From contig JAQBPN010000019.1 of the NCBI GenBank assembly GCA_028287505.1, positions 1 to 64,000 on the forward strand: 64,000 nt of DNA, written 5' to 3'. This document shows positions 1-64,000 of this stretch, piece after piece. The notes below the pieces were generated by a model. The model did no database searches and was not told the DNA's origin. It saw only the letters and a program-made list of their open reading frames with translations. How positions within the stretch are numbered: the first letter of the stretch is position 1; each line of letters begins with the position of its first letter. A program made the position numbers and the translations under genes. Source of the DNA: Fibrobacterota bacterium. Lineage in GTDB: Bacteria; Fibrobacterota; Fibrobacteria; UBA11236.

Positions 1-2
1 TC

Positions 3-2912
3 ATGATGCTTTCCGAGGCCGCCAGCCAGGACAAGGTCAACTGGGGCATCAACGGCATCCTCATCAACCAGCTGGCCCGGCAGATGGGCATGCCGGACAT
101 GTTCGACGTGGTCAAGGGGATTTCCCAGCTCGGCTTCTTCGACGTGATGGACTTCGCCGGATACAATACCATGAACGGCTTCCTGCCGGTCTATCCTTCC
201 GCGTGGGTCCGGGCCTATATGGGATGGGACGAGCCCGTGGTGGCCAAGGCCGGCAACGGAGCCTTCAGCGATTACCAGGTGTGGTCCCCCACCGCGCCCC
301 AGGCGGCGGGACACGCGACCACGGTGAAAGTGCCCATCAACGATCGGGAATATTTCCTGGTGGAGAACCGGCAACGGGCCGCGGGGGATTCCACCGTCAC
401 CATTTATTTCAGCAAGCCGAAAGGGACCACCGCGTTCGAGGACAAGTCGGATTCGGTGGTGGTGCCCTTCGCGAAGGTGGACTCGATCTTCCTGGATTCG
501 ATACCCGATCCGGCATTCCCGGATTCCAAACCCAGGAAGCTGATCCCCAATCCCGACAAGCCCTCCGGGGTCATCACCGGAGCCAGCAGCTACGATCTGG
601 GCCTGCCCTCTTCGGGTCTTCTGGTCTGGCACGTGAACGAATGGTTCATCTCCCAGTTCCTGAAGGAAGGCGCCGTCAACGCCTATCTCGGCGATACCCT
701 GAAAAGCCAGTACAAGGGATTGGAACTGGTGGAAGCGGACGGATCCCTGAGCATCGGCAAGGAGTTCAAGGATCAACTGGGCCAGCCCACTTTCGACTAC
801 GGTTCCGGATCGGACATGCTGCCGCATATGACCGTGAAGCGCGTGAACCCTCCCAAGGACACCTCTTGGTCCAAGACGCGGGACACGCTGGACGTGATTG
901 GCCCCTACGGCGCGGCCAACACCAACGCCTGGAACGACGGGCGCACGCATATCAGCCTGGAAGCCTTGATCCCGGCGGGCGCGCGGCTGGAACCGGGCCA
1001 AAGCTCCTTCAGCGGGGACTCCCTCTACAATGTGCGGGACTCGCTGCTGACCCTGCGCGTGCACTGGCCCGACAACAAGACCGTGAAGCAGGATCCCAAA
1101 TGGTCCTGGCCCGTGAAGCTGGACCCGGGCGGGCTCCCCCAATCCGTCAACGTCCTGAAAAGTCCCGACGGCGGCAAATACGTGGTGGCGGTGAGCGACC
1201 GGGGCTATGCCCAGACCTTCACCTCGGAAGGCTTCACCGCCATGGATGCGGACACGACCCTGAAGGGAAAGCCCGGATACGATTCCGTGAAAACCCTGCT
1301 GCCCAGCGGCCTCACCCGGGACACTTCGACAATCCCGGTGACATCGCTGGCGGGCCGCCTGGGAAGCCCTTTGGGCAGCGCCACCGCCGGGGACAGCGCT
1401 TTGGCGGTGCTGACTTCGGAACATATCACCATCATGAAACTGCGTTCGGCCGGACTCGCGACCCGGTCCAAGGATTCTTCCGCGGTTTCCGTTTCCGTGG
1501 CCGTGCAGGGCCAAGCCGGTCCCTTGGCCGCGGGCGATCGCTTCTGGATCGTCACGCGCGATCACCGGGCCAAGTCCTTCCTCTCGGATGGAACCCCCGT
1601 GGAGGATATCGCCCTGCCGGACCTGGAATACCAGGGCCTGGCGGCCTACCCCGCCGGCGGCAACAAACCCATGAACCTGGCGGTGGCGGCCAAGGGCGGC
1701 CACGCCGTGCTGATCAATCCGGAAGCCGGGACCGTGACGGAACTGGCCAAGGCCTGGGGCGATCAACCGCCCGCAACGGATGAAGCCTTCACCGTAAGCG
1801 CGGCGGATTTCGACCGGGACGGCAAGGTGGATCTCTTCCTGTTGGGATCGAAGGGCGCCGCCACCCTGGTGGGTCTGGACCAGGCGCCCAACGCGCGGCT
1901 CTTCGCGGGCTTTCCCCAGCGCTTCCAACGCAGCGTGCATTTCGTGGACACCCTGTATGAAACCAAGGGCGGAACCACCCATGTTTCCCGCATCCTGGAC
2001 TTCACCAGCGACGACGCGAGCGCACCGGCCCTGGCGGATCTGAACGGCGACGGGCATCCGGACATGCTCTTCTCCGCTTCCAATTCCGTGTTCGCCGTGG
2101 ACTACCGCGGCGCGCTGCTGCCCGGTTGGCCCTTCCTCCTCGAGGATCGCCAGAACGTGGGCTTCGCCTACGGCAATCCGCAGCATCCGGAAACCTCCGT
2201 GCGCACCACGCCCCTGGTCCTGTCCTTGGGCGGTCATGCCACCGTCCTGATCGGATCCCCGGACGGGCTCATCCTGGCGGTGGACAGTCTGGGACAAAAG
2301 GTGCGGGCCACTTCTTTCGTAGCCGGCAATAACCTCCGCGGCGGCATCCTGGCCACGGACGTGGCCGATTGGCCCCTGACCATGGGCGGCCTGACCCTGG
2401 ATTCGAACGATAATCCCTACCTCCACCTTTCCGCCTCCGACCTGGACGGGGACGGGGATCTGGAACTGCTGGCCCAGTCCGGCACCGGCAGCCTCAACGC
2501 CTGGACCCTGGTCAATGGTCGCGTGTCCATGGGCCAATCCTGGACGCTTCCCGGGGGCAACGGAGGCCGGCAGAATTTCCTGGACGTCAGCTCCTGGGCC
2601 GCCCCTGCCGAGGCGGGAACGTCGGAAACCATCCAAGAGTTCCATCTCTTCCCAAGCCCGGTGCGCGGCCCCACGGCCACCATCCATCTGAGGCTTGGAA
2701 GCGCGGCCAGGAAGGCCCGCATCCGCATCTACGATATTGCGGGCGCGGTGGCAAAAGATCAGACCTGGGAAAACCTGTCCGAGGGATTGCAGCCCTTCAA
2801 TCAGGTCCTGGACCTGAGCCGCCTGGGTCCGGATGTCTATTCCGCCCAGGTGGAAGTGTGGTTTCCGGGCGGGAAGCAGCACAAGTGGGTGCGATTCGGA
2901 GTGATCCGGTAG
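3..2912 (+). CDS. Secreted M6-peptidase-like protein with C-terminal sorting domain (5' end missing)
   Basis: The frame is open at the window edge, so the N-terminus, signal peptide and most of any protease domain lie outside; 969 residues are visible. Residues 22-35 fit the M6 zinc-motif frame (HExxHxxGxPDx[YF]D), but the HExxH positions read NQLAR while GMPDMFD is kept, so the visible copy looks catalytically dead. A beta-rich region follows, then three calcium-loop segments of FG-GAP/VCBS type (DFDRDG near 602, DLNGDG near 679, DLDGDG near 813). The last about 90 residues, from FPSPV near 882, resemble the type A sorting domain used by type IX secretion. It is likely a cell-surface or secreted protein. 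Family assignment rests on motif reading only; the function is unknown. Confidence 0.75.
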   Translation: MMLSEAASQDKVNWGINGILINQLARQMGMPDMFDVVKGISQLGFFDVMDFAGYNTMNGFLPVYPSAWVRAYMGWDEPVVAKAGNGAFSDYQVWSPTAPQAAGHATTVKVPINDREYFLVENRQRAAGDSTVTIYFSKPKGTTAFEDKSDSVVVPFAKVDSIFLDSIPDPAFPDSKPRKLIPNPDKPSGVITGASSYDLGLPSSGLLVWHVNEWFISQFLKEGAVNAYLGDTLKSQYKGLELVEADGSLSIGKEFKDQLGQPTFDYGSGSDMLPHMTVKRVNPPKDTSWSKTRDTLDVIGPYGAANTNAWNDGRTHISLEALIPAGARLEPGQSSFSGDSLYNVRDSLLTLRVHWPDNKTVKQDPKWSWPVKLDPGGLPQSVNVLKSPDGGKYVVAVSDRGYAQTFTSEGFTAMDADTTLKGKPGYDSVKTLLPSGLTRDTSTIPVTSLAGRLGSPLGSATAGDSALAVLTSEHITIMKLRSAGLATRSKDSSAVSVSVAVQGQAGPLAAGDRFWIVTRDHRAKSFLSDGTPVEDIALPDLEYQGLAAYPAGGNKPMNLAVAAKGGHAVLINPEAGTVTELAKAWGDQPPATDEAFTVSAADFDRDGKVDLFLLGSKGAATLVGLDQAPNARLFAGFPQRFQRSVHFVDTLYETKGGTTHVSRILDFTSDDASAPALADLNGDGHPDMLFSASNSVFAVDYRGALLPGWPFLLEDRQNVGFAYGNPQHPETSVRTTPLVLSLGGHATVLIGSPDGLILAVDSLGQKVRATSFVAGNNLRGGILATDVADWPLTMGGLTLDSNDNPYLHLSASDLDGDGDLELLAQSGTGSLNAWTLVNGRVSMGQSWTLPGGNGGRQNFLDVSSWAAPAEAGTSETIQEFHLFPSPVRGPTATIHLRLGSAARKARIRIYDIAGAVAKDQTWENLSEGLQPFNQVLDLSRLGPDVYSAQVEVWFPGGKQHKWVRFGVIR

Positions 2913-2942
2913 GAAGAAAATACCGGGTGGTCGCGGCCCTGT

Positions 2943-3170
2943 GGGCGCTGCGGGCCGGGGGCGGGTTTTAGATGGGGTTCGTGGGCGTTCGCTCCTGTGC
3001 TCCGGAACTCGCGCGTATCCGTCTGGCGTGGTCCACACCCCAGTTGTAGGGGTCAACGGGGTGGCTCACAGCCTTGCGGCTGTTCGCGGCACTTGCTCAA
3101 ACAAGCCTCCGCACAGGAGCGAACGCCCCCGAAGCCCCTCTTCCAGTTCCGCCCCCGGCCCGCATCGCCC
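2943..3170. repeat. Inverted-repeat (MITE-like) intergenic element, copy 1
   Basis: Two arms of about 58-60 nt (2943-3000 and 3111-3170) are reverse complements. The outer 22 nt match at 21 positions. The inner 18 nt (2983-3000 against 3111-3128) match perfectly. The 110-nt centre holds a small hairpin, ACAGCC-TTGC-GGCTGT at 3068-3083. No credible ORF is present. The right end resembles those of the elements at 13669-13914 and 18349-18573. It could be a non-autonomous mobile element or a structured RNA or terminator. Confidence 0.7.
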
Positions 3171-3560
3171 AAAGAGATGCGGTCTCCAGGGTCTTGGTTC
3201 CAAACCTACCGGATGACCGCCGAATCTTTGGCCAATGAAGACGAAGAGAAGAGAAGCGAAGCGAAGCGAAGCGAAGAGGAATCGGCTTGGCCATTCAGTT
3301 CTGGCCGGAGGCGCCCGCGGGGCGGGCTGTCCGGCCGGGAGAAGAGAAGAGAGAGCCGAGAAATACGGAGAGAGGAGGGCTTCCTGGACTTTTTCGGCAT
3401 CGGCCGGAGGCGCCCGTGGGGCGGGCTGTCCGGCTTGGGGGTGGGAGTGGAAGGCGGGGAGGGCCTTATTTCACTCAGGGAGGGGTTTTTGGGGGTGGTT
3501 GGTAGTAATATCTGGATGGATTTTTAAATTTGTTCCGGAAACAAGGAACGAGCTTAAAAC
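3171..3560. other. Gene-free stretch with short tandem and direct repeats
   Basis: No coding signal is seen. It contains a purine-rich microsatellite of about 4.8 copies of GAAGC (3253-3276). A 33-bp direct repeat occurs at 3303-3335 and 3402-3434, with one mismatch and exactly 99 bp apart. A less regular GA-rich tract lies between them. The final 50 nt are AT-richer and probably carry the adk promoter, but no clear -35/-10 pair was identified. Confidence 0.6.
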
Positions 3561-4247
3561 ATGTATAAATACATCATCATGGGCATCCAGGGGTGCGGCA
3601 AAGGCACCCAGGCGAAGCTGCTGTGCGACAAGTACGATTTCGTGCACATTTCCATCGGGGATATTTTCCGCTGGCATATCGCCAATCACACCAAGTTGGC
3701 GGCCAAGGTCACCCGCATCATTTCCAAGGGGCAGATGGTGGGCGACGATCTGGTGGCCAAGGTGGTTTCCGAGCGGATGACCTGGCATAACTGGAATTAC
3801 GGTTTCGTCCTGGACGGGTTTCCCCGCAATTTCGCCCAGGCGGAGTTTTTGTTCGAGAGTTACAACATCAACGCCGTGATCCACATGGACGCGCCGGACA
3901 GTCTGGTCACCGAACGCGTGATGGCGCGCCGGGTCTGCTCGCAGTGCGGGTTGGACTATAACCTCATCGGCCATCGGCCCAAGGTGGAAGGCGTTTGCGA
4001 CGTGTGCGGCGGCAAGCTCCTGCAGCGTTCGGACGATCATCCGGAAGCCATCAAGAAGCGCATCGAGGATTACCACGCCAAGACGGAGCCCATGCTCACC
4101 TTCTTCCGGCGCATCAACATCCTGCACAGCGTGGACGCGACCAAATCCATTCCGGAAGTGTTCGAGGAAATCCGCAAGTCCCTGGGGCTGCCCGCGCAGG
4201 GCAAGCCGATGAACTCCAACACCCTGAGCACGGAAGCGCTGACTTGA
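3561..4247 (+). CDS. adk: Adenylate kinase
   Basis: The enzyme converts ATP + AMP to 2 ADP in the cytoplasm. The P-loop GIQGCGKGT lies at residues 8-16, followed by the AMP-binding region and DGFPRN near 90. The lid carries the zinc-type pairs CSQC and CDVC (about residues 126-150). At 228 aa it is slightly longer than the usual 214-220 because of a polar C-terminal tail. The start ATG (MYKYIIMG) places the P-loop normally. The stop overlaps the TTG start of the next gene (TTGA), so the two are translationally coupled. Pairing with a sugar nucleotidyltransferase is unusual but plausible. Confidence 0.95.
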
Positions 4248-5110
4248 AAGGCATCATCCTGGCGGGAGGCGCGGGAACGCGCCTCTATCCGCTTACGTCG
4301 GTGGCGAGCAAGCAGTTGCTTCCCATCTATGACAAGCCGCTGATCTTCTACCCCCTGGCCACCCTCATGCTAGGCGGCATCAAGGAATACCTCCTGATTT
4401 CCACTCCCGAGGATACGCCCCGCTTCCGGAGCCTGCTCGGCGACGGCAGTCCCTGGGGCATCAAAATCGAATATGCCGTGCAGGACAAACCGGACGGCAT
4501 CGCCAAGGCCTTTCTCATCGGGGAAAAATTCATCGGCAAGGATCCGGTCACCCTCATTCTGGGGGACAATCTCTTCTACGGATCCATGAAGCTGGACGAC
4601 ACCATCCGCTCCTTCACCAGCGGGGCCAAGGTCTTCGGCTATTACGTCAAGGACCCGGAACGCTACGGCGTGGTGGAGTTCGACGGGGATCGGACCGTCA
4701 TCGGTCTGGAAGAGAAGCCCAAGGTTCCGAAATCGAACTACGCGGTGCCCGGCCTGTACATCTACGACAACAAGGTCGTGGAGATGACCCGGAACCTGAA
4801 GCCTTCGGCGCGCGGCGAATTGGAAATCACCGACCTCAACATCGCCTATCTGAAACAGGGCAAGCTCTCCGTGCAATTGCTGGGACGCGGGATCGCCTGG
4901 CTGGATACGGGAACCCATGCCAGCATGCTGGAAGCCAGCACCTTCATCTACACCTTGGAAGCGCGCCAGGGCCTGAAGATCGCCTGCCTGGAAGAGATCG
5001 CGTACTTGCGGCAGTTCATCACCTTGGAACACTTCAAGGACACGGTGGGAAAAATGCCCAGGTCCCCTTATAAGGACTATCTGTTGCAGCGCTTCAAGGG
5101 CGAAGTCTAG
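4244..5110 (+). CDS. rfbA: Glucose-1-phosphate thymidylyltransferase
   Basis: It makes dTDP-glucose from glucose-1-phosphate and dTTP, the first step towards dTDP-rhamnose and related sugars. The nucleotide-binding signature [11 protein letters not shown] starts near residue 8, followed by [10 protein letters not shown], the LGDN metal/nucleotide motif, and ELEITDLN with WLDTGTH further on. The start is taken as TTG at 4244, because (M)[13 protein letters not shown] is the canonical N-terminus and gives 288 aa, the usual RmlA length. An upstream in-frame ATG would run deep inside adk. No rfbB, rfbC or rfbD is present in the window, so the remaining pathway genes must lie elsewhere. Confidence 0.93.
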
Positions 5111-5179
5111 CCCGTTCCGGGGCGGGGTCTGGTGCACCCCATCGTCAGGAAATACCCCGAGACGGTCCTCCAAGGGCCA

Positions 5180-5195
5180 TGTGATGCTCCTCACA
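5180..5195. promoter_or_regulatory. CRP/FNR-type palindrome (perfect TGTGA-N6-TCACA)
   Basis: TGTGATGCTCCTCACA is an exact match to the CRP core. It lies about 144 nt upstream of the GTG of the gene at 5339. Equivalent sites precede the next two genes of the cassette at similar distances (6027-6042 perfect, 10900-10915 degenerate). Confidence 0.6.
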
Positions 5196-5210
5196 CCCGT
5201 TTGATTTGGG

Positions 5211-5230
5211 AAAATGCCCGACGGCATTTT
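5211..5230 (+). terminator. Hairpin downstream of rfbA
   Basis: AAAATGCC-CGAC-GGCATTTT forms a perfect 8-bp stem with a tetraloop, about 100 nt after the rfbA stop. The 3' arm ends in TTTT. It is a plausible intrinsic terminator for adk-rfbA, although its GC content is modest. Confidence 0.5.
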
Positions 5231-5234
5231 CATG

Positions 5235-5306
5235 AAAATTCCGGCAATTGCTCTAATGGCTATAGGCGCCGGGTCTTTTCCGCGAGCGGCTTTTAATTAA
5301 TTTTCA
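5235..5306 (+). promoter_or_regulatory. Conserved upstream block, copy 1
   Basis: The segment begins AAAATTCC, continues through GCTCTAAT and GGTCTTTT, and ends in the AT block TTAATTAATTTT. It aligns with 6082-6150 and, more loosely, with 10966-11047. The AT block ends 32-33 nt before the start codon in this copy, and 30-32 nt before it in the other two. It is probably the shared promoter of the cassette. No canonical -35/-10 is obvious. Confidence 0.5.
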
Positions 5307-5338
5307 GCCGTAGATTCTTTAGCGATAGGCCGCGACCC

Positions 5339-5956
5339 GTGTTCAAATCAATCGTCTTTCTCTTCGGCATTTTAATCCTGTTTTCGGCTTCCCAGGGCGC
5401 CGTCGCCAAGCCTTTGGACCAGGCTTCGGTGAAACGGCTCTATAATGACGGCGATTTCGATCCGGCCGTCAAGCTGTTGGAGGATTTCCAGAAGACCCAT
5501 TCCAAGTACACGCGCGAAGAAAGCCTCATGGTCTACAAATACCTCGGAGTGATGTATTGCGCGGATCAGGGCACGCGGGAAAAGGGCAAGACCTATTTCT
5601 ACAAGCTGCTGAAGATCGATCCGGAAGCGAAAATCCTGGATATGTACGTGAGCATCGTGGTGCAGGATATTTTCAAGGGCACCCTGGACGAGCTGATGGG
5701 CCAGAAGGGTTATGCCGCCGGCCGCGAGGACCGGTTGACCGGCCCCGGAACCAACCCGGGACAAGAAGCCATGCCGGCCCGCAAGGAGACGGACAAGGAT
5801 GCGAAGCCGGAGAAAATCGCGGCGGGCAATAATCATGCGGCCTATTGGTGGATTGGCGGATTGACGGTGGCGGCCGGTGTGGCCGGCGGCTATTACCTGT
5901 ACGCGCAATCGGGTTCGGATACGCCCGGCGAGACGGATATTCTGGTCAAGCCCTGA
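5339..5956 (+). CDS. Small secreted TPR-like protein with C-terminal membrane helix (paralogue 1)
   Basis: Unknown function; 205 aa. It has an N-terminal signal peptide (about residues 1-23, ending AVA), then an alpha-helical TPR-like core (KLLEDFQKTHSKY, then YKYLGVMYCADQ and YFYKLLKIDPEAK). A charged linker and a C-terminal hydrophobic helix (about 168-190, WWIGGLTVAAGVAGG) follow. The core is almost identical to that of the gene at 11078-11809, including silent sites. The GTG start is chosen because it yields the signal peptide directly; no strong Shine-Dalgarno is seen. It probably sits in the envelope anchored by its C-terminus. Position and shared upstream sequence tie it to the giant lipoprotein that follows. 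Confidence 0.8.
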   Translation: MFKSIVFLFGILILFSASQGAVAKPLDQASVKRLYNDGDFDPAVKLLEDFQKTHSKYTREESLMVYKYLGVMYCADQGTREKGKTYFYKLLKIDPEAKILDMYVSIVVQDIFKGTLDELMGQKGYAAGREDRLTGPGTNPGQEAMPARKETDKDAKPEKIAAGNNHAAYWWIGGLTVAAGVAGGYYLYAQSGSDTPGETDILVKP

Positions 5957-6026
5957 GACCGTTGGCCAGTTGGCCCGCTGGATAACGGACTCTTGGGCGG
6001 ACTTCCCGAGGGCGGCCGCTTTTCCA

Positions 6027-6042
6027 TGTGATGGGCATCACA
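6027..6042. promoter_or_regulatory. CRP/FNR-type palindrome (perfect TGTGA-N6-TCACA)
   Basis: TGTGATGGGCATCACA is an exact CRP-core match located 140 nt upstream of the ATG at 6182. Its spacing to the conserved block (6082-6150) nearly equals that of the first copy. Confidence 0.6.
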
Positions 6043-6081
6043 CGGGGATTCCGGATCCATGGACCCGATCGCCTTTTTTCG

Positions 6082-6150
6082 AAAAATTCCTCAGATGCTC
6101 CAATAGATGAAGAGATCCGGTCTTTTAGGGAAGCCTCAATTAGTTAATTT
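6082..6150 (+). promoter_or_regulatory. Conserved upstream block, copy 2
   Basis: It aligns with 5235-5306: AAAAATTCC, GCTCCAAT, CCGGTCTTTT, then ATTAGTTAATTT, which ends 31 nt before the start codon. A GGTAAGG Shine-Dalgarno-like sequence follows at about 6169. Confidence 0.5.
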
Positions 6151-6181
6151 CAACCCTCTCTTGAACAGGTAAGGCACCCGC

Positions 6182-9100
6182 ATGCGCTCGCTACTCAAAA
6201 AATGTTCCCTGCTCCTTCTCGCTTTGGCGGCCCTGGCGGCGATCTGGTCCTGCAACAACACGGCTACGGATTCGGATCAGTACCTGACCTGGGACCTGAC
6301 CGATGCCTACAAGTCCTACGACACCGTGTCCATCAAACTGGTGGATGTCAAAGACCCCTCCCTGGTCTACGAGGTGGTGTGGAACGCAGGCATTCCCGAT
6401 CCCGGGAATTTCCCCAAGTACAAGTTGACGGCGGCCAAGGACAAGGATTTCATCATCCAGATCCGCTGCTACAATGCCAAACATGAGCTGTTGCTCTCCA
6501 AGGACATAGAGGTGGATGGCGCCAAGACCACGGCGCCCGTGATCCTGATGACGGATGTGCGCTTGCTCGGCCTGACCGCGACTCCCGGATCCCTGGATCC
6601 GGCATTCAATCCCAATAAGTCCTCCTATGCCGTCCAGGTGGGGGACTCCGTGGCTTCCATCACCCTCACCGCCACGCCCATCGATGTGGGCAATGTCCTG
6701 ACCATCGATCAGAAGCTGTGCGCCTGGGGCCTGGGGAATACTCTGAACCTGGATTCCGGGGCCAACGTATTCGGCCTGACCGTGGCGACCAAGGACGGCA
6801 AGCTTTCCAAGAACTATGAAGTGGTGGTGACGCGCGGAAGAATCATCCCTCCCGAAGAGGTGGTGAGCGTGACCCTGCGGGACAAGAGCCTGACGCTCTT
6901 CACCGGCGATGGGCACACGGCGCAGAAGGCGACGGTGGTTCCCGCCGGGGCCCTGATGCAATGGTCCAGCCAGGACGAGAACGTGGTGCGCGTGGACGGC
7001 AAAGGCAATCTCACTCCGGTGGGCCCGGGAACGGCCAGGGTGACGGTCACCGCCGGGACTCATACCGATGCGGCGGATATCACCGTGAAAAAGGACCCGC
7101 CCGTCCTCAATCCCGGGCCGAACCAAGGGGTGAAAATAGGCGGAGAGGCGACCTTCCATGTTTCCCTGACCCAGGAACATGGGACCATCGTTTCCTTCAA
7201 GTACAGTCTGGACGGGGATACCGCCTGGGACAACCTTTCCGATACGACCACGGCCCCGGCTTCCATCATTCTGAAGCATGTGTACCCCACCGCCGGATTC
7301 TTTACCGCGTATTTCTATGCGAAAGACAGCGAAGGCAATATCGCCACCGCTTCCTGCACCATCCACGTAAGCGATGCGGCGATCCTCGTGAACATCCTTT
7401 CCCCCGGCAAGGATACCCTGGTGAATTCGACCCCCATCACCCTCAAGTATGAAGTGAACGGGAACCTGCATAGCGAGTCCAGGGATCTGACGGAAGGGAC
7501 GAACGTCGTATCCGTGGATTCCGGGGACGGGGCTTCGGTGAAAGTGACCTTGGACACCAAGCCGCCTACGGCTCCGAACGTCACCTCGACCACGCCCACG
7601 CCCACGGCCAACCCCAAGCCCACCTGGACCTGGACCCCGGGCGGTGGAGGCGATGGCACTTTCCGGGCCCGCCTCGATTCGGCGGATCTGAGCGCGTCTC
7701 CGTCCATTACGGTGAAGACCTACACCTCCGGCACCAACCTGAGCGCGGGAGATCACATTCTGTACGTGCAAGAGCGCGATTCGGCCGGCAACTGGTCGGC
7801 CTCGGGCAGTTTCCTTGTGACCATCCAGGGCGCCGACATCACGCCGCCCAACGCTCCGAACGTCACCTCGACCACGCCGACGAACAATACCAAGCCCACG
7901 TGGACCTGGACTTCGAACGGCGGTGGCAATGGAACGTTCCGGACGCGTCTGGATGCAACCGACTTGAGCGCGGCCCCGTCCGTCACGGTGACGACGTACA
8001 CGCCGGCAACTGCCCTGGGCGCGGGGGATCATTTCCTTTACGTGCAGGAGCGGGATTCGGTGGGGAACTGGTCGGCTTCGGGCAGCTTCAAGGTGACCAT
8101 CCTGGCCGCCGATGTGACCCCGCCCAATCCGCCCATCGTGACCGGCACTTCGCCGACCAACACCGCGCCCAAGTGGAGCTGGTCCACCGGCGGCGGCGGC
8201 GGTTCCGGGACCTTCCGTTACAAACTGGACGATTCGACCCTGGCGGGAGTCTCGGATACGAAAGAGGTGGCCTATACCCTGGTGGCGGCCCCGGTCTCGG
8301 GAACCACCTATAAGCTTTACGTGGCGGAAAAGGATTCGGCCGGGAACTGGTCGGCTCCGGCCATGCGCGCCATCTATTATGACTTGAGCAAACCCAGCGT
8401 CGCCATCCTGACGCCCCAGACTTCCGGCACCTATCTGACCCGGAATGCCACGGTGGCGTTGTCCGGAACCGCCAGCGGGCCCAATACCATCGTCAAGGTG
8501 AGCTACAAAATCAACAACGCGGCCACGGCGGACGCGGTCCTCTCCGCGGGCAATTGGTCCATCGCGAGCGTGGCGACCGTGGAGGGTACGGCTACCATCG
8601 TGACGGTTGTCGCAACCGACAATCTCAACAATACGGGCGAGGCCACCCTTACCGTGATCAAGGACAACACGCCCCCGACCGCGCCTTCCATCACCGCGTT
8701 TCCCGCCACGCCCACCAATGCGGCCAAGGGAAGCTGGGCCTGGAACGCAGGCTCGGACGGCGCCTCGGGCAGCGGCCTGAACGGAAGCTACCGGTACAGC
8801 CTGGACGGCGGCGCCACCTGGACGGTCATCACGGCGGCCCTGGTGAACAATCTGACCCTGGCGGAAGGGGACAACACCTTCAGCCTGCAGGAGCAGGACT
8901 TGGCGGGCAATTGGTCCGTTTCGGCCACCAATGTGGTCAAGGCCGATAGGATCGCTCCGGCTATAGCCGTCACCAGTCCCGCCAGCCCCGCATCCCTGAG
9001 CACCAACCACGTGACCCTCTCCGGAACCGTTTCCGATGCCGGCGCGGGCGTGCTGTCCGTAACCGTCTCCGGTCAGGTTTCCGGAAACGGTACCGCCACG

Positions 9101-10753
9101 GTCACGGGTAACACCTGGACTACGGGGGATCTGGTCCTGAAATCGGGCGCCAATGCTTTGGTCGCGACCGCGACGGACAAGGCGACCAACACCAACACCG
9201 CCAGCCTGTCCGCCACCGTCACGGTGGCCGTGCCCGTGGTGGTCATCACCTATCCGGCCAACAATGCCCTCACCAACAAAGACACCATCACGGTCAAATA
9301 CACCGTGGACGGGGGCGCGGAAACCAGCAAGCTCTTCTCCGCGTTGACCGAGGGCAACAATACCCTGACCATCACCTCTCCGGCGAACTCTGTGGGGGTG
9401 ACCGGTTCGGCCAGCGTCACAGTCCTCAAAGATGCCACCGCGCCGAACTTTCCCACCGTGACCATCGTGAAGACGCCGACAAATACGACTCCCGGTTGGA
9501 ACTGGGGTCTCGGCAGCGACAATGCAGGCGGTTCGGGCGTGGCTTCCGTCTGGGAATACCAATTGACTGGCGCCACCAGTACGACGGGCACGCTCGCCAC
9601 AAACAGCTTTTCCCTGTCCGGGGCCGGAGAAGGCACCTATAATTTCACGGTACGGCAGCTGGACAAAGCCGGAAACCGGTCCGCGTACAGTGCCGTCGCG
9701 ACCATCGTGGTGGACAAGACTCCGCCCTCGGTCACCCTGAACTCGCCGACCAACGGCCTGGTCACCTCGGCCACTTCCGTGACCCTGAGTTGCACCATCG
9801 ACGGGACCACCACCACCAGCAGTCCGACCCTGAGCCCGGGCGCAAACCCCTTTTCCTGCTCCAAGACGGATTCGGCGAACAACACCACCACCAAGACCTC
9901 TACGGTGTACTACGTGGCCAAGACCCTTTTCGTGAAGACCGCCCCCACGGGCACGGGAGATGGCATGAGCTGGACAAATGCCATGGGCAGCATCCAGGGG
10001 GCGTTGGCGAAGGCCGCGAGCGGATGGCAGATCTGGGTCGCGGCAGGGCACTATTCCACGGATGTGGCGAACAGCGGCATCCTGGTGCCTTCCAATGTGT
10101 CGTTTTACGGAGGCTTCCCGGTGGCCGGAACCGCCAAAAGCATTTCCGATCGCACCTTTGTGGCGAACGACACCACCTACATTCAGGATGGTTCCAACTA
10201 TCATAAAATCTTCGAAATTACCGGAACCGAGGCCTCCCCCCTGCAGAACATCACCATCGACGGTTTTCAGTTCAGCCTGGACTACTCCACATCCGCCATC
10301 AGTATGAACTACGCCAAAGCGATTACTCTCAAAAACCTGGTCTTCCACCCCGTCGCCCAGAACTCCGGAGCGGGGATAACCGGCTATCTCGCGGACTTCA
10401 CCTGTGATAATGCGTTGTGGACGGGCTTCAACAACGAATACAACCTCATCAATTCCAGCGGTTCCACCATGTCGCTGAGCAATTCCACCTTTGTCGGGAA
10501 TTCCGTATTCTCAGAAGGCGGCCCCCCCCATTTCGTCATCCTCGACTATTCGACGAAGGCCACCCTCAACAACAACAAATTCCTGGATGCCCCGACGAAC
10601 GGCGGGATGACCCTATGGTGGCGCCCGTTCGGGACGACCGGTGAACTGGACATCATCGGCTGCAGTTTCAAGGGCGGTACGCACGCCTACGATATGATCC
10701 AGAATTATGACCTGAACGTGGTCTATACCGGGAACAATATCTTCACTCCCTGA
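6182..10753 (+). CDS. Giant surface lipoprotein with Ig-like repeats and C-terminal beta-helix
   Basis: 1523 aa, function unknown, adhesin-like architecture. A signal peptide with a lipobox-like site (IWS-C24) is followed by a cadherin-like beta-sandwich (about 128-220) and a bacterial Ig Big_2-type domain (about 230-305). A PKD-like domain (about 306-402) comes next, then repeated Ig-like modules of about 95 residues. These modules share the motifs PPxxPxVTxTxPT, TWTWT and LYVQERDSxGNWSASGSF. The last about 280 residues (from 1242, TLFVKTAP) look like a right-handed parallel beta-helix, a fold common in carbohydrate-binding or lyase-like surface proteins. It lies between two paralogous membrane proteins and shares their upstream region, which suggests co-regulation and perhaps display or assembly by them. 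No catalytic motif was recognised. Confidence 0.85.
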   Translation: MRSLLKKCSLLLLALAALAAIWSCNNTATDSDQYLTWDLTDAYKSYDTVSIKLVDVKDPSLVYEVVWNAGIPDPGNFPKYKLTAAKDKDFIIQIRCYNAKHELLLSKDIEVDGAKTTAPVILMTDVRLLGLTATPGSLDPAFNPNKSSYAVQVGDSVASITLTATPIDVGNVLTIDQKLCAWGLGNTLNLDSGANVFGLTVATKDGKLSKNYEVVVTRGRIIPPEEVVSVTLRDKSLTLFTGDGHTAQKATVVPAGALMQWSSQDENVVRVDGKGNLTPVGPGTARVTVTAGTHTDAADITVKKDPPVLNPGPNQGVKIGGEATFHVSLTQEHGTIVSFKYSLDGDTAWDNLSDTTTAPASIILKHVYPTAGFFTAYFYAKDSEGNIATASCTIHVSDAAILVNILSPGKDTLVNSTPITLKYEVNGNLHSESRDLTEGTNVVSVDSGDGASVKVTLDTKPPTAPNVTSTTPTPTANPKPTWTWTPGGGGDGTFRARLDSADLSASPSITVKTYTSGTNLSAGDHILYVQERDSAGNWSASGSFLVTIQGADITPPNAPNVTSTTPTNNTKPTWTWTSNGGGNGTFRTRLDATDLSAAPSVTVTTYTPATALGAGDHFLYVQERDSVGNWSASGSFKVTILAADVTPPNPPIVTGTSPTNTAPKWSWSTGGGGGSGTFRYKLDDSTLAGVSDTKEVAYTLVAAPVSGTTYKLYVAEKDSAGNWSAPAMRAIYYDLSKPSVAILTPQTSGTYLTRNATVALSGTASGPNTIVKVSYKINNAATADAVLSAGNWSIASVATVEGTATIVTVVATDNLNNTGEATLTVIKDNTPPTAPSITAFPATPTNAAKGSWAWNAGSDGASGSGLNGSYRYSLDGGATWTVITAALVNNLTLAEGDNTFSLQEQDLAGNWSVSATNVVKADRIAPAIAVTSPASPASLSTNHVTLSGTVSDAGAGVLSVTVSGQVSGNGTATVTGNTWTTGDLVLKSGANALVATATDKATNTNTASLSATVTVAVPVVVITYPANNALTNKDTITVKYTVDGGAETSKLFSALTEGNNTLTITSPANSVGVTGSASVTVLKDATAPNFPTVTIVKTPTNTTPGWNWGLGSDNAGGSGVASVWEYQLTGATSTTGTLATNSFSLSGAGEGTYNFTVRQLDKAGNRSAYSAVATIVVDKTPPSVTLNSPTNGLVTSATSVTLSCTIDGTTTTSSPTLSPGANPFSCSKTDSANNTTTKTSTVYYVAKTLFVKTAPTGTGDGMSWTNAMGSIQGALAKAASGWQIWVAAGHYSTDVANSGILVPSNVSFYGGFPVAGTAKSISDRTFVANDTTYIQDGSNYHKIFEITGTEASPLQNITIDGFQFSLDYSTSAISMNYAKAITLKNLVFHPVAQNSGAGITGYLADFTCDNALWTGFNNEYNLINSSGSTMSLSNSTFVGNSVFSEGGPPHFVILDYSTKATLNNNKFLDAPTNGGMTLWWRPFGTTGELDIIGCSFKGGTHAYDMIQNYDLNVVYTGNNIFTP
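7565..8134 (+). repeat. Two tandem 285-bp coding repeats (95-aa Ig-like modules)
   Basis: The segments starting near 7565 and 7850 are strongly similar at nucleotide level (CTCCGAACGTCACCTCGACC in both), 284-285 nt apart and in frame. A third, more diverged copy starts near 8130. Recombination between units could change protein length. Confidence 0.7.
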
Positions 10754-10899
10754 TCGTTCCGGGCCGGGGTAACAATCGGGTTACCCAAGCCGGGCTACGT
10801 CCCTTCTAACGCTTCCTGTCAGCGGCCGCACAGGGCGGCCAGGGCTCCGGCGGAACAGGGCCTGGAGGATTTCGGGCCTCCCATGCGCGTCCAACTTCA

Positions 10900-10915
10900 C
10901 GTAATTTCGCTCACA
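10900..10915. promoter_or_regulatory. Degenerate CRP-type site
   Basis: CGTAATTTCGCTCACA keeps the right half TCACA and 3 of 5 positions of the left half. It sits about 135 nt before the AT block and 163 nt before the GTG at 11078, slightly further than in copies 1 and 2. It is called mainly because of its position. Confidence 0.35.
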
Positions 10916-10965
10916 GCGTGGTTTTCCTGACCCCGCCCTAATTTCCCCAGAATCGGGAGTTTTCA

Positions 10966-11047
10966 ACAATTTCCTCATCCGTTCTCCAACTGCAGTCCAC
11001 CGGCTAAGGCCGCAGCCGGTCAACCGGTTAGGGGATTAATTAAGTTT
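10966..11047 (+). promoter_or_regulatory. Conserved upstream block, copy 3
   Basis: CAATTTCCTC, TTCTCCAAC and the terminal ATTAATTAAGTTT align loosely with the blocks before 5339 and 6182. The AT block ends 30 nt before the GTG. A GATGAGGCG Shine-Dalgarno-like segment follows at 11062-11070. Confidence 0.45.
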
Positions 11048-11077
11048 GATCCCATCATCAACGATGAGGCGCAACCC

Positions 11078-11809
11078 GTGAACAATGCGTTCAAAAAGAC
11101 GGTCCTTTTCCTAGGCCTGACAGTTCTTATTCCGCATTCCACCCATGCCGCAACCAAATCTGCGTCCAAGTCCGCGACCAAACCCGTGGGCACTTCCGCT
11201 CCGGCGATTTCGGGTCCGGCCAAATCCCAGGCTTCGTCCACGCCTGCGCGGCCTGTGATGCAATCCCTGGATCAGGCCATGGTCAAGAAGTACTACAATG
11301 ACGGCGATTTCGATCAGTCCATCAAGCTGCTGGAGGAATTCCAGAAAACCCATTCCAAGTACACGCGCGAAGAGAGCCTGATGGTCTATAAGTACCTGGG
11401 GGTGATGTATTGCGCCGACCAGTCCACGCGGGAAAAGGGCAAGACCTATTTCTACAAGCTGCTGAAGATCGATCCGGAAGCGAAAATCCTGGACATGTAC
11501 GTGAGCATCGTGGTGCAGGATATTTTCAGGAGCACCCTGGACGAACTGTTGGGCCAGCGGGGTTTGCCTCCCTCCGGCCGGGAAGACCGCCTGACCGGGC
11601 CCGAGCCCAAACCGGGCCAGGAAAGCTTCCCCGCCCGCAAGGAACAGGACAAGAATCCCGAGCCGGAAAAAATCTCGGCGGGCAATCACGCGGTCTATTG
11701 GTGGATTGGCGGATTGGCCGTGGCGGCGGGAGTGGCCGGCGGCTATTACATCTACGCGAAATCGTCCCCCAGTACGCGCAAGGACGTCGATATCCCCGTT
11801 CCGCCATGA
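11078..11809 (+). CDS. Small secreted TPR-like protein with C-terminal membrane helix (paralogue 2)
   Basis: 243 aa, function unknown. It is homologous to the gene at 5339-5956 from VKxxYNDGDFD onward, with the core and C-terminal helix (WWIGGLAVAAGVAGGYY) almost unchanged. It has an additional Ala/Ser/Thr/Lys-rich low-complexity segment (about residues 24-65) after the signal peptide. At DNA level a run of more than 60 nt around 11430-11500 is identical to the first copy, including third-codon positions. This implies recent duplication or gene conversion. The GTG start has a GAGG Shine-Dalgarno-like sequence. It closes the three-gene cassette. Confidence 0.8.
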   Translation: MNNAFKKTVLFLGLTVLIPHSTHAATKSASKSATKPVGTSAPAISGPAKSQASSTPARPVMQSLDQAMVKKYYNDGDFDQSIKLLEEFQKTHSKYTREESLMVYKYLGVMYCADQSTREKGKTYFYKLLKIDPEAKILDMYVSIVVQDIFRSTLDELLGQRGLPPSGREDRLTGPEPKPGQESFPARKEQDKNPEPEKISAGNHAVYWWIGGLAVAAGVAGGYYIYAKSSPSTRKDVDIPVPP

Positions 11810-11849
11810 GGCTTCGGGAACGCGCCGCCGGTATCCGGCGAAGCCGTTT

Positions 11850-13628
11850 TCAGGCCCGCCGGCGCTCCAGCAGCGCCCGCACCCTTTCCGCCTGGTCCGC
11901 ATCCAGGAAGCGGCGGGACAGAACGAGGATCTCCTCCAGGAAGCCGACCAGCGCCGCGTTATCCCCCATCCGGCCATAGCCTTCCACCAGCTTGTCCCAG
12001 ACGGCCGTGTCCAAGGGCCGCTCCCGGAACCACTCGCGGTATATCGATCGCAAGCGCCCTTCGTCGCCCAGGCGGCGGCACGCTTCGGCCTGCAAGGCAT
12101 GGGGATCGAGGAAGGCGAAGCGATCGGCGGGAATGCGATCCGCGCATTCCAGGGCTTCTCCCGGGCGGGCCAGGGCCAGAAGGATGCGGGACCGTTCGGC
12201 CAGGCAGAGCGCCCGCATCAGATCGAGGTAACCTTGCCATGATCCCCCGGCCAGGTCCTGGCGGAACGCGCGGTTGAGATCGGTATTCAGGCCCATTCCC
12301 AGGCGGACCGGCGGGTAGAAGTGCGCGTACAGATCGCGCAGGGCCTCCGCCCCCGGAGTCCGGGCGGGGCCGTTTTCCAGGGCCTGCAGGCTTTCCAGAC
12401 AATGACGGGATGCGTCCAACGCTTCGTCCCAACGCCCGCGCAGGCTGCACAGGCGCGTGCGGAAGTAGGCCCCTATCGGTTCCGGCCGATCCCCCTCATC
12501 CAGCATCAGCCCCAGCATCCTGTCGGCCGAGGCCAGGACCTCCCCCGGATGGTCTTCGATCAAAGACAATAGGGAAGCCGGTACCGTCTCCGCGTCCAGG
12601 CCGGGCAGGCCCCCCGAGCGCGCTTGCAGTTCCGCCAGGGTTTCCGGCATGGCATAGGCGGCGCCCAGCACCCGGAGTTTGACGACGGCCTTGAGGGACG
12701 CCGCGGCAGGGGTAACGTATGAGATACTGGGCGTCGAGGGCCCGGAGGCGCTCTCGCGGCCGGCCGTATCCAGCAAAGCCCGGATCTGTTCCGATTTCGA
12801 ATGGCGGGCCACCGCCTTCCGGGCTTCCCCGGATGCGGCCTCGATGCGCGCCGGATCCGCCAGCAAAGCATCCAACGTCTTCTCGAGAGTGTCCGGTTCA
12901 TACCGGAAATAGTGGCTGCCTTCCTGGAAGAGAATGCCCGCCTCCTGGTTGGAGGCTTCCACCAAGGGCACGGCCCCGCAGGCCATGGCCTCGTAAAGGC
13001 GCATATTGGCTTCGCCCCGGACCGAATAGTTGAATACCAGGCGGCTGCGGTTGAGCACGTCCACATAGGCCGGGCCGAAAGCCTGTCCCAGGTGCAGAGC
13101 GCGGTCCGTTCCCCACCTGCCCAGGCGGGCCAAGAGCCGATTGCGCTCCCGGTGCAGGCCCGCGTTCAGGTTGCCGCAGAAGGAAACATCCAGGTTACGG
13201 GGTCCGCTCCGCCAGGCGAAGGTCTCCGGGTCGTGGCCGAACAGGGGCTGGTGATGGACGTTGCCGATGCCGGCCTTGCGCAGAAGGCGGTATCCGGGCC
13301 AATCCGTGAAACAGAAATCGAAGAGGGGGCAAAGGTCCGGCAGATAGCGCAGGCATACGTTCCAATCGGTGATGAGCAGGATCTTGACGCCCGGAAAGGA
13401 GGCGATGTCGCAGGGTAAGGGCAGGTACTCGGGAGTGGAAATGATGAGCGCGTCCGGCTTTTCCGCGGCGGGAATGAGCGGGAGGATATCCGCCAGGTCG
13501 CGGCGTTCTTTTTCCGCGCGCCAGGCGGGGTCGGGGCCGCCGGGAAGGTATGCGCCGAATGTGCGCAGGGTGTGGCCCGCGGCGGGAGGGAGATAAACGT
13601 TCGTGAGGACCCGGGCCATGGACCACAT
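11850..13628 (-). CDS. CgeB-like glycosyltransferase with C-terminal helical (TPR-like) extension
   Basis: About 592 aa. The first about 310 residues resemble the CgeB/DUF3880-type group 1 glycosyltransferases: STPEYLPLP, ITDWNVCLRYLPD, CGNLNAGLHRERNRLL, then the nucleotide-sugar site NMRLYEAMACGAVPLVE. The C-terminal half is Ala/Leu-rich, alpha-helical and TPR-like (RSRILLALARPGEALECADRI). The open frame continues 350 nt further upstream, but that part overlaps an inverted-repeat element. The start is therefore set at ATG 13628, preceded by CGGAG ten nt away; ATG 13619 (MARVLTN) is an alternative. The donor and acceptor are unknown. Confidence 0.8.
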   Translation of the reverse strand: MWSMARVLTNVYLPPAAGHTLRTFGAYLPGGPDPAWRAEKERRDLADILPLIPAAEKPDALIISTPEYLPLPCDIASFPGVKILLITDWNVCLRYLPDLCPLFDFCFTDWPGYRLLRKAGIGNVHHQPLFGHDPETFAWRSGPRNLDVSFCGNLNAGLHRERNRLLARLGRWGTDRALHLGQAFGPAYVDVLNRSRLVFNYSVRGEANMRLYEAMACGAVPLVEASNQEAGILFQEGSHYFRYEPDTLEKTLDALLADPARIEAASGEARKAVARHSKSEQIRALLDTAGRESASGPSTPSISYVTPAAASLKAVVKLRVLGAAYAMPETLAELQARSGGLPGLDAETVPASLLSLIEDHPGEVLASADRMLGLMLDEGDRPEPIGAYFRTRLCSLRGRWDEALDASRHCLESLQALENGPARTPGAEALRDLYAHFYPPVRLGMGLNTDLNRAFRQDLAGGSWQGYLDLMRALCLAERSRILLALARPGEALECADRIPADRFAFLDPHALQAEACRRLGDEGRLRSIYREWFRERPLDTAVWDKLVEGYGRMGDNAALVGFLEEILVLSRRFLDADQAERVRALLERRRA

Positions 13629-13668
13629 TATCGCACTACTCCGGGGAGGCGTGCAGGGAAGGGGGCCG

Positions 13669-13914
13669 TGGGCCGGGAGCGAGGCCCCTGCCGAGCGGTT
13701 ATTACCGCACAGAAGGATGGCTCCAGGCTTGGCTACTCGAGAGCGTGGTCTGCCGGCCGGGCTGGCGGGTTCTGTGAGTCGATAAAGCTCCGCAACGCGC
13801 ATGGGCGGCTCTCGCAAGCGGGGCCGCGCAGGCGCTGCTGGAAGCCGGGACCGCCCGGCCATGCCTGCGCCCTGCGCCGAAACGCCCCCAGGCCCCGCGC
13901 CCGCCCCCGGCCCA
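13669..13914. repeat. Inverted-repeat (MITE-like) intergenic element, copy 2
   Basis: Its centre, 13787-13866, is nearly identical to 18449-18529 in the third copy. Its right end (GAAACGCCCCC ... CCGCCCCCGGCCC) matches the right ends of the other two elements. The left end, TGGGCCGGGAGCG at 13669, is an imperfect inverse of the right end. No credible gene is present. Confidence 0.6.
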
Positions 13915-14209
13915 ACAACCCCGCATGCATCGACGCGGGACGCGTCGGGTGGAGAGTCGGTCGATAGGGCGGGTCTCAATCGTTGGTGGGTCGAATCTGC
14001 GCAGGCAGTGGGTCACGCAGCGGGGAATACGGAGCCGACTGGGGATTGGGCGATTCATTGTTAGCGGTAGATATCTGGCTCACAGCCCCTTGGGCTGTTC
14101 GCGGGGTCGTTGGGCCGTGAAAGGGAGTGGGGCGGAGCTGTGGAATACGCGCGGCGGTGGGACGGAAGAAGAGGGCCGCGATGGAGTCCAGAGTTATTTC
14201 GGGCTCAAC
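13915..14209. other. Gene-free stretch with element-derived hairpin
   Basis: No coding signal. At 14077-14104, TGGCTCACAGCC and GGCTGTTCGCGG recur as in the centre of copy 1 (3062-3089). They form a 7-bp hairpin, ACAGCCC-CTT-GGGCTGT, at 14082-14098. The remainder is unremarkable. Confidence 0.5.
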
Positions 14210-16117
14210 TTAACGGGTCTTGAGAAATGAATCGAGGCGTTGGCCGAGTTCTTTCAGGTCTTTGTCGAGGCGGGCCATGGCGCTGTCTTCTTCCGGGGGG
14301 GAGTGGAAGTCGGCGTAGTCGTCGAAGATTTGGCGGCCGCGTTTGTCGTCGCGGGTGAGGGAGGCGAGGATGTTTTCGTGGAGGGCCTGGAGGCGCGGGC
14401 GCTGGGCGGCGAGGTAGGCTTTGAGGTCCGCGCCGGTGGAGAGTTCCTTGGCGATGGCGGCGGTGAGTTCGTGCAGCTCCGGGTCCCAGGCCGATTGGGG
14501 CCGGTCGGTGAAGGTGCGCATCAGGAAGAAGACCAGGTAGTCTTCGTAGGCGGCGACGGCACGATCGCGGATTTTGTTGCGGACGAAATTCTTGCCGAGG
14601 CCGGGGATTTCGTTTTCGAGGTGGTAGGGCTTGTCGGTGGGGGCGGAGCGCAGGGATTGGCGGGCTTTCAGGACTTTGCGCGCCAGGCCGGACAGGAAGA
14701 TGCGGCCGGCGAAGAAGCCGGTTTTCCACGTGGAAGCCTTGTCCGGGGTGAAGTCGTGACGGCGGGCTTCGTTGGAGCCTTCGAACTTGTAGCTGCGGCG
14801 CACCAGGGAGTAGGCGTTGTCGGACCACATCCAGCCCGGGACGATTTCGTTGATGGCGGGGCCGAGTTCGGGAAAGCTGGATAGGGGTTGGTTGATGAGG
14901 GAGAAGGGAAAGGCGAGCCGTTGCGGGAGGGTGGAGACGCCGGTGGCGATGATGGAATAAGGCGAGTCTTCGTAGTTGGCCGGGAACTTGATGGAGCAGC
15001 CCAGGCCGAAGAAGTTGCCTTCGCCGGGGCGGATTTCCTGATCGGGTTTCTTGCCGGTGTGATTGCTGCCGACGTTGGCGCCGTAGGCGATGTTGCCGCG
15101 GCCTTCCGGCCAGATTGCGGAGATGAGGAGCGATTGGTGGTGGAAGCCGACGAAGGGGCCCACCAGGGAGGTGCTCATCTCGCCCTTATTCACCTGGGTG
15201 TTGGGGCCCACCACGGATTGGAAGACCATGCCGCCCCAGGCCACGGAGGAATGCTCGAGCAGAACGCTGCTTGAGACCTTGCCGCCGGATTCCACGCGCG
15301 CGCCGGGCTGCAAGAGCGAGTATTCGATCCAGCCTTCTTCCGCCACCACGCAGCGCTCTTCCGGCGTGGACAGCAAGGCGGCCTCGCGGATCAGGGAGGC
15401 GCCGGTGATGGAGGTGCCGGGGCCGATGTAGGCTCCGTGGACGTGGCGCGCGTGCAGAACGGAGGCGCCTTTGCCCACGTAGCCGAACCGGGAGCGGAGC
15501 GGAGACAGGGAGGCCTCCAGTTTCTGCTGGAAGGTTTTCTGGGCGTCCGCGGTCAGCGAGAGCGCGTCCATGCAATCGTCCAGGGTGAGGGAGTCCCAGA
15601 TCCAGACGCTGCGGGTGCCGGCTTCCGTGCCCGGATGGATGGCCTGGCCCAGGCTGAACAAAGTGGGCGAAGGGCAATCGAGTTCGCCGAGGCCGACCAG
15701 GACCGCGCCGTCTTCGATGACCTGCCGTTCCAGGCGGGCGATGTGGTACAGACAGGCGTTGCCGATGACGGCGTCCAGGACGCGGCAGTTGGCCATGCCC
15801 GCGGGCCAGGTGCGCCCGTCCGGACCGGGCCATGCGCCATGGAAGCCCGTGATGAGCACGTCGCCTTCGAACCAGTTGTTGCGGATGGTTTCCATGCCGG
15901 CATCGCTTTCGATGCGTACGCGCGCCCAGTCCGCGCAGATATTGCCCTGGCTTTCCAGACAGAGGCGCTCCCCGTAGCTGAGGGGCCGGCCGGACAGGAG
16001 CCGGCGATCCGCCTGCGTCAGGCGGCGTAGGCCGGCGACGAGTTCGGACGCCGCGAGCACCTTGTCGAGCTTGGCCGACAGGTCTTCCAGGATGCCTTGC
16101 ACGTTTTTTCCGCCCAT
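14210..16117 (-). CDS. DUF4954-like left-handed beta-helix protein
   Basis: 635 aa. The central region (about residues 190-430) reads as a left-handed beta-helix of the sugar-nucleotidyltransferase/acyltransferase kind: short hydrophobic repeats such as GKGASVLHARHVHGAYIGPGT, GARVESGGKVSSSVL, and GNIAYGANVGSNHTGKKPDQ. The overall length and flanking helical regions match the DUF4954 family found in Bacteroidetes, spirochaetes and Fibrobacter. The biochemical role is unknown; sugar-phosphate nucleotidylyl or acyl transfer is possible. The start ATG (MGGKNVQ) lies 85 bp from the divergent HAD gene, so the two may share a promoter region. Confidence 0.75.
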   Translation of the reverse strand: MGGKNVQGILEDLSAKLDKVLAASELVAGLRRLTQADRRLLSGRPLSYGERLCLESQGNICADWARVRIESDAGMETIRNNWFEGDVLITGFHGAWPGPDGRTWPAGMANCRVLDAVIGNACLYHIARLERQVIEDGAVLVGLGELDCPSPTLFSLGQAIHPGTEAGTRSVWIWDSLTLDDCMDALSLTADAQKTFQQKLEASLSPLRSRFGYVGKGASVLHARHVHGAYIGPGTSITGASLIREAALLSTPEERCVVAEEGWIEYSLLQPGARVESGGKVSSSVLLEHSSVAWGGMVFQSVVGPNTQVNKGEMSTSLVGPFVGFHHQSLLISAIWPEGRGNIAYGANVGSNHTGKKPDQEIRPGEGNFFGLGCSIKFPANYEDSPYSIIATGVSTLPQRLAFPFSLINQPLSSFPELGPAINEIVPGWMWSDNAYSLVRRSYKFEGSNEARRHDFTPDKASTWKTGFFAGRIFLSGLARKVLKARQSLRSAPTDKPYHLENEIPGLGKNFVRNKIRDRAVAAYEDYLVFFLMRTFTDRPQSAWDPELHELTAAIAKELSTGADLKAYLAAQRPRLQALHENILASLTRDDKRGRQIFDDYADFHSPPEEDSAMARLDKDLKELGQRLDSFLKTR

Positions 16118-16202
16118 AAGAATCAGGCCCCCGCGGGGATGTGGATCCCCGTCGACAAGATAGATTTTTTGCCCGGTCTGCTTAATATTCTATTTTTGGC
16201 GC

Positions 16203-17159
16203 GTGTCCCAGGTCCATGCCTTTTTCGATTTCGACGATACTCTCCTGAGCGGCGACAGCATCCTGTTCTGGTTGCGCTATTATTATCGCCGCCGTCCCCG
16301 GCGCCGGGTTTTCCAGGCGGCCAACTGGCTTGGGCTGGTCCTGTTCTCCCTGAGAATCATAGACAGCCATACTCTCAAGCGGATCTTCCTGATGCCCATG
16401 GGCCTGGAGGATCCGGAAACGCTGGACCGGCTCGCCGCCGATTTCGTGCACGAGGATCTGGCCGCGCGCTTCCATATTCCCGTCTTGCAACGGCTTTGGA
16501 CCCATCACCTGCTGGGCCACAAAGTGGTCATCGTCTCCGCCAGCGCCACCTTCTACCTCCGCCATCTGAAAACCTTCCTTCCCATGGCCGATATCCAGGG
16601 TTCGGAGATGATCTGGCCGCGGAAAGGCCTGGGGATCCCCCGTTACCGGGACGGCAACCTGCGCGGGGAGAACAAGATAGCGCGCCTCAAGGCGTTGGGA
16701 TACGCCGAAGCCGGGCCTCTGTCCTTCGCCTATTCGGACCATCAGCATGATCGATTCCTGCTGCATTTTTCCGAGTTCCCCATCTGCACCCGTCCGACGC
16801 CGAAGCTGCGCCGCCTGGCCCGGGAAAACGGATGGCCCGTCATGGACTGGCCTGATCCTGATCCCGTGGCTTCGCCCTCCGCGGCTCCGCCTTCCGCCTG
16901 GGATCCTGCCAATCCGGTTCCCGTCCGCAAAGGATCCGACGTTGCCGTGAAACTGAGGAAGCTGGCCTTGCTCGTTTTTTCCGCGGGCCCCGGCATCCCC
17001 GTAACCGGAAGCGATCCTTTGCGCGAAGCCGCCGCGGCGCGTGAGTACGCGCCCGTCCATACACGCGCCCTGCGGGAGAGAGTGATGCTCCGCTATCCGA
17101 CGGGCAAGCCCGAAGAAATCCTCCGCAGGATATTCGGGGAATCCGGGACGGAGCGTTGA
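16203..17159 (+). CDS. HAD-superfamily IB phosphatase
   Basis: 318 aa, cytoplasmic phosphohydrolase of the phosphoserine-phosphatase type (HAD-IB). Motif I is FDFDDTLLSGDS (about residues 8-19), motif II VIVSAS (about 110), and the motif III/IV region YSDHQHD (about 180). A helical cap lies between I and II. The last about 100 residues are Pro/Ser-rich and then basic, beyond the usual family length. The GTG start at 16203 places the catalytic Asp at its normal N-terminal position. The gene is divergent from the DUF4954-like gene and 51 bp upstream of a sugar epimerase. The substrate cannot be told. Confidence 0.85.
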   Translation: MSQVHAFFDFDDTLLSGDSILFWLRYYYRRRPRRRVFQAANWLGLVLFSLRIIDSHTLKRIFLMPMGLEDPETLDRLAADFVHEDLAARFHIPVLQRLWTHHLLGHKVVIVSASATFYLRHLKTFLPMADIQGSEMIWPRKGLGIPRYRDGNLRGENKIARLKALGYAEAGPLSFAYSDHQHDRFLLHFSEFPICTRPTPKLRRLARENGWPVMDWPDPDPVASPSAAPPSAWDPANPVPVRKGSDVAVKLRKLALLVFSAGPGIPVTGSDPLREAAAAREYAPVHTRALRERVMLRYPTGKPEEILRRIFGESGTER

Positions 17160-17210
17160 CAATGCTATGTTTGCGGGGCCGCGGCCATTCCGGGGCCCAA
17201 TGGAGGAAAG

Positions 17211-18248
17211 ATGGGTAGCGCATTTTCGACGTTGAAGGAATCGTTGGTCCGTGAGCCCAAAGTCTGGGTGGTCACCGGCGCCGCCGGATTCATCGGTTCG
17301 CATCTCGTCGAGCATCTTCTCCGGCTGGGACAATCCGTTACCGGCTTCGACAATTTCGCCACCGGCCATCGCCACAACCTGGAAGGCGTGCGCAAACTCG
17401 TCGGCGAAGCGGCCTGGTCCGGTTTCCGTTTACTCGAAGGCGATGTGCGCGACCTGGAAGCCTGCCGCGCCGCCGTCGCCGGCGCCCATTACGTTCTGCA
17501 CCAGGCGGCCCTGGGATCCGTTCCCCGTTCCATCGCCGATCCCCTGACCACCCATGCGGTCAACGTGGACGGGACCCTCAATGTCCTGACCGCGGCCCGC
17601 GACGCCAAGGTTAAGCGGATGGTCTACGCCTCCAGCAGTTCAATCTACGGCGATGAGCCCAATCTTCCGAAACGGGAGGAGCGCGTGGGCAAGCCTTTGT
17701 CCCCTTATGCGCTCACCAAATGGATCAACGAGCTCTATGCCGCCATGTTCCTGCGTTGCTATGGCCTGGAAAGCGTCGGCTTGCGCTACTTCAACGTCTT
17801 CGGGGCGCGCCAGGATCCGGAAGGGCAATACGCCGCCGTCATTCCCAAGTGGACCGCCGCCCTCATCAAGGGCACGCCCGTGCGCGTGAACGGCAAGGGC
17901 GAAATCAGCCGCGATTTCTGCTACGTGGAAAACGTGGTCCAGGCCAATCTGCTCGCCGCCACGGCCCCCGATGCCGCCGGACATGCTTTCAACGTGGCCC
18001 TCAATGACCGCATCGATCTGAACCAGTTGTACGAACACCTTCGCAGCCGCCTGCTGCCGCATTTCCCGCATCTCAAGGATGCCCGACCCGATTACGGTCC
18101 TTATCGCGAGGGCGATATCATGCATTCCCTAGCGGATATCTCCCTGGCCAGGAAACTGCTGGGTTACGATCCCACGCATACGGTTTCACAAGGGCTGGAC
18201 GCCGCGATGGATTGGTACCGCGGGGATGCGGACGTGGTCCGGGGCTAA
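17211..18248 (+). CDS. wbpP: UDP-N-acetylglucosamine (uronate) 4-epimerase, WbpP/TviC type
   Basis: 345 aa, extended short-chain dehydrogenase/reductase. The NAD site [10 protein letters not shown] is at about residues 24-33, preceded by the N-terminal extension KVWVVTG typical of Wbp[27 protein letters not shown], the catalytic YALTK, and [14 protein letters not shown] follow closely the known WbpP/TviC pattern. The enzyme interconverts UDP-GlcNAc/GalNAc or their uronic acids for surface polysaccharides. A GGAGG Shine-Dalgarno precedes the ATG at optimal spacing. The partner nucleotide-sugar dehydrogenase is probably the one at 63426, 45 kb away. Confidence 0.88.
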
Positions 18249-18348
18249 GACGGCTCCGGTCTTGGCTAATCAATAGTTGTGGTCTGCCGGCCTGGCGGGT
18301 CGGTTCCCCGAGTCTCATATTCTCCGCAACGCACATCGCGCGTTGGTC
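18249..18348. repeat. Partial tandem unit of element copy 3
   Basis: GACGGCTCCGGTCTTGGCTA to about 18345 repeats the left part of the adjoining full element (18379 onward). It shares GTCTGCCGGC, the GGCGGGT string and the CTCCGCAACGC string, then breaks off. It looks like a truncated copy beside the intact one. Confidence 0.5.
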
Positions 18349-18573
18349 GGCCTGGGTGCGGTTGCAGTCCAGGGCTAAGACGGCTCCGGTCTCGGCTAGG
18401 CGATAGCGGGGTCTGCCGGCTGGGCGGGTGGGTTCGGTGGGTCAATAAAGCTCCGGAACGCGCATGGGCGGCTCTCGCAAGCGTGGCCGCGCAGGCGCTG
18501 CTGGAAGCCGGGACCGCCCGGCCATGCCTTCGACCTCCGCCGAAACGCCCTGGACTGCAACCGCACCCAGGCC
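18349..18573. repeat. Inverted-repeat (MITE-like) intergenic element, copy 3
   Basis: The 225-bp unit is bounded by a perfect 27-bp inverted repeat (18349-18375 against 18547-18573, beginning GGCCTGGGTGCGG). The interior is almost the same as copy 2. It lies between two convergent genes. No gene inside it is credible. Confidence 0.75.
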
Positions 18574-18775
18574 TTTCGCACGTCGAGGCGGTGGGGTCGC
18601 GAAGAGAAGAGAGGGTCTATTTTGTGTTTGAGAAGACTGCGGGGTCTTGTGCCAAACCCCCGGGGAAGGGTTTGGCGTGGGTCGGGGGAGTTTAAAAGAA
18701 GAGAAGAGAAGAGAAGAGAGAAGGGGAAGCTTCAGGCCGCTTTAAGCAATATCAATCTGAGAATACGAGCAACGG
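18574..18775. other. Gene-free stretch with hairpin and GA microsatellite
   Basis: A 9-bp stem, GCCAAACCC/GGGTTTGGC (18651-18676), could terminate transcription from either convergent flank. A purine microsatellite of about five GAGAA units follows at 18697-18720. It recalls the GAAGC tract near element copy 1. Confidence 0.5.
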
Positions 18776-20218
18776 TCAGCGTGCGCCGTGGCCGGTGATT
18801 ACGACCCACACGGTCCTGACCAGGATCAACAAGTCCAATGAGATGGACATGTTTTCGAAGTACCACAGGTCGAACAGCACCTTGGTCTTCACATCGTCGA
18901 TGCTGGTATCGTAGCGGTGTTTCACCTGCGCCCATCCCGTCAGGCCGGGTTTCATCTTGAGGCGGCGCAGGTAGAGGGGCACTTCATGCTTGAGCTGGTT
19001 GATGAAGTGCTGCCGTTCCGGCCGGGGGCCCACCAGGCTCATGTCCCCGATGAGGATGCACCACAGCTGGGGCAGCTCGTCGATGCGGGTGCGGCGCAGG
19101 AAGCGTCCCAGGCGCGTGACCCGCGAATCGCCCTTGGTAGCCCATTGCGGGCCTTGGGTTTCCGCGTCGGTGCGCATGGTGCGGAACTTGTGGACCCAGA
19201 TGCGCTTGCCGTACAGGCCGATGCGTTCCTGGCTGTAGAAGGCAGGGCCGCGGGAATCGAGCCTGATGAGCAAGGTGGTCAGGAGCATGAGCGGAAAGGC
19301 CAGCACCAGAACCAGGGCGGAGAAGCAGATGTCCATCAGCCTTTTGATCTTGGCTTCCCAGGCGGGCATGTGCTCGGGGAAAAGCACCTTGAGGGTGATG
19401 CCGTGCACGGCGCTGGTCTTGAAGTGGCCGCTGGCCACGTCATAGAGATCGGGCACTATGAAGATGGAAAGCGGGAATTCGGCCACGTGGGAGAGCACGC
19501 GGATGATTTCGTTGTGGGACGCGGATTCATGGCTGATGATGATGCCGCCGATGCGGTGCCTGGGGATGATTTCCGGCAGATCCGCATACTTGCCGAGCAC
19601 GGGCGCGCCCTGGTATTCCTTGCCCTTGAGGGACGCATTCTCATCCACATAGCCGAACAGGCGCCAGCCCATCTCCGGTACGGCCTGCAATTCGCGTTGC
19701 ATCTTGTGGCCGGCCTCGGTGGCCCCCAGGATCAGCACGCGATCCAATCCAATCCCTTTACGCAGGAGGCGCCGCACCAAGGCCTGGGCGACCATGCGGA
19801 AGCCGTTGACGGAGATGAGAAACGTGCCCCAGTAGGAACTGAAAGAGGCGGCGCGCGACCAGGTGAATACGTGGTTCAGCCGGTGATCGTAAATCTGCTC
19901 CAGGATGTCCGAGCCCGTGGTCACGGCGAAGATGATGAGGCAGCCGGTGGTGATTTCCTTGGAGACCACCAATAGTTGTACGGCGCGGGATTGCAGATAC
20001 CAATCCCGGTAGAGCCCGCTGATGAAGAAGTAGGCGATCCAGATCAGGGAGAGGACGAAGGTGACGCGCGTGAAGTGCGCGAAGTTGCGGCCCGGGTCGA
20101 AGGAATCCGGGAAGAGGCCGCTTTTGTAGCGCATCCAGAAAATGAGAGCAAAGGAGAGATTGAACGAAGCGACGTCGGAAACGAAGATGAGATATTTTTC
20201 GAATTTCCTGGCGAGCAT
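18776..20218 (-). CDS. Polyprenyl-phosphate sugar phosphotransferase (polysaccharide initiation)
   Basis: 480 aa inner-membrane enzyme that transfers a sugar-1-phosphate to undecaprenyl phosphate. The N-terminal half has several hydrophobic helices (from residue 10 to about 130). A CoA-binding-like Rossmann region (ILGATEAGHKMQRELQ, about 160) follows. After one further helix near 295 comes the C-terminal bacterial sugar-transferase domain, with KFRTMRTDAE, RRTRIDELPQLWCIL, MSLVGPRPER and KPGLTGWAQV. Length and architecture match the WbaP/WcaJ/EpsL-like family. The sugar is not determinable. It probably starts the repeat unit built by the glycosyltransferases at 33-45 kb. Confidence 0.92.
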   Translation of the reverse strand: MLARKFEKYLIFVSDVASFNLSFALIFWMRYKSGLFPDSFDPGRNFAHFTRVTFVLSLIWIAYFFISGLYRDWYLQSRAVQLLVVSKEITTGCLIIFAVTTGSDILEQIYDHRLNHVFTWSRAASFSSYWGTFLISVNGFRMVAQALVRRLLRKGIGLDRVLILGATEAGHKMQRELQAVPEMGWRLFGYVDENASLKGKEYQGAPVLGKYADLPEIIPRHRIGGIIISHESASHNEIIRVLSHVAEFPLSIFIVPDLYDVASGHFKTSAVHGITLKVLFPEHMPAWEAKIKRLMDICFSALVLVLAFPLMLLTTLLIRLDSRGPAFYSQERIGLYGKRIWVHKFRTMRTDAETQGPQWATKGDSRVTRLGRFLRRTRIDELPQLWCILIGDMSLVGPRPERQHFINQLKHEVPLYLRRLKMKPGLTGWAQVKHRYDTSIDDVKTKVLFDLWYFENMSISLDLLILVRTVWVVITGHGAR

Positions 20219-20365
20219 CTATGCTTTCGGCCGTTCCCGATTTCGGGTTAAACTACAAGGAATCGGGATGGGATTGCCGCCTCGCGCCCGGAAATGCGGG
20301 AGGGAAACACCCTGGATGCGCCTTGGGGGCGCAACCGATGCGCAAACGTGACGAAGCCGTGACAA

Positions 20366-21658
20366 TCAGCGGTAGAAGCGCAACACCTGGGTGGGCGCCT
20401 GAATGATGTCCAGGACGTCGATGCGCTTGAGAGCCTTGCTCACGTTCGCATTCCTTGTCGCATGGGTGAGGAAAATGACCGGCACATGTTCCGGATCATG
20501 TTCCGGCTTCTGCACCAGGGCGCGGATGGAGATGCCTTCTTCGCCCAGGATGGCCGTGACCTTGGCCAGCACGCCGGGCTTGTCCACGGCGGTCAGGCGC
20601 AGGTAGAACTCCGTTTCCAGTTCGTCGATGGGGATCAGCTCCGCGCGATTGCGCGTGGAGAAGAATCCCATGGGCTGGGCTTGGGGGTTGCCGGTGGCCA
20701 ACTGACGCGCCAGGGAAACCAGATCGGAGATGACGGAACTGGCGGTGGGCAGCTTGCCCGCCCCCGCGCCGGTCAGCAGGATGGGGCCGATGGCGGACGT
20801 CTTGACGAAGACGGCATTGAGCACCCCGTCCACGGTGGCCAATTGGTGGCGCTTTTCCAGCAAAGCCGGATAGACGTTGGCCTGGATGCCGCGCTTGTCC
20901 TGGGAGACGATGCCCAGCAGCTTGATGGCGAAGCCCATTTCCTCGGCCATCTGGATATCCACGGCGGAAATGGTGGTGATGCCTTCCACGCTCATGCTGG
21001 AGAAGTCCACGTACTTGCCGTAACACAAAGAGGCGAGCAGGGCCACCTTATGGGCCGAGTCCGTCCCCTCGATGTCGAAAGAGGGGTCTGCCTCCGCGTA
21101 GCCCAAGTCCTGGGCGGCCTTGAGGGCGCTCTCGAAGGAAAGCTTTTTGCCCGTCATCTCGGACAGGATATAGTTGCAGGTGCCGTTGATGATGCAGGCC
21201 AGGCCATGGATATCGTTGGCGATGAAGGATTCCTGCAAGGTGCGGATGATGGGGATGCCTCCCCCTACCGCGGCCTCGAAAAGCAGAAAACGGCCGTTGG
21301 CTTCCGCCAGGGGAAAGAGGTCCTTGCCATGCTTGGCCAGCAGGGCCTTGTTGGCCGTGATGACGTGCTTTTTATGGGCGAATGCGGCTTCCACCCAGGC
21401 TTTGGGCTCATCTTCGCCTCCGGCCACTTCCAGGATCACGTCGATGTCGGGGTGCTTCGCCAGTTCCATGGGATGGGTGGTCATCAGGGGCGCCCGGCCC
21501 GGAAACCGGTCCAGGCGGACCTGGGAGCGGGAGCAGATTCCCTTCAATTCGAAATCGAAACCCAGACTGTCGCGGAAAAATCCGTTGTGCCTTTCCAGGA
21601 GATCCAGGACCCCCGAACCCACTGTCCCCAATCCTATCAAACCGACACGAATCTTCAT
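20366..21658 (-). CDS. hom: Homoserine dehydrogenase
   Basis: 430 aa. It reduces aspartate-semialdehyde to homoserine (Thr/Met pathway). The NAD(P) site GLIGLGTVGSG lies at residues 5-15; TANKALLAKHG, the GTCNYILSEMTG signature and DSAHKVALLA with the catalytic lysine follow. A C-terminal ACT domain (LRLTAVDKPGVLAKV, from about 345) suggests feedback control by an amino acid. ATG 21658 (MKIRVGLIG) is chosen as the family-typical start; the frame could extend to a GTG at 21700. It is a housekeeping gene lying inside polysaccharide genes, and 147 bp precede the sugar transferase downstream. Confidence 0.93.
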   Translation of the reverse strand: MKIRVGLIGLGTVGSGVLDLLERHNGFFRDSLGFDFELKGICSRSQVRLDRFPGRAPLMTTHPMELAKHPDIDVILEVAGGEDEPKAWVEAAFAHKKHVITANKALLAKHGKDLFPLAEANGRFLLFEAAVGGGIPIIRTLQESFIANDIHGLACIINGTCNYILSEMTGKKLSFESALKAAQDLGYAEADPSFDIEGTDSAHKVALLASLCYGKYVDFSSMSVEGITTISAVDIQMAEEMGFAIKLLGIVSQDKRGIQANVYPALLEKRHQLATVDGVLNAVFVKTSAIGPILLTGAGAGKLPTASSVISDLVSLARQLATGNPQAQPMGFFSTRNRAELIPIDELETEFYLRLTAVDKPGVLAKVTAILGEEGISIRALVQKPEHDPEHVPVIFLTHATRNANVSKALKRIDVLDIIQAPTQVLRFYR

Positions 21659-21771
21659 CCCATAAAAGTTAGCAAGAATTGCCTTTTTTGCTATTTTCAC
21701 GGGGATCGAAGGCGCCCGGAAATGTAGGGCCCGGCCTGGGAAGCCCAGGTACGCCCGGGAATCCCGAGTGA

Positions 21772-22830
<1,059 letters not shown>

Positions 22831-22906
22831 GCCATCCGGGCCGGTCACCCGGCTTACGGACGCGTTTTTCCCTTTCTTCCGGCGCACACGATGGGATAAT
22901 GTTGAG

Positions 22907-24370
22907 GTGAACGGTACTACCAGCATCCTGATCTTCCTTGCAGCCGCCGCGGCGGCCACCCACGCCGGCCCCGCCAATCCCAACCTCCCCTTGGACCGGA
23001 ACTTCACCCAGCGCAATCCCGTGCCCGACCTCCTGGAGGGCGAATACCGCCGCCAGATCACCTCCGGCGGCCCTCTGAGTTTCGTCTTTCCCCGTCCCTG
23101 CATATCCTCCCTCGACTCCAGCTCCGTGTGCGCGGACGCGTTCCACCTGGCCTACCGGGATCCGCAACGGGATCAGGATATCGGCCTGGCATTCCAGGGC
23201 GCGGAGGATTGGCGCTATGTCGGGGACAATGTCACCGCCACCGAGGCCGGGTTCCAGACCTCCGGCCATAAGGGCATCGCCTCCTTCAGCCTGGACGCGC
23301 GCGTGTTCACGGAGAACGCGGGCAGGGATTGGGTGTCCTACGACGGGGAAAACGTGGACGTGCAGAACGAGGCGGTCACGGGATCGTCTTCCTACCTGTC
23401 TTATTCGCGTTACCGGGGCGAGATGTCCCTGGATCTGCCTTTCGGCCGGCTGGCCGCGGGCCGGGACGGGGCCCATTGGGGACCGGCCCTGATGGGCAGC
23501 CTGGTGTTCAACCAGGACGGCATCCCCTTCAACCAATACACCTTCACCACCCACCTGGGGCCGGTCACCGTGCACACCTTGCACGGGGATTTGCGCGCCG
23601 CCGGCGCCGAAAGCCAATCGCCGGAGAAGTCCATGTATGCGCACCGTTACGAGCTGCGCCTGGGCGACAATGTGCTGATCGGCCTATCGGAGCAGCTCAT
23701 CATGGTTGGCCTGGACAAGCCCTACCTCTTCGTGCCCGTGTTCCCGCTCTTCATCGCCAAGGGGTTCATGCACGAGGATTCCAACAACGGCAATATCGCG
23801 TTCGATGTGGCCTGGCGGCGCCCCGGCCTGGGTCTTTTCTACGGCGAGTTCCTGCTCGACGATTTGGAATCGCCGTCTTCCCTGATCACCAAGGATTACA
23901 ACCAGAACAAGTGGGGCGCATTGGCCGGCGCGCATATTCCGTTCAACGTGGGTTCCGGGCAGGGCGGCGTGGTGGCTGAGGTCACGCGCATCGAACCCTG
24001 GGTGTACACCCATTTCAACGATTTCCCCGCCCAGGCCACCAACCTGGACCGGCCGCTGGGCAATCCCCTGGGACCCAACGTCCTGGATTTGCGCTCGCGC
24101 TTGTATTACCGGATGGACGCGCGGGTGCTGACCTATGTGGGCATGACGGTGGCGGCCACCTGGAAAGGGACGGGGCCGGGATCGAACGCCATGGATACCT
24201 ACGACCCCGCCATCAGCCTGCAGACCAAACAGTTCCTCCAGGGGGCGGACGGCCCCGACTGGCTTTTCGAGCCCATGGCCTCGGTGGGTTGGAAGTCCCT
24301 GACCGCGCAGGCGGCCTGGGGTTTTGCGCAGCATCCCCGGGGTTATGCGCGGATCATGATCCGGTATTGA
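22907..24370 (+). CDS. Wzi-like outer-membrane beta-barrel (capsule attachment)
   Basis: 487 aa with an N-terminal signal sequence (ALA-rich, to about residue 20). Beta-strand-like alternation runs throughout and ends in aromatic RIMIRY, typical of an outer-membrane barrel. The segment HWGPALMGSLVFNQDGIPF (about 185-205) resembles the Wzi signature WGPG..GSLLLS..A.PF. Length is close to Wzi (about 480 aa), which binds capsular polysaccharide at the cell surface. The GTG start (22907) is the only one giving a full signal peptide. It follows gmd by 76 bp, and a second Wzi-like gene lies at 57518. Family call is from motif and context. Confidence 0.65.
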   Translation: MNGTTSILIFLAAAAAATHAGPANPNLPLDRNFTQRNPVPDLLEGEYRRQITSGGPLSFVFPRPCISSLDSSSVCADAFHLAYRDPQRDQDIGLAFQGAEDWRYVGDNVTATEAGFQTSGHKGIASFSLDARVFTENAGRDWVSYDGENVDVQNEAVTGSSSYLSYSRYRGEMSLDLPFGRLAAGRDGAHWGPALMGSLVFNQDGIPFNQYTFTTHLGPVTVHTLHGDLRAAGAESQSPEKSMYAHRYELRLGDNVLIGLSEQLIMVGLDKPYLFVPVFPLFIAKGFMHEDSNNGNIAFDVAWRRPGLGLFYGEFLLDDLESPSSLITKDYNQNKWGALAGAHIPFNVGSGQGGVVAEVTRIEPWVYTHFNDFPAQATNLDRPLGNPLGPNVLDLRSRLYYRMDARVLTYVGMTVAATWKGTGPGSNAMDTYDPAISLQTKQFLQGADGPDWLFEPMASVGWKSLTAQAAWGFAQHPRGYARIMIRY

Positions 24371-24437
24371 CCGGGGAAGCCCGACTCCATCAGGCGTCCG
24401 GACTTGGCGGGCTCTGCTTTAAAAGTTTAAAATCCCG

Positions 24438-25775
24438 TTACCGCACGGTTACGGCGGGATTGATATCCAGGTATCTGACTCTCACGGGTGAAAGCGTGAC
24501 GCCGCGGACGGACTTGTAGGGGGAGTTGGAACCATCGATCATGGATCCCCCCGGCCATAACGGAGCGCTGCCGCTCCCGACCCGGGCTCCTTTCACATTC
24601 AGAATCCGGGTCGAAAGCCAGCTTCCCTCCGTCATCCGGATCCGGTATGACGAGGGTCCCGAGGCATCGTCCCACTTCCCGGATAGGGTATTGCCCATTT
24701 CGGCTCCCGACCTCCGGGTCAGAACGATCGGCCCGCGATCCGGAATTCCCTCGAAAAGGATGCAGGGTCCCTGGGGGGTCATGCGGATGACGCACCACAT
24801 CGGCGCTCCAGCCTGTTCGGCTTCGGCTCCGGTCCATCCGGGGGGCAGCGGGATTTTGAGGCCCAAAGGCTGGCGGTAAATCGAATCGGGGAGGGTATCT
24901 TGCAGGTTAATAATCACTTTGGAATCCGAACGGGATAGATACCGGGCCTGGGCGCATTGCCGTTCGGCGATGTATTCGGCCACGTCCACGAACGGGGCCG
25001 CCCACACGATACTCTCCTGGGCTTTTATTTCCCCGAGATGCTGACGGAACCAATCCAATCGGATAGGCTCCGATCCCTCGTCCTCGATGCCGTGGTACAT
25101 CTCCACGAGCCAAGCACCCTTGCTGTCCGCATCTCTCAAACGGGAATTGTAGGCATGGACATCCATTTTGGGTTCCGGACCCCTGCCCTCTACGACATAC
25201 ATGTCGCCGGGAGCGGCGGAGTTGAGGTAGGAGCCTACCACGCGTGCGGCGATGTAATACCGGCGGGTCAGCGCCAGGGTCACCGAATCATGCACGCCGT
25301 AGGGATAGGCCAAGGTCAAACATTTTTGGGAAGGGATGAGACTATCGATGACGCGCTTGGAACCGGCCAACTGTTCCTCCTGGCGAGCCGCGGTCTCCTT
25401 TGCGAGGACGAGATGCGAAAGCGTATGGCTGCCGATCTCATGTCCGTTCGCCGCCGCAACCCGGGCCCGGTTCCACGCATCGGCATTCATTCTGTCGGGA
25501 ATGACGAAAAAAGTTCCTCGGATGCCCACCGCATCCATCCAGGGAAGGGCTTTCTCGAATTGGCCGGTCGAGTTGTCGTCGAAGGTCATGGACAGCGCGG
25601 AAGGGCGGAATCGGCTCCAGGTGGCCAGTTCTATTTCCCGGTCGGACCAGGGCCGATCCTTGGCCGCCGGAAGGTAACCGACCTGTTTCGCGGCATGGAC
25701 GCCGGTTCCGGATAGCGGCAGGAGCACTGCCAGCAGCGCGGCGACCGGGGTTCCCCTGGGTATCCGATTTTCCAT
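24438..25775 (-). CDS. Secreted polysaccharide deacetylase-like protein (tandem copy 3)
   Basis: 445 aa with signal peptide (to about VHA at residue 28) and a CE4/NodB-type domain. The metal-binding motif TFDDN (about residue 64) has Asn where family members usually have Gly. GHEIGSHTLSH (about 110) gives the two zinc histidines, and LAYPYG and EMYHGIEDEG follow. The C-terminal about 150 residues are beta-rich and unassigned, possibly carbohydrate-binding. It is the last of three tandem paralogues on this strand and the only one with the long C-terminal region apparently intact. Likely role: removing acetyl groups from surface or matrix polysaccharide in the periplasm or outside. Confidence 0.82.
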   Translation of the reverse strand: MENRIPRGTPVAALLAVLLPLSGTGVHAAKQVGYLPAAKDRPWSDREIELATWSRFRPSALSMTFDDNSTGQFEKALPWMDAVGIRGTFFVIPDRMNADAWNRARVAAANGHEIGSHTLSHLVLAKETAARQEEQLAGSKRVIDSLIPSQKCLTLAYPYGVHDSVTLALTRRYYIAARVVGSYLNSAAPGDMYVVEGRGPEPKMDVHAYNSRLRDADSKGAWLVEMYHGIEDEGSEPIRLDWFRQHLGEIKAQESIVWAAPFVDVAEYIAERQCAQARYLSRSDSKVIINLQDTLPDSIYRQPLGLKIPLPPGWTGAEAEQAGAPMWCVIRMTPQGPCILFEGIPDRGPIVLTRRSGAEMGNTLSGKWDDASGPSSYRIRMTEGSWLSTRILNVKGARVGSGSAPLWPGGSMIDGSNSPYKSVRGVTLSPVRVRYLDINPAVTVR

Positions 25776-25892
25776 ATTGATGATCGCCCGACAGCGGCCT
25801 TGCAGTGGTCGCCTTCTTGAATTTTATAATAATCCGGGGGCCTTAGGCTCCTCGTTCAGGACCCGATTTCCGGAACGCCTGCCCGGATTCCT

Positions 25893-26897
25893 TTATTTCC
25901 GCCTGGAAATGACCACGGCGCCCCTGTCCGGCACCGCTTCGAAGCGTATCAAGCCGCCCTCCGGCCCGGGTTCAAATTCGCACCACTTGTGCAGATTCCC
26001 CTGCTTGGCCCTGGCATTCCTCCAACCCCGCGGAGCCGGACAACTCAAGGAGAGCGGCTGGCCGTAAAGCGAGTCCGGCAAGCCATCCTTCACCGTGAAG
26101 GCCAGGGTCGAATCCGTGGCGGCTCCCGGAGTAATCCGGGCGGCTTGCCGTTCCGCGGCATATTCCGCGACCGTGGCGAACGGGGCGATCCAGATCCGGC
26201 TTCCCTGGGCCATGAGGTGGTCCAGGTGCCTCTCGAACCACGCCGCCGAGATCGGGTCCGAGCCCTCATCCTCGATGCCATGGAACACCTCCACCATCCA
26301 GGCTCCCTTTCCCGTGGCGGAAGCGATCCAGGAGTCCACCACGCCCACTTCCATATCGCGCGAAGGGCCGCGGCCCGAGATGGCGAAACGATCCGGCGGA
26401 GCGCTGGGATTGTCCCAGGTCGCCGCTTCCCGGGCCGCAAGGTAATAGCGACGCGCCACGGCGCGGGTGACGGAATCGTGCACGCCATAGGGGTAGGCCA
26501 GGGTGAGGCAGCGTTGCGACGGAACCAGGCTGTCGATGATGCGCCGGGAAAGGCGCATCTGTTCATCCTGCTTGTCCGCGGTTTCCCGGGCCAGGACCAG
26601 ATGCGAGAGGGTATGGCTCCCGATCTCGTGGCCGTTCGAGGCCGCGAAGCGGGCCCGATCCCATTGATCCGGTTTCATCCATTCCGGGACCACGAAAAAG
26701 GTGGCCTTGAGGCCCCGCTTGTCCAGAAGCGGCAAGGCGGTGTTGAATTGACCCGGAGAGTTGTCGTCGAAGGTGATGGACAAGGCGGTGGACCGGAAGC
26801 GGCTCCAGACGGCGACGGACACGCCATCCGATCCGCCCGATCTGCCCGAACAAAGGGCGACGAGCGCGAGCAGGATGGAAAGGGTTTGCCGGGAAAT
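25893..26897 (-). CDS. Secreted polysaccharide deacetylase-like protein (tandem copy 2)
   Basis: About 334 aa from the proposed start. The CE4-like domain carries TFDDN, GHEIGSHTLSH, LAYPYGVHDSV and EVFHGIEDEG, and ends shortly after a short beta-rich tail. Copies 1 and 3 are longer. The start is unusual. A hydrophobic signal-like segment (TLSILLALVALC) begins right after the stop of the preceding paralogue. The only in-frame codon there is ATT at 26897, overlapping TAA as TAATT. The next conventional start upstream is TTG 27008, inside the neighbour. Either a rare ATT start or a 112-nt overlap is needed. Confidence 0.75.
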   Translation of the reverse strand: MSRQTLSILLALVALCSGRSGGSDGVSVAVWSRFRSTALSITFDDNSPGQFNTALPLLDKRGLKATFFVVPEWMKPDQWDRARFAASNGHEIGSHTLSHLVLARETADKQDEQMRLSRRIIDSLVPSQRCLTLAYPYGVHDSVTRAVARRYYLAAREAATWDNPSAPPDRFAISGRGPSRDMEVGVVDSWIASATGKGAWMVEVFHGIEDEGSDPISAAWFERHLDHLMAQGSRIWIAPFATVAEYAAERQAARITPGAATDSTLAFTVKDGLPDSLYGQPLSLSCPAPRGWRNARAKQGNLHKWCEFEPGPEGGLIRFEAVPDRGAVVISRRK

Positions 26898-28234
26898 TAC
26901 CCGGACCTCGCCGCAACGGGATTGCGCCCCTGCTTGCCCCGGATCGGGATCCCCCGGAAGCGTCTGCGGCCCGCGGGACCGGTGCGTATGCCTCTCACGT
27001 CCACCCAATCAATAGGCGCTTCGATATTTCCGGATGCCTTCCGTCCGCCAGGGGAGATCGACGACGGGATTTCGACTTGCTTCACGGTGCCCGTGGTCTT
27101 GGCAGGCTCCAGTCTTCCCGTCAATATGACCGGGCCCTGATCGGGGATGGCCTCGAAGAGGAGGTAGGCGCCGTCGGGACTTGAGCGCACGACGCTCCAC
27201 CTTTCCCCGCCCTCCTGTCTCGCCTCGACACCGATCCAGCGCGGCGGAGCCTTGATCCGGATGGTCAGGGGTTCGCAATAAAGAGAGTCCGGAAGGGAGT
27301 CGCTGACCGTGAAGGTCAGCGAAGAATCGTTGTGCGCACCGAGTTCGGCCTTGGCGCATTCCCTTTCTTTGATGTATTCCACGACCCGGGCGAACGGAGC
27401 GACCCAGAAAACGTCCCCTTTGGCTTTAATCGCTTTCAGGTGATTGTGAAAACAGGTGGAGGTGATGGGGTCGAAGCCGTCATCTTCGATGCCGTGGAAC
27501 ATCTCCACAATCCAATCCTTTTTTTTCTCGCCTTCCGAAAGCCAGGTATTGAAAGAGGGGCTGTCCGTGTCGGATTGGGGGCCTCGACCGGAAACCATGA
27601 ACATATCCACCGGGGTAAGGGAATTGAGGTAGGATCCGACGCCCCGGGCGGCCATGAAATGCCGATGGGCAAGGGCCAATGTTACCGTATCATAATCCCC
27701 GTAAGGATACGCCAGTGTCCGGCATTTCTGCGAAGGAATGAGGCTGTCGATGGTGCGGATGGATTCCGTCATCTGCCGCTCCTGGTTGAGCGGGGTTTCC
27801 TTGCTCAGGACAAGATGGGACTTTGTATGGCTGCCAATTTCATGCCCATGTGCGGCCGCCACCTTTGCGATGGCCCAATTCTCCGGGGTCATACGATCCG
27901 TTATGAGGTAAAAGGTCGCTTGCATGTCCTCGGAATCCAACATAGGGAGGGCATAGGTAAATTGGCCAACCGAATTGTCATCGAATGTCAGGGAAAGGGC
28001 GGTCGCATGATCTCTGCTCCAAGTGGAAATGGAGGCGTTCGCATCGTATGTGGATGTGGATTCGGGCTTGATTTCCAAAGTGTCCCCTTTGACGAGGGGC
28101 GAATAATCCGGGGGATTGGCAACGGAGTCGGGTTGGGTCTGCGATGTTGCCGGCCTTAGGCTGAACAACAATATAACGGCCAATAGGACCTGAAATCCAC
28201 AAAAACCAGTTACATGTCTTAGGTTCATACACAT
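26897..28234 (-). CDS. Secreted polysaccharide deacetylase-like protein (tandem copy 1)
   Basis: 445 aa. Signal peptide (about residues 1-31, ATS), a linker, then the CE4-like core: SLTFDDNSVGQF (about 82-93), GHEIGSHTKSH (about 130), LAYPYGDYD and EMFHGIEDDG. The C-terminal part after VILTG becomes Arg/Gly-rich and basic, unlike copy 3, which may reflect an old frameshift or decay. Two tandem 21-bp repeats lie 21 nt upstream of the start (28256-28297). It heads the three-paralogue operon; the next copy begins at its stop codon. Confidence 0.82.
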   Translation of the reverse strand: MCMNLRHVTGFCGFQVLLAVILLFSLRPATSQTQPDSVANPPDYSPLVKGDTLEIKPESTSTYDANASISTWSRDHATALSLTFDDNSVGQFTYALPMLDSEDMQATFYLITDRMTPENWAIAKVAAAHGHEIGSHTKSHLVLSKETPLNQERQMTESIRTIDSLIPSQKCRTLAYPYGDYDTVTLALAHRHFMAARGVGSYLNSLTPVDMFMVSGRGPQSDTDSPSFNTWLSEGEKKKDWIVEMFHGIEDDGFDPITSTCFHNHLKAIKAKGDVFWVAPFARVVEYIKERECAKAELGAHNDSSLTFTVSDSLPDSLYCEPLTIRIKAPPRWIGVEARQEGGERWSVVRSSPDGAYLLFEAIPDQGPVILTGRLEPAKTTGTVKQVEIPSSISPGGRKASGNIEAPIDWVDVRGIRTGPAGRRRFRGIPIRGKQGRNPVAARSG

Positions 28235-28255
28235 CCGCTCAACATTTGAAAACGA

Positions 28256-28297
28256 GGTTGAAAAAGATTATTTACGGATTAAAAAAGATAATTTACG
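28256..28297 (-). promoter_or_regulatory. Tandem 21-bp repeats upstream of the deacetylase operon
   Basis: On the minus strand the two units begin CGTAAATTATCTTTTTT and CGTAAATAATCTTTTTC and differ at only a few positions. A 21-bp period is two helical turns, as expected for a regulator binding twice on one face. The repeats also overlap the likely promoter region of the gene starting at 28234. Confidence 0.45.
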
Positions 28298-28635
28298 CTC
28301 CCGATAACAATGGAATTAATAGTTTCAGAACCCATCTGTAACCTAGTTTGATGGGGCAATGGCCGGGCAATCCAGTAACCCATTTCGTATAGCCGTTTAG
28401 CCTAAAAAGCCAAAGGGAAAAGCCATAGCCGCAATTTCAGCAGAAAAAGAGGTCTCCTCATTTTTAAGAGGCTATGGGGTATCGAAGGGTCATTGGCGTG
28501 GCCATTGTAGAATGGGCCAAATTCAACCGCCCGGCGGAAGCGAAGACTCCCGTTGAGAAACTTCCGGCAGGCCAAAACTAAGCATTGCTAACCGGTTTCG
28601 TCTTCGGAAAATGGTTGCGGAATTCCGCGCCCTTC
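28298..28635. other. AT-richer gene-free stretch
   Basis: No gene is visible between the two minus-strand genes. Base composition is noticeably AT-richer than the rest of the window, and this continues through the methyltransferase gene. That fits a horizontally acquired patch. No terminator was clearly identified. Confidence 0.5.
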
Positions 28636-29583
28636 TTATGCGCTAAGCTCCGTCAGGGATTGGATATGGGTTCGGTAGGTTTTGGCCGCATAGGGGATCA
28701 GCCCGAATTTTTTGCGCTTGACCCAATGTTCGGCCATGAAAGGGTTCTCCCTTTTAAAAAGCGGGTTGTCCTCCTTTTTATACGGGAACTTGTCCACCTG
28801 GATATCTTCTCCATCCATCATCTTTGATTTCCGATTGCTTTGGTAGAAAAGCCTGGGACCTCTCAGAAGGCGGCGAAGCTGCTGGAAATATTTTCCGATC
28901 GTCTCATAATTCATTTCCTGCATCGAGTCCGTATTGAGGGCGAGGTCGCAAATCCCATCGGGCAGTTTCGAGATTTCGTAGAAGGGCAGGAAAACGAAAT
29001 CCGCATTCGTCAGTCCCGATTCCAGCCATTCATGGTAATAGAGGAACTTGGATTGCGGAGAGGCCTTCGCCAGAAAGTAGGAGGCGAACGCCAAGGTTCC
29101 GGGAAGATCGACCATGATATAGGTTATGCCGGGCAGAAATTGCGAAAAGGCGAATGCCTGAATTCCCGTCCCGGACCCTATTTCCAAGAGGGTCCGGCAC
29201 TTGCTGAGGGACGGAAAGGCCTTGGCGATCGATTCGATGTGGAACTGGGCCCGGACATAATCGAAGGAAATCCTCCGGCCGTCCATCTCGTATCCGATTC
29301 CGGCGGGTAGGGAAAGTTTTATGTTGGACGCGTCGATGAAGGGTTTCTTTTTGATGGCGTTGTATTTATCGTAACTGCTATAAGTCGCTCCCGGAAAATA
29401 AAACCCGCTTTCGCCGGAAAGCTTCACGGATCCACCGCTCCCCTGGATTTTGATGTTCGCCAGATGCTCTTTCCAATACGTGGTAATCCCCAAATCGGAC
29501 GGCGCATTCTTGATGGCGAGCTCATAGGCCTTTTCAATGCGACTGTGCAGGGACTTGTCTATTTCCAGTGATACGGTTGGCAC
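28636..29583 (-). CDS. Putative sugar O-methyltransferase
   Basis: 315 aa, class I SAM-dependent methyltransferase. Motif I is LLEIGSGTGIQAF (about residue 133); MVDLPGTLAFASYFLA follows as the acidic second-strand region. The mid part (NTDSMQEMNYETIGKYF) and the overall length resemble the putative sugar O-methyltransferase family found in polysaccharide loci. The GTG start at 29583 (MPTVSLEID) is the only reasonable one. The gene lies in an AT-richer patch with different codon use, suggesting transfer. The acceptor sugar is unknown. Confidence 0.75.
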   Translation of the reverse strand: MPTVSLEIDKSLHSRIEKAYELAIKNAPSDLGITTYWKEHLANIKIQGSGGSVKLSGESGFYFPGATYSSYDKYNAIKKKPFIDASNIKLSLPAGIGYEMDGRRISFDYVRAQFHIESIAKAFPSLSKCRTLLEIGSGTGIQAFAFSQFLPGITYIMVDLPGTLAFASYFLAKASPQSKFLYYHEWLESGLTNADFVFLPFYEISKLPDGICDLALNTDSMQEMNYETIGKYFQQLRRLLRGPRLFYQSNRKSKMMDGEDIQVDKFPYKKEDNPLFKRENPFMAEHWVKRKKFGLIPYAAKTYRTHIQSLTELSA

Positions 29584-29784
29584 TTTTACCGCCTATTAAA
29601 AATTGTTGAAACCAGGTATCCCGTACCTGGAAGTAGGTTAAGGGAAATCTAATTTATCCGCCGGTTTCCCTCATGCCGACAAACCGGATTCCCTGGCCAT
29701 CCTGAAGAGGGAATTCGGCCTGCCGATCTGACCGCTTCCGGGAAAAAGGCCCGTTCCCCCGCCGAAACCCCCGCGCCCCTCCCC

Positions 29785-29803
29785 TGCTCTAAACCTTAGA
29801 GCA
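29785..29803. promoter_or_regulatory. 19-bp palindrome upstream of the TIGR02147 gene
   Basis: TGCTCTAA-ACC-TTAGAGCA is a perfect 8-bp inverted repeat, 54 nt before the ATG at 29857. Its position suits an operator, possibly for autoregulation by the downstream protein. No T-tract follows, so it is less like a terminator. Confidence 0.45.
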
Positions 29804-29856
29804 CCGGAATCTCCCGGAACGGGACTTAAGGGCCTTCCCAGTGTTAACTTGGAGAC

Positions 29857-30681
29857 ATGCAGAAACCTTCAGTCGACATTTTCGCCTATGCGGACTTCCG
29901 TAAGTTTCTCCAGGACTGCGCGGCCAGCCTCAAGCGTCTCGACCCGAAATTCTCGCAACGCTTCATCCAGGATAAGGTGGGCGCCAGCTCTTCGGGATGG
30001 TTCGCCGATATAGTGAAAGGGCGCATCCATCTGACCGGCCACATGCTGCTGAGGCTGGCCCAGTTCCTGGGGCTGGAGCCGGACCAGGTGGAATACTTCG
30101 AGGCCCTGGTCGATTACCAGCAGGCCGCGTCCGCGGAGGAAAAGAGCCGCCGCCTGGAAATGCTCCTCGACCGCAAGGGAATCCGGATGGACGCCGTGGG
30201 GAAAGAGAAATTCGAGTTCTACGGCGAGTGGTACCATTCCGCGGTGCGGGAGGTGCTTTTCTTCTTCCGGTTCAAGAATGAATTCGCGTCCCTGGCCAAG
30301 AAGTTGGAGCCGGCCATCACCACGGCCCAGGCCAAGGACTCGATCCGGCTGTTGCTGGCCCTGGAACTCATCAAGCCCGACGAACAAGGCTACCTGAGGC
30401 CCGCGGCTTCCATCATCAAGAAGGACGGCGCGGTGAAAGCCGTGGGCATGAAAAGCTATTTCCGCAAGAAGATGGAGCTGGGGATGCTGGCCCTGGACCG
30501 CTTCGAGAAGGAGGATAGGGACGTTTCCTGCATGACCCTATCCCTTTCCCGGGAAGCCTTCGAAACGGCCCGGAAAGAGCTCCAGGCCCTGCGGAAAAAA
30601 CTGTTGCGTCTGGCGGAGCGGGAGCAGCGTCCCGAGCATGTCTATCAAATCAACTTCCAAGTATTTCCCATCACGAAATGA
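29857..30681 (+). CDS. TIGR02147-family protein
   Basis: 274 aa. The N-terminal region (IFAYADFRKFLQD, then SQRFIQDKVGASSSGWFADIVKGRIHLTGHMLLRLAQFLGL, residues about 8-80) reads as a helix-turn-helix-like segment. The remainder is helical with a conserved EFYGEWYHSAVREVL segment near 120. This matches the TIGR02147 paralogous family, greatly expanded in Fibrobacter and thought to be regulatory. The ATG has a GGAG Shine-Dalgarno. The stop overlaps the next gene's start as ATGA, so it is co-translated with a surface lipoprotein, a usual arrangement for this family. The DNA target is unknown; the palindrome at 29785 is a candidate. Confidence 0.85.
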   Translation: MQKPSVDIFAYADFRKFLQDCAASLKRLDPKFSQRFIQDKVGASSSGWFADIVKGRIHLTGHMLLRLAQFLGLEPDQVEYFEALVDYQQAASAEEKSRRLEMLLDRKGIRMDAVGKEKFEFYGEWYHSAVREVLFFFRFKNEFASLAKKLEPAITTAQAKDSIRLLLALELIKPDEQGYLRPAASIIKKDGAVKAVGMKSYFRKKMELGMLALDRFEKEDRDVSCMTLSLSREAFETARKELQALRKKLLRLAEREQRPEHVYQINFQVFPITK

Positions 30682-33116
30682 ATTGGATCCCTATGCCTAT
30701 AATGCGCCGCTTACGGATTTGGCCCCTGTTCCTGACCCTGTTCCTGACCCTGTTCCTCCTGGCCTGCCAGAAGGATCCGCCCGTGGCGCCGACCACCGGT
30801 GGTTCGGTGGAGGAGAATGAAATCCTGGCGGGCACCATCGTCTTGGCCGACGGCACCCCGGTCGGGGACGCCCTGGTCCGCTTTTACACGGTGGACTTTT
30901 TGCCGGCCAGAACCATCGGATCCCCGAAAGCGGCCCGCACTGAAGACCTAGCCTTCACCACCCGCACGGATGCCAAAGGGCATTACCATGTGGATTCCCT
31001 GGCCAAGGGCGAGTACAACATCCTGGCCGGCAATGCCGCCGGGCAAGCCTCCTTCCGGGATTCGGTTTTCCTGATCCAGGGCATTCGCATAGAGGTATCC
31101 GATACGTTACGGGATCCGAGTTCCCTGCGCGGCGTGGTGGCCTTGCAGCCGAACCATGATCCTCGCACGGCGACGGTGCAGGTGCTGGGCACGAATGCAT
31201 TCACCAATGTGGACAGCGCGGGCCGGTTCACACTGCAGGGACTGGCGGCCGGCCAATATACCTTGCGGGCATCGACCACGCTGGACCAATACACCCCGCT
31301 TTTCACCGGAGCCAAAGTAGGCGTCGGCACGGCGGACTCTCTCCAGGATACCTTGCGGCTGACCTATACTGGGATTCCCGTGGTGACCGGATTCCGGGTT
31401 GTATTTGATACTCTGGCCGGATTGGCGATGGTTTCCTGGAACAAAGTGCATTACCGGGACTTCAAATCCTTTGTTGTCCTCAGGGGAAAAAGGGATCCTT
31501 TGGTTCCCCTGGACACGGTGATTGGTGTGACGGCGGATACCTTCTGGGTGGATACGGTTTTCCGCCCCGGATCCAATGACTACGGATTGGCCTCGGGCAA
31601 GTTTCCCGATCCGACCGGAGTGGAATATCTGGTCAAGGTGCGCAACCAATCGCGGAACGACGGCGAATCCTACGGTTCAGCCGCGTTCAACGTGGTGCCG
31701 CCGTCCTGGGCGCAAACCTATACCGAATTGAAATTGGTCGGCGCTATTGGCGGAAAAGCCAGCCTGAATGACACGATCAAAGTGGTTGCGAGCTTCCGGA
31801 ACAAAACCCGGACCTTCCGGAAAATCCTGTGGAGGATTTCCGGACAGGATGATCCCGTACGGGATCTGGAATTGGAAAAGGGATCTCACATCGGGACGGA
31901 CACTCTGATGGTGACCAGCAGCCAAGCAGGTTTGCGCAAAGTCTATTGCCAGGTGGTGGATGATGCCGAAAAGATGTGGACCACGATAGGGGACATCGAT
32001 TTCATCCGGGTTGCCCCGACAGCCATCCCAGGGCCTGACACCAGCGTCTATCGAGGGGCCAAGGTAAAGCTTCACGGTAAAGGGACGACCCAGTTCGGAA
32101 CCATCGTCAAATGGGAATGGGATGTGGGTCTGAAGGGGATTTTCCAGCCCAGCCCGGATGGCTCCTTCGAATTCACCGCACCAGACGAATTGGGGATTGT
32201 TCCATGTGCTTTGCGCGTCACCAATGACGATGGCGAGACGAATACCGGCATCGTGTCGGTCAATGTGAACCGGGTCTGGGACAAGGTCGCTTCGGTCCTA
32301 CCTTTCATGGGCAATGATGGAAAAATGGTTTATTGGAAGAACCGGGTATGGATGATTGGCGGTTTGGCGGGAGGGCCGGGCAAGGGTTCGTTTTTCTCCT
32401 CGGAAGATGGAGAGAATTGGAAGGAGGAACCGGAGGTCCCGGGGATAACGGACAGACAACATTTGGCTGCCATCGTTTTTCAGGACCAGTTGTTCGTTAT
32501 GGGAGGTCAAAGCAGGGTTACCGGGGAAAGCTTTTCCGACATTTGGACCACGCAGGACGGAGTATCTTGGTCCAAAGTGGAAATCTCCCTGAACCACTCC
32601 GATTACGGGTTTGGGTTGATCGGGGGTTCGGTTCCGCCAAAAGTCGTGGAATTCAAGCAAAGAATGTGGCTATTTCCAAGTCGAATCTACTACAACGGCA
32701 ATATCAATTACATATGGTCTTCGTCTGACGGGCGCAATTGGGTCGTGGAGGAGCTCAGAGGGCCCATGGATGACAATGATAACCGGAAATATGCTGTAGA
32801 GGTTTTCGATAACCATCTTGTCGCGGTCGGTGGTAGCAACGCTTTCTGGTCCAGCACCGACGGATTACACTGGAGCTACCAGTTCGAGTATGCGAAGGTG
32901 TCGAAGTACAATCCCTCACTAAAAGTATTCGATGGAAAACTTTGGGTCATTGGTGGTCAGGGGGGCGAATACACCACGGCCTACACGGAGACGTCGCTAT
33001 CCAATTGGCAGGACGGTCCCTCCTTTCCGGAGCCCGTCGGGGCCGGCAACGTTTCCTTTCTCCTCCAGAACACCATCTGGGTCGTCTATGATGGCAAGCT
33101 CTGGAAGCTGCGGTGA
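30678..33116 (+). CDS. Surface lipoprotein with carboxypeptidase-regulatory-like and kelch-like domains
   Basis: 812 aa. Signal peptide with lipobox LLAC (Cys30). A carboxypeptidase-regulatory-like beta fold (LAGTIVLADGTPVGDALVRFY, about 50-130) is followed by a second similar one. PKD/Ig-like regions run to about 530. A C-terminal kelch-like propeller (from about 535) carries repeats such as NRVWMIGGLAGG, DQLFVMGGQ, NHLVAVGG and GKLWVIGGQ. No catalytic residues were recognised. Translation is coupled to the upstream TIGR02147 gene by ATGA. The signal peptide core is built from a 12-bp DNA repeat encoding FLTL. It is likely an outer-surface binding protein. Confidence 0.82.
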   Translation: MNWIPMPIMRRLRIWPLFLTLFLTLFLLACQKDPPVAPTTGGSVEENEILAGTIVLADGTPVGDALVRFYTVDFLPARTIGSPKAARTEDLAFTTRTDAKGHYHVDSLAKGEYNILAGNAAGQASFRDSVFLIQGIRIEVSDTLRDPSSLRGVVALQPNHDPRTATVQVLGTNAFTNVDSAGRFTLQGLAAGQYTLRASTTLDQYTPLFTGAKVGVGTADSLQDTLRLTYTGIPVVTGFRVVFDTLAGLAMVSWNKVHYRDFKSFVVLRGKRDPLVPLDTVIGVTADTFWVDTVFRPGSNDYGLASGKFPDPTGVEYLVKVRNQSRNDGESYGSAAFNVVPPSWAQTYTELKLVGAIGGKASLNDTIKVVASFRNKTRTFRKILWRISGQDDPVRDLELEKGSHIGTDTLMVTSSQAGLRKVYCQVVDDAEKMWTTIGDIDFIRVAPTAIPGPDTSVYRGAKVKLHGKGTTQFGTIVKWEWDVGLKGIFQPSPDGSFEFTAPDELGIVPCALRVTNDDGETNTGIVSVNVNRVWDKVASVLPFMGNDGKMVYWKNRVWMIGGLAGGPGKGSFFSSEDGENWKEEPEVPGITDRQHLAAIVFQDQLFVMGGQSRVTGESFSDIWTTQDGVSWSKVEISLNHSDYGFGLIGGSVPPKVVEFKQRMWLFPSRIYYNGNINYIWSSSDGRNWVVEELRGPMDDNDNRKYAVEVFDNHLVAVGGSNAFWSSTDGLHWSYQFEYAKVSKYNPSLKVFDGKLWVIGGQGGEYTTAYTETSLSNWQDGPSFPEPVGAGNVSFLLQNTIWVVYDGKLWKLR

Positions 33117-33164
33117 ATCCAGGCGCGGTCCCCGATTTCCTTGCTATCATTCCCAGACGGAACC

Positions 33165-34280
33165 ATGGGATCCAAGCAAGTCATCGTCCTCCACGAATGG
33201 AACGGCCCCGCCTATTTCCAGGCCATCGATCTTGAGGTAAGGGCCAGGACCGGGGCCCCTCCTTTATACCGCGAGGTCTGGTGCATCAGGCAACTGGCCA
33301 TCGGCCTGGTGCGCCGCCAGCCTGCCCTGGTGTTCCGGGCTCTGCGCAACATGGTCTTCTTCCTCCAGAGTTTTTTCCTCCGGGATTGCGTCATCGTCCT
33401 GGGCATCGCGCCTTTCGATCCCGCCCTGCTTTTCTGGAGCCGGATCCGCCGGAGCAACAGCGTGGTCTACCATACTTCCTGGTCCAAATGGGAGGGAAGC
33501 GAAGTGCCCAAGCGCAGCCTCCTCTTGGGCGGATGGGCCCGCCGGCGCTGGAAGCGGTTCCTGGAGGATCCCCGCGTGCGCGTCGTCTCCATCCTTTCCG
33601 ATTCCCGCGTCGATATGCGGAAGCATTACTCCAAGCCGGAGTCGGCGTTCACCACCATCCCGCACGCCGTGGACATGGAGGTGTTCCGCCCCGGCGCGCC
33701 GCGGCCGGCTGTGGATAACCCGGAAGAGCCCTTGCGCGTGCTGTACCTGGGCCGGCTCAATCCGGTCAAGGGCATCGACGTGGTGGCCGATCTCATCGCC
33801 AAGGCGGATCCGCGGCGGTTCCGGTTCGGCGTGGCCGGGGACGGGCCGGAATGGTTCCGCCTGGAACCTCTCAAGGGGCGCTTCGAGTATTTCGGCATGG
33901 TGGCGGCCAAGCGGGAGGTGGCCCGCATCCTCGCCGATCATGACGTCCTCATTCTGCCTTCCTACTCGGAGTTGTTCGGGCTCGCGCTCATCGAAGCCAT
34001 GGCCTGCGGAGTGGTGTGCATCGCCTCGGACGGCCTTTCCCCGAAGAGCCTGGTCCTAAACGGCGAGAACGGGTTCATCGTCAAGCGGTCCACGGAGGCT
34101 TTCCTGGAAACCCTGGAGCGGCTGCATGCGGATCGGTCCCTGCTCCGCCGGATGCGGGAACAGGGGTTCGCGAGGGTCAAGGAGTTCGGGATGGAATCCA
34201 TCCGCTCCAAGTGGAGAGGCGTGCTGTGGGGGCCGGAGGACGGGAAACCGCCCGCCGGTAGCGGGCCGGTTACGCCCTGA
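33165..34280 (+). CDS. Glycosyltransferase family 4
   Basis: 371 aa GT-B enzyme. C-terminal donor-binding half: LRVLYLGRLNPVKGIDVVADLI (about 195) and the EX7E motif ELFGLALIEAMACG (about 275). ATG 33165 (MGSKQVIVLHEWNG) is preferred; the frame extends to TTG 33141. It is transcribed toward the minus-strand cluster, and its last 11 nt overlap the tail of the convergent glycosyltransferase gene (34270-34280). It adds a sugar to a lipid-linked or surface glycan; specificity unknown. Confidence 0.88.
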   Translation: MGSKQVIVLHEWNGPAYFQAIDLEVRARTGAPPLYREVWCIRQLAIGLVRRQPALVFRALRNMVFFLQSFFLRDCVIVLGIAPFDPALLFWSRIRRSNSVVYHTSWSKWEGSEVPKRSLLLGGWARRRWKRFLEDPRVRVVSILSDSRVDMRKHYSKPESAFTTIPHAVDMEVFRPGAPRPAVDNPEEPLRVLYLGRLNPVKGIDVVADLIAKADPRRFRFGVAGDGPEWFRLEPLKGRFEYFGMVAAKREVARILADHDVLILPSYSELFGLALIEAMACGVVCIASDGLSPKSLVLNGENGFIVKRSTEAFLETLERLHADRSLLRRMREQGFARVKEFGMESIRSKWRGVLWGPEDGKPPAGSGPVTP

Positions 34281-35442
34281 GCTTGCCCGGCAGGAAACGC
34301 GCGTAGACTCCGTCCATCCGATCCATGATGGACCGCCAGGAAAACTTCTCCAGGAAATCGGCGTGATCGCCTTTGAAGCCCCGTTCCGCGGCCCGCGCCA
34401 TGCAGGCGGCCAGAGCGGCGGCATCGGTGCAATCGGCCTTGTCCACGAAGGGTTCCAGGCCGGCATCCAACCCATATCCCGAATGGATGATGGACGGCTT
34501 TCCGCTGGCCAGCGATTCGAGCAGAACCTTGGGCATCCCTTCGTACAGCGAGGGAAGCACGAAGAGATCGCATGCATAATAGTACGGCGGAAGCTCCGGG
34601 TAGGCGACGTAGCCGGCGAAGGCCACCCTTTCCCCGATGCCCAGGCCGCGCGCCCGCTCTTTGAGATCGCGGATGTATTCGGCGGGTCCGTCTCCGGCCA
34701 GGATGAGCTTGAACCCGTCCGGCAACCGGGCCAAGGCCTCCAGAAGCGCCCCGATGTTCTTGCGCTGGTTCAACACGCCGGCATAGAGGACCACGGTATC
34801 CCCGGGCGCCGGGCCCAGGCCCAGGCGCGCAAGCAGGGCGGGGTCCTTGGGAGCCGGACGGAAAAGCGACGTATTGACGCCGTTCTTGATCACGGTGATG
34901 CGATCGGGGGGCACTCCTATCAGGCTGACCGCTTCCTCCTTGACCGATTCATTGGTCACGAAGATATGATCGGCGGCGCGCGCGCCCCAAGCATCGCAGA
35001 TTTTCCCCACCCGGTTCGAGAACCTCTCGATGGCGGTGTAGCGATGTCCCCTGGCCAGCATGGCTTTCTCCCGGCCCGCGAAGGTGACGTGCATATGGTA
35101 GAAGTAAGGGCATTTCCCGCCGAAGGCCAGGCGCCAAAGATTGAACCATTGGGTCACATGGGCATGGCCGTGGATGACGTCCACCGGATGGCGGCTCTGG
35201 TACCACAGGAAGCGGATGAGCAGGGCGGGCGCGGACGTGAACAGCAGGATGCCCTTGACGGCCCGGGGGACGACGAGGACGCGCGCTCCCGGCACAGGTT
35301 CGCGGCGTCCGCTGGGATGGGCGCCGCAGAATACGGTGAGGGAGTGGCCCATTTCCACCTGGGTCCGGGTCATTTCGAAAGGACCGGGCGCCAGGCCCAT
35401 CCAGGGCGGAGGCCAATCGTAGATGAAGCGGGCGATCTTCAA
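34270..35442 (-). CDS. Glycosyltransferase family 4
   Basis: 390 aa. N-terminal acceptor half FIYDWPPPWMGLAPGPFEMTRTQVEMGHSL, followed by VIHGHAHVT. The donor half has VVLYAGVLNQRKNIGALLEAL and the EX7E motif EGMPKVLLESLASGKP (about 315). The start is TTG 35442, which overlaps the stop of the acetyltransferase (TTGA) and yields the proper N-terminus; the open frame further upstream is a shadow of that gene. It is the last gene of the minus-strand assembly operon. The tail overlaps the convergent gene by 11 nt. Confidence 0.88.
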   Translation of the reverse strand: MKIARFIYDWPPPWMGLAPGPFEMTRTQVEMGHSLTVFCGAHPSGRREPVPGARVLVVPRAVKGILLFTSAPALLIRFLWYQSRHPVDVIHGHAHVTQWFNLWRLAFGGKCPYFYHMHVTFAGREKAMLARGHRYTAIERFSNRVGKICDAWGARAADHIFVTNESVKEEAVSLIGVPPDRITVIKNGVNTSLFRPAPKDPALLARLGLGPAPGDTVVLYAGVLNQRKNIGALLEALARLPDGFKLILAGDGPAEYIRDLKERARGLGIGERVAFAGYVAYPELPPYYYACDLFVLPSLYEGMPKVLLESLASGKPSIIHSGYGLDAGLEPFVDKADCTDAAALAACMARAAERGFKGDHADFLEKFSWRSIMDRMDGVYARFLPGKLRA

Positions 35443-35960
35443 GCCGGCCGCTCCTTGACGACGCGCGCCGGGGATCCCACGGCGATGGAGTAGGCCGGGA
35501 TGACTCCGCGCACCACGGAGTTGGCCCCGATGACGGCTCCGTCCCCGATCCGGGATCCCGCCAGTACCACGCTGTGGGCCCCGATCCAGACATTGCTGCC
35601 GATTTCGATGTCTTCCTGGACATAGCCCTGCGCGAGGATGGGGACGTCCCGGCGGGCGAAGGAATGGTTGGTGGAATTGATATGCACGTACGGGCCGAGA
35701 ATGGTGTCCGCGCCGATTTTGATCCGGCTGGCGGGGCCGGCCCATATCGAGCACATGAAGTTGACGAAGACGCGGTTCCCCAGGGTGATGCGGGCCCCGT
35801 TGCGGAAGCTGGCGCTGGAGTCGATGGTGGCATCCCCTTCGAAGGTGATGAGGCGGCGGGCCAGGAGCTGGTTGTGGATGGCCGAATCGAACAAGCGGAC
35901 GAAGTGGACCCACGTGGAGGGCAGCAGAATGAACTTGAGGATGCGGAGGGTTCTTTGCAT
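35439..35960 (-). CDS. Hexapeptide-repeat acyltransferase
   Basis: 173 aa left-handed beta-helix O-acetyltransferase. Hexapeptide-type turns run from IDSSASFRNGARITLGNRVF to DIEIGSNVWIGAHSVVLAGSRIGDGAVIGANSVV. The terminal AVGSPARVVKER is typical of the NodL/LacA/WbbJ group. HINSTNHSF supplies the probable catalytic His. ATG 35960 (MQRTLRILKF) has a GGGAGAA Shine-Dalgarno. It is embedded between glycosyltransferases, so it probably acetylates the growing polysaccharide unit. The three secreted deacetylases upstream might act on the same groups (inference). Confidence 0.9.
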   Translation of the reverse strand: MQRTLRILKFILLPSTWVHFVRLFDSAIHNQLLARRLITFEGDATIDSSASFRNGARITLGNRVFVNFMCSIWAGPASRIKIGADTILGPYVHINSTNHSFARRDVPILAQGYVQEDIEIGSNVWIGAHSVVLAGSRIGDGAVIGANSVVRGVIPAYSIAVGSPARVVKERPA

Positions 35961-36012
35961 TTGGTTCTCCCTTACCGGCTTCCGGGAAGTGGGTGGGTCC
36001 CCGGGAAGCCGC

Positions 36013-37164
36013 TCAGCAATTGGCCTCCAGGTAATCGTCCAGACGCCGGACGAAGGCGGTCCAGGAAAACAGTTTCGCCCTCTCCGCGCCCGCTCTGCCC
36101 ATGGCGTCGGCCAGGGCGGGGTCCGCGGCAAGCTCGGCCATCTTGGCGGCGAAGGCGGCGGGCGACGGTTCCAGCAGATAGCCGGTTTTCCCGTCCAGGA
36201 CGGTTTCCTTGGGTCCGCCCGAATTCACGGCCAGCACCGGTTTGGCGAAAGCCATGGCTTCGATGGGCACGATGCCCCAATCCTCGTTCAAGGGGGAATA
36301 GATGAGGGCGTAGCAGCCGTCGTACAATTCGTCCAGTTCCTTGCGCGTGGGATCGAGAGTGAAGACGATGGCGGGATCGTCTCCCGCAATCTCCTTGAGC
36401 CGGGAGAAATAATCCCCGCTGGCCTTGTCCACGCCCCCCGCCATGACGAGCTTCCATTCCGCGGAGTCGGGCCGCAACGCGCGGAATTCCTGGAAGGCCC
36501 TGATGGCCATTTCGATGTTCTTGGTCCACTTGATGCGTCCCGCGTACAGGAAGTATTTCCCCTGGCGGTGACTGGGAGCGATGTTCTCCACGTCCACGCC
36601 CGGGTTCAGGACTTCGATGCGTCCCGCATCGACCAGCCCGCCGGCCAGGATGCGTCCCTTGACCTCGGTGGAGTTGGCGAATACGCGCCGGTAGTTCCGC
36701 CAGACCAGACGGTTGAGAATGCGGTAGAAGAAGGAGTACAGGTTCAGGAAGAAGCGGCGTTCGGGATGCTTGGCCATGTACTCCCGCCGATAGACGGGAT
36801 CGTAGATCGGCCTTACGGGCGTGTGGCAGAAACAGATCGCCGGTTTCGACCGGTTCCGCAGGGTGATGAAATCCCCCAGCCCTTCGGACTGCACCAGCAG
36901 GGCGTCGTATCCGCGCAGATCGATTTTCTGGGTTGCTATGGTCCACAATCCCTTGAGGACAGAGGCGAAAGAACGGTTCACGGGCAGATCCCTGAGAACC
37001 ACGACGTTTTTCATGTCGCGGAACTCAGGGAACGTTTGCTCGTAATCGATATAGTTGGTGAAGATTGTGTATTTGTGCCTGCTTCGGCGCACGGTCTCCA
37101 GGATAACCTTTTCCACTCCGGACTTCAGGTAGCACCAGGGATAATATAGAGCCACTTTTTTCAT
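36013..37164 (-). CDS. Glycosyltransferase family 4
   Basis: 383 aa. MKKVALYYPWCYLKSGVEKVILE opens the acceptor domain, and FCHTPVRPIYDPVYR near residue 120 is characteristic of a mannosyltransferase-like subgroup. The donor domain has FLYAGRIKWTKNIEMAIRAF and EX7E in EDWGIVPIEAMAFAKP. The start ATG overlaps the previous gene's stop (ATGA at 37161-37164). Possibly a mannosyltransferase, but this is not certain. Confidence 0.88.
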   Translation of the reverse strand: MKKVALYYPWCYLKSGVEKVILETVRRSRHKYTIFTNYIDYEQTFPEFRDMKNVVVLRDLPVNRSFASVLKGLWTIATQKIDLRGYDALLVQSEGLGDFITLRNRSKPAICFCHTPVRPIYDPVYRREYMAKHPERRFFLNLYSFFYRILNRLVWRNYRRVFANSTEVKGRILAGGLVDAGRIEVLNPGVDVENIAPSHRQGKYFLYAGRIKWTKNIEMAIRAFQEFRALRPDSAEWKLVMAGGVDKASGDYFSRLKEIAGDDPAIVFTLDPTRKELDELYDGCYALIYSPLNEDWGIVPIEAMAFAKPVLAVNSGGPKETVLDGKTGYLLEPSPAAFAAKMAELAADPALADAMGRAGAERAKLFSWTAFVRRLDDYLEANC

Positions 37165-38264
37165 AGTGACCGGTACACTTTTCGGATGATCTCGGCCGTA
37201 TGGGCCCACGAGAATTTGGAACCGTTGCGGAAGCCCTTTTGGATCAGATCGTTCCGGAGGGCGGAGTCGCCCAGAATTTGCCGAAGACAATCGCCGAGTC
37301 CATCGGCATCCATGGGGGCGAAGGTGAGGGCAGCGTCGCCATAGACTTCCGGCATGGCGGAAGCGTCCGCGCTGATGACGGGACAGCCGCATGCCATGGC
37401 TTCCAGAATGGGTAGGCCGAACCCTTCGAAAATTGAGGGAAATACCAAGGCATGGGCGGAATTGTAGAACGCCGTAAGGTCTTTCGCATCCACGTCTTCG
37501 TAATGGTGTACCCGGTTTTCAATTCCGCTCTCGCGGATAAAGCGGAATAGATCCTCGTAGATCCATCCTTTGCGACCCACTAGCGCCAAGTGGACGTTGC
37601 TTTCACCTTCCTGGATCAAAGCCCTGAAAGCTTTGAGCAGGGTCATCACGTTCTTGCGAGGCTGGAGGGTGCCGACGAAGAGTAGGAAGGGGAAATCGAG
37701 CTTGCGCTTCTCACGGAAGGTTTTCTTTTCGGCTTCGGATAGAATGCGGAAGCGGGCCATGTCCACCGCCAAGGGGGTTACCGTGACCTTGGCGTCCGGA
37801 ATGCCGTATTTTTCCATGATGTCCCGTTTGGAGAATTCCGAAATGGTGAATACGTGGTCGGCACGCCGGGAACAGAAGGCGGTCATCCAGGTCATCCGCT
37901 GGCGCTCGGCAAACGTGAAGGAGTCTTTGAGGTGCAGGAAGGCCAGGTCGTGAATATGGATGACCTTGCGGCACTTTCCCACCGGGAGGAAGTTGAAAGG
38001 CACATGGACAAGGTCCAGGTCAAGCTTCCGGGCCAAGGCCGGGATTTCCAGCGCGCGTTGCAGGTACACGGATTTCCGCCGCAAAGGCGCCAGGGTCACC
38101 CTATCCTCGGGGAAGATCCCTTCGGCCTTGGAGTCAAGGCTGAACGCATAAAGTTCTTCCCGCGCATCCGGTTTTTCCGCCATGGCTTTGATGATGTTCT
38201 CGAAAACGTACTCGTTGCCGCCATGGCGCAGCCCTACGAAATGGGCGTCGATGCCGATCTTCAT
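37161..38264 (-). CDS. Glycosyltransferase family 4
   Basis: 367 aa. It starts MKIGIDAHFVGLRHGGNEYV. HIHDLAFLHLKDSFT and FTISEFSKRDIMEKYGIP are typical of the mannosyltransferase B (WbdB-like) type. The donor domain carries FLLFVGTLQPRKNVMTLLKAF and EX7E EGFGLPILEAMACGCP. ATG 38264 overlaps the upstream stop (ATGA); a TTG two codons earlier is less likely. Confidence 0.9.
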   Translation of the reverse strand: MKIGIDAHFVGLRHGGNEYVFENIIKAMAEKPDAREELYAFSLDSKAEGIFPEDRVTLAPLRRKSVYLQRALEIPALARKLDLDLVHVPFNFLPVGKCRKVIHIHDLAFLHLKDSFTFAERQRMTWMTAFCSRRADHVFTISEFSKRDIMEKYGIPDAKVTVTPLAVDMARFRILSEAEKKTFREKRKLDFPFLLFVGTLQPRKNVMTLLKAFRALIQEGESNVHLALVGRKGWIYEDLFRFIRESGIENRVHHYEDVDAKDLTAFYNSAHALVFPSIFEGFGLPILEAMACGCPVISADASAMPEVYGDAALTFAPMDADGLGDCLRQILGDSALRNDLIQKGFRNGSKFSWAHTAEIIRKVYRSL

Positions 38265-39248
38265 TTCCAAGCAATCCGATAAAGGCGCGACTCAGGGACC
38301 AGATTCAAGGCGAAGAGCACTATGAGCCATAACATCATGCCGGTATTGGAATTGATGAGGACCTGGGTGGAGAGACAATTGATGAAAACGGAGAGAAGCC
38401 CCAACCAAAGCATGCGCGCCAGCAAAGCGTCGTTCGGCTCTTTGACGCGGGCCGCTTCCTTCAGTTTCCGGAAAAGCCGGACGAAAATGGCCAGGCCGAG
38501 CAAAAAGGTGAAGACCCCCTTGGTCATCATATCGTACATGAACTGATTATGCGGATTGAATCCCCCGTCCTTGGACTTGTTCACGAGCTCGGCGTTGCCC
38601 ACCAGTATATTCAGCGGGTTGGAGAAGACGCTCACAAACGCCATTTTGATCTGGAATAGCTTGGCCGCCATGGGATAGGCATCCGTGGAGCGCATGGTGT
38701 AGCGCTGCAGGAAATAATTGTCGGGAAATACCGCGACCAGGCCGGTAATCGCGGCTGCGGCGATGGCAAGGAAGATATACTTGCGCGCCCCTCGCGCCGC
38801 GAAGAAAAGGCAGGCCGCAAGAGTGATCATCCCCGTTCGACTCAGGGAAATAAGCAAACCTGATACGAGGAAAGCCATAAGCAACGCGAAGCCGGTTTGC
38901 GTCCGCACGGTCGTGGATGTGCGCTTCATGTAATAAGCCAGGAAGATCATGGGAATGATGAATACCACGTAGGCCTGCGCCTCGTATCCAAAATTGGCGC
39001 CAGGCCTGGAGAGCTTATAGATTTGCTCCCAAAGGGTCCAACCCCGGTCCATTACGCCCGGAGGCAGAAGGCCGATACGCCCCAAGGTATGCGCGAACTC
39101 AAGGTATCCATGCGAATCGGTATTGAAGATGATCCGCTCAAACCAAAGAAACAAGGTGGGGAAGGAAGCGTTTATGCTCAGCCAGCCGACTAGACGGCGC
39201 AACTCCTGACCGGAAAACCGTTCGTGGAAAGCGGCGGACAAAAAAAAA
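38261..39248 (-). CDS. Wzy-like O-antigen polymerase/ligase, C-terminal fragment (frameshifted)
   Basis: Membrane protein fragment of about 328 residues. From the junction it runs FFLSAAFHERFSGQELRRLVGW, then several hydrophobic helices: AYVVFIIPMIFLAYY, FALLMAFLVSGLLISLSRTG and IFLAIAAAAITGLVAVF. Three further C-terminal helices follow. A long loop around NPHNQFMYDMMTKG is typical of O-antigen ligase/polymerase (Wzy_C/PF04932-like) proteins. No start codon fits at its beginning. It continues the fragment at 39190-39681 after a shift of one base in a run of nine T (minus strand). The open frame upstream of the junction is a shadow. Confidence 0.75.
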
Positions 39249-39681
39249 CCGCGATCAGAACGCGCACGGCTTCCTTGACCGCGCCGAAATGGCCCAGCAT
39301 GGCCGCGAGGAGTGGAGCTAACCCATACAGCAATGGAACGGCGAGGGAAGACGGAAACGAAAAGGCGATCGACGGGACGATCCGGGAAAGCGCATACGCG
39401 CCGCCGAATACGAAAAGGTAGACCTCGGTATGGGTCAGGGAAAGCCCGCCGATGTCGAAATAGTACTGGAAGGGAAACGTGATGACTATCCATTGGATGC
39501 AGACTTTCCATTTCGCCTCGATGGCCGCCGCGAAAAAAGGAACGGACATGAAGAGCACGATCAGGAAAGGCGGAGGCTGGAGCATCACGCTGACGAGGAA
39601 AGAAAGGACACCCAGGACGGTTGAGAGGATCCAGACGTTCCGCTCCATGCTCAGCAGGGAATTACGCAGCCAGTTTCGCAT
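39190..39681 (-). CDS. Wzy-like O-antigen polymerase/ligase, N-terminal fragment (frameshifted)
   Basis: About 163 residues. MRNWLRNSLLSMERNVWIL opens, then the hydrophobic helices VLSFLVSVML, FLIVLFMSVPFFAAAIEA, VYLFVFGGAYALSRIV, LLYGLAPLLAAMLG and VRVLIAVFF. Just after the last helix it passes the nine-T run and leaves the frame, ending 50 nt later with an unrelated tail. ATG 39681 overlaps the preceding gene by 20 nt; ATG 39651 is an alternative start. Joined with the next fragment it gives a normal polymerase/ligase of about 470 aa with 10-12 helices. Confidence 0.75.
   Translation of the reverse strand: MRNWLRNSLLSMERNVWILSTVLGVLSFLVSVMLQPPPFLIVLFMSVPFFAAAIEAKWKVCIQWIVITFPFQYYFDIGGLSLTHTEVYLFVFGGAYALSRIVPSIAFSFPSSLAVPLLYGLAPLLAAMLGHFGAVKEAVRVLIAVFFCPPLSTNGFPVRSCAV
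39240..39248. other. Nine-base A/T homopolymer at the frameshift
   Basis: A9 on the plus strand (T9 in the coding strand). A tenth T restores one continuous frame reading VLIAVFFLSAAFHERF. It is therefore a sequencing/assembly error or a slippage site. Confidence 0.7.
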
Positions 39682-40780
39682 AGACTCCATAAATCGCTCC
39701 GAAGCAATGATCGGGCGTGAACCGTTCCAGATACGTCTTTCTTGCGTTCTCCCCCAGCCGCCGCCGCAGCGACGGATCGCGGTGCAGCCTGCGCAAGGCT
39801 TCCGCCAAAGCTTCCGGATCCTCGGCGGGCACCAGCAATCCGTTTTCGCCATCGCGGATGGCCTCCGGGATGCCGTTGACCGCCGCGGCCACGATGGGCT
39901 TCCCCAATGCCATGGCTTCCAAAAGCGCGATGGGCAATCCTTCGTAACGGGAGGGCATCACGTAGATGTCCGCCGCCGTAAGCAGGCCGATCACGTTTTT
40001 GTGGAACCCCAGGAGATGCACCCATCCCAGCAATCCGCGGTCGAGGATGAGTTTGCCCAGGCTGTCCTTGAGCATGCCTTCCCCGACGATTAGGGCGGCC
40101 GGCCTTTCTTCTGCGCGTATCAGGGCGATGGCCTCGATCAAAAGATCATGGCCCTTTTCCCGTTGCAGCTTGCCGACCGCGACGCAAACCAGTCCCGATC
40201 CCCCGGAGGGAACCAGGCCCACGGTGGAAACGGCGGCCGCGGGCCCGGGATCGGAAATGCCGTTGGCCACGGTGATCACCCGTTCGGGAGCCAATCCCGG
40301 ATCGGACCGCAGGACGCCCCGCCGCAGGTCCTCCGAAACGGCGATGATGCGCGCGGTGCGGCGGTTGAGAAACCGCTCGAGGGAGGCATAGATGCCCCGG
40401 GTCCAGGCCGGTTGCCGGGAAACGTGGTCTTTGATGAGAAGATGCATGGACCAGACCACGCGGCCGTATCCGGACAGGATCGCGGCCAACCGCACCAGCC
40501 AACCCGCGCGGGCGCCATGGACATGCACGAGGTCGAATTTGTAACGGCGCATGAACCCCATCAGCCGGAGCACGCTTACCAGATCCAGTTTCGAGGAGTA
40601 TTTCGTGGCCAGGAGGGTTTTGCCGGGCAGCGCGCCGATTTCCGCCGACCATGGCGATGAGGCGGGCACGGCCAGGAAAAGCTCCACGTCCTCCCTGCGG
40701 GAGAGATAGGTCGCCAGATCGATGACGTGCTTTTCCTCGCCGCCCCTGGAGGATAGCCAATTGGCGACGAGCACCTTCAT
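39662..40780 (-). CDS. Glycosyltransferase family 4
   Basis: 372 aa. N-terminal MKVLVANWLSSRGGEEKHVIDLA, acceptor-side DLVHVHGARAGWLVRLAA. The donor domain has LVCVAVGKLQREKGHDLLIEAI and EX7E EGLPIALLEAMALGKPIVAA. The start overlaps the wzz-like stop (ATGA at 40777-40780) and the stop overlaps the start of the polymerase gene. Cytoplasmic or membrane-associated. Confidence 0.9.
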   Translation of the reverse strand: MKVLVANWLSSRGGEEKHVIDLATYLSRREDVELFLAVPASSPWSAEIGALPGKTLLATKYSSKLDLVSVLRLMGFMRRYKFDLVHVHGARAGWLVRLAAILSGYGRVVWSMHLLIKDHVSRQPAWTRGIYASLERFLNRRTARIIAVSEDLRRGVLRSDPGLAPERVITVANGISDPGPAAAVSTVGLVPSGGSGLVCVAVGKLQREKGHDLLIEAIALIRAEERPAALIVGEGMLKDSLGKLILDRGLLGWVHLLGFHKNVIGLLTAADIYVMPSRYEGLPIALLEAMALGKPIVAAAVNGIPEAIRDGENGLLVPAEDPEALAEALRRLHRDPSLRRRLGENARKTYLERFTPDHCFGAIYGVYAKLAA

Positions 40781-41739
40781 GCCTGGGATTTCAACCGCGC
40801 CAGGATCACCAGCGCGCCGTAGCTGACCAGAAGCGAGCCGAGCACGGCGATCCCCATGATCTTCACCCGGTACGGTTTCTCCTTGTGGAATGCGGGTTCC
40901 GCATAATCCAGCACCTGGATCAGGTTTTTTTCCTTTTCCTTCTCAATCTGGCTCTTTTCGTATTCCTTGACCAGCAGCAGATAGATTTCCTCCTGGATGC
41001 GCTGATCGCGCTTCAGCTCTTCCAATTGGCTGTACAAGTGCGGCGTTTTCTGGAAGTCGAGGTACTGGTTCGAGGAAATGAATTCGGCGACCCGGTTCGA
41101 GCTGGTGCGGTAGATCTTTTCCTTTTCATCGATTTTGTTTTTCATGAATTCCAGGCTGGATACCAGCTTCGCGCGTTCCTTGTCCTTGAAGAACTTTTCC
41201 AGATCGGATATGAGGGCGTTCAGAAAGCTGGCGGAAAAGTTGGCATCCTCGGTTTCCAGATTGATGATCATCATGCCGTTCGGCAGTTTCGTCAAATCCA
41301 CGGATTTGTCCAGCACCTTGGCCAGTTGGGCCACCTGGCGCCTTTCTTCCAGGTTGGTCAATCCGAAAAAACCGGCGGGGGTGGTGGTGGAGTCCCCGGC
41401 CTTGACCTGGCGCCCCAGGAGGTTCCTCACGAAAAGCCGGCTTTTGATCACGTCCCGGTACATGTCCGAAAATTGGCTGCTGCCGGAAACCGGCAGGCCG
41501 ATGCTGGAGGAAAGCATGCCCAAGGCGCCGAGCGGCTCCTGGGAGTGCTCTTCAGGCATCAGGGTGACCGAGGAGATGTAGGTCTTGGGAGCGTAATGGC
41601 AGTATGCGAAAGCCAGCGCCGAGCAGACGATCACGGAAAGGGCGATCACCTTCAGGTTGCGGAAAAAAACCGAAACGAAGAAATGCAAGCTGATTTCTTT
41701 TATTTCCACGGTCACCGCATCGGAAGGGGTTTGGTTCAC
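40777..41739 (-). CDS. Wzz-type polysaccharide chain-length determinant
   Basis: 320 aa inner-membrane protein with one helix near each end (LKVIALSVIVCSALAFAY, about 30; IMGIAVLGSLLVSYGALVI, about 295). Between them lies a periplasmic domain rich in charged heptads (about 170-270, coiled coil). This is the classical Wzz/PCP topology. No C-terminal tyrosine kinase domain is fused and none is seen in the window, so it is a PCP-1-like regulator of polymer length. GTG start (MNQTPSD). It lies between glycosyltransferases and directly upstream of the pair leading to the polymerase, its functional partner. Confidence 0.88.
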   Translation of the reverse strand: MNQTPSDAVTVEIKEISLHFFVSVFFRNLKVIALSVIVCSALAFAYCHYAPKTYISSVTLMPEEHSQEPLGALGMLSSSIGLPVSGSSQFSDMYRDVIKSRLFVRNLLGRQVKAGDSTTTPAGFFGLTNLEERRQVAQLAKVLDKSVDLTKLPNGMMIINLETEDANFSASFLNALISDLEKFFKDKERAKLVSSLEFMKNKIDEKEKIYRTSSNRVAEFISSNQYLDFQKTPHLYSQLEELKRDQRIQEEIYLLLVKEYEKSQIEKEKEKNLIQVLDYAEPAFHKEKPYRVKIMGIAVLGSLLVSYGALVILARLKSQA

Positions 41740-41781
41740 CGGATGGCGCCGGGGAACGTAGGATTCATCGGAAAGAATTTA

Positions 41782-42915
41782 TTAATTGGAATTTCTACGG
41801 TCAATTTGCCCGGCTTGGGCCCGCGCCAAGATGCTGTCCACCCGCGAGATCCAGGAATGCTCGCTTTCCACTTTTTCCCGGGCGGCCAGGGCCAGGCGGC
41901 CTCCCAGGGCCGGTTCCCGCCGCAAGGCCGCAATCGCTGCGAGGAAGGACTCCCTGTCGTTGGGCCGGGCCAGAAGGCCGGTTTTTCCGGGTTCGATGAC
42001 CTCCCGGAAAGGCGGGAAATCGGAAGCTATGATGGGCCGATCGGCGGCCATGTATTCGAACAGCTTGAGCGGCGACATGTAGTAATTGGTCGTGTTGGGA
42101 AGCAGGAAACAGTCGCAGGCCGCAAGATATCCGGGGACGCGGGCGTGGTCCACCCGGCCCGTCAAAAGCACGTTGGCAAGCCCCTTTTCCAGGACGGCGG
42201 CTTTCATGGGGGCCAAATCCGGGACCTGCCCGCCCACCAGCAGGAAGAGCACATCCGGAAGGGCGGCGGCCAATTCGAGGATGAAATAGGCGCCCTTGTC
42301 GGCATAGAGCTGGCCGCAGTATCCGGCGATGAAACGGTCCGGCGGCAATTGCAGATCGATCCGGGCGATCGCCTTTTTTCGGGAGGCGTCGAAGAGGGAC
42401 AGATCCACTCCGTCATGGAGAATGAGGATCTTGTCCGGATCGCATTTTTCCAGCCCCAGGGTTTTCACCATCGACGAGGAAATGGGAACGTGGGCGCGCA
42501 GATTGCGGCTGCCGCTGATCCAGCGCAGCAGGTGCCGGTGCCATGGCTCCCGCAGATTCAGATGGTGCTCCAGGAAAAAAGGCCGGCCCATGAACGTGAG
42601 GAACCAAGCGATGAAAACCTCCCGGGTGAAGAGGAACCGGATGGGCTCCCCGACGCGGATGGCGCTCAAAGTGAGGTGGATGAGATTGAAAAAACGGGGC
42701 TTGAACGGAAAGCGCTTGCGCCGCACCGGAACCAGATTCAGGTTTCCGTGGAGGCGGAAATTTTTCGACAAGGCGCCCGCATTGGATCCGTCATCGTCGA
42801 AAAAGAAGAGAAAGGTCTTTTCGCGTTCCGCGAATGCATTGCACATGGCTATGGTCTGGATGCCGTTGGCCTTCATGGCCGCGAATTCCGAAAGGGAAAC
42901 GTAACAGATGGCCAT
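41782..42915 (-). CDS. Glycosyltransferase (GT-B, family 4-like)
   Basis: 377 aa. Donor half: FIAGYCGQLYADKGAYFILELA and SPLKLFEYMAADRPIIASDFPPFREVI. The first Glu of the usual EX7E is replaced by Tyr, a pattern seen in the SPLKLFEYMA subgroup. FLTFMGRPFFLEHH lies in the acceptor half. Start at ATG 42915 (MAICYVSLSEF); the open frame upstream overlaps the preceding gene and is a shadow. It sits 13 nt after the neighbour's stop. Confidence 0.85.
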   Translation of the reverse strand: MAICYVSLSEFAAMKANGIQTIAMCNAFAEREKTFLFFFDDDGSNAGALSKNFRLHGNLNLVPVRRKRFPFKPRFFNLIHLTLSAIRVGEPIRFLFTREVFIAWFLTFMGRPFFLEHHLNLREPWHRHLLRWISGSRNLRAHVPISSSMVKTLGLEKCDPDKILILHDGVDLSLFDASRKKAIARIDLQLPPDRFIAGYCGQLYADKGAYFILELAAALPDVLFLLVGGQVPDLAPMKAAVLEKGLANVLLTGRVDHARVPGYLAACDCFLLPNTTNYYMSPLKLFEYMAADRPIIASDFPPFREVIEPGKTGLLARPNDRESFLAAIAALRREPALGGRLALAAREKVESEHSWISRVDSILARAQAGQIDRRNSN

Positions 42916-42928
42916 GTCGGGTCCGACC

Positions 42929-44041
42929 TCAGCCGGGAATGCCCAAGAAGGTTTCCGCATACCGGCGGGATGGTTTTTCCCAATCCATCGAGCGCGCGAA
43001 TGCGACGGCGCTCCGGGCCAATTCATCCCAGGGATAGGCCGGGTCCAAGAGCTTCTCCATGGCCGCGGCCAATCCGGATATGTCGCCCTGTCCGACCAGA
43101 AATCCGCTCTTTCCATCGAGGATGGCGTCCTCGTTCCCGCAATCGGAAGAACCGATGGCCGGCAATCCCAGTGCGTTCGCTTCCAGGTGCACAAGGCCGA
43201 ACCCTTCGAACTGATCGTCGACGTTCAGGGAAGGCAGGACGAAACCGCGTACGCGGCTGTATAATGCGTCCAACTCCGCCTGGCTGACGCGGCCCTTCCA
43301 GATCACGTTCTCCTTGAGCCCGGATTGTTCGATCACTTTTTTGATCTTTTCCACGTAGGCGCTGGGCGAATCCAGGCCGACGATATAGAACCTGGCCAGG
43401 GGATGATTCTTGACGACCTTCCCAAAGGCCTGCACCGCTTCCAGCACGCCTTTGCGCGGTTTTATCTCGCCTACGGTCATGAACGCGCTTTCCCTTGCCG
43501 CCGCAGGAGGATGGGTCCGATGCCCATCCATTTCAACTCCGAGCGGAACCGCCAGGATCTTATCCGCGGTGCCGTGCAAGGCTCCGGCCAGCCTGGCGCC
43601 GGTGTACCTGCTGATGGCCAGGATGCGCCGGCATTTCAGGAAAGACCGGCGATACCACCAGCCCCACCAAGGGGTTTTCAGGGTCTGGATGCTATAGGTG
43701 CCGACCGCGGAAGCGAAAAGCTTTTTGTCTCTCCCGGCCAGCAGGGACGCGAGGGGCAGGAAGGGTTCCACGAAACAATGCAGGGCCTGGCACTCGCGGA
43801 TTTTGCCGCGGATGGACAGGTAATCGAGGAGCACGAAGGCGGCCTTGCCGGCGCCATCGCGATAAGAGCGCAGGATTGGATAATGCGGTATCCCCGCCAA
43901 AGCCGGGTTTCCCCCGCTGCCGCGGATGGAAAAGACGATGGGTTCAATCCCTTGCCCTGCCATCCGTTTCAGGATCTGGACGGTATACCTGCCCCAACCG
44001 CTGCTTTCAGAAAGATCGTAGGCGAAGAAGGCGACCTTCAT
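42929..44041 (-). CDS. Glycosyltransferase family 4
   Basis: 370 aa. MKVAFFAYDLSESSGWGRYTVQIL opens; the donor half has FMTVGEIKPRKGVLEAVQAF, ENVIWKGRVSQAELDALY and the EX7E EGFGLVHLEANALGLP. The start ATG overlaps the methyltransferase stop (ATGA at 44038-44041). Donor and acceptor cannot be predicted from sequence. Confidence 0.9.
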   Translation of the reverse strand: MKVAFFAYDLSESSGWGRYTVQILKRMAGQGIEPIVFSIRGSGGNPALAGIPHYPILRSYRDGAGKAAFVLLDYLSIRGKIRECQALHCFVEPFLPLASLLAGRDKKLFASAVGTYSIQTLKTPWWGWWYRRSFLKCRRILAISRYTGARLAGALHGTADKILAVPLGVEMDGHRTHPPAAARESAFMTVGEIKPRKGVLEAVQAFGKVVKNHPLARFYIVGLDSPSAYVEKIKKVIEQSGLKENVIWKGRVSQAELDALYSRVRGFVLPSLNVDDQFEGFGLVHLEANALGLPAIGSSDCGNEDAILDGKSGFLVGQGDISGLAAAMEKLLDPAYPWDELARSAVAFARSMDWEKPSRRYAETFLGIPG

Positions 44042-44922
44042 TGCCTTTTAAAATAGACGGTCGTGCCCGCCGGCATCGGAGCCAAGGGACCCATTGTCTT
44101 TTTAACCAGGCTTTTGAAACTGTGGGTTTGCACCGGAGGGCGCACGGGCTTGAGCCCGGCCGTTTCCCCCAGCTTTACCAGGGAAGCATGGGTGAAGCAG
44201 TTGATGTGTTCCAGCGGATGGATGGCGTCCTTGGCGGCTTTCCAGCCCGGCTGCCGGAGCTTCGCCTCGATGGCGCTGCCGTCAGGAACCGATATGCGGA
44301 CGAATCCCCCGGGCTTGAGCAAAGCCACTATCGAGTCGATGGTGTCCCGGGGGGTATCCAAGTGCTCGAAAACCTGTTCGGTATTGATAAAGTCGTATTT
44401 GCGATCGGAGAGCGCGGCGATGTCCTCGCGGACGTCGATGCCGTTGCCCCGGGCGAAGGCGATGCGATCCTTCGAGATCTCGAGCCCGCGCACGTTGAAC
44501 CCGTGGGCCTTGGCCATCAGGCACCAGAATCCCCATCCCATTCCGAAATCCAGGACCTCGGTTTCAACGGGTTTCCGCCCCACCAGGAGGGAAATGGTCT
44601 GGACCTGGAGCGCGTAGTCGCGGAAGACCGAGAAGTCCGAGCTTTTCTTTTTGGCCAGGCTTTCCTCGGGCACGATCCAATCGCCGTAAAGCTTGCCCAT
44701 GCCTTCCGGACCCAGGATGTTCGCCTGCCATATGAAGCCGCAACCCCGGCATTTGGAAACCTGGAACTTGGCGTCCTCGAAAAGTTCCTTGCCCAGCCGG
44801 CCGCGGTAGTACGCTTCCAGGAAATCCCAGACGGGAGGGGAAAGGAATCCGGTGGAAAGCAGGGTTTCGGGATCCTTGGCGCCGCACACCTTGCAATCCG
44901 GGAAATTCTGAAGCCTGGTCAT
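44038..44922 (-). CDS. SAM-dependent methyltransferase with N-terminal zinc site
   Basis: 294 aa. Two CxxC pairs (CKVCG near residue 10, CRGCG near 58) suggest a zinc-binding N-terminal domain. The methyltransferase motif is VLDFGMGWGFWCLMA (about 123), with INTEQVFEHLDTPRDTI and LLKPGGFVRISVPDG behind it. This layout resembles the sugar C-methyltransferase group. It is coupled by ATGA to the next glycosyltransferase. A similar zinc-plus-methyltransferase protein is at 51375. Confidence 0.85.
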   Translation of the reverse strand: MTRLQNFPDCKVCGAKDPETLLSTGFLSPPVWDFLEAYYRGRLGKELFEDAKFQVSKCRGCGFIWQANILGPEGMGKLYGDWIVPEESLAKKKSSDFSVFRDYALQVQTISLLVGRKPVETEVLDFGMGWGFWCLMAKAHGFNVRGLEISKDRIAFARGNGIDVREDIAALSDRKYDFINTEQVFEHLDTPRDTIDSIVALLKPGGFVRISVPDGSAIEAKLRQPGWKAAKDAIHPLEHINCFTHASLVKLGETAGLKPVRPPVQTHSFKSLVKKTMGPLAPMPAGTTVYFKRQ

Positions 44923-44992
44923 TAATCGGTCAAGTTGCGGTCTGGATGCATCGGGGTTGAAATTTATAAATGTGGCAGGGGTTTTCCACTGC

Positions 44993-45718
44993 TCATTTGG
45001 CCTCTATTTTGACCACGAACCCCATGCCGAAAAGGCTGCCCCATATCCGGTTGAGAATGGGAAAGCCTTCGTAAACGCGGACTACGCTGCGATCCAGATA
45101 CCCCAGCTCGCGTAACCACCAATCCAGGTCCTTGCGGGTCCAGAAGCGCACGTGCTCGCCCGGATGGCTTCTCCATTGCATGGCGGTACGTCCCAATAGG
45201 AGGCGCACCCGGTAGGCGAAATAACCGGTATTGGGAATGCTGAAGAAAATGGAACGTTTGGCCTTGCCTTCGATGCGTTTCAAGAAGGCCTCGGGGTTGG
45301 GCATGTGCTCCAGGACTTCGAAAAGGAACACATGATCGACTACGGGCAGGGAAGCTATCGCATCGGCATGGTTCATGTCGAACCGGATGGTGCGGACGCC
45401 TTTGCTTTCCAGGAACTGCAAGGCCCGATCGGAAATGTCGGCCGCGCAGGCGTTCAGCTTTTTCTTTTCGATGAGGTAGAGCAGGACCGCGCCGTCGCCG
45501 CAACCCACGTCCAGCACCGATGCGCCTTCCGCGAGATCGGCCGCGACCAGGTCCGCCCTGCGCCTTTGGAAGAGGGAGGTCTGACCCATGCGGTCCTTCC
45601 GCTTCGAGTCCCAATAGGCGTCGTAATCGACTTCATCGAGATTCAGCTTGGGATAGCGGAAAATCAGCTTCAAGGCATGTCTTGCCTGAAATCCGAATTC
45701 GTTCACCAATCCAAGCAT
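44993..45718 (-). CDS. SAM-dependent methyltransferase
   Basis: 241 aa from ATG 45718 (MLGLVNEFGFQ). Motif I VLDVGCGDGAVLLYLIEKK (about 67), then CAADISDRALQFL and FLFEVLEHMPNPEAFLKRI. It is a class I methyltransferase of the MetW/UbiE-like kind with a C-terminal part (HPGEHVRFWTRKDLDWWLRELGY) common in polysaccharide loci. The frame is also open to a GTG at 45787, but that extension crosses two homopolymer runs. It heads the assembly operon that runs to 34270. Confidence 0.8.
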   Translation of the reverse strand: MLGLVNEFGFQARHALKLIFRYPKLNLDEVDYDAYWDSKRKDRMGQTSLFQRRRADLVAADLAEGASVLDVGCGDGAVLLYLIEKKKLNACAADISDRALQFLESKGVRTIRFDMNHADAIASLPVVDHVFLFEVLEHMPNPEAFLKRIEGKAKRSIFFSIPNTGYFAYRVRLLLGRTAMQWRSHPGEHVRFWTRKDLDWWLRELGYLDRSVVRVYEGFPILNRIWGSLFGMGFVVKIEAK

Positions 45719-45751
45719 AGGGTCATCCGAGAAGGGTAAACCCCGAAAGTT

Positions 45752-45766
45752 AAAAAAAACCCCCCC
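45752..45766. other. Adjoining A8 and C7 homopolymers
   Basis: On the minus strand G7 then T8 lie between two possible start codons (45787 and 45718) of the methyltransferase. A change in length would alter which start is in frame. This may be ordinary leader sequence. Confidence 0.5.
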
Positions 45767-45858
45767 GGTCATCCAGTTGGGGTACACTTATTCCCTGAAC
45801 CGCGGAGGGGGGCGGATGTCCAACCGCACCGGCCCGTTTTACTAGATTAGGCCTTTTC

Positions 45859-47301
45859 ATGCAAAGTCTCCCCATCAGCCAAAGCTTGTACCAGAGGGCC
45901 CGGTCCCTGGTCGCTCCCGTCTTCAAAGTCACGGCCCTGGAATTGGTGATCCAGGGGCTTGGTTTCGTCATCATGGCGATAAAGTTCCGGTATTTCGGCG
46001 CGACTTTCATGGGTCTCATCGGCTACTTCGGCGCCTTGGGGGAATTGCCCTCGGCCTTCTATTCGAATTTCAACCGCGGTCTGCAACGGTTCCTGCCGAC
46101 GGCGGCGCCCATGCGCCGGGTGGAAATATTCATCGCCACCTTTTTCTTCCAGGTGGTTTTCCTCGCGTTGTTCTTCGCCGTGCTCACTGCAATCGCTCTG
46201 ACGATCCCCAAATGGGCTTTCTGGAGGAGCCACATGGTCCTTGAAGGCGGAAACGTCGGGTTCGTGGTCAATTTCACCGGGGCCATCATCATCCTGATTT
46301 TGGTTCAAGGCGTGCTGAGTTCGCTCATGTCGGCCATGCATCTCTATCTGGAAGTGCAGATCTTGAAATTGGCCCAATGCGCCGTCCAGTTGGCCGCATT
46401 CTTGGCGCTGGCCTGGATGTCCGCGGGCAAGTTGAAGGGGTTATGGATTTATTACTGGATGATGACCGGCATCATCGTCGTGTCCAGCCTGTACATGGCC
46501 AGCCGGGCGGCGCGCTGGCTCAAGTTCAAGGAATACTTCGCGGAACTGAAGCCGGGCGGCTTGAGGCTCGCCATCGTGTCCGTCTACCGGGAGCAGTTCC
46601 TTCCCTACACCCTGCCCAAGCAGGTCACGTCCATTCTCGCCTATGTGAAGGAGAACATCGCGGTCATCTTCCTGGGCCACATGGGCTTGCTGGCGGACGC
46701 CGCGGTTTTCAATCTCGCCAACAAGATGTACGGATTGCCCAGACGGTTCCTTCCGGGAATCGTATCCATGATGCTGCCCAAACTGGTGGTGCTGGCGGAA
46801 ACCAACAAAGCCAGATTCCGAAGCAAATACAACGACTTTTCCTGGGCGCAGTTCGGACTCCACATCATAGCCGCCACGGCGCTGTTCGCGGGCATCCCAA
46901 TCATCCGGAAGCTTTTCCACGTGGAGAACGCTCCGGAACTCACGGTCGTGTTCTACCTGTTCTCGGCGAATCTCGTCATCAACGCCGTGGGCAACGCCAA
47001 TTTCAACATCATCGAGCTCAGCAAGGATATGCGCTGGTACATGCTTTCGGTGGCGGTCCGCATCGTCGTGCTGGTCTCGATCAACATCTTCCTCATCCCC
47101 AGGATGGGTAACATAGGCGCTACCGTGGCCCTGGTGATATCCACCGTGGTGGTGACCGCCATGCAATCCTGGGACACGCGCAAAACCGAACTTTGGGACT
47201 GGCGCCACAATATCTGGCATTTCCTGATCTGGATCGGCGTGGCGGCCGTTTGGGCCCTGCTGTTCCTGTTCTTCCCGGGAACCTACCCCCTGCATTTCTG
47301 A
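45859..47301 (+). CDS. Wzx-like polysaccharide flippase
   Basis: 480 aa multi-pass inner-membrane protein of the MOP superfamily, with about 12 hydrophobic helices. Examples are LVIQGLGFVIMAIKF, FFQVVFLALFFAVLTAIAL, FTGAIIILILVQGVLSSL, LVINAVGNANFNII and VAAVWALLFLFF. It would flip undecaprenyl-linked repeat units across the membrane for the Wzy/Wzz system encoded opposite. The ATG has an AGG-like Shine-Dalgarno. It begins a plus-strand unit running to 52364 and is divergent from the glycosyltransferase operon, with a 140-bp shared upstream region. Confidence 0.88.
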   Translation: MQSLPISQSLYQRARSLVAPVFKVTALELVIQGLGFVIMAIKFRYFGATFMGLIGYFGALGELPSAFYSNFNRGLQRFLPTAAPMRRVEIFIATFFFQVVFLALFFAVLTAIALTIPKWAFWRSHMVLEGGNVGFVVNFTGAIIILILVQGVLSSLMSAMHLYLEVQILKLAQCAVQLAAFLALAWMSAGKLKGLWIYYWMMTGIIVVSSLYMASRAARWLKFKEYFAELKPGGLRLAIVSVYREQFLPYTLPKQVTSILAYVKENIAVIFLGHMGLLADAAVFNLANKMYGLPRRFLPGIVSMMLPKLVVLAETNKARFRSKYNDFSWAQFGLHIIAATALFAGIPIIRKLFHVENAPELTVVFYLFSANLVINAVGNANFNIIELSKDMRWYMLSVAVRIVVLVSINIFLIPRMGNIGATVALVISTVVVTAMQSWDTRKTELWDWRHNIWHFLIWIGVAAVWALLFLFFPGTYPLHF

Positions 47302-47319
47302 GGGGCAGCCGCTAGCAAG

Positions 47320-48939
47320 ATGGCCGGAGACCGTTTCGAAATCGCCTCGCTCGATGGCGCCCTGAAGGTTACCCGTAACGGCGCCGTGGAGTTCGATTCC
47401 CCCTGGGCCGGAGCGCGCCTGGGCAAGGCCATGGAATGGATGGAGATTCTCAACGCGGGAACCCTCCGGGGCAAGCCCTTGCATGAGGCGTTCCGACACG
47501 GCCCGTATTCGCTTTGGCAATGCTGGTTGCATGAACTCTACTTCCCCTATTTCACCTCCTACGCGCAATTCCAGGGGCTGTTCGATTGGCTCGAGTCCGC
47601 CGGGTGGCCCCGGCTGGAAATCGTTTCGCCGCTTCCCGGCGATTTGCGGAAGGCCCTGACGGGGGCCTACCTGGCCGGTGAAGGAGGCGCTCCGGGAACG
47701 CTCATGGCCGCGGCGGAAGCCGTGGCGCGCATCGGCCTCCCCCTGGCCTGGCGCCGGTCCACCCTGAAAAGGAAGAACCGCGTCCTGATTTACACGCCCG
47801 ATATCGTCTCCGATGCCGTGCATGGCTGCGATTTCAGGTTTTCCAAGGTCTATGCCTGGCTGGCCTCGCGGCAGGTTTCCGGAGCGGAGATTTTCCACCT
47901 GGTCGATCAGCGGCTTGCCTTGCGCAACGCGCGCGCGCGCGGCCGCATCCCCATGTACCTGGAGCTTTGGGATACGCACCCCCGCATGGAAAAGGGAATG
48001 GAACTGCAGGCGGACGGATTGCCGCGATCCCTGCAATCCCTGGTCCGGCGCATTCTACCGCGCTTCGCCGCCAACTGCAATGCGAGCGCGCGGCGGATCG
48101 ACGGATTGAAAACGATGCTGCGCGGGTCGGGGCTGCGCCTGCTGCTGGGCATGGACGATTTCCGATCCAACAACGAATTGCTCATCGCGTGCCGGGAAGA
48201 AGGCATCCGCACGGTGCTGGTGCAGCACGGCCTGATCACCCGTTTCAATCCGGGCTGGGTCGCCTGCGGCCTGCCCGAGGAGACCCTGATCGCGCCGGAC
48301 CGTTATCTGGTAAGGGCCCCGTTGTGGAAGTCCGTCCTGGAGCGGTATGCGCCGCGCCTGGCGAAGGTGGCCGTGGTGGCGGGAGGACTGGACGGCGTGG
48401 TCCAAGCGGAGGAGGGTCCCAAGGGCCTTTCCGCGCCGCGGGATCCCCGGGAGGGCATCGACGTTCTTTTGGTGGCCGAAACGCTCTGGGATCCCCGGGA
48501 GGCGGCGCCTTTCATCCAAAAGCTGGCGACGGACCCGCGCTTGAGGATCCATTTCAAAATCCGCCCCGATATGGATGAGCGGAAGCAGATCCGGCCCTAT
48601 TTCGGCGATGGCCGGCCCCACCGGGTGGTCCTGGATTTGGCCGGGGCGAGGGGGGAAATCGACATCGTGCTGGGGAGTCATTCTTCCCTCATTTACAAGC
48701 TTCTGGAATGGCAAAAGCCGATCTTCCGGCTTGAGACTCCGTTCGAGTACGGGGAACAGCTCGACATTTTCGGTTTGACCGATCCTCTGTCCCTGGCGGA
48801 CGAGCCTTACGCCAGATTCCTGGGGGCCATGCAGCGGGATGGCGCCGTTTACGCGGAAAGATGGGCCGCCTATCGGGGGGCCGACGACCTGCCGGATTAT
48901 ACTACGATTCTAGAGGCCGAACTGATGAATGCCCGTTAG
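47320..48939 (+). CDS. GT-B-like protein of polysaccharide locus (function unknown)
   Basis: 539 aa, no signal peptide or membrane helix. The central part has Rossmann-like strands: RVLIYTPDIVSDAVHGCDFRFSKVYAW, LLLGMDDFRSNNELLIACREEGIRTVLVQHG and IDVLLVAETLWDPREAAPFI. Near the end GSHSSLIYKLLEWQKPIFRLETPFEYG recalls the C-terminal donor site of CDP-glycerol/polysialyltransferase-like GT-B enzymes. It starts 18 nt after wzx. A role as glycosyl- or glycerophosphate transferase is inference; a homologue could not be named. Confidence 0.65.
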   Translation: MAGDRFEIASLDGALKVTRNGAVEFDSPWAGARLGKAMEWMEILNAGTLRGKPLHEAFRHGPYSLWQCWLHELYFPYFTSYAQFQGLFDWLESAGWPRLEIVSPLPGDLRKALTGAYLAGEGGAPGTLMAAAEAVARIGLPLAWRRSTLKRKNRVLIYTPDIVSDAVHGCDFRFSKVYAWLASRQVSGAEIFHLVDQRLALRNARARGRIPMYLELWDTHPRMEKGMELQADGLPRSLQSLVRRILPRFAANCNASARRIDGLKTMLRGSGLRLLLGMDDFRSNNELLIACREEGIRTVLVQHGLITRFNPGWVACGLPEETLIAPDRYLVRAPLWKSVLERYAPRLAKVAVVAGGLDGVVQAEEGPKGLSAPRDPREGIDVLLVAETLWDPREAAPFIQKLATDPRLRIHFKIRPDMDERKQIRPYFGDGRPHRVVLDLAGARGEIDIVLGSHSSLIYKLLEWQKPIFRLETPFEYGEQLDIFGLTDPLSLADEPYARFLGAMQRDGAVYAERWAAYRGADDLPDYTTILEAELMNAR

Positions 48940-49070
48940 GGCGATAACTCCGGCGGCCCAAGCGGGACGGGCCCTGTAGAACGGCGGAATGGCTGGATCT
49001 CCTTGCTTCGGAGAACTAGAATTAGTATTCGATAACCTATGTTTCTAGAACCTATTTGGAGAAATCAAAA

Positions 49071-49682
49071 ATGTCGAATATTACCGTGAAACAGGACGTT
49101 GTTGCCGACTACGCCAAAAAATACCTGAAACGCCTCTACGACCTGCTCGAAAACCTCAGCTCCCAGGAAATTTTCGGCGTGGTGCAGGCCTTCGCGGAAG
49201 CCCGTAACAACGGCAAGACCATTTTTTTCGTCGGCAACGGCGGCAGCGCGGCCACCTCATCCCACTTTTCCCAGGATTTGGCCGAAGTCGGCCGCAAGGC
49301 CAAGGCGGGCCTGTTCCGGACCCATAGCCTCACGGACAACACCTCCTACATCACCGCCATGGGAAACGACTACGGGTTTGAAACCGTTTTCTCCAAACAG
49401 GTCGAGCAGATGTTCAGGGAAGGGGACGTGCTCGTGGCCATCTCCGCCAGCGGCAACAGCAAGAACCTCATCAAGGCCGTTGAGGCCGCCAAGGCGCTGA
49501 AGGGCACCACCATCGGCATCGTAGGCTTCGACGGCGGGGAGCTCAAGCGGATTTGCGATCGGGTGATCCACGTGAAGTCGGAGAAAGGCGAGTATGGCCC
49601 GGTCGAAGACGTCCATATGATCCTCGATCATCTCACGACCTGCTACCTGATGGGCCATCTGTCCGCCAAGTCCGCAACCTGA
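49071..49682 (+). CDS. SIS-domain sugar-phosphate isomerase
   Basis: 203 aa single SIS domain. FFVGNGGSAATSSHFSQDL (about 50) is the phosphosugar loop; VAISASGNSKNLIKAV and DVHMILDHLT complete the fold. It belongs to the GmhA/DiaA/KpsF-like group without CBS domains. It differs from the true GmhA at 59396, which keeps the fuller DAIHFAEEFTGRF signature. ATG 49071 has a GGAG Shine-Dalgarno; TTG 49056 is also in frame. The stop overlaps the next start (TGATG). It may isomerise a pentose or heptose phosphate feeding the neighbouring pathway. Confidence 0.82.
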   Translation: MSNITVKQDVVADYAKKYLKRLYDLLENLSSQEIFGVVQAFAEARNNGKTIFFVGNGGSAATSSHFSQDLAEVGRKAKAGLFRTHSLTDNTSYITAMGNDYGFETVFSKQVEQMFREGDVLVAISASGNSKNLIKAVEAAKALKGTTIGIVGFDGGELKRICDRVIHVKSEKGEYGPVEDVHMILDHLTTCYLMGHLSAKSAT

Positions 49683-50599
49683 TGTCGGCAAAGGCGAAAA
49701 TCCTGGTGGGCCCTTCGGTAATGGGTCCGGCTCCCATCGCCAAACTGGCGAAGCAGGGATTCGAAGTGGTTCCCAATCCGTATTCCCGCAAATACACCCG
49801 CGCCGAGCTGCAGGAGCTGCTGGTCGGCGTGGATGGCATTCTCGCCGGACTCGAACCCCTGGACCGGGAAGTCCTCGCCGCCTCCCGGCTGAAGGTCATC
49901 TCCCGGGTCGGGTCGGGACTCGCCAATGTGGACATCCCCGCGGCGGAGTCCCTGGGGATAAAGGTGTTCTCCACCCCCAACGGCCCCACCCTTGCGGTGG
50001 CGGAGCTGGTGGTCGGCTCGCTCATCTGCCTGCTGCGGGAAATCCAGATCATGAATCGCGATTTGCACGAAGGCAAATGGACCAAGATCGTAGGTCTGCA
50101 GCTGGCCGGAAAGAAAATCGCCGTCGTCGGCTTCGGCAGGATCGGCAGGACGGTGGCCGGAATGCTCGCGGGTCTGGGCGCGGAAATCATCGCGGTGGAT
50201 CCTTTCCTCAAGGAGGGTCCGCCCGGAATCCAGGTCATGGATCTCGACGCCGCCGTGCGGACCGCGGACGTCATCACCCTGCATTGCAGCGGAGAGGATC
50301 GCGTCCTGGGACCGGCGGAATTCCGCGCCATGAAAAAGGGCGCCTTCGTCCTGAACGCGGCCCGGGCCGGACTCCTCGACGAAGCCGCGCTCATCGAAGC
50401 CCTGGAAAACGGCACCGTGGCCGGCGCCTGGCTGGATGTGTTTCCCCAGGAACCTTACAAAGGCAAGCTGAGCGGAATGCGCCAAGTGCTCCTCACGCCC
50501 CACGTGGCCTCCTACACGCAAGAAGGACGCATCAAGATGGAGATGGATGCCGTGGACAACCTCCTGGCAGGCTTCGGCATCGGCCCGGTTCCGGATTGA
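49682..50599 (+). CDS. D-isomer 2-hydroxyacid dehydrogenase (phosphoglycerate dehydrogenase-like)
   Basis: 305 aa. NAD domain VVGFGRIGRTVAGMLAGLGAEIIAVDP (about 140), ISRVGSGLANVD, AARAGLLDEAALIEAL and the active-site His in LTPHVASYTQEG. It is a compact form without a regulatory ACT domain. ATG 49682 overlaps the isomerase stop. It sits in a sugar-acid operon, so it may act on a sugar-derived 2-hydroxy acid rather than on serine synthesis (inference). Confidence 0.85.
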   Translation: MSAKAKILVGPSVMGPAPIAKLAKQGFEVVPNPYSRKYTRAELQELLVGVDGILAGLEPLDREVLAASRLKVISRVGSGLANVDIPAAESLGIKVFSTPNGPTLAVAELVVGSLICLLREIQIMNRDLHEGKWTKIVGLQLAGKKIAVVGFGRIGRTVAGMLAGLGAEIIAVDPFLKEGPPGIQVMDLDAAVRTADVITLHCSGEDRVLGPAEFRAMKKGAFVLNAARAGLLDEAALIEALENGTVAGAWLDVFPQEPYKGKLSGMRQVLLTPHVASYTQEGRIKMEMDAVDNLLAGFGIGPVPD

Positions 50600-50601
50600 G
50601 A

Positions 50602-51342
50602 ATGGATTCCAGGGAGGCGTCTCTGCACCTGGCGACGGCCTTGGCCGCATCGGCCCGGGCCTCCAGGCTCCTGATGGGGGGCGGGGAAAGCCGCGAAGCC
50701 GTGACGTCCCTGGGCCACGACATCAAGATCAAAGGCGATGCCCTCGCCGAAAAGGTGCTGCTGGAATACCTCATGGAGCGCTCCCCGTTTCCCGTGCTTT
50801 CGGAAGAGCGCGGGGAGGTCGACAGGGAGGGCGGCGAAACCTGCAAGTGGATCGTCGATCCCATCGATGGCAGCCTGAACTTCAACCGCGGCATCCCCCT
50901 TTGCTGCATTTCCATCTCCCTATGGCGGGGCAATGAGCCCATCCTGGGAGTGGTGGAGGATTTCAACCGCGGGGAGATTTTTTCCGGGATTGTCGGCCAA
51001 GGCGCCCGGCTCAACGGGCGGGATATCCGCGTGAGCGGCGTGGACAAGCGGTCGGCGGCGATTTTGTGCACGGGATTCCCGGTATACACGGATTTCTCGC
51101 AGGAGCCTTTGCTGCGCTTCCTCTCCCAGGTGCAGGAGTACAAGAAGGTCCGGCTCCTGGGGTCGGCGGCATTGTCGCTCGCCTACGTGGCCGCGGGACG
51201 GGCGGACGCCTACATGGAAAACAACATCATGCTGTGGGACGTGGCGGCCGGTGCGGCTTTGGTCCTTGCGGCGGGCGGCAAGGCCGAGTGGGAGGCCCGC
51301 GACAAGGGCCTCTGGTTCAAAGCCGACAACGGACTCATCTGA
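50602..51342 (+). CDS. Inositol monophosphatase-family phosphatase
   Basis: 246 aa. Metal-binding motifs SEERGE (about 67), DPIDGSLNFNRGIP (about 88) and the C-terminal LWDVAAGAALVLAAGG match the IMPase/CysQ/FBPase superfamily. ATG 50602 follows the dehydrogenase stop by 2 nt; the open frame upstream is a shadow. In this operon a sugar-phosphate phosphatase role is more likely than inositol metabolism, possibly in place of KdsC. Confidence 0.88.
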   Translation: MDSREASLHLATALAASARASRLLMGGGESREAVTSLGHDIKIKGDALAEKVLLEYLMERSPFPVLSEERGEVDREGGETCKWIVDPIDGSLNFNRGIPLCCISISLWRGNEPILGVVEDFNRGEIFSGIVGQGARLNGRDIRVSGVDKRSAAILCTGFPVYTDFSQEPLLRFLSQVQEYKKVRLLGSAALSLAYVAAGRADAYMENNIMLWDVAAGAALVLAAGGKAEWEARDKGLWFKADNGLI

Positions 51343-51374
51343 CGGCCCGGGGCCCTCGAAAGGAAGAATCCATC

Positions 51375-52364
51375 ATGAAGCAGGAGGACATCAGGCCGGC
51401 GGACGTTTGGGACAGGTATCTGGCCGCCGTGGCCGAAGACATCGCCGACATGTTCCAGGACAAGTCTTCCCTGGAAGAGGTCCTCTGCCCCGCTTGCGCC
51501 GAGGCCGGGCATTCCCCCGCCTTCGCCAAAGCGGGTTTCACCTACGTTACCTGTAACGCCTGCAGTTCCCTCTACCTCAACCCCAGGCCGACCCTGGCGG
51601 GCCTGAGCCGGTTCTACACGGTGGGCAAGGCATCCCAGGTTTGGGCCAACGATTTCTATCCCATCACGGCCAAGAAAAGGAAAGAAACCATCGTCCTGGA
51701 GCGCGTGCGCTTCCTCCAGGAACGGGCGGCCGGCCTGGGCGTTTCCCTGGATACGGTCATGGACATCGGCTGCGGCTACGGCACTTTCCTGCATGTCTTG
51801 AAACGCGAAATGCCCGGTGTCCGGACCGTCGGCATCGAACCCGGCGAGTCCTTGGCGGAGGAATCCAGGGCCAAGGGCATCGAAGTGGTCGAAGATGTCT
51901 TCGAAAATGCGGGACAGGAATGGAACGGGACCACGGACGTCGTGACCTGCTTCGAGGTCCTCGAGCATCTCCACGATCCGTTCCCTTTCCTGAAGAAAAT
52001 GGCTTCCGTCATCCGGGGAAACGGCATGGCCTGGCTGACGAGTCTGGGCTGCGACGGATTCGACGTCCAGGTCCTGTGGGGCGACCATAAGAACATCTAC
52101 CCTCCCTGCCACATCAACATACTCTCCCTGCGGGGAATGGAAATCCTCGCGAAACGCGCCGGCTTCGGCAAGGTGGAGTTCGTGACGCCGGGAAAGCTGG
52201 ATGTGGATATCGTCAGGAACTCCAAGCCCGACTCGGCCCGGTTGGGGCCGTTCCTGGACGGGATTATCCGCCAGGGCCGGGAAGAGGACATCGCGGCGCT
52301 TCAGGAGGCCCTGGTGAAAATGAAGCGCAGCTCACACGTCTGGGTTTTCGGCCAGAAGGCCTGA
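51375..52364 (+). CDS. SAM-dependent methyltransferase with N-terminal zinc site
   Basis: 329 aa. CPAC and CNAC (residues about 38-60) form a zinc site; VMDIGCGYGTFLHVLK (about 120) and CFEVLEHLHDPFPFLKKM are the methyltransferase motifs. It resembles the sugar C-methyltransferase group and shares the layout of the protein at 44038. ATG 51375 (MKQEDIRP) is preceded by AGGAAGAA. It is the last gene of the plus-strand unit and is followed by a 28-bp palindrome. Confidence 0.85.
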   Translation: MKQEDIRPADVWDRYLAAVAEDIADMFQDKSSLEEVLCPACAEAGHSPAFAKAGFTYVTCNACSSLYLNPRPTLAGLSRFYTVGKASQVWANDFYPITAKKRKETIVLERVRFLQERAAGLGVSLDTVMDIGCGYGTFLHVLKREMPGVRTVGIEPGESLAEESRAKGIEVVEDVFENAGQEWNGTTDVVTCFEVLEHLHDPFPFLKKMASVIRGNGMAWLTSLGCDGFDVQVLWGDHKNIYPPCHINILSLRGMEILAKRAGFGKVEFVTPGKLDVDIVRNSKPDSARLGPFLDGIIRQGREEDIAALQEALVKMKRSSHVWVFGQKA

Positions 52365-52367
52365 AGG

Positions 52368-52395
52368 TTCCGGCCCGCCCGCGGGCGGGCCGGAA
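52368..52395. terminator. 28-bp palindrome between convergent operons
   Basis: TTCCGGCCCGCCCG and CGGGCGGGCCGGAA abut as a perfect inverted repeat. It lies 4 nt after one stop and 4 nt before the other. It is a good bidirectional terminator, without a long T-tract. Confidence 0.7.
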
Positions 52396-52398
52396 GAA

Positions 52399-53448
52399 TC
52401 AAAGACCCATATCGGGGGATATGGAGTCGTCCAGGCCATAGGCGGCCTTCCAGCGGGCGTCGGCGCAATAGATGCGGTAGATGTGCCACATGGTCTTGAG
52501 CGCGTCCAGGCTCGATCCTTCCACCACGGGCTTGTCCCCGAGAATGCAATCGGCGAACTCTTCGATCTCCTCGTTCCAGGACGGATCCTGAAGGTAGCGC
52601 ACCAGTTCTTCGCGGGGGTTTCCCGTGTCCGTCTGGGGCCTTCGGCCGATGGTCATGGTCTCCTCACCGTAGCTCTTGGATCCGGACAGGATGCCGCTCA
52701 AGCGGATGTAGCCCCGCTCCAGGGTCAGGTCCAGGCTGAAACGGTGCTGCCACTTGGTCGCGCTGGAGTGGAGCATCGCCACCTGCCCCCGCCTGTTCTT
52801 CATCATGGCGTAGGCATTGTCCTCCACGTCGTGTTTCCAGACTTCGTTGGAAATGAAGCTCGTCACTTCCTCGAAGTCCCCGCAGAAAAGCCGCATCAGG
52901 TCGACCATGTGGATGCCCTGGTCCAAAAGGATGCCGCCCCCCGCCAGGCGGCGCTCCGCGCGCCAACCTTTGTCGAAAGGGATGATGTGGCTTTTGCCGT
53001 AGACGCCCATGACGTTGATGATTCCGCCCAGTTCGCCGGACTTGACCAATGCGCGGGAGTCCTTTACCGACAGATGATAGCGATGGTTGAATCCGTATTT
53101 GAGCTTGAGGCCGGGGTGTTTCCGTTCTTCCCGGATGACCGCCTCGATATCCTTTATATCCCTGCCCGGGGGCTTCTCGCAAAAGACATGCATCCCTTTC
53201 CGCAATCCGGATATGGTCGCTTCCGCCGCGATGAAATTCGGCAGGCATACGAAAAGGACATCCAACTCCAGCTCGAACAATTTACGGAAGTCGTTGAAGA
53301 AGGGAATGCCGTCTTCCAGCTTTCCGTCCTCTCCGAAGGAGGCGTCGCTTACCGCGACGGTTTTCAGCGCCGCGTGCGAATCGATGATGATCCGCCGCCG
53401 TTTCCCGACCACGCCGTAGCCGGCGATTCCTACCCGGAGCTTCTGCAT
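52399..53448 (-). CDS. Gfo/Idh/MocA-family oxidoreductase
   Basis: 349 aa. The N-terminal NAD(P) domain is RVGIAGYGVVGKRRRIIID, with the family motif CEKPPGRD (about 90) supplying the conserved Lys. GGILLDQGIHMVDLMRLF (about 175) is the second conserved segment, with the catalytic-type His. Such enzymes oxidise or reduce nucleotide sugars or sugar acids. It is 7 nt downstream of the KdsB-type gene and last in the minus-strand operon wza-aldolase-kdsB-oxidoreductase. Confidence 0.88.
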   Translation of the reverse strand: MQKLRVGIAGYGVVGKRRRIIIDSHAALKTVAVSDASFGEDGKLEDGIPFFNDFRKLFELELDVLFVCLPNFIAAEATISGLRKGMHVFCEKPPGRDIKDIEAVIREERKHPGLKLKYGFNHRYHLSVKDSRALVKSGELGGIINVMGVYGKSHIIPFDKGWRAERRLAGGGILLDQGIHMVDLMRLFCGDFEEVTSFISNEVWKHDVEDNAYAMMKNRRGQVAMLHSSATKWQHRFSLDLTLERGYIRLSGILSGSKSYGEETMTIGRRPQTDTGNPREELVRYLQDPSWNEEIEEFADCILGDKPVVEGSSLDALKTMWHIYRIYCADARWKAAYGLDDSISPDMGL

Positions 53449-53455
53449 AAGGACC

Positions 53456-54205
53456 TCAGTATTTCCCGAACAAGGGGTCGTTTTTCATGAGCAAGGTGGC
53501 TCTTTCCAAATCCTGGGGCGTATCCACCCCGATGGTTTGGAAGGAGTCCTCGAGGATCATGCGGACCGCGAGGCCATGCTCCAGGAAGCGGAGCAAATCC
53601 ACGGATTCCACTTCTTCCAGCGGAGTGGGCGGCAAATCCGCGAACCGGGCCAACGCATCCTTGCGGAAAGCCATGATTCCCAGCTGCTTGTATTTGGGAT
53701 AGGCGGGCATGCCCATGCGGATGGAAGGAATGGCCTCGCGCGAATAGTAGAGCGCGCGGTTCTTCCGGTCGACGACGGTCTTGACGACGTTGCGGCTTTG
53801 CAGCTCCTCGTCCGTGCGGATGGTGGACATCAGGTTGGTGCAGGCGATATCGGCTTCGGTCAGGAAGGGAGGCAGCAGCTTCTCCACCATTTCGGGCATG
53901 ACCAGGGGTTCGTCGCCTTGGACGTTGATGATGATGTCGGCATCGAGTCCGCGCGCGGCTTCCGCGATGCGGTCGCTGCAGCGGACATGCTCCGAGGAGG
54001 TCATCACCGCTTGTCCGCCGTTGGAGCGGACCACATCCATGATTTCCTTGTCGCAGGTGGCCACGATCACTTCGCCCAGATTCTTGTTCATCTTGAGCCG
54101 GCGGCGGATATGCTCAATCATGGTCATGCCCGCGATTTTTTCCAGAGGCTTGCCGGGAAACCGGGTCGAGGCCATTCTGGCGGGTACGATGGTGACAATC
54201 TTCAT
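53456..54205 (-). CDS. kdsB: KdsB-type CMP-sugar synthetase (3-deoxy-manno-octulosonate cytidylyltransferase family)
   Basis: 249 aa. The nucleotide motif IVPARMASTRFPGKPL (residues about 6-21) is canonical. HVRCSDRIAEAA and NVQGDEPL follow, and ESVDLLRFLEHG and GVDTPQDLERA close the domain. It activates KDO or a related ulosonic acid with CTP. Its ATG overlaps the aldolase stop (ATGA), so it is coupled to an HpcH/HpaI-type aldolase rather than to kdsA. The substrate may be a modified ulosonic acid, or this may be a second copy for capsule. Confidence 0.88.
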   Translation of the reverse strand: MKIVTIVPARMASTRFPGKPLEKIAGMTMIEHIRRRLKMNKNLGEVIVATCDKEIMDVVRSNGGQAVMTSSEHVRCSDRIAEAARGLDADIIINVQGDEPLVMPEMVEKLLPPFLTEADIACTNLMSTIRTDEELQSRNVVKTVVDRKNRALYYSREAIPSIRMGMPAYPKYKQLGIMAFRKDALARFADLPPTPLEEVESVDLLRFLEHGLAVRMILEDSFQTIGVDTPQDLERATLLMKNDPLFGKY

Positions 54206-54981
54206 CCTTTTTCTCCATTGATGGCGGATTGAATCCGGCGGAAGCCGGTACGGCAGGTTTCTCCCAGCAGCAGGAAGTCCACGCTATAGGCCACGAATCC
54301 ATATCCGTCGGCAAGCCGGTTCTTCACTTCGTCGGGTTCGGGCTGGACGACGTGCACGCCCGCGGTATGGGATTTGGCGAACCCTTTGATTTTTTCCAGG
54401 GCGGCGACCATGCGCGGATTCGCGAAATCGCCGGGAGTGCCCAGGGAGGCGGAAAGATCATAGGGGCCGATGATGAATCCGTCGACGCCCTTGACCGCGA
54501 GGATTTCCTCGAGGTTTTCCACGGCCCGGATATGCTCGACCTGAACGATGACGATCGATCCTTCTTCCAGCCAATCCCGGTATTGGGGGAAACTCGTTCC
54601 ATAGCCCTGGGCCCGCGCCAACCCCACGCCGCGGCGGCCGGTAGGGGGGTATTTTACGGCGTCCACCACCTGCTTCGCCTCTTGGGCCGTGTTGACCATG
54701 GGCACTATCACGCCCTTGGCGCCGCCGTCCATCACGCGCTTTATCTGGGTGGCATCGTTGGCGGACATCCGGACCAGGGGAACGCATCCGCAAAGGTCGA
54801 TGACCCGGATGAGGCCCACGGCCTGGGACATGGAAAGGGGACTGTGCTCCATGTCGACGACCAGCCACTCAAAGCCGGCACGGGACATTATCTCCGGAAT
54901 CGCCTGGTCGGACATGGTAAGCCAGGAACCTATGGATGCCTTGGCTCCGGTCTTTCCGCTCAATTTTTCAAGTAGGTTCAT
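54202..54981 (-). CDS. HpcH/HpaI-family aldolase
   Basis: 259 aa class II pyruvate aldolase. SWLTMSDQAIPEIMSRAGFEWLVVDMEHSP is the characteristic N-terminus. PLVRMSANDATQIKRVMDGGAKGVIVPMV, QVEHIRAVENLEEI (metal-binding Glu) and FIIGPYDLSASLG (metal-binding Asp) are conserved. The family adds pyruvate to aldehydes to give 2-keto-4-hydroxy acids. Placed directly upstream of a CMP-ulosonate synthetase, it may form the carbon skeleton of the activated sugar acid. Confidence 0.88.
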   Translation of the reverse strand: MNLLEKLSGKTGAKASIGSWLTMSDQAIPEIMSRAGFEWLVVDMEHSPLSMSQAVGLIRVIDLCGCVPLVRMSANDATQIKRVMDGGAKGVIVPMVNTAQEAKQVVDAVKYPPTGRRGVGLARAQGYGTSFPQYRDWLEEGSIVIVQVEHIRAVENLEEILAVKGVDGFIIGPYDLSASLGTPGDFANPRMVAALEKIKGFAKSHTAGVHVVQPEPDEVKNRLADGYGFVAYSVDFLLLGETCRTGFRRIQSAINGEKG

Positions 54982-55022
54982 TCTGGAAGACCTGCCTATC
55001 GGTTGAATTCATCTGGAAATCG

Positions 55023-55043
55023 GCCGGGTGCCGGGAGCCCGGC
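55023..55043. terminator. Small GC hairpin after the exporter gene
   Basis: GCCGGG-N9-CCCGGC, 26 nt beyond the exporter stop on the minus strand. No T-tract is present; weak. Confidence 0.3.
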
Positions 55044-55068
55044 GAGTGCGAGTCGATTCCGGCGCGGT

Positions 55069-57354
55069 CTACTTGCTCACCTGGTTGGCCAGGATGATGA
55101 GGGTGATCCCGGCGGTCAAGGTCCCCAACAGGAAGTTGATGTTGGTGGCCCAATTGAACGGCTGGGGCTCCGGACCCTGGGGCACATAGATGACGCTCCC
55201 CGCATCCGGTTTACGGTTGAAGTAGCCGTCCCGGCTGGTCTCCCCGTTCGCATATTGCACCACCACGCGATCCTTTTCGCTCCGGCGCGTGAATCCGCCC
55301 GCTTTTTCGATATAGTACTGGACTGCGGCCCCTTCCTGGATGAGAACGCTGGTTTCGAATCCCACTTCGCCCACCACTTTCACGGTGTTCAGGCGTTCGG
55401 GGACGAAAATGCTGTCGCCGCCCATCAGGGAGATGTTGGCTTTGCTGCGGGGGCTTTCCACGGCTCTTTTGAGATCGACGCCCACGCGGCCCACGCTGTC
55501 CTTGCTGCGGAAGAACCGGCCGCCGCGTACGTATCCGTCATCCTTGAAACCGCCCGCGCGCTCCACCACGGAAGCGAGCTTCTCGCCCGGAAACAGCAGG
55601 GCGTACTTGCCGGGATGCATGAAAAGGCCGTCCAGGGTGACGATCTCCTTTTTGTACCAGCGCGGATCGATGGGGACCTGGACGAAGTCATTGGCTTTGA
55701 GAAGGAACCCGGGTCCGGATTTCGCGAGCCCATCGTCGATATCCAGGGTGATTTGCTCCACTTTCCGCTCGCGGGTGTTTCCCCGGAAGATGATGACGCG
55801 TCCGCTTTCATGATGAGGCAGGAACCCGCCGGCCTGCATCACCAGATCCTTGACCGAGATGCCTTCGCGGAATTCATAGCGGGCGGGATTGAAGATGGCG
55901 CCGGAAATCTGCACGCTGTCCGGCAGGTACATGTCCTTGATGCTATAGAGGATCACGTTGTCCTTCGGCATCAGACGGATGGTTTCCACGTCGGTGCTGT
56001 CCAAAGAGTAGGCCATCAGGCTGCTGGAGCCTTCCGGTTTGAAACGCACCACGTGGACGCGGCCCAGGTAGGCGTCCTCGCGCAGGCCTCCGGCCTTGGC
56101 CACCAATTGCGGGACGGTGTTGATGCCGGTGGCTTCGTAGGCGCCCGGATATTTCACGGGCCCGCTCACGGTGATGAAATTCCGGCTCGTCTCCGTGGAC
56201 TTTTCCACCATGATCCGGTCGCCGTCCCTGAGTTCGATCTTGGCCTTGCCGGAGAGGTATTCCTGCGGCGCCGCCAGGTCCTGGATGTCGAGCTTGCCGT
56301 CCTCGAAGACCCGTTGCAAGGTGAGCTTGTGCGAGGCCGCCGTGACATTGAGCCCGCCGGCGAACTCCAAGAGTTCCTTGACTCCTTCGCCTTTCTTGAG
56401 CTCGTAGGTGGCCGCGCGACCCACGTCGCCATCGATTTCCACCAGCGCTTCGGCCCGGCCGGCGAAGATGATGTCTCCGTCCTGCAAGGCGTCCGGCGTA
56501 AGGTTTTCGCCGTGCATGAGATACTTATAGAGATCCAGGTTGAAACGGCTTCCCGATCGGGTCAAGGTCATATTGCGCACGGTGCCGATATCGGTGGGCC
56601 CCCTGGCGTAATAGAGGGCCGACAATACGCTGGTATGCCCGGTGAACACGTAGCCTCCAGGGACCTTCACTTCGCCGAGGACGAATACGCGGATGGGTCC
56701 GACCTTGCCCAGGGCCACCTCGACATGGGCGGTGCCGCGACTGATGCCGGAATACACCTTGGCCAGGCGTTGCTTGAGGATTTGCCCGGCCTGATCGACG
56801 GTGTTGCCGGCCATGGGCACCACGCCGATGCCTTCCAGGAAAATCTTCCCGTCCTTGTTCACGAGCAGGGAGTATTCCTTTTCCTTGTCTCCCCACATGG
56901 ACACGGTGATCTCATCGCCGGGGCCCAGGATGTAATTCCGGCCCGCCGCTCCGCCCGCGCTGGAGAATGCGCTTCGGTCCACGTTCTGGAAAATCCTCTG
57001 CTCGTACCGTTTGGGCAGATCTCCGCCCCTGGAAATTTTCTTCCGCCCGCGGCCGCCCACGGTATCGCCATAGGCGGCTTGGTTGGCGGCCGTATCCTGG
57101 GGACTGGAAAGCAGCGAGTCCATTCCGGCTCTGTCGCCTTGGTCCGCGCGTTTGGGTTTTCCCAGGGTGGAAGGAATGCCGCGCGACTTTCTTTCGCTGA
57201 GAATCGAATCCGCCTGATCTCCCTCAGTGGACGAAAGCGCTTGCTGCTTTCGGGCCTGGGAGACCTTGTCTTCCAGGCTTTGGCCCGCGCCGAGAATCGG
57301 CAGCAAAAGGAGCCAAGGGAATAGCCTTGATGGGCGTCTGCAAGTTATTGTCAT
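55069..57354 (-). CDS. Wza-like polysaccharide export protein (OPX) with SLBB domains
   Basis: 761 aa. Signal peptide (RLFPWLLLLPILGAGQ), a charged linker, then the polysaccharide export core YILGPGDEITVSMWGDKEKEYSL (about 145-165). Several SLBB-type modules follow (VFVLGEVKVPGGYVFTGHTS, ITVSGPVKYPGAYEATGINT, VQISGAIFNPARYEFREGIS, VKVVGEVGFETSVLIQEG). A hydrophobic helix near the C-terminus (INFLLGTLTAGITLIILANQV) could span the outer membrane, as in Wza. ATG 57354 is the only start giving a signal peptide; the long open frame upstream is a shadow. A TATAAT lies 7 nt before it. Confidence 0.9.
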   Translation of the reverse strand: MTITCRRPSRLFPWLLLLPILGAGQSLEDKVSQARKQQALSSTEGDQADSILSERKSRGIPSTLGKPKRADQGDRAGMDSLLSSPQDTAANQAAYGDTVGGRGRKKISRGGDLPKRYEQRIFQNVDRSAFSSAGGAAGRNYILGPGDEITVSMWGDKEKEYSLLVNKDGKIFLEGIGVVPMAGNTVDQAGQILKQRLAKVYSGISRGTAHVEVALGKVGPIRVFVLGEVKVPGGYVFTGHTSVLSALYYARGPTDIGTVRNMTLTRSGSRFNLDLYKYLMHGENLTPDALQDGDIIFAGRAEALVEIDGDVGRAATYELKKGEGVKELLEFAGGLNVTAASHKLTLQRVFEDGKLDIQDLAAPQEYLSGKAKIELRDGDRIMVEKSTETSRNFITVSGPVKYPGAYEATGINTVPQLVAKAGGLREDAYLGRVHVVRFKPEGSSSLMAYSLDSTDVETIRLMPKDNVILYSIKDMYLPDSVQISGAIFNPARYEFREGISVKDLVMQAGGFLPHHESGRVIIFRGNTRERKVEQITLDIDDGLAKSGPGFLLKANDFVQVPIDPRWYKKEIVTLDGLFMHPGKYALLFPGEKLASVVERAGGFKDDGYVRGGRFFRSKDSVGRVGVDLKRAVESPRSKANISLMGGDSIFVPERLNTVKVVGEVGFETSVLIQEGAAVQYYIEKAGGFTRRSEKDRVVVQYANGETSRDGYFNRKPDAGSVIYVPQGPEPQPFNWATNINFLLGTLTAGITLIILANQVSK

Positions 57355-57361
57355 TTGCGGA

Positions 57362-57392
57362 ATTATAATAATTTTTTCAATCGTTTTGACAA
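57362..57392 (-). promoter_or_regulatory. Candidate promoter of the exporter gene
   Basis: On the minus strand TTGTCA (57392-57387) and a perfect TATAAT (57367-57362) are separated by 19 nt. The -10 box ends 7 nt before the ATG, so transcription would begin at or next to the start codon (leaderless). Confidence 0.45.
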
Positions 57393-57517
57393 GGGGAATC
57401 GCATGCCTGTTTCCGGGAGGATGTGGAATCCGCCGCGAGGGGTTTCCATTAGTCGCTTGGGGTCCCGGTTCCATGGCGTTCGGCAACAGTATAAAAAGTC
57501 CGGCGGCCCGGGACGAT

Positions 57518-59353
57518 TCACTCCGGGATGGACCAGGCCACCCCGGTGGAAACCTGGAAGCGCTCCGCATCGGCGCCGCGGACATGGCCTGCATTGGAAA
57601 GGCTTTGCCAAGCGAAACCCCCATGCAGGGACAGGTCCCGGAACCAGCGGTATTCGCCGTCCACGCGCATCCGGATTTCCCTTTCCACCACGCCCGTAGG
57701 GGAGTCGTGGGCGGTGGAGTAGTAATCCTGATAAGGAGTGGAGACATCGACCTCGCCTTTGGCCAGCAGGGCCGCGGTGAGGGAAAGCCGCGTTTTCCGG
57801 CCGTTCCACGCATCCATCCGGTACCAGTAATCGAATGCGTCTCCGCCCCGCAGGTAACCCAGGGGCCTGTCCACCACGTAGCGGTCCACGAGCAGGGAGT
57901 CCCCGCCGGGCTTGTAATTGCTGGCCAGTATCTGACGCGATACCATGGTATTCAGGGGCTGCAGATACCCGTAGAGGAACGGATCCGTGCGGATAACATG
58001 GAGGCTCTGGGAAAAAATCCAGCCGCGGGCGGAAAAGGAATGGCGCAGGGCGGCCAGGTAACCCAAAAGGGACGCCGTATTGCCGTTACCGTCCTCGGTA
58101 TCGCCGTATTCGAGGTCGTCCATGAAGAGTTCGGCGGCCAGGGAGAAGCCCGCGGGCAGCCTTATGGCTGCGTCCAGGCTGAGCGCGCTGTTGGTGTAGC
58201 CGTCCTTGAAATCGTTGTGGAACACCACGAAGGGACCGGCATCGCGGAAGTCCGGGACCTTGCCGCCTATGATCTGCGTCTCGGTGAGGCCGACGGCCAC
58301 GGGGCCCAGAAAGCCTTCCAATCGATGCGCGAACAGGGTCTTGATCCGCTCCGCGTAGATACGCTTGTGGAAAATGATGGCGCCGTGCCCGGAGCCGTAA
58401 TGCCTTTGCAGGTACTCTTCGGACCCGGGAGGATAGTTTTCGCTGGAGGAATCCCCCTGGGGCGTGCCTGAAAGCCAGGGATTCAGGCTCGATATCAGGA
58501 ATCGATAGCGGGCATGGGGCATTTTCAGGGCGAATTCGGCGCCGTTATGAAAGGGAACCGCGCGGCTCAGGGCCAGGCCGAAGTCCGGGGAAGGCGACCA
58601 ATGCACTTGGAACCGTCCCACGGTAAATGCGAAGTATCCGTTCTCCGCATGGAAATATCCCAGGGAGGGTTCATTCAAATCCACTTCATCGGCCGAAAGC
58701 GGAAGGTTGAGCCCGACGGGATCACGGTCCCAGGCGGCGAGATCGCGCCGCAGTCCCATGCGGAAATACACGAAGGAATGAGGCGTGACGGGGTAGCGGA
58801 GCTCCACTTTCGCGGCCGGAGGCATTTCGTCCCAGGCCTGGGCGATCTCCGGATCCACGCGGATGGAATGCCAGCCCGGCTCGAAGATTTCAAAGGTCCG
58901 CCCCAAGGGGTAGCGTCGTTCCTGGGGGTAGACTCCCAGATCCAGTGTCAGGGAAAAGGGACGGGGGGGCAGTTTCTCCCGGCACTCGTCGCGCAGGGCG
59001 GCCGCAAAGGGTTCTCCCTTTCCCGGGGATCCCGTCGGCGCTTCCCCGACGGCGGCGCAGATGTCTCCGAAGGTCTTGGGCCAGGACATATCGGCAGCGG
59101 GCTTTTTTTCCAGGCTTGAATAGGCATCCCACAACCTTCCCGCGCGATCCCAAGGCTGCACGGATTCGGAGGGCGCCCAGAGCGGATCCTCGCCGTCTCC
59201 AGGGGCCGTCGCGGCGGGCGCCGCGGCCATTGTGGCCGTTGCGGCCATCACCGCCGCCGCCCCTGTCAAAAGGAGAGCGGCCGAAATTATGCTTGTATGC
59301 CGGATCACCAAGGTCAATAATAGCTTTCGCCGCCGCTCCGGGGCCGCATCCAT
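57518..59353 (-). CDS. Wzi-like outer-membrane beta-barrel (second copy)
   Basis: 611 aa. The signal segment (ISAALLLTGAAAVMA) is preceded by a basic N-terminus. The first about 110 mature residues hold a periplasmic-type stretch, then strands of alternating aromatic residues run to the C-terminal STGVAWSIPE. VHWSPSPDFGLALSRAVPFHNGAEFALKM (about 250-280) parallels the WGPG..LLS..PF signature of Wzi, as does the gene at 22907. It is longer than E. coli Wzi by about 130 residues. It lies upstream of the exporter on the same strand, separated by 163 bp. Likely role: holding the exported polymer at the outer membrane. Confidence 0.6.
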   Translation of the reverse strand: MDAAPERRRKLLLTLVIRHTSIISAALLLTGAAAVMAATATMAAAPAATAPGDGEDPLWAPSESVQPWDRAGRLWDAYSSLEKKPAADMSWPKTFGDICAAVGEAPTGSPGKGEPFAAALRDECREKLPPRPFSLTLDLGVYPQERRYPLGRTFEIFEPGWHSIRVDPEIAQAWDEMPPAAKVELRYPVTPHSFVYFRMGLRRDLAAWDRDPVGLNLPLSADEVDLNEPSLGYFHAENGYFAFTVGRFQVHWSPSPDFGLALSRAVPFHNGAEFALKMPHARYRFLISSLNPWLSGTPQGDSSSENYPPGSEEYLQRHYGSGHGAIIFHKRIYAERIKTLFAHRLEGFLGPVAVGLTETQIIGGKVPDFRDAGPFVVFHNDFKDGYTNSALSLDAAIRLPAGFSLAAELFMDDLEYGDTEDGNGNTASLLGYLAALRHSFSARGWIFSQSLHVIRTDPFLYGYLQPLNTMVSRQILASNYKPGGDSLLVDRYVVDRPLGYLRGGDAFDYWYRMDAWNGRKTRLSLTAALLAKGEVDVSTPYQDYYSTAHDSPTGVVEREIRMRVDGEYRWFRDLSLHGGFAWQSLSNAGHVRGADAERFQVSTGVAWSIPE

Positions 59354-59395
59354 CTTTCACATGTATGCTATAATCGGGGAAGTCTGCGATACTCC

Positions 59396-59995
59396 ATGAA
59401 GAACGACGCCACAGCCGAAGCCTTGAAACATTCCCTCGCGGAAGCCCAGGATGCGTTGGAGCGATTCCGTTCCGACGGAACCCAGTTGGCCGCCCTGGCC
59501 GCCATGGCCGGGAGCCTGGCCGCCTGTTTCCGCGCCGGCAACAAAGTGCTCGCCTGCGGCAACGGCGGATCGGCGTGCGATGCCATCCATTTCGCGGAAG
59601 AGTTCACGGGCCGATTCCGGAAGCACCGCCGCGCCCTCCCCGTCATTCCCCTCACGGAAGCGGCGCATCTGACCTGCGTCGCCAACGACTATGGATGGGA
59701 CGAGGTGTTCGCCCGGGGCGTGGAGGCCTACGGCAAGCCCGGGGACCTGCTTTTGGCCATCAGCACCAGCGGCAATTCCGCGAACGTGATAAGAGCCGTG
59801 GAAACCGCCCAGGGACTGGGCATGGGAACCTTGTTGCTGCTGGGCAAGAGCGGCGGAAAGCTCAACGGCGCGGGAACCCATCAGATCCTGGTCGCCTCCG
59901 GGACTACCGAACGGATCCAGGAAATCCACATGCTGGCCCTGCATGTGCTGATCGAAAGCGTGGAGCGCGCGCTCTTTCCCGAAAACTACCCCTGA
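59396..59995 (+). CDS. gmhA: Phosphoheptose (sedoheptulose-7-phosphate) isomerase
   Basis: 199 aa SIS protein. CGNGGSACDAIHFAEEFTGRF (about 60) is the GmhA phosphosugar and metal site; LLLAISTSGNSANVIRAVE and EIHMLALHVLIESVERALF follow with the conserved His/Glu pairs. It converts sedoheptulose-7-phosphate to D-glycero-D-manno-heptose-7-phosphate for lipopolysaccharide core or a heptose-containing glycan. No hldE or waaD neighbour is present. ATG 59396 lies 42 bp from the divergent Wzi-like gene. Confidence 0.9.
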   Translation: MKNDATAEALKHSLAEAQDALERFRSDGTQLAALAAMAGSLAACFRAGNKVLACGNGGSACDAIHFAEEFTGRFRKHRRALPVIPLTEAAHLTCVANDYGWDEVFARGVEAYGKPGDLLLAISTSGNSANVIRAVETAQGLGMGTLLLLGKSGGKLNGAGTHQILVASGTTERIQEIHMLALHVLIESVERALFPENYP

Positions 59996-60042
59996 GCAAA
60001 TAGCTAAAGGGCTAAAGGGCCAAGGGGCAACCAAGTCAAGGG

Positions 60043-62205
60043 CTACGGAGTGGACGCCACCGGCCCCGCATCCGTCCCGGCCACATCCATCGATACCGCG
60101 CCGTCCGCCGCGAATCCGAACGCGGCGCTTCCGGCCGCTCCGTCGATCGCGAATCCTTTCAGGGTCCCGCTCCCCGATCCGTCCGTCCGGAATGAGAATT
60201 TGCCTTGCACCAGGGTCGTCCCCTTCCCGTCCGCGATGGTCTCCAGCAAGCCGTATGCGCCGTCTTCGCGGGCGATGGAGGTCAGGGTGACGGTGGTGTC
60301 GCCGCGCCGCGCCGTCCAGGTAACGCCGCCCGCGCCGGTGAAATAAGTGCCGGAGTCCCCGTCCGTGAGGGCCGTGATGCGGTATCGGTCGCCGCTTTCC
60401 CGGGCGATGAGGATGCGCGTGACCGTGGAATCCCCGCTTGCCGACACACGTCTGGAGACATAGTCTCCGGTGCCGTCCCCGGCCTTGTAAGCGCCCGCGT
60501 GGATGGCATAGGCGGTTCCGCCCGCCGGATTTTCCAGATGACGGACGGTATCCCGGAACAGATTGGTTCCGGCATCGAACCACCCGGAAGCGCGCGTGGC
60601 CTTATCCAGTATGCCTGCGTACACGCAGGCGCCGTCCGGCAGCAGGCGGCCGCTTTCGGTGGCGGAGTCGCCGTCCGGGTAATAGCGACGCTCATCCCAG
60701 GCCCAGAGCTTTTTCCCATGGTCGAAAACATCGCTGCGCCGGAAGCGCTTGATTTTCCGGTCGGCCACCGGGCCGTCCGCCCGCGCGGTCCCGGCGTACT
60801 CCTCTTCCCGCACCAGGACTCCCGCAACCGGTTCCTTTCCGGCAGGGACCGCGGACCCCGCCGCCGTGAACTCTTGGGACGCGTAGATGGGAGTTCCGGC
60901 CTGGCCGGACAAGGTCCGGTCGGACCAAGTCCGATCGGACCACCATGCAATCAGGTCATCGGCCGGATTCTCCGGATCGCCCGGGAGCATCCAGGAAACG
61001 CGCCAGGTCGAGTCGCGTCCGGCGGACAATTCTCCGTTTGCCCCGGCCGCGCCCGGAACCGGGTGGGGCCAGGCATTCCGCTCCCGCACCACCACCGTAT
61101 CCGACCCGTCGATGCCCGTCCCGGCGCGCTTGGGCGCGCGGGTGATCAAGGATTCGCTTCCATCCGGCCGGACGGTCCGCTCCGAATGGAAAAACACGGG
61201 GTTGTCTTCCGCGGTGGCGAAGTCGCCGTCGGCCCCGGGCCCATAGGTCTTCAGGACGCGCAAGGTCGTACCGTCCCCTTCCGCCACGAATGCGTCCGTA
61301 CTGAGGATGGCGCCCGCGCCCGCGGCGGCGCGGAACATATATCCGTCCCCGTCTCCTTCACGGGTTTCCGTCCAGCTTACGATCCTGCCCCCGATGAAGG
61401 TGGACTCGGCGAAGGAGAGCGGCACTCCGTTCCCCAGGCTGTCTTCGGGACCGCCCTGTTCGAGACGCCACACGGTTTTCCGGAGGGTATCGGCGGCGAT
61501 GGCCGTCCATTCCTTGCGGATGCGCAAGGGTTTCCCCGCCCGGGAAGCATTCAGGTCTCCGTCCCCGTCGTCGTCGGCAAGGTCCGTCAGGTATTCGCCG
61601 CCGAAGATATTGCGCACGCGGGTGCAGGAGGAAACCAGGATGGGCGCGCCGGGATCATAGGGCCATCGGTAGACCATGGAGTCCCGGACCAGGGCGTGCA
61701 GCTCCTCTTCCGAATCGTGGAAGACGTGGATCCACCGGACGCGTCCGCTCGCGGTATCGCCGTAGTCGAACCAGGAGGTGTCCCCTTCAAACCAGAGTTC
61801 CGGGGGAACCGCTTCCAGAACCGTCAATGCCTGGTCCGGCTCCCGCGTCTCGCGGACGGGATGGGCGGTGAACGCAGGCGCCGCGCCCGTCCAGGCGCCC
61901 GGGCTTCCGTCCGGATAGGCGAGCGATCCCGGGCCGGTCCGCGCCGGGACCCTGGGCGCCGGGGCCCGGTTCATAAGACCGCTTATCCTGTCCAAAGCGG
62001 CGACGTTCCCGTGGAAGGCGGCGACGTCCGCGCCGGATTTCCTGAGCAGGTTCTCCAGGGAAGCCGTGTCCGGGGCCTTGGTCTCCGAATCGGTGTCATG
62101 GGCGGGCGCGGGGGCGGTTGCCGGGCCGGTGGCGAGGTCGCCGTCGGCTTTCCCGGAACAGGCCGCCAGTAGCGCACAGGTTACCAAGGCCGCCGCGGCG
62201 GACAT
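60043..62205 (-). CDS. Lipoprotein of unknown function
   Basis: 720 aa from ATG 62205 (MSAAAALVTCALLAACSG), with a clear lipobox LAAC. TTG 62217 is in frame four codons earlier. The mature part is acidic, beta-rich and repetitive: recurring strands such as EYLTDLADDDGDGDLNASRAGKP, DGDGYMFRAAAGAG and YISRRVSASGDSTVTRIL-like segments. At least one calcium-loop-like DDDGDGD occurs. No catalytic motif was recognised. It is convergent with gmhA (47-bp gap) and downstream of the nucleotide-sugar genes on the same strand. Probably an outer-membrane-anchored surface protein; not recognised. Confidence 0.75.
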   Translation of the reverse strand: MSAAAALVTCALLAACSGKADGDLATGPATAPAPAHDTDSETKAPDTASLENLLRKSGADVAAFHGNVAALDRISGLMNRAPAPRVPARTGPGSLAYPDGSPGAWTGAAPAFTAHPVRETREPDQALTVLEAVPPELWFEGDTSWFDYGDTASGRVRWIHVFHDSEEELHALVRDSMVYRWPYDPGAPILVSSCTRVRNIFGGEYLTDLADDDGDGDLNASRAGKPLRIRKEWTAIAADTLRKTVWRLEQGGPEDSLGNGVPLSFAESTFIGGRIVSWTETREGDGDGYMFRAAAGAGAILSTDAFVAEGDGTTLRVLKTYGPGADGDFATAEDNPVFFHSERTVRPDGSESLITRAPKRAGTGIDGSDTVVVRERNAWPHPVPGAAGANGELSAGRDSTWRVSWMLPGDPENPADDLIAWWSDRTWSDRTLSGQAGTPIYASQEFTAAGSAVPAGKEPVAGVLVREEEYAGTARADGPVADRKIKRFRRSDVFDHGKKLWAWDERRYYPDGDSATESGRLLPDGACVYAGILDKATRASGWFDAGTNLFRDTVRHLENPAGGTAYAIHAGAYKAGDGTGDYVSRRVSASGDSTVTRILIARESGDRYRITALTDGDSGTYFTGAGGVTWTARRGDTTVTLTSIAREDGAYGLLETIADGKGTTLVQGKFSFRTDGSGSGTLKGFAIDGAAGSAAFGFAADGAVSMDVAGTDAGPVASTP

Positions 62206-62361
62206 GAGCTTTCCCAACGGAACCCCTTGTTCGCCGCGGGCGGATGCGGCGGATATGATTATTCGGGGTGGCGGCGGATTTGAACAAGAAAAGCCAAAGT
62301 TCCGGCGGGGCGGAGAGCGCGAAAGACGGAAAAACGGCGTTTGAGGGGTTTAGGGCAGGGG

Positions 62362-63393
62362 CTAAACCCCGTAGTACCCGCGGTACCAGTCCACGAAGCG
62401 GCCGATGCCGGTCTCCACGGACGTGGCCGGTTTGAAGCCTACGTCCCGCATCAAATCCGCCACGTCCGCTTCCGTGGACGGCACGTCGCCGGGCTGCAGG
62501 GGGAGGAGATTGAGCTGGGCCTTTTTGCCCAGCTTGGCCTCCAGCACGCGGATGAAATGCATCAGCTCCACCGGCGCGCTGTTCCCGATGTTGTAGATGC
62601 GGTAGGGCGCGGCGGCCGTGGAGGGATCGGGGCGGTCCGAATCCCAGGCGGGATCCGGCTTGGGTATCTTGAAGGTTACCCTGTAGACGCCTTCCACGAT
62701 GTCGTCCACGTAGGTGAAGTCGCGCTTGTGATGCCCGCCGTTGAAGACGTCGATGGGTTTGCCCGCCAGGATGTTGGCCGTGAACTTGAACAGGGCCATG
62801 TCCGGGCGGCCCCAGGGACCGTACACGGTGAAGAAGCGGAGCCCCGTGGTGGGAATGCGGAAGAGGTGGCTGTAGGTATGCGCCATCAGTTCGTTGGATT
62901 TCTTGGAGGCGGCGTACAGGCTGAGGGGATGATCCACGTTGTCGTGGACGGAGAAGGGCATGCGGGTATTGGCTCCGTAGACGGAGCTGCTGGAGGCATA
63001 GGCCAGGTGCGCCACCGCATGGGCGCGGCAGGATTCCAGGATGTTGAGGAAGCCGACGATGTTGGCGTCGATGTAGGCGCGGGGATTCTCCAGGCTGTAG
63101 CGCACCCCCGCCTGGGCGGCCAGGTTCACCACGCGGGTGGGCTTGTGGGCGTCGAAGACGCGTTTGACGGCCGCCGCGTCCTCAAGGGCGGCCTGCTCGA
63201 ATACGAAGCCCGGCAGTTTGCGGAGTTGATCCAGCCGCGCCTGCTTCAGCTTGGGATCGTAGTAGTCGTTCAGGTTGTCCAGCCCGGCCACCTTGTGTCC
63301 GCGCTCCAGGCAGACCTTGGCGAGGTGGAATCCGATGAACCCGGCGGCGCCGGTGATGAGCAGGGTTTCTTGGGGCATGGCTTGGCTTTTCAT
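62362..63393 (-). CDS. UDP-glucuronate 4-epimerase-like SDR
   Basis: 343 aa. [36 protein letters not shown] (about residues 15-50) is the hallmark of UDP-glucuronate epimerases. [20 protein letters not shown] with the catalytic Tyr/Lys, and [16 protein letters not shown] are also in place. It produces UDP-galacturonate or a related sugar. It follows the nucleotide-sugar dehydrogenase by 32 bp on the same strand, its logical substrate supplier. ATG at 63393 or, five codons in, [10 protein letters not shown]. Confidence 0.92.
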
Positions 63394-63425
63394 TCTATCG
63401 GGTGCGTGATCGATGGACGCCCGGC

Positions 63426-64000
63426 CTAGAGCCTCCAGAGTACGATGCCCGGAGGCGTCTTTTCCCTGGGGAGCAGGTTCTTGATGTCCGTGACCACGCC
63501 CTTGCCGCCCTTGAGCAGGCGCTTGGGAAGATCCCAGCCTTCGCGCTTGAACTGTTCGTGCGCCACGGCCAGGACCACGCCCACGGCCGGCTTCAGCTTT
63601 TCGACGGGGACGAGGGTCACTCCGTATTCATGCTTGGCTTCCTCGGGATAGGCCTGCGGATCGGTCACCTGCACTTCGAACCCGAAGGTCTCCAACTCGC
63701 TCATGATGTCCACCACCTTGGTGTTGCGGATGTCGGAGACGTTCTCCTTGAACGTTAAGCCCAGGATCGTGATCACGGGTTTGGCCCCGTCGAAGTTCAC
63801 GCCCCCCAGCTTGAGGATCTCCTTGGTCATTTCGCGCGCCACGAAGCGGCCCATGCTGTCGTTGATGCGGCGGCCGGCCAGGATCACCTGGGGGATATAG
63901 CCCACCTGCTCGGCTTTGTGCGTGAGGTAATAGGGATCCACGCCGATGCAATGGCCGCCCACCAGTCCCGGCTGGAACTTGAGGAAATTCCACTTGGTGC
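63426..64000 (-). CDS. Nucleotide-sugar dehydrogenase, C-terminal part (gene continues beyond window)
   Basis: The 3' about 190 codons are visible and the frame is open to the window edge. [28 protein letters not shown] carries the active-site Cys region and resembles TviB/WbpO-type UDP-N-acetylhexosamine dehydrogenases more than simple Ugd. [20 protein letters not shown] is the C-terminal UDP-binding domain. With the WbpP-type epimerase at 17211 it could make UDP-GalNAc uronate; with the adjacent epimerase, UDP-galacturonate. Confidence 0.9.

Follow-up and report, generated by a model that had tools for sequence, protein, structure and literature searches.

Local duplication within a genus-wide set of TPR and giant lipoprotein gene pairs with candidate CRP control in Fibrobacterota

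INTRODUCTION

Do three neighbouring genes with one promoter layout form a single regulated system, or does the repeated layout have another origin? The question is raised by a locus in a 64,000-nt stretch of DNA from a Fibrobacterota bacterium (the window; GenBank assembly GCA_028287505.1, contig JAQBPN010000019.1, positions 1 to 64,000). An earlier note, made from the sequence alone, described two membrane paralogues and a giant lipoprotein, each gene preceded by a CRP-type site, a conserved block and an AT motif, and proposed a dedicated surface system under triplicated catabolite or redox control. We compared the locus with the remainder of its genome, with congeners and with other genomes of the phylum. 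On balance we lean towards reading it as one member, duplicated locally, of a family of two-gene operons that runs through the genus and would encode a CRP-controlled surface lipoprotein and a TPR envelope partner.

RESULTS

The cassette occupies positions 5111..11849 (no strand assigned). The flanking genes are convergent: rfbA ends at 5110, and a glycosyltransferase-type gene on the minus strand ends at 11850. This junction is nearly empty (9-129 nt) in G001, G002 and G003, contains one TPR gene in G004 and contains three genes in the window genome. The congeners keep the gene order CRP ... adk - rfbA - glycosyltransferase, the contig of G005 having been followed to a point short of the glycosyltransferase gene. 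The cassette represents an insertion at the rfbA/glycosyltransferase junction. A mobile-element origin was considered and rejected, as the inserted interval carries no transposase. A search of the plus strand gave no terminator-like site. In each of the five congeners (L172-L176) rfbA has the CRP gene ~8-9.5 kb upstream; in the window genome the CRP gene is on a different contig from the cassette. Upstream of adk, positions 3-2912 of the window encode a large protein that is conserved in the congeners; it contains FG-GAP-like sequence and ends in a C-terminal sequence of the sorting type (..FHLFPSPVRG..RFGVIR).

The first gene of the cassette (5339..5956, plus strand) encodes TPR protein 1, a 205-aa protein with a signal peptide, a TPR-like core (~27-133) and a C-terminal transmembrane (TM) helix. 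TPR protein 2 (243 aa; 11078..11809, plus strand) has the same three elements, is 75% identical to the first and has no lipoprotein gene downstream; the two are the membrane paralogues of the earlier note. AlphaFold places the helices of the core at 28-133, mostly with pLDDT >90, and the nearest folds are mostly TPR, none of them with E < 0.001. A sequence search of the PDB with the TPR family returned nothing convincing. Between the two genes lies that of the giant lipoprotein (1523 aa; 6182..10753, plus strand), which has the lipobox AAIWS|C. Its N-terminal beta-domain is common to the lipoproteins of the family and is a predicted beta-sandwich (residues 11-70, pLDDT about 90 or more). A fold search with both models gave no match of E < 0.001. 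Cadherin-like, Big_2 and Big_13 repeats follow, and then a C-terminal beta-helix-like region; the homologue on contig C39 matches Pfam Beta_helix.

The TPR proteins with a C-terminal TM helix form a large family, with 14 members in the window genome and 10-19 in each of five congeners. When an HMM was run over 151 genomes of the phylum, full-length members proved to be almost confined to the genus and a single further genome from its order. A sister genus contributed two genomes with one match each to the TPR core, and outside the order there were only weak matches, mostly to the C-terminal TM segment. We scanned 81 members from nine genomes for a neighbouring lipoprotein gene. The automatic search placed a lipobox lipoprotein of 330-1706 aa at -29..+225 nt from 57 of the 81 TPR genes, and two further pairs (L083 and L130) were added by eye, giving about 59/81. 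L097, one of the 57, is probably a false hit, and the later alignments and the Mantel test exclude it. A Cys after a hydrophobic stretch, with A/S/G/T/N at -1, was found in 57 members. Trp, which is unusual at position -2 of a lipobox, occupies it in 21/57 members (IWS|C and FWA|C, for example), including the lipoprotein at 6182 of the window.

In many pairs the two genes overlap by 4-14 nt, and the 225-nt gap between TPR gene 1 and the lipoprotein gene is the largest among all pairs. A single promoter precedes the TPR and lipoprotein genes at C39, in G005 and at most other loci. From this arrangement we take the unit to be an operon of one TPR gene and one lipoprotein gene. The trio of the earlier note is not itself the unit; what the genus carries, in up to about 20 copies per genome, is the pair. 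The partners co-diversify: TPR and lipoprotein distances correlate with a Mantel r of 0.70 (null maximum 0.16), a correlation to be expected where the two genes of an operon are inherited jointly, even without contact between their proteins.

Members without a lipoprotein gene comprise fusion proteins that combine the TPR core with a predicted outer-membrane beta-barrel (L025 on G000:C52, L109, L114, L115, L119 and L123), TPR proteins with a long C-terminal extension and TPR genes beside cell-wall genes. The barrel matches are to PF13505 and fall below the Pfam curated cut-off. These fusions point to the periplasm or outer membrane as the probable location of the TPR domain. In several genomes the fusion genes adjoin a GT9-like glycosyltransferase gene. 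One TPR gene without a lipoprotein (L027, G000:C15:16408-17163) has a transglycosylase-domain gene on one side and an FHA + SLT gene on the other. The TPR-TM protein might instead belong to a signalling module, in which it would regulate the lipoprotein or sense envelope stress for it, and not be a partner in assembly or display. Its short C-terminal tail behind the TM helix resembles that of membrane sensors, the TPR genes stand ahead of the lipoprotein genes, and orphan TPR genes such as that at window 11078 occur. We nevertheless consider a sensor role improbable: the genes beside the pairs show no recurring signalling domain and no recurring sigma or anti-sigma gene, and the barrel fusions argue against it.

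All three genes of the cassette have a CRP-type site upstream, two perfect and one degenerate, as had been described (the palindromes carry no strand assignment). CRP1 (TGTGATGCTCCTCACA, 5180..5195) lies in promoter 1, 143 nt before the GTG at 5339, and has a perfect counterpart at -145 in the G005 orthologue. CRP2 (TGTGATGGGCATCACA, 6027..6042) lies in promoter 2, 139 nt before the ATG at 6182. Site 3 in promoter 3 (CGTAATTTCGCTCACA, 10900..10915) has two mismatches and is 162 nt before the GTG at 11078. In the 6.07-Mb genome the perfect palindrome TGTGA-N6-TCACA occurs five times, twice in the cassette, and its reversed control never; when up to one mismatch is allowed, the counts are 49 and 4. 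The genome therefore contains a real population of CRP-type sites. Site 3 alone is not significant, because two-mismatch palindromes are expected ~13.5 times in the window and 8 were seen; its one support is its position (-162), since the syntenic gene of G004 has a site at -163, likewise with two mismatches.

The sites are also enriched across the family. Within 300 nt upstream of the start, 13 of the 81 TPR members have a site with at most one mismatch, compared with a mean of 0.41 (maximum 2) for a null of 29 palindromes made from permuted half-sites; no such site falls in the first 300 nt inside the same 81 genes. The 13 are all among the 59 lipoprotein-paired members and none among the 22 unpaired (Fisher P 0.016, a guide only since the sequences are related). 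When two mismatches were allowed, the result was less clean, with 31 members compared with a mean of 7.2 and one permuted control reaching 29. In the window genome, 4 sites precede the 14 TPR and 10 lipoprotein genes, compared with 0.06 expected (P about 5e-7). The distance from palindrome to start ranges from 32 to 188 nt across the family. Since a near-perfect site was found in only 13/59 pairs, CRP control of the pairs would not be universal. Elsewhere in the genome, one perfect palindrome (L005, G000:C113:104883) precedes a T6SS hcp gene with a tail-sheath gene upstream, another (L004, G000:C100:35770) lies beside a VgrG-like gene, and a one-mismatch site (L043, G000:C39:112263) is 128 nt before a flagellin gene.

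A regulator suited to these sites is encoded on contig C18 (L044), which agrees with the catabolite (CRP-type) control that had been suggested. It has a cNMP-binding domain (PF00027, E 8e-29) and a TTRETVSR recognition helix, and it is 88-98% identical across the genus. Its best PDB match of similar length is CRP of M. tuberculosis (Rv3676, PDB 3d0s). We examined whether the palindromes might be bound by another protein of the CRP/FNR family, sensing redox state or NO, in place of cAMP-CRP. The genome does encode at least two such proteins with similar recognition helices (TTRETVSR in L044 and TTRESVSR in L045). On the other side, the half-site is TGTGA, not TTGAT, L044 keeps the cyclic-nucleotide loop GEMALLDGEPRSA and has no cysteine with which to hold an iron-sulphur cluster, and three class III cyclase domains (PF00211, over the cut-off; predicted to make cAMP or cGMP) are present in the genome. 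Binding by another regulator is consequently very improbable in our view, and FNR-type redox control, the other option of the earlier note, was rejected on the half-site and on the lack of cysteine in this best-matching regulator.

An AT box precedes each start: TTAATTAATTT in promoter 1 (5293..5303, plus strand, 35 nt before the start), TTAGTTAATTT in promoter 2 (6140..6150, plus strand, 31 nt) and TTAATTAAGTT in promoter 3 (11036..11046, plus strand, 31 nt). The motif reported earlier was thus present at all three genes, at distances of 31-35 nt and not the 30-33 nt given. The consensus TTARTTARKTT has five copies in 6.07 Mb, three of them in the cassette. With 6 copies of the reversed control, a similar number, it counts as rare and not over-represented; its placement is non-random. 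The box was rejected as a generic -10 element: before 165 other genes TATATT is enriched and TAATTA is not. Another copy (L179, G000:C86:25759) is followed by CCAGG-CGAT, as in G004, and precedes a YceI-like gene.

Promoters 1 and 2 are homologous over -160..-27 (z 13.6). The conserved block described before all three genes was strong between these two promoters and weak in promoter 3 (z 2.9-3.2). The DNA of the TPR cores is 89% identical over 297 nt (window 5415-5711 and 11268-11564). The last 70 nt of promoter 1 are homologous to G004 (z 10.7), and the TPR gene of G004 resembles TPR protein 2 in its protein and promoter 1 in the DNA of those 70 nt, a mixed likeness that suggests exchange between copies or gene conversion. 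The promoter 2 leader, before the lipoprotein gene, is similar to that of the C39 TPR gene (AACAGGTAAGGC); the match is short, with a z of 3.3, and its score lies within the shuffle range (maximum 34). The simplest reading of this arrangement would be that promoter-TPR units were duplicated in tandem and that the middle TPR gene was lost. Because promoters 1 and 2 are homologous throughout, the triplicate promoter is for the most part a by-product of tandem duplication. The triplicated control proposed earlier is to be read in this sense; promoter 3 would serve a TPR gene that no lipoprotein gene follows.

The identical layout could be explained entirely in this way, as the mere footprint of a recent tandem duplication in which promoters 2 and 3 have no dedicated regulatory meaning and transcription starts mainly at promoter 1. 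The homology of promoters 1 and 2 and of the TPR cores, and the single promoter at most other loci, are what such a footprint predicts. CRP2, however, has stayed perfect within surroundings that have diverged from promoter 1, and the family-wide enrichment includes non-homologous promoters such as that at C39. We therefore regard a pure footprint as possible though rather unlikely.

DISCUSSION

The reading towards which we lean, a locally duplicated pair from a CRP-controlled operon family, draws on site statistics, a regulator, operon pairing, co-diversification, duplication and insertion, all of which are present in the sequence. According to this reading, gene A would encode a secreted, membrane-anchored TPR protein and gene B a giant outer-membrane lipoprotein with Ig/cadherin-like domains. 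CRP bound to cAMP would sit on the palindrome and tune transcription. The lipoprotein may serve at the surface as a stalk, adhesin or binding protein, and the TPR protein may contact it in the envelope as a dedicated partner for assembly, anchoring or display. Tandem duplication of an ancestral promoter-A-B unit, probably with loss of the A gene in the middle, would have left the order promoter-A, promoter-B and promoter-A. The dedicated surface system of the earlier note is in this sense probable. More tentatively, the TPR protein of each operon, which lacks a barrel, might co-evolve with the one giant lipoprotein encoded beside it and escort that lipoprotein to the surface, and the large repertoire of CRP-tuned pairs might amount to switchable surface stalks, a lineage-specific display system.

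The observation is of wider interest than first stated as it exposes a genus-wide family. The family is large, lineage-restricted and putatively linked to cAMP-CRP, and in a Fibrobacterota genus that has been little studied it would account for a visible share of the surface repertoire. Its pairs offer a ready test of whether barrel-less TPR partners can direct lipoproteins to the surface, and the cassette illustrates duplication as a source of a 'triplicated promoter'. A literature search on Fibrobacterota CRP or such lipoproteins found no described system, in agreement with the earlier note; the gene pair appears to be undescribed and its regulation of a known kind.

In terms of function, the closest parallel is Slam/NilB (DUF560, 'type XI' secretion), in which a periplasmic TPR domain precedes the DUF560 barrel (PMC8406197) and which has cognate surface lipoproteins (PMC8406197, PMC5449769). 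In both, a TPR domain, periplasmic in Slam/NilB and predicted to be so here, is encoded with a lipoprotein (57-59 of the 81 members here), and a dedicated partner role is proposed. In contrast to Slam/NilB, the window TPR proteins have 205-243 aa and one C-terminal TM helix, neither matches a Pfam barrel such as DUF560, the phylum is different and the lipoproteins are giant Ig/cadherin arrays. Because the barrel is missing, we place the cassette outside Slam/NilB and treat the likeness as one of possible working only. The TPR cores also match weakly the profile of TssQ-family T6SS-associated lipoproteins (NF038027; E 7e-5 and 1.2e-5). Membership was rejected at 23.3 and 25.7 bits against a curated NCBIfam cut-off of 65 bits; the window TPR proteins, unlike TssQ, have no lipobox, and no T6SS genes adjoin the cassette. 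The cAMP-CRP regulons of E. coli CRP and M. tuberculosis Rv3676 (PDB 3d0s) share with the family the TGTGA-N6-TCACA sites, a cNMP-binding regulator and a RETV recognition helix, and differ in that the target here is a lineage-specific surface module with sites 32-188 nt before the start codon. Finally, the lipoprotein resembles large bacterial Ig-like adhesins and stalk proteins in its domain composition (the Big_2, Big_13 and cadherin-like Pfam families), and is distinguished from them by its predicted lipid anchor and by an N-terminal beta-domain that is specific to the family and goes with a TPR partner.
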